IMG/VR virus record: IMGVR_UViG_3300037882_000718
Coordinates: 1 to 25,492 of that record
Strand: one strand, 5' to 3'
DNA from: a virus
Length of the DNA: 25,492 nucleotides
The translations under genes were made by a program, and so were the position numbers. Below, one piece after another: positions 1 to 25,492 of this stretch (positions are counted from its first letter, which is position 1; every line of letters starts with the position of its first letter). The notes beneath the pieces are model-generated. The model was not told the origin of the DNA, searched no databases, and saw nothing but the letters and a program-made list of their open reading frames with translations.

Positions 1-988
1 AAGTTATACAATATCCAAAGTCAGCCACGACATAGGTGATCCCTTTGTCACTTCCCGCGCGGTAGACCTTTGGAACGTGGTATTCTTTTGGGAGTTCAGA
101 TTGGAAAGGAAGTTTCCAGATAGGGATTTTGGGATAAACCTTATCCGCTTCATCTTTAACTGTGGCGAACCAACAATCATTGCGTTCGTCGTGGAGTTCA
201 GTGATGTAGACCAACATTCCATTGAAAACACCACAGTCACGATTGTTACGAAGGATGATTAGCTTGTCTCCGATTTCGATGGAGTCGGTGGGTTTGTTTG
301 AGAAGCGACGAAATTTTTCGTTGATCTCGCGGCGGGTTTTGTTTTTTGCGCAGATGACTTGGTCCCAGTTAGAAAGAAGTGGGATGCTAACCTCTCTCTT
401 GGGGATAATTTGGAGTCCATCGAGAGAGTCTCTGATAGAGGGTTGTTCGCCAAGACGAATGCGGTTAGCGAAACCAATGATGGGACTGTGCTCTGCTTGT
501 CGGTGGATTTTTGAGAGGATGTAGTCTGGTTCCTTCATTAGATTAGGATTATCCCCAACTGGTTCAAGCTGACCGGGGTCTCCGACGAAGAGAATAGGGA
601 TGTTGAAACTTTTTAAGTCTTCGTATAGGTCGGATGAAATCATTGAAGCCTCGTCGACAATGATCAAGGATGGTTTGAATTCGAGTTTTTCCTTGAGATG
701 GAATTCTACACCACCACCGGGAAGGGGTGAGCAGTTGTAGATGAGAGAATGGAGGGTTTGAGCGGAAGTCAGACCTTTCTTTTGCAAAACGTTCACAGCT
801 TTTCCGGTGAACGCCGAGATAACAACTGATTTATCGCTATTACGAATGGCTTGTTCGATGAACTTGATGACGGTTGTTTTGCCCGTTCCAGCATAGCCGC
901 CAAGTTTGAACTCGCCACGGTTGAGAGTCAGCCAAGTGCGGATTTTATCAACAGCGGTGTTTTGTTCTGGAGTTAGTTCGATGGTCAT
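1..988 (-). CDS. RecD/Dda-like SF1 DNA helicase (C-terminus beyond window edge)
   Basis: Superfamily 1B helicase predicted to translocate 5'-3' on single-stranded DNA in phage replication or recombination. The frame is open from the ATG at 988 through the left edge (329 codons). Visible motifs: Q-motif around residues 5-14 (LTPEQNTAV), Walker A GYAGTGKT at 31-38, motif Ia SAFTGKAVNVL at 58-68, TLHSLIY at 78-84, Walker B VDEASM at 111-116, motif III GDPGQLEP at 136-143, and the IHRQ arginine near 163. The last visible residues, VADFGYCIT, stand just before the family's usual HK-Q-G motif VI, so perhaps 50-100 residues are missing. It overlaps the ATPase gene upstream by ATGA. RecD2 and T4 Dda share this architecture; I cannot choose between them. 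The helicase call itself is firm. Confidence 0.93.
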   Translation of the reverse strand, partial: MTIELTPEQNTAVDKIRTWLTLNRGEFKLGGYAGTGKTTVIKFIEQAIRNSDKSVVISAFTGKAVNVLQKKGLTSAQTLHSLIYNCSPLPGGGVEFHLKEKLEFKPSLIIVDEASMISSDLYEDLKSFNIPILFVGDPGQLEPVGDNPNLMKEPDYILSKIHRQAEHSPIIGFANRIRLGEQPSIRDSLDGLQIIPKREVSIPLLSNWDQVICAKNKTRREINEKFRRFSNKPTDSIEIGDKLIILRNNRDCGVFNGMLVYITELHDERNDCWFATVKDEADKVYPKIPIWKLPFQSELPKEYHVPKVYRAGSDKGITYVVADFGYCIT

Positions 989-1758
989 ACACATCCCCTC
1001 AAATAAGGTTCAAGTTTTGTCCAAGCCAGTTCTCCGTCGTTGATTTGAATTTCCGCTGGCATGTCCATTGAGTTTTTCAAATCAGACAAAGCTGTCCGAC
1101 GAGTGAAGATTTTGTATTCTTGCGTTCCCGCTACACCGGGAGATGCAGTGCAACGCCACATGTCAGTGAAGAAGCCGCCGAAGTAGTCAGCAATACCTCC
1201 ATTGATTGCGGGGCGGTAACTGTCAACAACGGTTTTCATAACTTCGTTTTTACCTGCTGCCTTTTCAACGATGGTTTCATGGCAGGTGCAGATAGTGGTT
1301 ACGCCGAGGTTGCGCAGCTTGGCAACAAGAAGCGCGATGAAGTGAGTCTTAAACGGTCCCCAGAAATGTGGCTCCATTAGAACTTTCTTTTGTTGCGCGA
1401 GAACCTTTTGCACAATGAACTCATTCACCATAGTGAGGTTGTCGATGACAACAGTGCGGATTTCTGGCTTGCCCTTGATGTCGTGCAAAGCGTCGAGAAG
1501 GTAGTCGAAGCAGTCTGCAGTTGGCCGTGCTTCGCCTTTATTGACATCTTTGTAGGTGATTGCTTCGTAACCGTAGGTTAGGTCAGCTTTCTTGGAACGG
1601 ACGAAACGCTCAGGACCGTCAAGGTTGCGCTCGCAGTCCATGAACGCAACTTTGGGGAATTGCATAGCTAGGGTGGTCTTGCCACCGCCTGGGGGGCCAA
1701 TGAGTAGTATACTTTTGGGTTCGACTGGCTTAGGGGTGGATGGAGTGGAGAAGTTCAT
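985..1758 (-). CDS. Sak4-like AAA/RecA-type ATPase (AAA_24)
   Basis: 257-aa P-loop ATPase of the phage Sak4/AAA_24 type, RecA-core proteins thought to help single-strand annealing or recombination. Walker A GPPGGGKT is at residues 21-28, followed by MDCERNLDGP, which matches the acidic strand these proteins carry after the P-loop. A Walker B-like strand TVVIDNL lies near residue 98 and a sensor-like TTICTCHE near 155. A conserved FFTDMWR-type segment follows in the second half. It sits between the nuclease-side genes and the helicase with 4-nt overlaps on both sides, so all are probably translated as one coupled unit. Family and recombination role are inferred from motif pattern and neighbours; the precise substrate is not visible. 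Confidence 0.88.
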   Translation of the reverse strand: MNFSTPSTPKPVEPKSILLIGPPGGGKTTLAMQFPKVAFMDCERNLDGPERFVRSKKADLTYGYEAITYKDVNKGEARPTADCFDYLLDALHDIKGKPEIRTVVIDNLTMVNEFIVQKVLAQQKKVLMEPHFWGPFKTHFIALLVAKLRNLGVTTICTCHETIVEKAAGKNEVMKTVVDSYRPAINGGIADYFGGFFTDMWRCTASPGVAGTQEYKIFTRRTALSDLKNSMDMPAEIQINDGELAWTKLEPYLRGCV

Positions 1759-2219
1759 TCAATGGACCCTTCTTTACAGACCAACTTCTTCACCTTACGA
1801 ATCGAAGCAGGCACAGCGGGAACTTCTTCTTCAACTTCAATAATTTGACAATTAGGTGGTGGGTTACCTTGGTAACAACGAATGGTTAGTTTGGCACTGT
1901 ATTTCAAGATATAGTTAATCCGACCCTCAGAGGCGGGTTCTTTGGTCCACTTGCCGGGGAAGGTGAGAAGAACACGGACGACTTTATTATGGGGTAAATA
2001 GTCAAAGTCAATATATGAAGTGCCACAGACGGCGGCTTTAATACCTTCCTCAGCAAGAAGGTCAATCTTGTCGGCGATAGACGCCACAAGAGACATGGCG
2101 TTGAAGTAAACGTCAGCTAGGTCAGCAAGGTTTTTTTTGAGTGTGATTGAATGTGGGATTTTGGTGATTGGTTCAGGTGCGGGTTCAGTTATGGTTTGTT
2201 CTTGTTCTTCAGTGTTCAT
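1755..2219 (-). CDS. Hypothetical protein in recombination operon
   Basis: 154-aa protein that I do not recognise. The N-terminal 20 residues are rich in Glu, Pro and Thr and look disordered. A helical stretch follows (about residues 28-65, KNLADLADVYFNAMSLVASI). The centre is beta-rich with aromatic and basic residues (VVRVLLTFPGKW, INYILKYSAKLTIRCYQ), and the end alternates acidic and basic segments. The beta-rich core with an acidic flank would not be out of place for a small single-strand binding or annealing partner of the adjacent ATPase and nuclease, but no motif proves that. ATGA overlaps with both neighbours support translation and this start. Confidence 0.75.
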   Translation of the reverse strand: MNTEEQEQTITEPAPEPITKIPHSITLKKNLADLADVYFNAMSLVASIADKIDLLAEEGIKAAVCGTSYIDFDYLPHNKVVRVLLTFPGKWTKEPASEGRINYILKYSAKLTIRCYQGNPPPNCQIIEVEEEVPAVPASIRKVKKLVCKEGSIE

Positions 2220-3334
2220 GATGTTATGTTTGGTGTTGGACTTGTTTTGTCTTTGAATAATCCCGACATTAGGATTAAATTTCTATCTTCCACTGGGAAG
2301 GTAGAGCAAACGTCATAGTATTGACATTTGCCGAATTTGTTTGTGCAAGAGATGGTGCGCTTGGGGAAGTAGCCCTTGCTGTAGTGCCAGAGGAATTCTT
2401 CAACCAAAGCTATTGCGTTGTTTTTCCACTCTTGGATTTCACCTTCGCCGAGGTGGTACTTTTCTTCTGCGAAGCATTCTTGCCACCAGTCGGAGATTTT
2501 TTTGAACTCGCCCTTTTTATTCGCTGTTCCGTTTGTAACATATTGAGGCGGCGGATTGACTCTGATAGCCCGCACAATGTAGCCGTGAACGGGGAGTTTT
2601 GTCGTTTCGTGGAGGCCAAAGCAGTAACCTTTTTGTTGAGCGGACATCTTTTTATCTGCCCAGAATACGTCGCCGAGAACGGAGGTTGACTTGAAATCGA
2701 GAGTGTGAATGAGACCGTTGATGGAGACGGGAAGGTCGATGAAACCGTGGTAGAGGACTGGGAAACGAAGTTCACCGTTTTGTGATTTAGCGTCAAACAA
2801 CGGCACCACAAAAGGAACCTCAGTCATGATGGAGGTGAGGCCGGTGCCGTTGCACCAAGGGCATTTATGTAATTCAACACCGGAGTTAGTGTCGTCACCA
2901 ATAAGTTCTTCAACTGGAGTTAGGTGAACTTTTACTTTGGTTCCTTTGCAATTCCCACACTTCCTCGGAACATCATACCTCAATAAATCCATATCTTCAA
3001 ACTCAAACTTCTCTACATATTTTTCATAAATTTGTATCGCCCAGTTGACTTGACGGAAGTCTCCCTCGTCAATTGGTTCATTCATAAAAGCTTCGGACAA
3101 CATATCCGCGATGCGGGTTTTGATCTCGTCGGTGGAGAGGTTGTATTCTTGGAGACGGTAGTGCATCTCCATTGCACTGTGGAGGTGCGAGCCAAAGGTG
3201 ATCGCGGCGGAGTCGTTGGAGCTAACGCGAGCGTCGAGTTTATAGAAAGATGCACCACGAGTGCAGCGTTCAATCCATTCCATAAAGGAGTTGGAGATGT
3301 AGAGTGAACCGTCGATGAGTGGGAGAGGGGTCAT
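2216..3334 (-). CDS. Cas4/RecB-like PD-(D/E)XK nuclease with Fe-S cysteines
   Basis: 372-aa nuclease of the RecB/Cas4 (PDDEXK_1) type, expected to resect DNA ends in replication or recombination. Evidence: SNSFMEWIERC near residues 14-24; GSHLHSAMEMHY at 48-59 (motif I His); GFID and LDFKST in the middle (catalytic Asp and D-x-K); QQKGYCFGL (Q-x-x-x-Y motif). C24 together with C330, C337 and C343 forms the one-plus-three cysteine arrangement that binds a 4Fe-4S cluster in Cas4, AddB and Dna2. Between motifs I and II is an inserted CxxC pair (CGNCKGTK and CPWCNGTG, about residues 130-165) resembling a DnaJ-type zinc finger. Neighbours are a Sak4-like ATPase and a helicase, giving a coherent DNA-processing set. 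Confidence 0.9.
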   Translation of the reverse strand: MTPLPLIDGSLYISNSFMEWIERCTRGASFYKLDARVSSNDSAAITFGSHLHSAMEMHYRLQEYNLSTDEIKTRIADMLSEAFMNEPIDEGDFRQVNWAIQIYEKYVEKFEFEDMDLLRYDVPRKCGNCKGTKVKVHLTPVEELIGDDTNSGVELHKCPWCNGTGLTSIMTEVPFVVPLFDAKSQNGELRFPVLYHGFIDLPVSINGLIHTLDFKSTSVLGDVFWADKKMSAQQKGYCFGLHETTKLPVHGYIVRAIRVNPPPQYVTNGTANKKGEFKKISDWWQECFAEEKYHLGEGEIQEWKNNAIALVEEFLWHYSKGYFPKRTISCTNKFGKCQYYDVCSTFPVEDRNLILMSGLFKDKTSPTPNITS

Positions 3335-3561
3335 TTGTTGTAGTTAGTTGATTTGAAATTCTTCATGTTGTCTTTCCCCATTTGTTCAAAGGCTGGAGCA
3401 AAGATGTTGGTGTTATACCAGTTAATCGTTGCTTTTGTTGCGTAGCGTGCGCCGAGTTTACAACCAGCGATTTTACCTTTATTGTAGGAAACCCAACAGG
3501 TAAGAGAGTTGGATATAGCAAGGCAACAAGCAAGAATGGAGATGGAGAAGGTGAGGTTCAT
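3331..3561 (-). CDS. Small protein with N-terminal hydrophobic segment
   Basis: 76-aa protein of unknown function. Residues 3-25 (LTFSISILACCLAISNSLTCW) are hydrophobic and could be a membrane anchor or a signal peptide; the cysteine pair at 12-13 lacks a clear lipobox. The rest is polar with Lys, Asn and Tyr. It has ATGA overlaps with the genes before and after it in the recombination operon. That supports expression, but a membrane protein is an odd partner for soluble DNA enzymes. It might tether the complex or simply be carried in the transcript. Confidence 0.6.
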   Translation of the reverse strand: MNLTFSISILACCLAISNSLTCWVSYNKGKIAGCKLGARYATKATINWYNTNIFAPAFEQMGKDNMKNFKSTNYNK

Positions 3562-3761
3562 TTATCTGGTAAAACATCCATCACCACAAGTTCATCTAGG
3601 TCAGTCCAGAATTGGCAGTTAGCAATCTCGTATCGGAACTTTGCTACTTTGCTGCTAGGTGAGATTTCAAGTAGAGTCCACTCATGGCGAGCTATTCTTG
3701 TCATGCTGTCAGTGAGCAAAAGCCGCTTGCCTATAAGTTCGGTCCATTTATGGGAGGGCAT
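3558..3761 (-). CDS. Small hypothetical protein, first gene of recombination operon
   Basis: 67 aa from the ATG at 3761 (starts MPSHKWTELIGKR). An in-frame ATG at 3782 exists, but those extra seven codons lie inside a terminator-like hairpin and its T-run, so I prefer the internal start. Content is mixed alpha/beta with many aromatic and acidic residues; the C-terminus LDELVVMDVLPDK could be an interaction tail. No family recognised. Its stop overlaps the next start by ATGA, which makes it the first member of the six-gene coupled set running to the left edge. Confidence 0.6.
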   Translation of the reverse strand: MPSHKWTELIGKRLLLTDSMTRIARHEWTLLEISPSSKVAKFRYEIANCQFWTDLDELVVMDVLPDK

Positions 3762-3764
3762 ATA

Positions 3765-3794
3765 GAAATAAAAAGGCGGCATTTACATTCCGCC
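3765..3794 (-). terminator. Weak intrinsic terminator-like hairpin
   Basis: On the minus strand GGCGG (3794-3790) pairs with CCGCC (3779-3775) and is followed by TTTTTATTT. The stem is only 5 bp plus two weak inner pairs, so termination may be partial. It lies between the 3.8-4.8 kb genes and the recombination operon. Confidence 0.5.
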
Positions 3795-3818
3795 ACGCGC
3801 TCGAAATTGTTTTTCCCG

Positions 3819-3974
3819 TCACGCAAATTCATCCATTGACCCATCTGGTTCACTCTTTTCTTCCTCTTTCCTTTTATTTCCACGAAAGGCGGCTTGAAGC
3901 GCTTGACTACTTGACCTTAGCCGCCTTACTTCGACGATTCTTTCCCTTAACTGTTCCGGGGACATCAGATGCAT
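3819..3974 (-). CDS. Small helical protein overlapping the next gene
   Basis: 51 aa if started at 3974 (MHLMSPEQLRERIVEV...); 3965 is also possible. It is a single amphipathic helix rich in Arg, Leu and Gln (residues 5-32) followed by a charged tail ending GSMDEFA. The first part lies in another frame over the 3' end of the 3907-4260 gene. The frame stays open further upstream, but that part is Ser/Thr/Pro-rich and looks like shadow translation. A GGAGGGG stretch sits about 15 nt before 3974, too far for an ideal SD. Protein-like composition is the main support; no function is visible. Confidence 0.5.
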   Translation of the reverse strand: MHLMSPEQLRERIVEVRRLRSSSQALQAAFRGNKRKEEEKSEPDGSMDEFA

Positions 3975-4260
3975 TGGTTGGTTGATCAACCCCTCCAGTG
4001 GAGCTTCCATTGAAGGGTCTGGTGGGGTCGACGATGACGCAGTTGACGAGGAAGGATTCGAGTTCATTGGATTGGGTGAGGTCAGAGATGCCGTGGGAGA
4101 CACAGGCTTGGTGGAATTTGTCAATAAGAGTGTTGGTGATGATGGTTAAGGTTCCAGACTGAAGTCGGATTCCTTTGAAGTATTTCCAGACGTCTTCAGA
4201 GATGTAGGTCGCGAGACGTCGGTCGGGGGTTGAGAGGTATGGGTTGGTGAAGGTGGGCAT
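3907..4260 (-). CDS. Hypothetical protein
   Basis: 117-aa protein without recognised family. The first 75 residues have regular helix/strand content (RRLATYISEDVWKYFKGIRL, TIITNTLIDKFHQAC) and could form a small DNA-binding or oligomerising domain: the pattern of a short strand followed by two helices faintly resembles ribbon-helix-helix proteins, but this is weak. The C-terminal 40 residues are Gly, Thr and Pro-rich, ending with a basic tail KGKNRRSKAAKVK. It starts 24 nt after the stop of the upstream 179-aa gene, with a hairpin in between; no SD is obvious. Confidence 0.7.
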   Translation of the reverse strand: MPTFTNPYLSTPDRRLATYISEDVWKYFKGIRLQSGTLTIITNTLIDKFHQACVSHGISDLTQSNELESFLVNCVIVDPTRPFNGSSTGGVDQPTNASDVPGTVKGKNRRSKAAKVK

Positions 4261-4278
4261 AAAATGTTATCTAGTGAA

Positions 4279-4292
4279 TAGCGGTCACGCTA
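4279..4292 (-). promoter_or_regulatory. Hairpin across a stop codon
   Basis: TAGCG (4292-4288 on the minus strand) pairs with CGCTA (4283-4279) around a TGAC loop that holds the TGA stop of the 179-aa gene. It fits the pattern of hairpins at cistron junctions in this phage. Confidence 0.4.
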
Positions 4293-4824
4293 CAAATTCC
4301 TCCATGTGTTTGCTGACCACATTTCGTTCTTTTCTCTCTTTTGGTTGCGGAATTTCAATATCCGCGGGGATGGAGTTAAGGTCATCGGGGATGAAGCTAT
4401 CCCAGTGGATGTCAGCCCAATGGTGGGTGTCATTTACACCAACAATAAGGAAAGCTTTGATACCGTTGGTTAGAACAACTTTGCCGCGAAGAGTGGGGAG
4501 ACCATTGACTTCACCAATCACTGAGCAACCGCGAAATGGGGGTTCACCGCGCTTGGCTTTAGGGAGAGTAAGATTGTAACGCTTCATGATCTCGATCACG
4601 TCGAGAGAATGTTCACATGGTGGTTCTTTGACTGGAGTGATTGAAGTTGCGGCACAAGCTCGTGTATAGGCAAGGGCTTGTTCGCGGTCCCAGGTTATAC
4701 TAAAAACAGTTCCCTTTTCGGCTTCGTAACAGTATTCAAGATCCGCTTTAATCTTTTGTTGGAGTTCATCAAGGGGGAGATCGGATTCAATCGCCAAGGA
4801 AATGTTCAAGAAAGACACGGACAT
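4285..4824 (-). CDS. Hypothetical protein
   Basis: 179 aa from the ATG at 4824, chosen because AGAAAGGG lies 8 nt upstream; an in-frame ATG at 4854 has no such site. The N-terminal half is helical with several Cys (YCYEAEKG, ACAATS). The middle has a strand-rich region (GCSVIGEVNGLPTLRGKVVLTNGIKAFLIVGVNDTHHWADIHWD) that could be an OB-like or beta-barrel fold. The tail is charged (PKERKERNVVSKHMEEFVA). No catalytic motif is evident. The SD lies within the last codons of the preceding 38-aa gene, so the two are probably translationally linked. Confidence 0.72.
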   Translation of the reverse strand: MSVSFLNISLAIESDLPLDELQQKIKADLEYCYEAEKGTVFSITWDREQALAYTRACAATSITPVKEPPCEHSLDVIEIMKRYNLTLPKAKRGEPPFRGCSVIGEVNGLPTLRGKVVLTNGIKAFLIVGVNDTHHWADIHWDSFIPDDLNSIPADIEIPQPKERKERNVVSKHMEEFVA

Positions 4825-4828
4825 AGAA

Positions 4829-4945
4829 TTAACCCTTTCTATCAGGTGCACCAACCTTCGCTTTGGTGGACTTACGCTTGGCTTGCATTGCGATGCGTTG
4901 AGCTTTTGTGGTGTGTTTGGAACGTGATTTAGTGTTGTTGTTCAT
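4829..4945 (-). CDS. Very basic 38-aa peptide
   Basis: The frame begins MNNNTKSRSKHTTKAQRIA and ends APDRKG. About one third of residues are Lys or Arg with few acids, and it is predicted soluble. It could bind nucleic acid. The leader is A-rich (AACCAAAACAAACAAAA) without an SD, like that of the 232-aa gene upstream. Its 3' end contains the SD of the 179-aa gene. Small size limits certainty, but a similar leader and the coupled SD support it. Confidence 0.55.
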   Translation of the reverse strand: MNNNTKSRSKHTTKAQRIAMQAKRKSTKAKVGAPDRKG

Positions 4946-5189
4946 TTTTGTTTGTTTTGGTTAAAATTTTAATTAACTCATATCACTCCACTATTTCTAA
5001 TGGAGTGAGTGAATTAACGCTACGTATCGCTATGACGTAGCACATAGAGCCTTGTTTTTTATTACGAAGAGTTGCGCGGCTGCTGCTCACGTCCCGTCTC
5101 TCCACGTGGATTATACTGGCGTTATGCAAATTCATAACTCTCAGTTTTGCTTGCGAAACAAAGTCTCGCCCCATAACAGGGCAAAACCA
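4946..5189 (-). other. 244-nt intergenic region with serial hairpins
   Basis: No convincing gene. Read on the minus strand it holds, in order: a GCCCTGTTA-family hairpin right after the stop (5187-5163); GCGAGAC/GTTTCGC; GTTATG/CATAAC (5139-5122); GCTACGT/ACGTAGC (5041-5019) and TCACTCCA/TGGAGTGA (5008-4983). It ends in the A-rich leader of the 38-aa peptide. Such a string of stable hairpins suggests a structured untranslated RNA. Confidence 0.5.
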
Positions 5190-5888
5190 TTAAGCAGCGA
5201 ATTCCTTCGCGTTTTGGGCTTCGATAGCAGCTTTGGCAGCGGCTTCCTTGGCACGGTCGTAGCGATCCAGTGCCCAACCAAGGTGGGTGATCTGTTCGTC
5301 GGAGTCGTTCTTGACACCGGGCAACAGGGCGAAGGTTTCGCCGTTGAACAACTTGCCAAAGGCGGTGGTGAACTTGTCCAACTTGAGCTTGCCAGTGAGG
5401 AACAAGACAGCTTGATCCTTGCGCTTTTGGGCGAGAACTTTGGGCTTCTTGACACTCGGTTCGGCCTTGCGGAGGTCGACTCCGATAGGTGCGATGATAA
5501 CTTCCTTGCCTTCAGCGTCCTTGGTGGTGTAACCCTTGGCTTGACGTTGAACTTCCTTTTCGACAAGATCAAAGGAGAGTTGCGGGTTCTCTGCAAAGGC
5601 ACGGCGGACATAGATAGCGTCGGACTCTGTGCGGACAGTGGTTTCCTTGTCGCCAACCTTCTTTTTCTCGGTCTTAAACGGCACCTTGGACATCTTGTTC
5701 ACCACATCAACTACAATTGTCCGTGCATCACCATTGGACCCATGCGCGTGCATGTAGCCATTGAGCTTGGACACAATCTGTTCCTTCGTCGCATGTTTGA
5801 GCATTTCGTCGAGGTCAACGTATTCCAAGGCGGGAACCTTGAAGGAACGATCATTGACGTCGAGGATTTCGCGGATTGTTTCACGCAT
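5190..5888 (-). CDS. Hypothetical protein (abundant-looking, Lys/Ala-rich)
   Basis: 232 aa from the ATG at 5888 (MRETIREILDVND). An upstream in-frame ATG at 5957 would translate a hairpin-containing leader and an A-rich stretch, so I reject it. The protein is highly charged, with helical N- and C-termini (C-terminal KEAAAKAAIEAQNAKEFAA) and a central Lys-rich part (KTEKKKVGDKETTVRTE). No family recognised; it might be a single-strand DNA-binding or early regulatory protein, but only its charge suggests this. Codon choice is restricted (AAG, GCC, TTC, GTC), as in strongly expressed genes. Confidence 0.8.
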   Translation of the reverse strand: MRETIREILDVNDRSFKVPALEYVDLDEMLKHATKEQIVSKLNGYMHAHGSNGDARTIVVDVVNKMSKVPFKTEKKKVGDKETTVRTESDAIYVRRAFAENPQLSFDLVEKEVQRQAKGYTTKDAEGKEVIIAPIGVDLRKAEPSVKKPKVLAQKRKDQAVLFLTGKLKLDKFTTAFGKLFNGETFALLPGVKNDSDEQITHLGWALDRYDRAKEAAAKAAIEAQNAKEFAA

Positions 5889-5968
5889 AACTGTTTTTTG
5901 TTTTTGTTTGTTTTTACTGTGCAACATTTTCCGGTGTTGCGTTCCGGTTGGAGTCAAACTGACTCAAA

Positions 5969-6055
5969 TTAGGTAAGGACAATCCACAACACAATTCCAA
6001 TCTTGACAATCACTGCCAAGATGACATAGAGAATGACAAAGGCGGAGGAGGTCAT
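5969..6055 (-). CDS. 28-aa membrane peptide
   Basis: Reads MTSSAFVILYVILAVIVKIG and a few more hydrophobic residues: a single transmembrane helix of about 20 residues. Its ATG overlaps the stop of the preceding 25-aa membrane peptide by ATGA, which argues for real translational coupling. Function unknown; phage membrane peptides of this size include holin-like and exclusion factors, but nothing here proves that. Confidence 0.5.
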   Translation of the reverse strand: MTSSAFVILYVILAVIVKIGIVLWIVLT

Positions 6056-6129
6056 AGGAAAGAGGTTAAAATGTAGGTGAGGGTGAAAAGGATGACAAAG
6101 ATGAGGGAGAAGGTGAAGTCTTTAATCAT
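6052..6129 (-). CDS. 25-aa membrane peptide
   Basis: Reads MIKDFTFSLIFVILFTLTYI plus five residues: two charged residues, then one hydrophobic helix. It begins 4 nt after the stop of the 64-aa gene upstream and overlaps the next tiny membrane gene by ATGA. Function unknown. Confidence 0.5.
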   Translation of the reverse strand: MIKDFTFSLIFVILFTLTYILTSFL

Positions 6130-6133
6130 AAAT

Positions 6134-6328
6134 TTAACCAATAACAAAATTGCAAGTTCCATTCTTATTGAATTGGCGGAAGAAATAAGTCTTGTCAGAA
6201 AGGATTCCAGAATTCACTCGACCGTCTGAGTTCGCGGACACGGCTCTAAGTTTAATTCCGTGTTGTCGCCATTGTTCAAATGGAACGTTTAGTAGAATGC
6301 TTGACTTGGTTATGAATTTCATTTTCAT
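6134..6328 (-). CDS. Small hypothetical protein
   Basis: 64 aa from the ATG at 6328, placed by the SD GGAGGG 10 nt upstream; a longer frame from 6412 lacks support. The sequence is basic and mixed (MKMKFITKSSILLNVPFEQW, then GRVNSGILSDKTYFFRQF). No family recognised. It is the middle member of a run of very small genes between the tRNA and the 232-aa gene, each spaced by a few nucleotides. Confidence 0.6.
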   Translation of the reverse strand: MKMKFITKSSILLNVPFEQWRQHGIKLRAVSANSDGRVNSGILSDKTYFFRQFNKNGTCNFVIG

Positions 6329-6332
6329 AAGT

Positions 6333-6455
6333 TTAATTCCCTCCAAGGAGTTGACCGAGTTCTTCTTTGTGGAGAAGACTGTAGTTAAAGGTATCCCATT
6401 CATACCAGACATAGAAGAAGTCTAGGTTTGTTGGTGATTGAATGATGGTTAGCAT
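6333..6455 (-). CDS. 40-aa hypothetical protein
   Basis: Starts MLTIIQSPTNLDFFYVWYEW and ends GQLLGGN; aromatic and acidic in the middle. The start is 10 nt downstream of the tRNA 3' end, so both may be on one transcript. The SD for the next gene (GGAGGG) overlaps its last codons, a sign of coupled translation. No function can be assigned. Confidence 0.5.
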   Translation of the reverse strand: MLTIIQSPTNLDFFYVWYEWDTFNYSLLHKEELGQLLGGN

Positions 6456-6465
6456 AGAGTTAATT

Positions 6466-6559
6466 GAGCGCAACAGGAGTCGAACCTGCATGATTGAGTA
6501 TCTCGGTGTTTCTGTTCTCAGCTATTTTCCACCTAGCGTCTACATTCCGCCATGCGCCC
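6466..6559 (-). tRNA. Class II tRNA, probably tRNA-Ser(GGA) or a Leu-like tRNA
   Basis: 94-nt tRNA with a 7-bp acceptor stem GGGCGCA/TGCGCTC (one G-U), U8, a short D-arm GCGGAATGTAGAC, a T-arm GCAGG-TTCGACT-CCTGT and discriminator A at 6465; CCA is not encoded. The long region before the T-arm (TGAG...CTCA) marks class II (Ser/Leu). The best anticodon stem, GCTAG/ATAGC with loop GTGGAAA, gives anticodon GGA (Ser) but has a G-A mismatch at the base of the loop and competes with the D-stem. The D-arm itself looks Leu-like. The tRNA call is firm, the isotype is not. Confidence 0.78.
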
Positions 6560-6568
6560 GAAACAAAC

Positions 6569-6604
6569 CCCTCAACCAAGGGAGAAAGGTGCCTTGGTTG
6601 AGGG
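6569..6604 (-). terminator. Strong 13-bp hairpin just upstream of the tRNA
   Basis: CCCTCAACCAAGG pairs perfectly with CCTTGGTTGAGGG around a 10-nt loop. On the minus strand it is followed by GGTTTGTTT, terminator-like, and ends about 9 nt before the tRNA 5' end. It could equally be a processing site for the tRNA precursor. Confidence 0.5.
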
Positions 6605-7071
6605 TAATCCACAGAGGCAGCTTTGTCAATGCACTCGATGTGGATTAAATTTGCACCCCCTACCCAAGCAACATTGCGAAGCGTCTTTCTCTCGCTTACC
6701 TTGTCGTTATTCAGCACAAGTGGGACGTAGCTCTGACGTGAGCCTAAAGCTGACATTACGGTGTGTCCAACTAATGCTGGCGTAATAAACAGCGATTCGT
6801 CCTTTATTGTTTGTGTGCGTGGGGGACTAAGGATTGTTGAGTAGGGGGAAGGTGAAAAGGATGCAAGCGAGCTAGATTCCCCTGCGATGGATGCAAGCCC
6901 GCCAAGGGAGGCTTTCGCCGGGAAGATTCTAGGGATCGCTTGCATCGAGAAGAGATTATGATCCTTTGCCCAATTGGGCAAGCGTTATTTTCAAGCGGAT
7001 TGCCTTAATTGCCAAGGGCTTGCATGGAATCGGCGAAAAAAGATTTATCCCTCGATTGGCCTGGCCTTTGC
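6605..7071. other. Non-coding region with inverted repeats
   Basis: About 470 nt without a supported gene; one long leftward frame here reads into the tRNA and is discarded. Contents: TAATCCACA/TGTGGATTA (6605-6613 with 6639-6647); AAGCG/CGCTT flanking an SD-like AGAGAAAGA (about 6678-6696); a large inverted repeat at 6860-6946; and the perfect 16-bp palindrome TTGCCCAATTGGGCAA at 6966-6981. A small untranslated RNA or an origin is possible. Confidence 0.45.
6860..6946. repeat. Imperfect inverted repeat, 87 nt
   Basis: GATGCAAGCGA (6860-6870) is repeated inverted as TCGCTTGCATC (6936-6946). Inner CTAG and TTCCC segments extend the pairing, and the apex holds GGCGAAAGCC (a GAAA-loop hairpin on the minus strand). 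A third GGATGCAAGC copy lies at about 6889-6898. Confidence 0.55.
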
Positions 7072-7320
7072 TCAGAGGATCGAAGGATCAAATTCCCTTT
7101 CAGTCTTCACGCTACGCCAAGTGATACTTTCATCTAGTGCTTCTTTATAGACAATACCAAAAACATAAAGAAAGCTATCACCGGAGGCAGAACAGGTGCG
7201 ACCGGACTTTTGATGTCGGCAGTAAATCTCATAGAAGTTTGGTGCTTCTATGATTTTAACCTTCCACCCATTTGTATAAAGCTTCGCAAGAGCGTGATAT
7301 AATCTAGTCGTTGTAATCAT
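7072..7320 (-). CDS. Hypothetical protein
   Basis: 82-aa protein with mixed alpha/beta content: an N-terminal helix (LYHALAKLYTNGW), strands (KVKIIEAPNFYEIYCRHQ), then ASGDSFLYVFGIVYKEALDESI and a charged end. This resembles small phage accessory proteins with a beta-hairpin and two helices; I recognise no family. The leader AATTTAGTT...AACAAT has no SD. A 12-bp hairpin lies between the upstream stop and this start. Its last codons contain one copy of the 12-mer GATCCTTCGATC, encoding DPSI. Confidence 0.68.
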   Translation of the reverse strand: MITTTRLYHALAKLYTNGWKVKIIEAPNFYEIYCRHQKSGRTCSASGDSFLYVFGIVYKEALDESITWRSVKTEREFDPSIL

Positions 7321-7330
7321 ATTGTTAATT

Positions 7331-7359
7331 TAGTTCTGCCCTTTAACAGGGCAGGACTA
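7331..7359 (-). promoter_or_regulatory. 12-bp intercistronic hairpin, GCCCTGTTA family
   Basis: On the minus strand TAGTCCTGCCCT pairs with AGGGCAGAACTA (one G-U) around the loop GTTAA. It begins 2 nt after the stop of the 210-aa gene. 22 nt of it recur perfectly on the plus strand at 19715-19736, and a diverged copy lies at 5187-5163. There is no T-run after it, so a processing or translation-control element fits better than a terminator. Confidence 0.65.
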
Positions 7360-7361
7360 CT

Positions 7362-7994
7362 TTAGAAATAAAGAACGCAACCATTTTGAACTTGAGTTTG
7401 AAATCCCATTTGCTTTAGCGTTGCAATTGCTTCTTGTTCCTCTTGTGGAGTGGTGCAGCGGAACTTGATTGTGTTGGTATAACGCCAAGTGACATCCTCA
7501 GCGTGATGCTTGGCTATGAGTTCGAGTTTGTTTTCACGCTCGTAGAGATTATCCCATGAGACGGTTACATCCCATGCTGGCGGTTTTGGAACTTCATGCG
7601 CACTTAAAACTGGCGGCGCGCCGGTTGCGGTTTCGGGATTGCCGTAAAAAGTTTTAAGTTGATCTTTATAGTCATTCTTAATTATGACTGTGCCACAAGC
7701 CGTTTCCTTAAACTTAAGCAGTGTAAGATTCAGCGTGATTGGTATAATATGCGACCTATACTCTTCCAACCCACCATACAACATATACGCCCGCCTTGCT
7801 TCTTGAAGACAATTCACAAATGTCTTCGCTTTCATTGGCCGCAATGGTTCCTTAAACTCCCTAGGATTAACCTCATACGTTCCATTATCCGCCCTTGCTA
7901 GAAAGTGTTCATACTTCCTAAAATGCTTTGCACTCAATGTCTCTCTCACCGCAAGCTCAACCACTCTTCCATCAGGTAATGTCATTTTTGTCAT
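7362..7994 (-). CDS. Hypothetical protein
   Basis: 210 aa from the ATG at 7994 (MTKMTLPDGRVVELAVRETL), preceded by the A-rich TTAGTTAAAAAC; 7985 is an alternative. A frame start at 8060 would add 22 residues that read like leader sequence and cover a GATCCTTCGATC site. The protein has a helical N-terminal half (KHFRKYEHFLARAD, KTFVNCLQEARRAYMLYGGLEEY), then a beta-rich part (VIPITLNLTLLKF, GTVIIKNDY), a Pro-rich linker and a C-terminal domain ending IATLKQMGFQTQVQNGCVLYF. No motif identifies its job. Confidence 0.75.
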   Translation of the reverse strand: MTKMTLPDGRVVELAVRETLSAKHFRKYEHFLARADNGTYEVNPREFKEPLRPMKAKTFVNCLQEARRAYMLYGGLEEYRSHIIPITLNLTLLKFKETACGTVIIKNDYKDQLKTFYGNPETATGAPPVLSAHEVPKPPAWDVTVSWDNLYERENKLELIAKHHAEDVTWRYTNTIKFRCTTPQEEQEAIATLKQMGFQTQVQNGCVLYF

Positions 7995-8101
7995 GTTTTT
8001 AACTAAAAGCTGGATAAAAGGCGGTCTGGACAGAGACCATTTTTTGATCCTTCGATCCATTGCTTATAGCTAGATCATTCTGGATCAAGCCCTTGCCAAT
8101 T

Positions 8102-8400
8102 GCAAGGGAAAAAGAAAGGCTAAAAAGCAAAAAGGCCATTTCTTTTAAGATGGGGCTGCGACGCGCGCGGCTAGCCTTAAGATCAAAGGATCAAATAAAT
8201 CATCTACTACTCCTTTTAATTTTCTCGATCCTGCGTATAGGGAATTCTTGAGTTTTACCATAAATTCAATTGATTCTATTCTAACCAATTGAATTGATTT
8301 GATTGATTCAATATATCGCAGCCCCGGCGCTGATCGCGGGGCCATCCTAAAAGAAATCGCCTTTTTCTTTTCTTTCTTTCCATGCTCCATAAGCCCTTGC
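8102..8400. repeat. Large imperfect inverted repeat, about 300 bp
   Basis: The left arm (8102-8161) and right arm (8314-8400) share, in inverted orientation, GCAAGGG, a 24-nt block with two mismatches (8129-8153 versus 8339-8366) and the 10-mer GGGGCTGCGA. The right arm carries a 16-nt insertion. The centre holds AATTCAATTG/CAATTGAATT (8263-8295). The gap between genes (7995-8449) is otherwise empty; a 38-aa frame in the middle (minus, 8145-8261) is unconvincing. It could be a MITE-like insertion, a replication origin or a long RNA hairpin. Confidence 0.6.
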
Positions 8401-8449
8401 AAGGCAAGCATTCACCCTCAAATGTGGAGCAAAACATCGAAAGTAAAAG

Positions 8450-8485
8450 AGCCAAAAAATACGGTGTAAATCATGTTTTTTGGCT
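8450..8485 (-). terminator. Intrinsic terminator ending the small-gene operon
   Basis: On the minus strand AGCCAAAAAA (8485-8476) pairs perfectly with TTTTTTGGCT (8459-8450) over a 16-nt loop, followed by CTTTTACTTT. It lies 28 nt after the stop at 8513, so it probably ends the 10.9-8.5 kb transcript. Confidence 0.6.
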
Positions 8486-8512
8486 ATATGTGAGGGAAGT
8501 GGGTAGATTAGC

Positions 8513-8761
8513 CTACCATCGGCCTAGCTTTTCCTTCGCTCCGACCTTGATGCTTACAACATTCTTGAGCTTGTTGTATCTCAGCAACACCGGCGTTCCA
8601 TCTGCGAAGTCTCGAATGGAGCAAAGCTTAAACCCAAGACTGTAATCCCCTTCCCAATCTTTGCCCTCATTGAACCCCTCTTTGGCTTCAGTTTGAGTTT
8701 TATAATCTCTCCCATAAGCAGGGGAGAGTTCACAGTATGGTTTGGTGATTTTATCGGTCAT
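8513..8761 (-). CDS. Small conserved phage-type protein (SPAYGRDY motif)
   Basis: 82 aa from the ATG at 8761, with GGGAG 8 nt upstream and an ATGA overlap with the preceding stop. An alternative ATG at 8776 is less likely. The CELSPAYGRDYKTQTEAKEGF segment, followed by a Gly/Asp stretch and then a basic beta strand VLLRYNKLKNVVSIKVG, matches a recurrent pattern of small phage proteins of unknown function that I recognise only as a pattern. It is the last gene of the small-gene operon, followed by an intrinsic terminator. Confidence 0.75.
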   Translation of the reverse strand: MTDKITKPYCELSPAYGRDYKTQTEAKEGFNEGKDWEGDYSLGFKLCSIRDFADGTPVLLRYNKLKNVVSIKVGAKEKLGRW

Positions 8762-8970
8762 GGTATTTTCTCCCACGGATTTTCATTCAAATCGTCGATA
8801 ACGTGAACCAATGCGGAACGGCGCATAAAGAATTCCCGTTCCGTTGTTTTGTCTCCGCGAGCATTGCATTGTTCTTCAAAACTCTTGAGATAGATAATCC
8901 TAATCTCAATTGCCTCACGCAATGCTTGAATCTGACTCTCGCCTATTGCTAGGCGTTTATATGTAGCCAT
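8758..8970 (-). CDS. Small coiled-coil protein
   Basis: 70 aa, almost entirely helical and charged (ESQIQALREAIEIRIIYLKSF, TTEREFFMRRSALVHVIDDL), probably a coiled-coil or helical hairpin. SD AAGAAAGGG lies 7 nt before the ATG at 8970, directly after a structured leader (8971-9075). Function unknown; regulators and inhibitors carried by phages are often of this type, but this is only analogy. Confidence 0.72.
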   Translation of the reverse strand: MATYKRLAIGESQIQALREAIEIRIIYLKSFEEQCNARGDKTTEREFFMRRSALVHVIDDLNENPWEKIP

Positions 8971-9075
8971 TCATTTACCCTTTCTTAATCCACCAGCACA
9001 ATGCCAATGGGAAGTTGATTTAATCACTTCAATCGCGAGCCAAGGCTTTCCCAAGCTCGCGAGTGCTGGGATTAA
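8971..9075 (-). promoter_or_regulatory. Structured leader element 1 (closing stem plus two hairpins)
   Basis: Closing stem P1: TTAATCC-CAGCA (9075-9064) with TGCTG-GT-GGATTAA (8998-8985), 12 bp and a 2-nt bulge. Hairpin P2: TCGCGAGC/GCTCGCGA (9062-9055 with 9040-9033) with a 14-nt loop TTGGGAAAGCCTTG. Hairpin P3: GAAGT...ACTTC (9030-9011) with GATTAA inside. P1 starts at the upstream stop codon and ends against the SD AAGAAAGGG. Confidence 0.7.
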
Positions 9076-9266
9076 CTATTCAATACTCGCATCACTATGT
9101 CGTCGATTTTTCGCTCAACCTCGCGCAATTCTGCGCGCAATTCGATGACTTTCGCGGCAAGTTCTTCAAGGATCAAATGCTCGCTAGTTTGTAGCTTTGT
9201 ATCAACAGTATGCTTCACAATTCGCTTGGCGGAATTGTTGATTATGTTGTAGGTGCTCGCTGCCAT
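9072..9266 (-). CDS. Small coiled-coil protein
   Basis: 64 aa from the ATG at 9266, placed by GAGAAAGG 5 nt upstream; an in-frame ATG at 9281 precedes that SD and is rejected. The C-terminal half is a clear coiled coil (HLILEELAAKVIELRAELRE, followed by VERKIDDIVMRVLNS) with Leu/Ile heptads, so it probably oligomerises. The N-terminus (MAASTYNIINNSAKRIVKH) is polar. No family recognised. Its stop codon overlaps the first base pairs of the next leader stem. Confidence 0.7.
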   Translation of the reverse strand: MAASTYNIINNSAKRIVKHTVDTKLQTSEHLILEELAAKVIELRAELREVERKIDDIVMRVLNS

Positions 9267-9368
9267 TCTAACCTTTCTCAATTTCCTCGCGCCTATTGGC
9301 TCAAGGGAAGCTTAATCACTTCGCTGGCCAGCCTGAGCCGTCCCAAGCTGGCCAACGTGGAGATTAAA
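9267..9368 (-). promoter_or_regulatory. Structured leader element 2
   Basis: P2 is TGGCCAGC/GCTGGCCA (9354-9347 with 9332-9325) with a 14-nt loop TTGGGACGGCTCAG. P3 is GAAGT-GATTAA-GCTTC (9322-9307). P1 is weaker: TTTAATCTCCACG with CGAGGAAATTGA, with two mismatches and a G-U. It lies between the stop at 9369 and SD GAGAAAGG. P2 differs from element 1 at many stem positions but pairing is kept, and both loops begin TTGGGA. Confidence 0.68.
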
Positions 9369-9566
9369 CTAATCACCAACAATCCGCAACGGGAATTCCG
9401 CAAGCTGCCATTCGCCATTCTCCCGTTTACCAAGAACTTCATAAGCTGCCCATTTGCCTATTGCATCCTTATCGACAAACAATGTTCCAATGGGCAAGTC
9501 AATCCATTCCGTTCTTTGCGTTGCTTGGATAAATTCACCCAAGCCCATTTGTACAATTTTTTTCAC
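9369..9566 (-). CDS. Small hypothetical protein, GTG start
   Basis: 65 aa from a GTG at 9566, chosen because GAGAAAGG stands 7 nt before it. An internal ATG at 9548 would remove six residues. The sequence MGLGEFIQATQRTEWIDLPIGTLF... then GKWAAYEVLGKRENGEWQLAEFPLRIV reads as a small beta-rich fold with a conserved-looking Trp/Tyr core. No known family. It belongs to the small-gene operon and is preceded by leader element 3. Confidence 0.68.
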   Translation of the reverse strand: MKKIVQMGLGEFIQATQRTEWIDLPIGTLFVDKDAIGKWAAYEVLGKRENGEWQLAEFPLRIVGD

Positions 9567-9650
9567 GCCGTTGCCTTTCTCTTTCTTCGCGGGATAATCC
9601 CCGCGCCTAAGCTCCTGACCCCTGCCAAGAGCCTAGTCGCGAGAATCGCC
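9567..9650 (-). promoter_or_regulatory. Structured leader element 3
   Basis: P2 is CTAGGCTC/GAGCTTAG (9636-9629 with 9614-9607; one G-U) with a 14-nt loop TTGGCAGGGGTCAG. P3 is GCGGG-GATTAT-CCCGC just before the SD. P1 may be TTCTCGC with GCGAAGAA. It is the third instance of the 8-bp stem with 14-nt loop and occupies the entire gap. Confidence 0.66.
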
Positions 9651-9926
9651 TTATGGCTTGAATTCAGCCTCCACCGCGCTTTCCTTGCCCTTCAATCCCA
9701 ATGCCGCCATTCCTGCGCTAGCATTACTCCCGAACCACCCCGGCGTATCCGCCTCAAACGCTTTCCAAGCTTCCGCCCGCTCTTCCCCCGCTGCCCCGAG
9801 GGCATCCGCAATAAAGCGAAAGACCGCCAACCTCATCGCCTTTGCGCTGCAAACCTCCACGCCCCTATCCTTCCCCGCTGTCTCCAGCAAGGGCTTTACA
9901 TTCAGCGTTTGTTGTGACATAGCCAT
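9651..9926 (-). CDS. Small hypothetical protein, Ala-rich
   Basis: 91 aa, mostly helical and Ala/Glu-rich (AMRLAVFRFIADALGAAGEE, RAEAWKAFEADTPGWFGS). A GxF/Gly-rich turn is followed by an acidic C-terminus AVEAEFKP. GC content is higher than in neighbouring small genes. SD GAGAAAGG lies 11 nt before the ATG at 9926; the internal ATG at 9920 is possible. Function not recognisable. The opposite strand is also open here, but lacks SD sites and runs across several leader elements. Confidence 0.7.
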   Translation of the reverse strand: MAMSQQTLNVKPLLETAGKDRGVEVCSAKAMRLAVFRFIADALGAAGEERAEAWKAFEADTPGWFGSNASAGMAALGLKGKESAVEAEFKP

Positions 9927-10014
9927 AATTTTCTAACCTTTCTCTCTAAGCGATCTGCGCTCGTCAGCATTGCCTTTTTAGCAATGGACGGGCCAAAAGC
10001 CCGTTTCGCGCTTA
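9927..10014 (-). promoter_or_regulatory. Structured leader element 4 (three-stem junction)
   Basis: P1 is TAAGCG/CGCTTA (10014-10009 with 9952-9947), whose first three bases are the TAA stop of the upstream gene. P2 is ACGGGC/GCCCGT (10004-9999 with 9993-9988). P3 is CATTGC/GCAATG (9986-9981 with 9973-9968). SD GAGAAAGG follows P1 directly. It has the same layout as its neighbours but different loops. Confidence 0.66.
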
Positions 10015-10185
10015 TGCCTTTTCAATTTGAACCGTAATTGGCCCTAAAACAACATAGCTCAAATGCGGCTCGCTTTCAATAACAATATCCTCCGCATAAT
10101 CTTGAGCCGCGCCGATTGAAACAAAAACTTCTGTTTCTGTTTTTTCCCCAAGACCATAAATAACCAACAGGAATGCTTCTTTCAT
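10012..10185 (-). CDS. Small hypothetical protein
   Basis: 57 aa from the ATG at 10185, 9 nt after SD GAGAGAAAG; the two ATGs just upstream are too close to the SD. It reads MKEAFLLVIYGLGEKTETEV, then a helix SIGAAQDYAEDIVI and strands HLSYVVLGPITVQIEKA: a compact beta-alpha-beta unit. The pattern of hydrophobic strand, acidic turn and Ala/Tyr helix resembles the 45-aa protein encoded next upstream (10280-10417), so the two may be distant paralogues. Function unknown. Confidence 0.7.
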   Translation of the reverse strand: MKEAFLLVIYGLGEKTETEVFVSIGAAQDYAEDIVIESEPHLSYVVLGPITVQIEKA

Positions 10186-10279
10186 AACCATCATCTTTCT
10201 CTCGCCCTATTCGCCGGGCAGGCTCTGAGGCTTAATCGCCCCGATGAACCATCGCCCTTGCAATGGCTCGCCGGGATAA
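10186..10279 (-). promoter_or_regulatory. Structured leader element 5
   Basis: P2 is GAGCCATTGC/GCGATGGTTC (10269-10260 with 10255-10246), 10 bp with two G-U pairs and an AAGG tetraloop. P3 is GGGGC-GATTAA-GCCTC (10242-10227). P1 is weak (TAT and CCGG segments pairing with CCGG and ATA). It runs from the upstream stop to SD GAGAGAAAG. Confidence 0.62.
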
Positions 10280-10417
10280 TCAAAGCGCGATCCAGCTTTG
10301 GGCATATCTAAACGCCTCGCTTACAACATCAAAGCTATGTTCGCTTTTAATCGCCCCATCGACAATTAAAAACAAAACATAAACCCCGCCGCGATTCTCA
10401 ATCCTAATAATTTTCAT
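10280..10417 (-). CDS. 45-aa hypothetical protein
   Basis: Begins MKIIRIENRGGVYVLFLIVD and ends RYAQSWIAL: two strands, then a helix (HSFDVVSEAFRYAQSWIAL). SD GAGAAAGG lies 7 nt before the ATG at 10417, after leader element 6, which makes this short frame credible. The strand-helix pattern resembles the 57-aa protein encoded downstream. Interestingly, its codons for DGAIK contain GGGGCGATTAA, the same string as the P3 hairpins of elements 5 and 6. Function unknown. Confidence 0.65.
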   Translation of the reverse strand: MKIIRIENRGGVYVLFLIVDGAIKSEHSFDVVSEAFRYAQSWIAL

Positions 10418-10500
10418 TTTTTGCCTTTCTCAAAAGGGCTTAATCGCCCCGTAGAATGGACTAGCTAATCCTATGCCAGCTAATCCATTCAGCGGGAGAA
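10418..10500 (-). promoter_or_regulatory. Structured leader element 6
   Basis: P2 is a 13-bp hairpin, GAATGGAT-TAGCT with AGCTA-GTCCATTC (10490-10478 with 10466-10454), 11-nt loop. P3 is GGGGC-GATTAA-GCCCT (10450-10435). A short P1, TTCTC/GAGAA (10431-10427 with 10500-10496), would pair directly with part of the SD GAGAAAGG and so could mask it. Confidence 0.66.
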
Positions 10501-10746
10501 TCAATCATTCAAATGCCCATAAGAACAAGAAAACGGCCTCTGCATAGGCTTAATCAATTCTCTCTTGCAATGCCCGCAAGTAAACCATCTTGCCTTGCCA
10601 TTCCATTTTTCATAATCCTCAATCTCTTTTTCTGTAATTTCCTCAATTTGCCAATGGCTAGGCTTGCTGGCCAACGGCGTATCACTAAAGCCAAGAAGAT
10701 TCCCCTCTTGGCCAAAGCCCGCGAAAGCTATGATTTTGAATTTCAT
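10501..10746 (-). CDS. Small zinc-ribbon-like protein
   Basis: 81 aa. SD GAGGAG lies 5 nt before the ATG at 10746. The N-terminus (MKFKIIAFAGFGQEGNLLGF) is hydrophobic and Gly-rich, followed by an acidic helix EEITEKEIEDYEKWNGKA. The C-terminus carries FTCGHC...FSCSYGH, a C-x2-C...C-x3-H arrangement that could bind zinc. Small zinc-ribbon proteins in phages often bind nucleic acid or a host protein; which applies here is unknown. Its start region overlaps the end of the 76-aa frame upstream. Confidence 0.72.
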   Translation of the reverse strand: MKFKIIAFAGFGQEGNLLGFSDTPLASKPSHWQIEEITEKEIEDYEKWNGKARWFTCGHCKRELIKPMQRPFSCSYGHLND

Positions 10747-10915
10747 TCATCTCCTCTATAGCTCGTCCTATGCCAAGCCCGAGCTTGCCATTCAGGCTCA
10801 ATTCCGCCCCAAAATCCCTTCTAGGTGTAAAATCTCTTTCCTCCAAAGCGGACGAAAATAGCATTAAAGCTGGGAAAATGGCTCTAAGCCCCTCAGCTAG
10901 AGCATCTTCCATCAT
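10685..10915 (-). CDS. Hypothetical protein (overlaps next gene)
   Basis: 76 aa; the N-terminal 50 residues look protein-like (MEDALAEGLRAIFPALMLFS, then ALEERDFTPRRDFGAELSL), with a hydrophobic helix and a charged middle. Its last 20 codons lie in another frame over the zinc-ribbon gene, where composition becomes less natural. Weak SD (GAGGA, about 17 nt upstream). It may be the first gene of the small-gene operon. Confidence 0.45.
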   Translation of the reverse strand: MMEDALAEGLRAIFPALMLFSSALEERDFTPRRDFGAELSLNGKLGLGIGRAIEEMNEIQNHSFRGLWPRGESSWL

Positions 10916-11226
10916 TGTAAAATTATTTTCCTCGTCTGTAAAGAAAGTTTGCTCTTTTGGACCATGAATGGGAGTGTTAGCTTTTCCGACTGTGATTTGC
11001 TGGCAATTTGATGGACTGGAAAGAATACCGACGTCGTAAAGGATTGATAGTCAAGGATGGTGTCGGAAAGATTTACGATCCTTGGATCGAGGGGGGGAAT
11101 GGCTAGGTCGACCTGATCTCTATTATAGGCCGCGCCGCGCCTAGGCCGCTGAATGCCGCGCCGAGGCTTTCCCATCGCCTCAATATATCCCTGCCCGGCA
11201 AATCGCCTTATAGCAATCCCTATCAA
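10912..11226 (-). CDS. Doubtful 104-aa frame in control region
   Basis: The frame ends with an ATGA overlap to the 76-aa gene, which is in its favour. Its last 50 residues (LSDTILDYQSFTTSVFFPV...) look plausible, but the first half (GKPRRGIQRPRRGAAYNRDQ) covers palindromic DNA and has unusual composition. A shorter start inside is possible. I record it so that the end portion is not lost; treat as low confidence. Confidence 0.25.
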   Translation of the reverse strand: MIGIAIRRFAGQGYIEAMGKPRRGIQRPRRGAAYNRDQVDLAIPPLDPRIVNLSDTILDYQSFTTSVFFPVHQIASKSQSEKLTLPFMVQKSKLSLQTRKIILQ

Positions 11227-11384
11227 TCCAGTCGACTATGCCTTAGATCATTATCTAGCTGCGTCCTAGAGATTCAATCTCCATCATCTAGGTCGACATT
11301 AGCTCAATGGCCCCCCTGCCCATCCTCTCCCCCGGCAGCATGGCTTGCATGGGCTGGTCTACCCCCAGCCCCCCACTTGTGCGC

Positions 11385-11414
11385 GATGGGTCCCATCGAA
11401 GTCATGGGTCCCAT
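11385..11414. promoter_or_regulatory. Tandem palindromic operator-like sites
   Basis: GATGGGTCCCATC (11385-11397) and ATGGGTCCCAT (11404-11414) have centres 18 bp apart, about 50 bp upstream of the first rightward gene. Two identical palindromes at this spacing are typical of paired repressor-dimer sites; the binding protein is unknown. Confidence 0.45.
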
Positions 11415-11433
11415 CCCCACCCATCTCATCATT

Positions 11434-11462
11434 TTTGCTAATGTTTCTGTGGACTATATTAG
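11434..11462 (+). promoter_or_regulatory. Candidate promoter for rightward late genes
   Basis: TTTG (11434-11437), 17 nt, then TATATTAG (11455-11462), close to the Bacteroidota-type TTTG / TAnnTTTG pattern (which prefers about 19 nt). It does not fit sigma-70 spacing well. Placed just before the first rightward gene and after the tandem palindromes. Confidence 0.3.
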
Positions 11463-11467
11463 GATAA

Positions 11468-11722
11468 ATGATCCTTGGATCAGGGGTTGCATTCGCGGAG
11501 AGATTGGATTACATTTGTGTCATGGTTAATGAGCAAATGGCTATTGGATCAAAAAGTCCGGAGGTGCAAACGCGATATGCGCTGAATACAGTGGAACCAG
11601 TGGGGGTGAGTGTTTTTAAGAGGAATCCAGCGAGCCGGATGGCGAGTGGCCTTGTGAGTGAGTCAAACATTCCCTTTTTCGTTAGCGGTGGAAAGGCGAC
11701 TGATACAAAGTTTGAGGTATGA
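11468..11722 (+). CDS. Small hypothetical protein preceding terminase
   Basis: 84 aa from the ATG at 11468 (AGGA 4 nt before it); ATGs at 11522 and 11537 are alternatives and the sequence looks most natural from there. The body has strand-forming segments (EPVGVSVFKRNPASRMASGL, then ESNIPFFVSGGKATDTKFEV). The stop overlaps the next start by ATGA, which supports reality. Unknown function; a head or packaging accessory is possible from position only. Confidence 0.6.
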   Translation: MILGSGVAFAERLDYICVMVNEQMAIGSKSPEVQTRYALNTVEPVGVSVFKRNPASRMASGLVSESNIPFFVSGGKATDTKFEV

Positions 11723-12309
11723 AAGACGTGATGGAGGAGATTGAAAAGATGTCTTGCCCTGTGGAAGGGCAGGACCAGATTCAGCCGCTTTTTGATGGGG
11801 TGGATGTGAGTAGCATGGAGGAGTTTAAGGAGAGTGAGGCCGCGAAGATAGAGCCGTCTCCCGCGACTCCTCTTTTTGGTCCTGCCTATAATCCTTCCTA
11901 TCTTCTTCAACACGAGCAGCCGACTCACCGTTTGATGTGTGTGATGCTTTCACAAGGGTATTCAATTGCTGAAATTGCGGAAGAGTTGAAGGTGTCGACT
12001 AGGGCGGTTCAGAATTTGAAGTGCCAACCTTGGGCGGTTAAATATGTTGGTGAGTTGATTGAAAAAGCCGGTGCGAAGACTCTACAGTCGCAGCTTGCGT
12101 CCGGGATTCCAAAGGCGATTGACATTTTGATGAAGAGTGTTGATGAAGCGAATAGTCTTGGTTTGAAACCTGAACATAGGATCAAAGCTGGACATGACTT
12201 TCTCTCGCGACTGTATGGCAATGCTCCGCAAGTGCATAAACACATTGAGGGAGATGGGAGTGATTGCACAACGGAAGAACTTCTTGCGATTGCAAGAGGT
12301 CGGGTTTAA
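11719..12309 (+). CDS. Putative terminase small subunit
   Basis: 196-aa protein likely to recognise phage DNA for packaging. Residues 78-104 form a helix-turn-helix (QGYSIAEIAEELKVSTRAVQ), and the part after it is helical (EKAGAKTLQSQLASGIPKAI, HRIKAGHDFLSRLYGNAPQ), as in small terminases that oligomerise through helices. Position just before the large terminase agrees. Start is uncertain: a strong SD GGAGGAG favours the ATG at 11749, whose first codons form a hairpin TCTTGCCCT/AGGGCAGGA similar to the GCCCTGTTA family. The acidic first 60 residues look disordered. Assignment rests on HTH and context, not on a diagnostic motif. Confidence 0.75.
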   Translation: MKDVMEEIEKMSCPVEGQDQIQPLFDGVDVSSMEEFKESEAAKIEPSPATPLFGPAYNPSYLLQHEQPTHRLMCVMLSQGYSIAEIAEELKVSTRAVQNLKCQPWAVKYVGELIEKAGAKTLQSQLASGIPKAIDILMKSVDEANSLGLKPEHRIKAGHDFLSRLYGNAPQVHKHIEGDGSDCTTEELLAIARGRV

Positions 12310-12330
12310 CCCAGCGATGCCTGCATCGCG
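12308..12330 (+). promoter_or_regulatory. Intercistronic hairpin, AACCCAGCGA type, copy 1
   Basis: AACC CA GCGATG-CCTG-CATCGC GG(TT): a 6-bp stem with an outer AACC/GGTT extension, between the TAA at 12307-12309 and the ATG at 12350. It matches the element at 12625-12648 except for the loop and two compensated base pairs. Confidence 0.62.
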
Positions 12331-12349
12331 GTTTCATCGTTAACTTTAT

Positions 12350-12544
12350 ATGCAACCACATCAACAACGAGTAGTAGATGAGAAGGCGGAACTGGACACG
12401 AAGCGTATCGCGTTGGCGAAGTTTCTTGATGGAGAAGTTGTGGTTAAGTTACCTGAGGTGGAACAGAAAAGGTTGGCTTATCAATTGGCAGTGATGACTC
12501 AGTATTCGGAAGTTTTGGGCCATAGGATTGCAGATTTTAAGTAA
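12350..12544 (+). CDS. Small conserved phage protein (crAss001_48-like pattern)
   Basis: 64-aa helical protein. MQPHQQRVVDEKAELDTKRI, then LAKFLDG..., EQKRLAYQLAVMTQYSEVL and RIADFK follow the pattern of the widespread small phage protein family annotated as crAss001_48-related: an N-terminal QxxRVVxEKxELxxK helix, a short break, and a helix ending YSxxLxxRI. Biochemical role unknown. No SD is visible (leader AACTTTAT), but a hairpin lies upstream, so initiation may depend on the leader or on coupling with the terminase gene. Confidence 0.75.
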   Translation: MQPHQQRVVDEKAELDTKRIALAKFLDGEVVVKLPEVEQKRLAYQLAVMTQYSEVLGHRIADFK

Positions 12545-12666
12545 CCTAGCAGTGCGAAGCAGCTGTGGCTGAATAAACTTCATCAAAAAAATTTCACACA
12601 AAAATTCAGCGACTCCTCGAAACAAACCCAGCGACCGACAGGTCGCGGATAACCGTTAAACATAAA
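12545..12666 (+). promoter_or_regulatory. Leader with AACCCAGCGA hairpin, copy 2
   Basis: 122 nt between genes. Main element at 12625-12648: AACCCA GCGACC-GACA-GGTCGC GG, identical in its flanks to the 12308-12330 element but with stem bases CC/GG instead of TG/CA and another loop. Then CGTTAAAC...ATG, also shared. The first 80 nt contain smaller possible hairpins (TGC-GAA-GCA near 12553) and a stretch of seven A. Confidence 0.6.
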
Positions 12667-13170
12667 ATGAAAACATTGATTGGCTTGGTGATGGTGGTTG
12701 GTTTAGCCGCAAATGCTCAGCCGGTGAAGGAGACAAAGTTTGCAGTTGGATTGGAGCCGTATGGGACAGTGAGTTGGACAGGGTTGGATGGGGAATCTGA
12801 TCTCGGTGCAGGTCTCGCCGCGACTGTTGGAATTACAAAGAACTTGACCCTGACAGCCTTTGCTGAGGGTGATTCCACAGACAATCCAAACTTCTTTGAT
12901 CAAATCGCGCGGGCTGGTGCAGGGTTGAGATATACCGCTTGGCTTGGAAGTCGTGTTAGTCTCGACGCTGGCGTTCAAGGTGCGTATGATATTCAATACG
13001 AACACGTCTTCATTCGCCTCCCTCTCGGTGCAAACCTCTACGCAATAAAGGAACCTAACTATGATCTGGGTATCCGTGTTCAGTATGCTTTCGACATTTC
13101 TGGCAGTGGGCCTAATGGCACTAGCACTGGTCGTGCTTTTGCTGGTCCTGTGTTTAATTTGCGATTCTAA
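12667..13170 (+). CDS. Outer-membrane beta-barrel-like protein with signal peptide
   Basis: 167 aa. Residues 1-18 (MKTLIGLVMVVGLAANAQ) are a Sec signal peptide with ANA|Q cleavage. The mature part has alternating amphipathic strands with Gly turns (LEPYGTVSW, GAGLAATVGI, LTLTAFAEGD, VSLDAGVQGAYD, YDLGIRVQYAFDI) and ends in FAGPVFNLRF with the terminal Phe typical of outer-membrane barrels inserted by the Bam machinery. About eight strands are expected. No capsid role is obvious for such a protein between the terminase genes. It may alter the infected cell's surface, for instance to block superinfection, but no sequence shows this. Acquisition from a host is possible. Confidence 0.72.
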   Translation: MKTLIGLVMVVGLAANAQPVKETKFAVGLEPYGTVSWTGLDGESDLGAGLAATVGITKNLTLTAFAEGDSTDNPNFFDQIARAGAGLRYTAWLGSRVSLDAGVQGAYDIQYEHVFIRLPLGANLYAIKEPNYDLGIRVQYAFDISGSGPNGTSTGRAFAGPVFNLRF

Positions 13171-13173
13171 TCT

Positions 13174-14820
13174 GTGTCCCTCTCTCGCGCAGAAGCTGCA
13201 GAACTTGTCCTCAAGCGACTAGACATCCAAAAGAGTCTAGTCTCCTGGGCGACCTTCTACGCGAATGAAAGGAACTATGTTCTCGCAGATCACCATCGGA
13301 TCATGCTGGAGAAACTACAAGCAGCAACAGACGGAACTCTCAAACACAGCATTACAGGCGCACCTTGCCGGAACCTTATCATTTCAATGCCTCCGGGAAG
13401 TGCTAAGTCGTTCTACAGTTCCATCGTCTTCCCCACATGGTTCATTGCTCGGAAACCCAACTCCAACATCCTTGCCTGTTCCCACTCTGCCGACCTAATC
13501 GAAGGGTTCTCTCGTGAATGCCGCAACACCGTCGAACTCCATGAAAAGACCCTCAACTTCGGACTCCGTGCAGATTCCCGTAGTGTTCAAACATGGGCCA
13601 CCACCAATGGATGTAAATATCGCTGTGCGGGAGTTGGAGCCGGTATTGCCGGACTCCGAGCTGATGCCGGTATCATTGATGACTACATCGGAAGCCAAGA
13701 GGATGCGGACTCAAAGACTATTCGCGATGGCATCTGGGCATGGTATCTTTCCGATTTCTGGCCGCGTTTGAAGCCTAACTCGGTGCAAATCATCATTGCA
13801 ACCCGTTGGCATGAGGAAGATCTAATTGGTCGACTTCTTGATCCAAAGAACTCCTACAACTCCCCTTGTTCCCCCTCCGACTGGGAAGAAATCCGCTTCC
13901 CTTACTTCGCTGAAGACAATGACCTTCTTGGTCGTCCAAAGGCTGATCTCGCTCCTTTGGATAAACTCGACGTGATGACCACCAATGACGAGGAATTACT
14001 CCAACTTCCCGAGGTTCAAGCTGCTGTTAAGTCCCGTATCTGGCCTGAGTGGTTTACTGACAAGCAGGCAATCAGCGTTCTCCGTGTTCCGCCACGAGTC
14101 AAGGCCGGATTGTATCAGCAAAGGCCGGCACTTGAACAGGGGTCGTATTTCAAAAGGGAGTGGTTACTTGAGTATACTCGCGATGAATTAGCTCAAGTGG
14201 AGAAGAGTGAGCATAGGGTTTATGGAGCCGGTGACTGGGGTGTTTCAGAGGAATTTAATTCCAATCTTTCTTGCCTTGGTGGTTGCATCGTTGATGAAAA
14301 TAAGGTGATTTACGTTTTGCCTGACATTGCTTGGGGTGCATTTGGGCCTAAAGAGCTTCTGTCTCACTACATCGACTTTCTCCGTCGCCGCAATCCTCTT
14401 ATGTTTTGGTCCGAAAAAGGCCATATCAGCAAAGCCTGGGGACCATTTCTCCGTGACATGATGGTTCAAGAGGACATTTACAATCACATTACAGAAGTTG
14501 TTCCCGCCAAAGCTAAAGACATCCGTGCTCGTTCCATTCAAGGTTTAATGTCAATGGGACGAGTTAAATTTCCAGGTTTCGCTCATTGGTGGGCAGATGC
14601 AAAACATGAACTCCTCGGTTTTCCCGGTGGTAAAACAGATGATTTTGTTGACTTTCTCGCTCACCTAGGCGCAGGGGTTGTCCAAATGCTACGTGCCCAG
14701 CCTCGAAAGAAGGAAACTGATAATGACTGGACCAAGCGTCGTCCAATAACCCTCGCTTGGATTAAGAAAAGCGACAAAGAAAACAAACGCCGTGGCATGG
14801 TTCGCTACGCTGGACGATAA
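13174..14820 (+). CDS. terL: Terminase large subunit (ATPase-nuclease)
   Basis: 548-aa packaging motor. Walker A PPGSAKS at residues 73-79, Walker B GIIDDY near 166-171, and the coupling segment ATRWHEEDLIGRLLD near 208-222 mark the N-terminal ATPase. The C-terminal nuclease (RNase H-like) has VYGAGDWGVSEE with its Asp, a central LPDIAW strand, and the late KTDDFVDFLAHLG acidic motif. Length is typical of phage large terminases. It starts with GTG, 3 nt after the previous stop (TAATCTGTG), so re-initiation is likely. Its end overlaps the portal start by TAATG. It cuts concatemeric DNA and drives it into the prohead through the portal. Confidence 0.96.
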   Translation: MSLSRAEAAELVLKRLDIQKSLVSWATFYANERNYVLADHHRIMLEKLQAATDGTLKHSITGAPCRNLIISMPPGSAKSFYSSIVFPTWFIARKPNSNILACSHSADLIEGFSRECRNTVELHEKTLNFGLRADSRSVQTWATTNGCKYRCAGVGAGIAGLRADAGIIDDYIGSQEDADSKTIRDGIWAWYLSDFWPRLKPNSVQIIIATRWHEEDLIGRLLDPKNSYNSPCSPSDWEEIRFPYFAEDNDLLGRPKADLAPLDKLDVMTTNDEELLQLPEVQAAVKSRIWPEWFTDKQAISVLRVPPRVKAGLYQQRPALEQGSYFKREWLLEYTRDELAQVEKSEHRVYGAGDWGVSEEFNSNLSCLGGCIVDENKVIYVLPDIAWGAFGPKELLSHYIDFLRRRNPLMFWSEKGHISKAWGPFLRDMMVQEDIYNHITEVVPAKAKDIRARSIQGLMSMGRVKFPGFAHWWADAKHELLGFPGGKTDDFVDFLAHLGAGVVQMLRAQPRKKETDNDWTKRRPITLAWIKKSDKENKRRGMVRYAGR

Positions 14821-16961
14821 TGCTCGCTCCACCTGACATTTACACCTCCGCTGCTCCTGAGCAAACTGTCACCGGTAACACCGCTGTTGATGAGTCAGCG
14901 GATACTGTTGAAAGCGTTCAAGAGTCAGCGGAGGTTAAAAGGTGGTTGACCCGGATCTCCTGTGCAAAGAAGAAGTGGGAACCGGATTTCAAACGGATGC
15001 GGCAGAACATGGAGTTTGTCTGGGGGTTACAATGGGACGGACAGACAAAGTTGGATGACGATAGGTATAATGCGTTTATCGCATTGAGGATTATTCAGCA
15101 GAAGGTTTCAACCCTTTATGCAAAAAATCCTGTTGCAGTTGCAACTCCTCGTAAACGGCTTTATTATCAGGTATGGGACGAAAGCCTTGATACGCTCATG
15201 CAGACTATGCAACAAGCCCAAGAATTTGTTGCTATGGGCATTCCCGTCCCTCTTGAGCAAATGGCAATGCTTGCGGACTACCAACACGGCACCGCAGCCA
15301 AGAAGTTGATTGAAAAGTTTTGTAAAACTTTTGAAATCCTCTACGGCTACCAAGTAGACGCAGCAAAACCCGAATTCAAAGCACAGATGAAACAAGCTGT
15401 GCGAAGGGGTGTTATCTGTGGTGTAGCCTATGCTCGACCTATTCTTTGCATTTCTGGTCAAGAGTCTGGTCAACCCAACACCACTGAAACAAAATCAGGT
15501 AGCGAAGACTTAACCAACCGTCTTCGCGCTCTTGTTACCCGAATCGACGACGAAGGCCTTTCCGAAGACTCTCCAGATTTTCAAAACCTCCGATCATTGA
15601 TGATGTCTCTAGGGGCATCGACGCAGCTTCAAGATGACTCTCAGTGGTCGGAGCGTTTGGAATTTGACTTTCCGCCGGCAACGAGTGTGATTCCAGATGA
15701 ACGGTGTAGGAATCTTGAGGATTTCGTTGCAGCTAGGTGGATTGCACAGGAGTATATTCTTCCGGTCGAAGAGGTCAATGAAATTTTTGGAGTGCAGGTT
15801 GAAGTCGGCACTGGAATGGGTTGCGCGAAGGAGTTTGAATACTCTCAAAACGGCTTAGTCGAAGCAGAACGTGAAGGCGATACTAAAACCGACCCACAAT
15901 CAAAGAAAAAAGTTTGCCTCTACGAAGTCTTCGACAAAACCAATAAAACCCGTTTCTTCCTCGTAGACGGTTGGAAAAAGTATGTCCTTGCTCCAGAATA
16001 TGTCACTCCTGCTGTTGCTGGCTTTTGGCAGCATTTCGCTTTGGTGTTTAATAACACAGAAATAGAAGACGGTTTGCAGGCGAGTATGTTTCCTCCGAGT
16101 GACGTGCAGACCTTGCTGAGTCCTGCGCGTGAGTGGAATAGAACTAGGGAAGCTCTCCGCGACCACCGTAATGCCAACGCTCCTCGTTATATGTGGCGTG
16201 CTGGCACCAGCACAGTGGAGGAAATGCAGAAGTTGGCCAACGCTGAGCCTAACTCCATGACGGAGTTGAAAAATGTTGACCCAACAATGCCGTTGGACAA
16301 AGTAGTGATGGGTTTCCCAGTTATCCCAATCACAGAAGCCTTGTATGCAGTGGAACCCCTTGAGCAGGACTTAATGCTCGGTGCAAATATGCAGCAGGCA
16401 AATGTTGGTCCTGCGCAACCTAATGTAACCGCGACAGTCGGTTCAATTGCCGAGCAGAGTCGGATGAATGTGTCGTCCAGTAATGTTGACGACCTTGATG
16501 GGTTTTTGAGCCGACTAGCACAAGCTGCCGGTGAGATGATGTTGCAAACTTTCTCTCAAGAAACTGTTCGTGGTATCGTTGGAACAGGCGCAATTTGGCC
16601 CGGTTCTCCAGAAGAGCGGAAAGACTTTCTTAACGAAGTCTTCATGCAGATTCAAGCCGCTTCTTCTGGGCGTCCGAATAAAGCTGTTGACATTCAGAAC
16701 TACAGCCAACTCGCTCCGTTACTCACTGCCGCTGGTGCTAACCCTCTTTCAATGATTGAAGAAGGTGTTAAACGCCTCGACGATAACCTCGACGTGGCTA
16801 AATTCTTTCCTGTTCCTCAGATGGGTATGGGTGGTGAAGGTCAACCCCAACAACCCGGTCAGGAACAGCAAGAACCCCCACCGGGACAAGCTGGCCCACC
16901 AGTTGCATCAAACGGACCTGCGCAAGGAGTCGCTAGTCAACCGGCTTCGATGGTGGGGTAA
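14820..16961 (+). CDS. Portal protein
   Basis: 713 aa, close to the size of P22-like portals (about 725 aa). Portal-type features: an N-terminal helical wing (EVKRWLTRISCAKKKWEPDF), YNAFIALRIIQQKVSTLYAKNP, which resembles the early conserved segment of podovirus portals, a long stem/clip region with TNKTRFFLVDGWKKYVL, and a helical crown-side segment (EQDLMLGANMQQANV, SIAEQSRMNVSSSNVDDLDG). The final 45 residues are Gln/Pro/Gly-rich and probably disordered. It forms the dodecameric ring to which terminase docks. Coupled to terL by TAATG overlap and followed directly by the scaffold gene. Confidence 0.9.
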   Translation: MLAPPDIYTSAAPEQTVTGNTAVDESADTVESVQESAEVKRWLTRISCAKKKWEPDFKRMRQNMEFVWGLQWDGQTKLDDDRYNAFIALRIIQQKVSTLYAKNPVAVATPRKRLYYQVWDESLDTLMQTMQQAQEFVAMGIPVPLEQMAMLADYQHGTAAKKLIEKFCKTFEILYGYQVDAAKPEFKAQMKQAVRRGVICGVAYARPILCISGQESGQPNTTETKSGSEDLTNRLRALVTRIDDEGLSEDSPDFQNLRSLMMSLGASTQLQDDSQWSERLEFDFPPATSVIPDERCRNLEDFVAARWIAQEYILPVEEVNEIFGVQVEVGTGMGCAKEFEYSQNGLVEAEREGDTKTDPQSKKKVCLYEVFDKTNKTRFFLVDGWKKYVLAPEYVTPAVAGFWQHFALVFNNTEIEDGLQASMFPPSDVQTLLSPAREWNRTREALRDHRNANAPRYMWRAGTSTVEEMQKLANAEPNSMTELKNVDPTMPLDKVVMGFPVIPITEALYAVEPLEQDLMLGANMQQANVGPAQPNVTATVGSIAEQSRMNVSSSNVDDLDGFLSRLAQAAGEMMLQTFSQETVRGIVGTGAIWPGSPEERKDFLNEVFMQIQAASSGRPNKAVDIQNYSQLAPLLTAAGANPLSMIEEGVKRLDDNLDVAKFFPVPQMGMGGEGQPQQPGQEQQEPPPGQAGPPVASNGPAQGVASQPASMVG

Positions 16962-16967
16962 AATTTT

Positions 16968-18029
16968 ATGGAAAACATAAACTCCGATGTAAATACCGAT
17001 TCCGCTTCATCGACGGAGTCAAACGAAACCGAGGTCGAAAACTCTAGTGTTGATACGACCGCAACACAAAACACTGACAAAAAGCCTGATCAACCGTTTG
17101 ATCTAAAGAGTGTCATTGGTGATGCTCTTGACAAAGCCGGGGCGGAACCGGAAGAGGAAGAAGAGACTGAAGAGAAGCCTGAAAAGGAAGAAACTGAAGT
17201 CAAACCAGTGACCGAAGGTGACAAGCCCGAGAAAAAGGTAGAAGACAAAGTAGAAACTGAAGACGACAAGAAACCCATTCCCTATGATAGGTTTCAGGAA
17301 GTCATCAAGGAAAAGAACGAAGCGGTGGAGTATCGTAAGTCCGTCGAGCCAAAGGTTCAAGCCTACGAGAACACTGCAAACTTTCTCCAATCCTATGGTG
17401 TAACCCCTGAAGAATATCAAAGTTGGATGGATATTGCCGCTTTGAGTAAGGTTGACCCAGTTCAAGCAATGGAGAGGTTAAAGCCGTATTTGGCTCAACT
17501 CCAAGGTGCGACTGGTGATGTCTTGCCCAAGGACCTTCAGGAAGCAGTTGATGCTGGTCATTTGACTGGAGACTATGCTAAGGAACTGGCTAAGGCACGA
17601 AGTAAAGTGCAAACAGTTGAAAAGCAAAGTGTTCAAACCAAAGAACAACAGCAAAAACAACAGCAAGCAGCGTGGGCGAATCAGGTTCAGACCTCTTTTG
17701 AATCATGGTTAAATGGAAAGATTGCAGCCGATCCGACCTTGAAGCCAGTCGCAAAAGGACAACCCGGTGGTAAGTTTGAATTTGTTCAAGATCGAATCCT
17801 GGCTATGTATAGTCGTGGGGAGATTCAACTGAACAATCCACAGGATATTGTCACCTACGCTGAGAAGGTTCTTGCTGACGTCAACGAATACTACAAACGT
17901 CTTCAACCAAAATCCAAAGGACCAGTCACAGTCCGTTCAAGTCAGTCTGGCTCCACAAATGGAGCACCGAAGATCAACTCAATCAAAGATGCAGTATCGG
18001 CGGGACTCGCCGCTGCTGGTCGACGTTAA
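16968..18029 (+). CDS. Capsid scaffolding protein
   Basis: 353 aa. The first 110 residues are Ser/Thr/Glu/Lys-rich and very acidic (EEEEETEEKPEKEETEVK), then a helical part (FQEVIKEKNEAVEYRKSVEP) and a Gln-rich coiled coil (about residues 215-235). It ends with a basic C-terminus (AVSAGLAAAGRR), typical of a coat-binding tail in scaffolds. Placement between portal and major capsid genes matches the usual order. It would direct prohead assembly and leave the head afterwards. No protease domain is seen. Start is 6 nt after the portal stop, with an A/T-rich leader and no SD. Confidence 0.85.
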   Translation: MENINSDVNTDSASSTESNETEVENSSVDTTATQNTDKKPDQPFDLKSVIGDALDKAGAEPEEEEETEEKPEKEETEVKPVTEGDKPEKKVEDKVETEDDKKPIPYDRFQEVIKEKNEAVEYRKSVEPKVQAYENTANFLQSYGVTPEEYQSWMDIAALSKVDPVQAMERLKPYLAQLQGATGDVLPKDLQEAVDAGHLTGDYAKELAKARSKVQTVEKQSVQTKEQQQKQQQAAWANQVQTSFESWLNGKIAADPTLKPVAKGQPGGKFEFVQDRILAMYSRGEIQLNNPQDIVTYAEKVLADVNEYYKRLQPKSKGPVTVRSSQSGSTNGAPKINSIKDAVSAGLAAAGRR

Positions 18030-18038
18030 AAGGTAAAT

Positions 18039-19079
18039 ATGGCAACAATTGGTTCACTTACAGTGCTTTCAGTGCTTGATTATGTGCTGGATCACTATGT
18101 CCGCGGTCCTATGCTCGCGCAGAATGAACAGGACAAGCCTCTCTTGGCTTTCCTGAACTCTGGAGCAAAGGAGTTCCCCTCTGGTAAACAATACATCAGC
18201 GAGCCTGTTAAGGGCACGTTTATGTCTGATACGTCTGGCTTCTTTGCTGGATACTCGAATGACGACGCACTTGTGTTTACACAGCGTGCGTTGGGTGTTC
18301 GTGCGCAGTTTCAATGGTATGAACAACATGCTGGTTTGGTGTTGACCCATACGGAATTGAAAAAGGAAGGTATCACAGTGGTTGACGGTGAGAGCAAAAC
18401 CAGTAACCACGGTGATGTGAAGGATATTCTCACGGGTATTCTTGAAGACGCTCTGGAAGACTTCGGTCTCTCTTGGGCACGCGCTAAGAACAACATGGCC
18501 TGGCGAGATGGTTCTCAGGATGCAAAGCAGACCCCCGGTATTCTCGCGCTTCTGCTTGATGATCCGACTACCGGAACTGTTGGTGGTCTTGCTCAGGCCA
18601 CTTATAGCTGGTGGAGGAGCCGTGTTAGTCTTGCTCTTGCACCGTCTGGTGAGAATCAAACCATGTCGAAGTTCTTCCGCACTGAAGGGACTCAGCTTCG
18701 TCGTTATGGTGGTAAGCCTAGCAAGGCACTTTGTGGTCAGCAGTTTTGGGACGCAATGGCTGTTGAGGTTGAAAAGAAGGGAATTTATACTCAGTCTGGA
18801 TTCTCTGGTAAGGAAACCGACATTTCCATCACTGGTATCCGCCTTCCAGGTATCGGAACCTTGCAGTATGACCCCACCTTGGATGACCTCGGCTTGGGTA
18901 AACGCTGTTATGTTCTTGATAGTCAGCACCTTAAATGGCGTCCGATGACTGGTGAAAAGAATCACCAGTTCTCTCCGGCTCGCCCTTATCAGTATTTGGT
19001 CATGCTCAAGAGCATGACGGATACGTCTGGGTTGACAGTTAACCAGCTCAATGGTATGGGTGTCTACGGTATTGCTTAA
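18039..19079 (+). CDS. Major capsid protein
   Basis: 346 aa, expected HK97 fold. It starts MATIGSLTVLSVLDYVL after AAAAGG. Beta-rich regions (TGTVGGLAQATYSWWRSRVS) and the C-terminal part (GKRCYVLDSQHLKWRPM, then PYQYLVMLKSMTDTSGL, ending LNQ-like LNGMGVYGIA) follow the pattern of phage coat proteins in which a late strand pair precedes the P-domain end. Order after scaffold and strong, regular codon use support it. It probably forms the icosahedral shell. The opposite strand is open for 340 codons, which I regard as chance from GC-skewed codons. Confidence 0.9.
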   Translation: MATIGSLTVLSVLDYVLDHYVRGPMLAQNEQDKPLLAFLNSGAKEFPSGKQYISEPVKGTFMSDTSGFFAGYSNDDALVFTQRALGVRAQFQWYEQHAGLVLTHTELKKEGITVVDGESKTSNHGDVKDILTGILEDALEDFGLSWARAKNNMAWRDGSQDAKQTPGILALLLDDPTTGTVGGLAQATYSWWRSRVSLALAPSGENQTMSKFFRTEGTQLRRYGGKPSKALCGQQFWDAMAVEVEKKGIYTQSGFSGKETDISITGIRLPGIGTLQYDPTLDDLGLGKRCYVLDSQHLKWRPMTGEKNHQFSPARPYQYLVMLKSMTDTSGLTVNQLNGMGVYGIA

Positions 19080-19092
19080 TTCAAGGAACAAA

Positions 19093-19713
19093 ATGAAAAC
19101 ATTGTTTACTCTTATCGGTCTGTGCTTTGCTTTGTCGGCAAGCGCACAGAGTTACCTCTCTCAGAGCTTTTTGAATGTTTCTAGTTTGCTGGTGTCGAAC
19201 ACTCTCACAGTGTCGAATCTGGTAAACTTCCCGGGACAGACAAATGTTCTTGGAGTTCGTTGGACCAATTCTGCTGGCACTGGTATTTCGGTGACCAATG
19301 CCGGAAACACCACTGCGCTTATCAAAGATGTAAATCTTTGGTCACGTCGTGATGGTGATTGGTGGGTGCCTCAGTTTGGCACAACCACTGGAATTGTTAC
19401 TAACACTGCATCCAGTCCGATTAACATCTATGTCAAACTGTTGACTGGTGGTTCTGGTGCCAATGCTGCGGTGACGTTCACCTTTGTTCCCATCTATGAC
19501 GGGGATGAAACTCCTGTTGTTGGAACCGCAATGAACTGGTCCTTTGCTGTGACAGCCAGCACTACCTCTAGTGTCACCGTTGCAACCAATGCGCCAATGT
19601 ATCTCTGGCCTGGTGCGAAGAAGCTACGACTTCTTTCCATTGTGAATGGTGACACTGACGCATTAAGTCAAGTCTGGGTTCAGAAAGTGTCCCTGAATGG
19701 GTATGTTCCGTAA
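19093..19713 (+). CDS. Signal-peptide protein next to capsid gene (decoration/fibre candidate)
   Basis: 206 aa from the ATG at 19093, with AAGGA 5 nt upstream; the longer frame from 19051 lies inside the capsid gene. The start MKTLFTLIGLCFALSASAQ is a textbook Sec signal with ASA|Q cleavage. The mature part is beta-rich and Ser/Thr/Asn/Val-rich (SQSFLNVSSLLVSNTLTVSN; VTFTFVPIYDGDETPVVG), like head-decoration or fibre-type domains. Position right after the capsid gene is where decoration proteins usually sit, yet a cytoplasmic assembly protein should not need export. Either it is exported or the leader is a relic of domain acquisition. Confidence 0.8.
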   Translation: MKTLFTLIGLCFALSASAQSYLSQSFLNVSSLLVSNTLTVSNLVNFPGQTNVLGVRWTNSAGTGISVTNAGNTTALIKDVNLWSRRDGDWWVPQFGTTTGIVTNTASSPINIYVKLLTGGSGANAAVTFTFVPIYDGDETPVVGTAMNWSFAVTASTTSSVTVATNAPMYLWPGAKKLRLLSIVNGDTDALSQVWVQKVSLNGYVP

Positions 19714-19787
19714 ATAGTCCTGCCCTGTTAAAGGGCGAAACCTCAAAAGCCCTGGCCCCGAGGCGTTATATCGGGGCAAATAAAACC
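19714..19787 (+). promoter_or_regulatory. Leader with GCCCTGTTA hairpin and alternative pairings
   Basis: GCCCT-GTTAA-AGGGC (19722-19736) follows the stop by 8 nt and belongs to the repeat family at 7331-7359. A second GCCC (near 19750) could compete for the same AGGGC strand. Then GCCCCGA/TCGGGGC (about 19755-19777) precedes AAATAAAACC and the ATG at 19788. This arrangement could act as an attenuator-like switch or just as a processing site. Confidence 0.55.
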
Positions 19788-20345
19788 ATGCAACCGTTAG
19801 CTAACTTCCAATTGAAATATAATGACCTTGGGTCAACATTTCAGAAACGCAATATAACACCGGCTGAGATGTTGGTGTTGGTTTCTATGTTCCATAATTC
19901 AGGTCGAGATGGTAGGTTTATGGGTGAGAACCTGATTGATAGGTTGAAAGTGATTGATGAGAAACACGAGAAAGAGTTACTCAAACCTCTTTATGAATCA
20001 CTTGAGACAGTTGAAAAACAAATTGAGCAACTTGAAACTGATGAGTTGACCGACGAGATTCGTGAGCGTAGATCGAGTGCTTATACGACTAAGCTAACCT
20101 CTCTTCAAGAGCGAATCACGGAACTGGAACAACTTATTGCCATTCGTAATCTTGACTCAGTCACCGAAAAAAACCGTCTTTCGATGATTTATGGTGAAGA
20201 TCGGATTGAATCCCTTTTTCCGGGGATTTCACCTACCTTGCCCGCAACCCATAAAGAAGCGCAAGAACTCGGTATGAAACGTAAAATCGCTAGTCCCGAA
20301 TTTGGCGACATGCTTTCTGTGGTTAAAGTCGGCCAACCTGCTTAA
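19788..20345 (+). CDS. Coiled-coil protein in head-tail region
   Basis: 185 aa. The middle is strongly helical and charged (EKHEKELLKPLYESLETVEK, QIEQLETDELTDEIRE, TSLQERITELEQLIAI), a probable long coiled coil. N- and C-termini are more mixed, the end being MLSVVKVGQPA. It starts after a structured leader without an SD; its stop is 3 nt from the next start. Position between capsid-associated and adaptor genes suggests a head completion or scaffold-like role. I do not recognise the family. Confidence 0.75.
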   Translation: MQPLANFQLKYNDLGSTFQKRNITPAEMLVLVSMFHNSGRDGRFMGENLIDRLKVIDEKHEKELLKPLYESLETVEKQIEQLETDELTDEIRERRSSAYTTKLTSLQERITELEQLIAIRNLDSVTEKNRLSMIYGEDRIESLFPGISPTLPATHKEAQELGMKRKIASPEFGDMLSVVKVGQPA

Positions 20346-20348
20346 TCT

Positions 20349-21083
20349 ATGTCACGAGGTGTAGCTCTATCAGTTCTCCGTGCTCTGCTCAAAGCGGAGA
20401 TCAAAGAAGCACAGGAAACAAACACTGCTCTTGATACTGAATTGAACTACGCTCTCGCGAATGGACAGAAGAAGTTGGCCGATGGAAACGACTGGCCTTT
20501 TTTGATGGATCGGTGGGATGTAACTGGCAATGCTAGGTATCTCACTTTTCCATCATCTAATATCCGAAGTGTTACTGCTACGATTAACCTTCAACGACCT
20601 TTGTTGGTTGAACGGAAATATAACTCTCTCTGGCAGGAAATTCCACACGGAATTGGTGGAGCGCAATACAATTACATCGACAGTGATGCGGGACGGACTC
20701 AAGACCCTATTCAACGCTGGCAGCTTGACACCAACACCGGCGATGCAACTAGTGGCTCCGTTGTCGCTAATCAGTTTGAAATCTGGCCTGTTCCAATCAA
20801 TGCACAAACTATCCGTTTCACTGGACAGCGTCAAGTTCGCGATCTTGCTGTGGATGCTGACAAAGCTGATCTTGATGATCTTTTGATTGTTTACTTTGCC
20901 GCAATGGAGTATTTAATGTTGCGTGATTTAGGAAATGCAACAATTGCGACTAAGAAGTTTCAAGACCATTTCATCACCATTCGAGGAACTCAACCCTCTT
21001 CTGACTGTCCCCCGATTGTTCTCGGCGCTCGTCAGCGTTATTCACATCGTGCAGTTAAACTAATCGCAACAGCAACTTCTTAA
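20349..21083 (+). CDS. Head-tail adaptor protein
   Basis: 244 aa. The start, with helices SVLRALLKAEIKEAQE and ALDTELNYALANGQKKLADGN followed by DWPFL, fits the helical adaptor proteins of podovirus-like phages (SU10-like/gp4-like), in which N-terminal helices bind the portal. The beta-rich centre has FEIWPVP and IRFTGQRQVRDL, then helix LDDLLIVYFAAMEYLMLRD. It probably sits under the portal and connects the tail. The gene begins TAATCTATG after the preceding stop, typical of the coupled late genes here. Adaptor assignment comes from pattern and order. Confidence 0.75.
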   Translation: MSRGVALSVLRALLKAEIKEAQETNTALDTELNYALANGQKKLADGNDWPFLMDRWDVTGNARYLTFPSSNIRSVTATINLQRPLLVERKYNSLWQEIPHGIGGAQYNYIDSDAGRTQDPIQRWQLDTNTGDATSGSVVANQFEIWPVPINAQTIRFTGQRQVRDLAVDADKADLDDLLIVYFAAMEYLMLRDLGNATIATKKFQDHFITIRGTQPSSDCPPIVLGARQRYSHRAVKLIATATS

Positions 21084-21087
21084 ATCT

Positions 21088-21780
21088 ATGAACATTTCGA
21101 TGGTAATTGCAGATGAAACCAAATGGGTTTCATACGGAGCCACCAGAGTATTGAAAATCTGGGGGTATAACAATAACGCCACGGATGACCGGTATATCCA
21201 ACTTCACACCAAGCCTGCGGCTACAATTGCTGCTGGTGATGTTCCGGCAGTTAAAAGCCTTTGGTGTGGAGCCAACGCACCTTTTTATTGGGAGGTCAAC
21301 GCCGACCTTAGTGAGCTTTCCATTGCAATTAGTTCGACGGAGGTCAACTATACTGCAATAACAAACACAGGACTTGACTTGACGGCGCAGGTCGAGAGTC
21401 AATGTTTGATTGAAACAGGTCATACGCTAACTGGTGACCTGACAACAAGTGTGGCCGAAAAGCAAGTATGGGCCTCGGCAAGTGGGCCAAAGCGTTTGCT
21501 TAGGCTTGACGTGAAAAACAATTCTGGCGCAGTTGCATATCCGTTTATTCGTGCAAGTGATACCGCCTTGGCTGCTGACACCACCTCCGATGCGCTTGCT
21601 GGAATTGCTAATGGTGCGACTAAAACTTATTTTTTTGGTGTCGTTGGTTTGACTCCTTATCAAAAGGACGCGTCTGGCACCGCACATAATGGCTGCACAG
21701 TTGGGTGGAAATCGGTAGCTACCTACGCGGCTGCTTTACAGGCTGGAACAAGTGTTAATATAATGGCTGTTTATGCTTAA
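21088..21780 (+). CDS. Probable virion protein, two similar beta modules
   Basis: 230 aa without signal peptide. The first half (WVSYGATRVLKIWGYNN ... AGDVPAVKSLWCGANAPFYWEV) and second half (VWASASGPKRLLRLDVKNN ... KTYFFGVVGLTPYQ) each show a short helix/turn then strands with an Asn/Asp-rich turn and a Trp or Tyr near the end. They look like duplicated jelly-roll-like modules, though identity is low. It may be a tail-fibre base or head-decoration component. It overlaps the tail-spike gene by 8 nt, so the two are likely to be co-translated. Confidence 0.7.
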   Translation: MNISMVIADETKWVSYGATRVLKIWGYNNNATDDRYIQLHTKPAATIAAGDVPAVKSLWCGANAPFYWEVNADLSELSIAISSTEVNYTAITNTGLDLTAQVESQCLIETGHTLTGDLTTSVAEKQVWASASGPKRLLRLDVKNNSGAVAYPFIRASDTALAADTTSDALAGIANGATKTYFFGVVGLTPYQKDASGTAHNGCTVGWKSVATYAAALQAGTSVNIMAVYA

Positions 21781-24700
21781 ATCTCTTTGTCTGTTTTTTC
21801 TTTTGACGGTTGTAATACTAAATGCGCAACCCATTTATCCACCTGCAACTCAGGCGGAAGTTGATGCTGGTTTGGTAAAAGGAAAGTTTGTTTCTCCCTT
21901 TACTTTGAGCGGTTGGTCTGGTGCTGGCGGTGGTGCAACTGGAAGTTATACCTTTATTTCACCTCTAAGTGTGGCGAATTTGACTAATGTTTCGCTTCCG
22001 CTTGCACTCGCGAACCTGAACACTAACCTTGCAATCACCAACATCGTCACCCTGACCAATGACGTTGCTTGGCTTGTTCGCGTAGCGGCTTCCAACAATG
22101 TTCGCTATCTAACTCAGTCCGACGATATACGCACGGCGTTTCTTGCGGTGAGCAATAACTCTACAGTCTTCGCTCGCGCAGGAACTTGGAGCGTCACGCC
22201 GTCCAACTTCTCTCTTGGAACACTCGGTGCGGCTTACATGTCCTTCACGAACAAAACGAATCTCGTGTTCAAGGGTGAGGGAATGAATTCAAAGATGCTG
22301 GCCAGCGGCTCCGGGCAGGTGTTGCAGTTTCAGGATTGTGACGGTGTGGTGTTTGATGGATGGACCTTTGAATCTGACAAGGGTGGGGCTGCTGGCTATA
22401 CCTCGAATGGAGTGCCTGTGGTGACGGCCTTCATTGATTTGGTGAGGACAAACAGAAACTTCACGTTTATGAATTGCACGTTCAAGAACCTCGCAGTTCA
22501 CGGCATCGCATCGTTGATGCAGCCGTCGGACTTCAACAGCGACATCAGGATCATAAACAACACCGGCCAAGGTCTTGGCAGCACGAATGCGGGTGGAATC
22601 TCAGACGGATCTCTTTCGGCACTTTCCGGGAATAACATTTTGATTCACGGAAATCGCGTGATTGGTGCAATTAGAAGTTTCGAGATCTACAACGGCACTG
22701 GCGGCAATTCGTTCTCAAACATTATTGTCAGCGGGAACAACATTCAGGGGTTTGGATTGAGCGCGATACATCTAGTCGGAAGTGGTCCACTCAGAAATGT
22801 TCTCGTTGTAAACAACACGATTCAAAGCGGTGAAGACACTCTGAGAACCGCCGTTGGAAGTTACGGAATTCATGTGAATGGATACGTGTCGGACTCTAAG
22901 ATCATTGGTAATTCTGTTTCAGGCGCGGAGTTGCACGGAATCATTGCGTTTGAAGGCGTTACGAATCTTTCCATTGAAGGCAACCAAGTTCTGAACAGTG
23001 GCGAACTCGGGATTGCAGTGAATGATGCTTCGGGTGGATTGGTGACTGATGACGTTCGTATTTTTGGCAATGTGATAAAAGTTTCCGGGCAGGACGGGAT
23101 TCAGATTGGCGGCGGAAGGAACATCACGGTGGATAACAACACCGTAATCAATCCCGGCAACAGTCGTGAGGGAATTTACGTTTACGGCGGATTTGATTTG
23201 GCGACGAATGTGATTGTTCGGAACAACTTCATCAAGACGACTTCAGGAACTCCGAACTCTGGTATTCGCGTTAGCAACGGGTCAAAGGCGGTGATACTTG
23301 ATAACAACACGATCATCGGCTTCACAACTCCATATTTTATCGAAGTGTCAGACCGGGGCGAGACGACCGTGACGCTGCCGCTGAAGATTTTGGAGGCAAC
23401 ACTAACTGCTGGTGTTTATACGGCGACCGACACTGACACTGACATTCTTGTTCCGAATGGAACCTCAAGGTCTGTTACACTCCCGCCAACTCCGATGAGG
23501 GGGCGAACGGTGGTTGTTCGAGACGGAGGGTTTACAGCATCTGGAACAAACATCATAATCGGTCAAGGAGACGCTGACCTTATCAACGGTCAAACCTCCA
23601 CGAACATCGTGATCAACGGTGGCTCTCTGGTGCTGCGTGCAGACGGAACGAACTGGCAGGTGATTGCGGCGGCGGTTGGTGGAGGAAGTGGTGTTACTGA
23701 CGTGAGCGACAAAGTCTCTACCAACTTCAACACTGCGCTTGGAACAAACTTCATCTCTGGAGTTGCTAGCATTGGAACACCTGACTCTGGAGACTTGATT
23801 CCTATTTTGGATATTTCAACTGCACAGAGAAAGTATGTGTCCATTGGCAATCTTCCAGCGGGAACAGCGTCTCCCGGTGGAGCATCAACTCAAGTTCAGT
23901 TCAATCAAGGCGGGGTTTTGGATGGCAAGAGCACGTTTGTTTATTACACGAACGATCATCAATTGAAACTTCAGGGGATTGCGGCGTTCGGTTCAAATTC
24001 CACTAGGGCAAAACTTGTTTTTACAAATGATTCATCTGGTTCTTATTTGGAAATCAATCCAGGCGGTATCAGCCTTTCCGGCAGCCAGACCTTTGAGATC
24101 AATTCCGGGTCTGCCTATGCGGGGTATGGAACCAACATTATGTTGCTAAGTCCCAGTTCACTTCGACCTGGAGTGGATGATTCGATGGATTTTGGAATTT
24201 CTGCGCTTCGTATAAAGAACCTGTCCATCAGCCGAGCTGCGACGATGGGGTCCATCAACGCGACCGGTTCCATCTTTGGAAACTCTCTCATTGTGACGAA
24301 CGCCGTAACACTCCCGGCTCTTGCTACGAATTCTTTGGTATATGTTGGCGGTGGTGGAATTCTGCAAACAACAATCCTTGGTGCGAATCTTTCATGGTCC
24401 TCGCCGGGAACTCTTGCGGCGAGTGGTGGCGCCGCTTCCACAAACAATCCGGTTGATGCGATGGGATTTGTGGTCCCTACAAACGGCGTCATCCAGCTTC
24501 AGCGTCCGCTGTTGCAAAGCGGAACAAATCTCTGGGCTGTTGGCGACATCACGGGAGGAACAGGAAGCGCGAGTTGGAGCAATAATATCAGCTTTTTTGT
24601 GACGAGCGGCGTGACGAATGTGATGTATTCCAACATGGTCGTTGGAGCAATCATGGATGTTTGGTTGACTATTGCTCCAGGCGTCACCGTCCAGTTCCCG

Positions 24701-25360
24701 CAGTTCACAGCTTCACAATGGCTCGGGGGTCGAGTTCCATCTTTTGCGACGAATGGAAACACGATTCGAGTTCAGGCAGTCAATCGTGGTGGTGGAATTA
24801 CGAATCTTTGGGTTGCCCAACAGGATTTCACTTTGGTTCGTGGTGGTCCAATAGTTCTGGTTACGAACTTCGCGACTGGAGATGTGACTCTCACACTTGA
24901 TCCTGTGTTGACTAACCATGTGGGAACGGTTGGGAACAACGTCACGAATGTCGTTTCTGGATGGGGAGTTCATAATCTGACCGCCGCCGGCACACTCACC
25001 ACGACGTTGACGAATCGAAGCGTTGGGATAGCCACCAATGCCTTCAACATCCTCGCGGATTTCTCGGACACCGCGAACACGCAGATTTACAATGTGACTC
25101 AGTTTTCCACCAACGCGGTGACGATTGCGGCCACGAACGGAGTAGCTGGTCGGACAGTGTGCATCTACATGGGAACGAACATGCTGAGTTATACGGTTCG
25201 CGTGCTGGCAATGGATAGTTCGCCGATTCTTTGGAACTGGAACGTGACGACAAACGGAGCAACAGCCTTCACCAAAACCAACACCGTGGCGGCGAGAGTC
25301 TTCCTGACGAGGGAGACGAACGGAGTCTATACCGCCGAGATGGGCTACTACCGAAACTAA
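21773..25360 (+). CDS. Large beta-helix tail spike with Sec signal peptide
   Basis: 1195 aa. Residues 1-19 (MLKSLCLFFLLTVVILNAQ) are a signal peptide followed by a phage tail-fibre type segment ATQAEVDAGLVKGKFVSPF. About residues 130-530 form a right-handed parallel beta-helix: repeated N-N/G-N turns such as FMNCTFKNLAVHG, IVVSGNNIQGFG, SIEGNQVLNSGELGIAV and VDNNTVINPGNS, spaced about 20-25 residues as in PbH1 pectate-lyase-like repeats. The last 600 residues are Asn/Thr/Gly-rich beta modules with many TN pairs, perhaps a shaft or receptor-binding part. Beta-helix spikes usually bind or degrade surface polysaccharide. No catalytic residues can be named. The signal peptide is unexpected in a virion spike. 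Confidence 0.82.
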   Translation: MLKSLCLFFLLTVVILNAQPIYPPATQAEVDAGLVKGKFVSPFTLSGWSGAGGGATGSYTFISPLSVANLTNVSLPLALANLNTNLAITNIVTLTNDVAWLVRVAASNNVRYLTQSDDIRTAFLAVSNNSTVFARAGTWSVTPSNFSLGTLGAAYMSFTNKTNLVFKGEGMNSKMLASGSGQVLQFQDCDGVVFDGWTFESDKGGAAGYTSNGVPVVTAFIDLVRTNRNFTFMNCTFKNLAVHGIASLMQPSDFNSDIRIINNTGQGLGSTNAGGISDGSLSALSGNNILIHGNRVIGAIRSFEIYNGTGGNSFSNIIVSGNNIQGFGLSAIHLVGSGPLRNVLVVNNTIQSGEDTLRTAVGSYGIHVNGYVSDSKIIGNSVSGAELHGIIAFEGVTNLSIEGNQVLNSGELGIAVNDASGGLVTDDVRIFGNVIKVSGQDGIQIGGGRNITVDNNTVINPGNSREGIYVYGGFDLATNVIVRNNFIKTTSGTPNSGIRVSNGSKAVILDNNTIIGFTTPYFIEVSDRGETTVTLPLKILEATLTAGVYTATDTDTDILVPNGTSRSVTLPPTPMRGRTVVVRDGGFTASGTNIIIGQGDADLINGQTSTNIVINGGSLVLRADGTNWQVIAAAVGGGSGVTDVSDKVSTNFNTALGTNFISGVASIGTPDSGDLIPILDISTAQRKYVSIGNLPAGTASPGGASTQVQFNQGGVLDGKSTFVYYTNDHQLKLQGIAAFGSNSTRAKLVFTNDSSGSYLEINPGGISLSGSQTFEINSGSAYAGYGTNIMLLSPSSLRPGVDDSMDFGISALRIKNLSISRAATMGSINATGSIFGNSLIVTNAVTLPALATNSLVYVGGGGILQTTILGANLSWSSPGTLAASGGAASTNNPVDAMGFVVPTNGVIQLQRPLLQSGTNLWAVGDITGGTGSASWSNNISFFVTSGVTNVMYSNMVVGAIMDVWLTIAPGVTVQFPQFTASQWLGGRVPSFATNGNTIRVQAVNRGGGITNLWVAQQDFTLVRGGPIVLVTNFATGDVTLTLDPVLTNHVGTVGNNVTNVVSGWGVHNLTAAGTLTTTLTNRSVGIATNAFNILADFSDTANTQIYNVTQFSTNAVTIAATNGVAGRTVCIYMGTNMLSYTVRVLAMDSSPILWNWNVTTNGATAFTKTNTVAARVFLTRETNGVYTAEMGYYRN

Positions 25361-25492
25361 TGAACCGGCGCGCGTTCTTAAAATCGGGCTGTGTCTTTAC
25401 CGGACTAATCTGGGTGCCGAAGAATTTGGTGGCCCAAGGCTTTCCGCCCGGCGCCCTGGTGAGCAGCAAAGCGGCGGCTGCTGGCGGCGGCG
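25360..25492 (+). CDS. Tat-signal protein, N-terminal fragment only
   Basis: The window ends after 44 codons. The start MNRRAFLKSGCVFTGLIWVP has a twin-arginine motif RRAFLK, a hydrophobic stretch and NLVAQ as probable cleavage site, then a Pro/Gly region and SKAAAAGGG. Twin-arginine signals export folded proteins. TAATG overlap with the spike gene suggests coupled translation. GC content is clearly higher than in the structural genes before it. Mature function lies outside the window. Confidence 0.7.
   Translation, partial: MNRRAFLKSGCVFTGLIWVPKNLVAQGFPPGALVSSKAAAAGGG

Follow-up and report, generated by a model that had tools for sequence, protein, structure and literature searches.

What lies between the small genes of this tailed-phage operon, and what might the RNA structures in its gaps be for? 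The window, that is the whole stretch of 25,492 bases analysed (an IMG/VR virus record), belongs to a tailed phage. Its plus strand codes for terminase, portal and capsid proteins, and its minus strand carries genes of early type. The operon in question, made up of small genes, runs from 10746 down to 8513 on the minus strand, and within it six consecutive gaps of 80-105 nt, each beginning at the upstream stop codon, separate genes A to G. The gaps are numbered by window coordinates, from gap 1 (8971-9071) to gap 6 (10418-10500).

10501..10746, minus strand: gene A, 81 aa, no family match
10280..10417, minus strand: gene B, 45 aa, no family match
10012..10185, minus strand: gene C, reading frame open from 10194, with the ATG at 10185 better placed for the SD; no family match
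9651..9926, minus strand: gene D, 91 aa, with homologues at an equal map position in contigs L028 and L029
9369..9566, minus strand: gene E, 65 aa, GTG start
9072..9266, minus strand: gene F, 64 aa
8758..8970, minus strand: gene G, 70 aa, the last gene with an element upstream; the next gene overlaps it

The small proteins of the operon gave no useful match in Pfam or PHROGs, and no near relative of the window phage was found in the phage collection. Its nearest contigs are L028, L029 and L030, which share 50-54% identity in the portal and 52-54% in the terminase protein. Single-protein scans with gene D, MCP and the nuclease as queries revealed no close relatives, an alignment search with gene D found no relative beyond L028, and the sole matches in a prophage scan with the portal were two distant alphaproteobacterial MAG contigs. 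Elsewhere in the window, positions 11070-11486 between the divergent gene blocks contain repeated GATCCTTGGATC and CTAGGTCGAC words and represent a possible origin or control region. A 62-nt inverted repeat (arms 8107-8168 and 8327-8388, 71% complementary, 158 nt spacer) stands upstream of the next minus-strand gene (7362-8060).

RNA structure in the gaps of the small-gene operon

A sequence-only reading of this DNA had proposed that all six gaps hold one family of three-stem RNA elements (a closing stem P1 with hairpins P2 and P3) ending at one exact SD. The gaps are real, with edges a few bases away from those proposed, and five of them fold strongly, with z-scores against dinucleotide shuffles of -3.75, -5.68, -4.99, -3.00 and -4.49 for gaps 1, 2, 3, 5 and 6, whereas gap 4 folds weakly (-1.48). 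An unbiased scan of 635 minus-strand segments of 100 nt gave z < -3 for 28, eight of which fall in the gap stretch. The exact SD GAGAAAGG is present in four of the six gaps, but gap 5 has GAGAAAGA and gap 1 has AAGAAAGG.

In predicted folds the transcribed strand is more stable than its complement in every copy of the hairpin described below, and six hairpins, including one from L029, contain 26 G-U pairs versus five opposed A.C. Selection thus appears to act on the RNA, which argues against a plain DNA palindrome. The 5' strand of the fold includes the stop codon in gaps 1, 2, 5 and 6. No terminator-like site was found on the minus strand between 8300 and 11600, and intrinsic terminators were rejected since no U run follows the hairpins on this strand.

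A predicted type II hammerhead in gap 4

The six gaps do not form one family: gap 4 contains a type II hammerhead, as judged from its core and stems, and the other five share a long hairpin. The parts of the hammerhead are as follows.

9957..10011, minus strand: type II hammerhead (Rfam RF02276 match and strict descriptor)
10011-10008 and 9960-9957, minus strand: stem II, GCGC / GCGC
10007-10004, minus strand: core GAAA
10004-9988, minus strand: stem III, ACGGGC/GCCCGU
after C9987, minus strand: predicted cut (GUC^)
9986-9968, minus strand: stem I, CAUUGC/GCAAUG
9967-9961, minus strand: core CUGACGA

The match to RF02276 (Hammerhead_II) spans 10011-9949 with 27.7 bits (E 0.0073 in 2.4 kb and 0.00049 in 161 nt), below the Rfam cut-off of 37 bits, which is an automatic listing threshold and not a biochemical feature. 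All core nucleotides are present in the Rfam alignment, and the topology is that of type II, with stems I and III closed by loops and stem II open (7, 7 and 4 pairs for stems I, III and II by the descriptor count). Gap 4 shares with described type II hammerheads (RF02276; PMC3088659) the stem order, GAAA, the NUH cut site and CUGANGA, but its score is below the Rfam cut-off, and no convincing pseudoknot (at least 4 pairs) was seen to link its loop I to the 3' tail. By eye this pseudoknot has at most 3 pairs (UAA with UUA); it is a feature of the majority, not all, of type II members. The layout of a closing stem with two hairpins, for which the sequence-only reading knew of no described counterpart, is in gap 4 that of the type II hammerhead.

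The strict descriptor, which demands a complete core and stems of at least 4, 5 and 5 pairs, had three matches in the 1.56 Mb formed by the window and the fetched contigs, whereas 60 shuffled versions of that set gave none. These are gap 4, L029 3702 and L104 4696 (both minus strand), with variable stems and a constant core. When the core was sought with one mismatch allowed in the window, L028 and L029, gap 4 was the only site in the window. In L029 the strict core at 3702 lies directly after a stop codon and was not listed by Rfam, so that it is a candidate hammerhead only; L104 is a distant relative, and its type II core occupies the gap before a 290-aa gene. Rfam searches at gathering level of six further contigs of this phage group gave no match. 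Among side observations, a core resembling that of a hammerhead (CUGACGA..GAAA) lies at 129 on the minus strand of L038, near the contig start; it has three stems, of which stem I is open. Downstream of the L029 candidate a T-arm-like hairpin (ACAAAAGGTTCGATTCCTTTTGT) is present (3562-3743, minus strand), where ARAGORN found no tRNA.

A long-hairpin family in the other five gaps

Gaps 1-3, 5 and 6 follow a common design, a single imperfect hairpin of 20-26 bp and 56-65 nt, with a rival short hairpin, P3, that uses the 3' strand of the long one and usually has the loop GAUUAA.

10440..10504, minus strand: gap 6 long hairpin, 26 bp, base UUGAUU-C-UCCCG / CGGGG-C-GAUUAA, overlapping the stop TGA 10503-10501
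10435..10450, minus strand: gap 6 alternative P3, GGGGC GAUUAA GCCCU
10230..10286, minus strand: gap 5 long hairpin, 24 bp, base UUGAUU-A-UCCCG / CGGGG-C-GAUUAA, overlapping the stop TGA 10282-10280
10227..10242, minus strand: gap 5 alternative P3, GGGGC GAUUAA GCCUC
9594..9649, minus strand: gap 3 long hairpin, 23 bp, base GCGAUU-C-UCGCG / CGCGG-G-GAUUAU, directly 3' of the stop TAA
9588..9605, minus strand: gap 3 alternative P3, CGCGGG GAUUAU CCCGCG
9309..9370, minus strand: gap 2 long hairpin, 26 bp, base AGUUUAAUC / GAUUAAGCU, 5' end within the stop TAG
9307..9322, minus strand: gap 2 alternative P3, GAAGU GAUUAA GCUUC
9020..9075, minus strand: gap 1 long hairpin, the weakest, 20 bp, base UUAAUC / GAUUAA overlapping the stop TAA 9074-9072
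9011..9030, minus strand: gap 1 alternative P3, GAAGU GAUUAAAUCA ACUUC

The design was read off by hand and then tested. On the 5' side, a 6-nt strand at the stop codon is followed by one opposed base, 5 nt and an upper hairpin of free sequence; on the 3' side, the 5-nt and 6-nt partners are followed by 5 nt (b') that pair with the first partner to form P3. An inner loop lies ~13 nt from the 3' end of the hairpin in gaps 5 and 6 and in the L029 copy. The proposed three-stem fold survives in part: P3 exists as an alternative, but the minimum-energy fold, computed with flanks, is the long hairpin with the stop codon included in gaps 2, 5 and 6, and the long hairpin also in the L029 copy. In gaps 1 and 3 another fold is preferred, by 2.2 and 4.2 kcal/mol, and the three-stem fold and the long hairpin are within about 2-4 kcal/mol of each other. 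Gap 1 also has a competing closing stem, UUAAUCC/GGAUUAA, near the SD.

The stems differ with pairing kept, as the sequence-only reading had stated. On a six-member skeleton from two phages, aligned by hand from structure and thus biased toward pairing, 95.6% of cells pair in the nested fold and 99.1% in the fold containing P3, with 11 and 12 pairs, respectively, changed on both sides; slid controls brought pairing down to 32-49%. These counts do not discriminate between the two folds, because both contain the base helix and the upper stem. Much of the covariation comes from the upper stem, which was picked as a stem, whereas only one such two-sided change falls in the base helix and three fall in P3. 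The base is nearly identical in gaps 5 and 6, and likewise in gaps 1 and 2, whereas the upper stems are unrelated, and the family has almost no conserved unpaired nucleotides.

No Rfam match was found for gaps 1-3, 5 and 6 down to E <= 5, and the covariance model R1 found no convincing member outside its training set in 1.16 Mb. A DNA pattern scan of IMG/VR with GCGATTAAGCC...GAGAAAG produced 20 matches without any array, which were judged to be chance. The loose form of a pseudoknot descriptor was unspecific (1.5 matches per shuffled window), and its strict form was specific. Several other candidates were set aside: stop-codon readthrough (the genes do not share a reading frame, and in gap 3 the frame closes after a few codons), permuted HDV-like and pistol-like ribozymes (no matching core), and integron attC sites, prompted by the common base and variable tip (no GTTRRRY/RYYYAAC boxes by eye).

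Different predicted elements at one orthologous site

The homologue of gene D is 58% identical in L028 (aligned stretch) and 31% identical in L029 (overall). A jackknife model built from the five window copies only had its best L029 match at 6371-6431 on the minus strand (17.9 bits, E 0.0094), a site bounded exactly by a small gene's stop codon on one side and by the start of the homologue of gene D on the other. The match is not significant across the whole 1.13 Mb, and it is this location in the orthologous gap, not the score, that makes the copy convincing. The expectation that homologous phages would keep such elements was thus borne out in L029 but not in L028, a close relative with gene D, in which no copy of the hairpin family was found. 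The leader of the L028 homologue (6831-6925, minus strand) has two small hairpins, and the loop CUAGCAA of one is fully complementary to UUGCUAG in the loop of the other, a possible kissing pair in the predicted fold.

Judged by their sequences, two different RNA elements hold the slot before gene D, a hammerhead in the window and a copy of the hairpin family in L029. The presence of the hairpin in the orthologous slot of the hammerhead suggests that both elements do one job.

Possible processing of the operon message

Among the three functions put forward for the gaps (translation control, RNase processing or spread of a repeat), mRNA processing is the best fit, as the sequence of gap 4 is that of a self-cleaver; translation control is possible, and the mere spread of a repeat has less in its favour, given that the copies have only the base in common and differ entirely in the upper stem. 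We propose, with about even confidence, that the gaps are intercistronic cutting sites that split a polycistronic phage message into separate mRNAs. Given its complete core, the gap 4 hammerhead would cut its own transcript after C9987, and the five hairpins, by their size and shape, may be cut by host RNase III or another RNase specific for double strands. If they are cut close to the internal loop ~13 nt from the 3' end, the strand that folds as P3 would be freed and would form a hairpin of 5-6 bp at the new 5' end, and hammerhead cleavage would leave stem I as a 5'-terminal hairpin, matching the P3-type end. After either cut, a hairpin of 5-7 pairs, usually with a loop of 6-7 nt, would stand at or near the new 5' end before the SD. 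This course of events would account for the retention of P3 in spite of its competition with the long hairpin. 5'-terminal hairpins can protect bacterial mRNAs, and those left here may affect message stability. Since the stop codon lies in or next to the 5' strand, ribosomes terminating on the upstream gene should delay folding of the hairpin.

Processing sites of the T7 type for RNase III, such as R1.1, are single imperfect hairpins of ~60 nt in phage operon gaps, with poorly conserved sequence, and the hairpins described here resemble them in all these respects; gaps 1-3, 5 and 6 reach the size of such intergenic sites (~20 or more bp in one imperfect hairpin). They differ in their symmetric small internal loops, the common base motif and the kept rival P3, and their cutting is predicted only. 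RNase III cleaves R1.1, one of its standard substrates, into pieces of 47 and 13 nt (PMC4858673), so that R1.1 is comparable in size to the 56-65 nt hairpins.

Translation control is the strongest competitor, though we consider it unlikely. The strand at the stop codon would pair either within its hairpin or with the region of the SD, allowing upstream translation or a phage factor to gate the next start, and the gap 4 hammerhead would be unrelated. The 5' strand overlaps the stop codon and can pair with or beside the SD in gaps 1, 2, 3 and 6, predicted SD accessibility spans 0.34 to 0.97, and P3 could serve such control instead of processing. However, the SD is mostly free in the long-hairpin fold of gaps 2 and 5, the L029 copy has no clear SD-closing stem, and the pairs that close the SD vary among the gaps, in contrast to the hairpin base and P3.

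Somewhat less probable are hairpins that stabilise or insulate, guarding the 3' ends of upstream pieces and blocking re-initiation with no cut at the site. Very stable stems right at the stop codons would suit this role, for which conserved unpaired nucleotides are unnecessary, but it leaves the kept P3 and the hammerhead in the same slot unexplained. A palindromic mobile or recombination element spread through the gaps at the DNA level is improbable: it would account for near-identical bases in gaps 5/6 and 1/2 below unrelated upper stems, but not for the G-U excess or the greater stability of the minus-strand RNA in all copies, and no recombinase was recognised nearby. Least probable, by a little, is a new self-cleaving class (P2 and the P3 hexaloop paired with the stop-codon strand) with the task of the hammerhead, which would make the operon an array of two ribozyme classes. 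In its favour, a P3 loop pseudoknot with the 5' strand is possible, the orthologous gap holds a hammerhead, and an enrichment of ribozymes close to one another and to genes of Mu-like phages has been described (PMC10085705). Against it, the hairpins have almost no conserved unpaired nucleotides, no Rfam ribozyme match and no hammerhead core even with one mismatch.

In prophages, clustered hammerheads placed on either side of single genes were found to cleave both in vitro and in E. coli, and messages of operon or single-gene length were proposed as their outcome (PMC3088659). The window operon resembles these arrays in its phage context and in flanking single genes, but it has one hammerhead, and its other gaps hold a different RNA. 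The ESAS of cluster K mycobacteriophages, with 17-bp consensus repeats and a 13-bp GGGATAGGAGCCC box (PMC3203893), are likewise inverted repeats ahead of the starts of many non-structural phage genes, but their conserved repeats and start-associated box are absent from the window gaps. Hammerheads of phages, singly or clustered, are known kinds of element, and so are phage operons with processing hairpins, whereas the mixed array, the hairpin family and the exchange at one orthologous site are new; no description of a mixed array with such an exchange was found in the limited set of literature searched.

The role of self-cleaving ribozymes in phages is a long-standing open question. The mixed array and the slot exchange make the proposal of mRNA cutting directly testable, as it predicts for both elements new 5' ends at matching places, each with a short hairpin cap.
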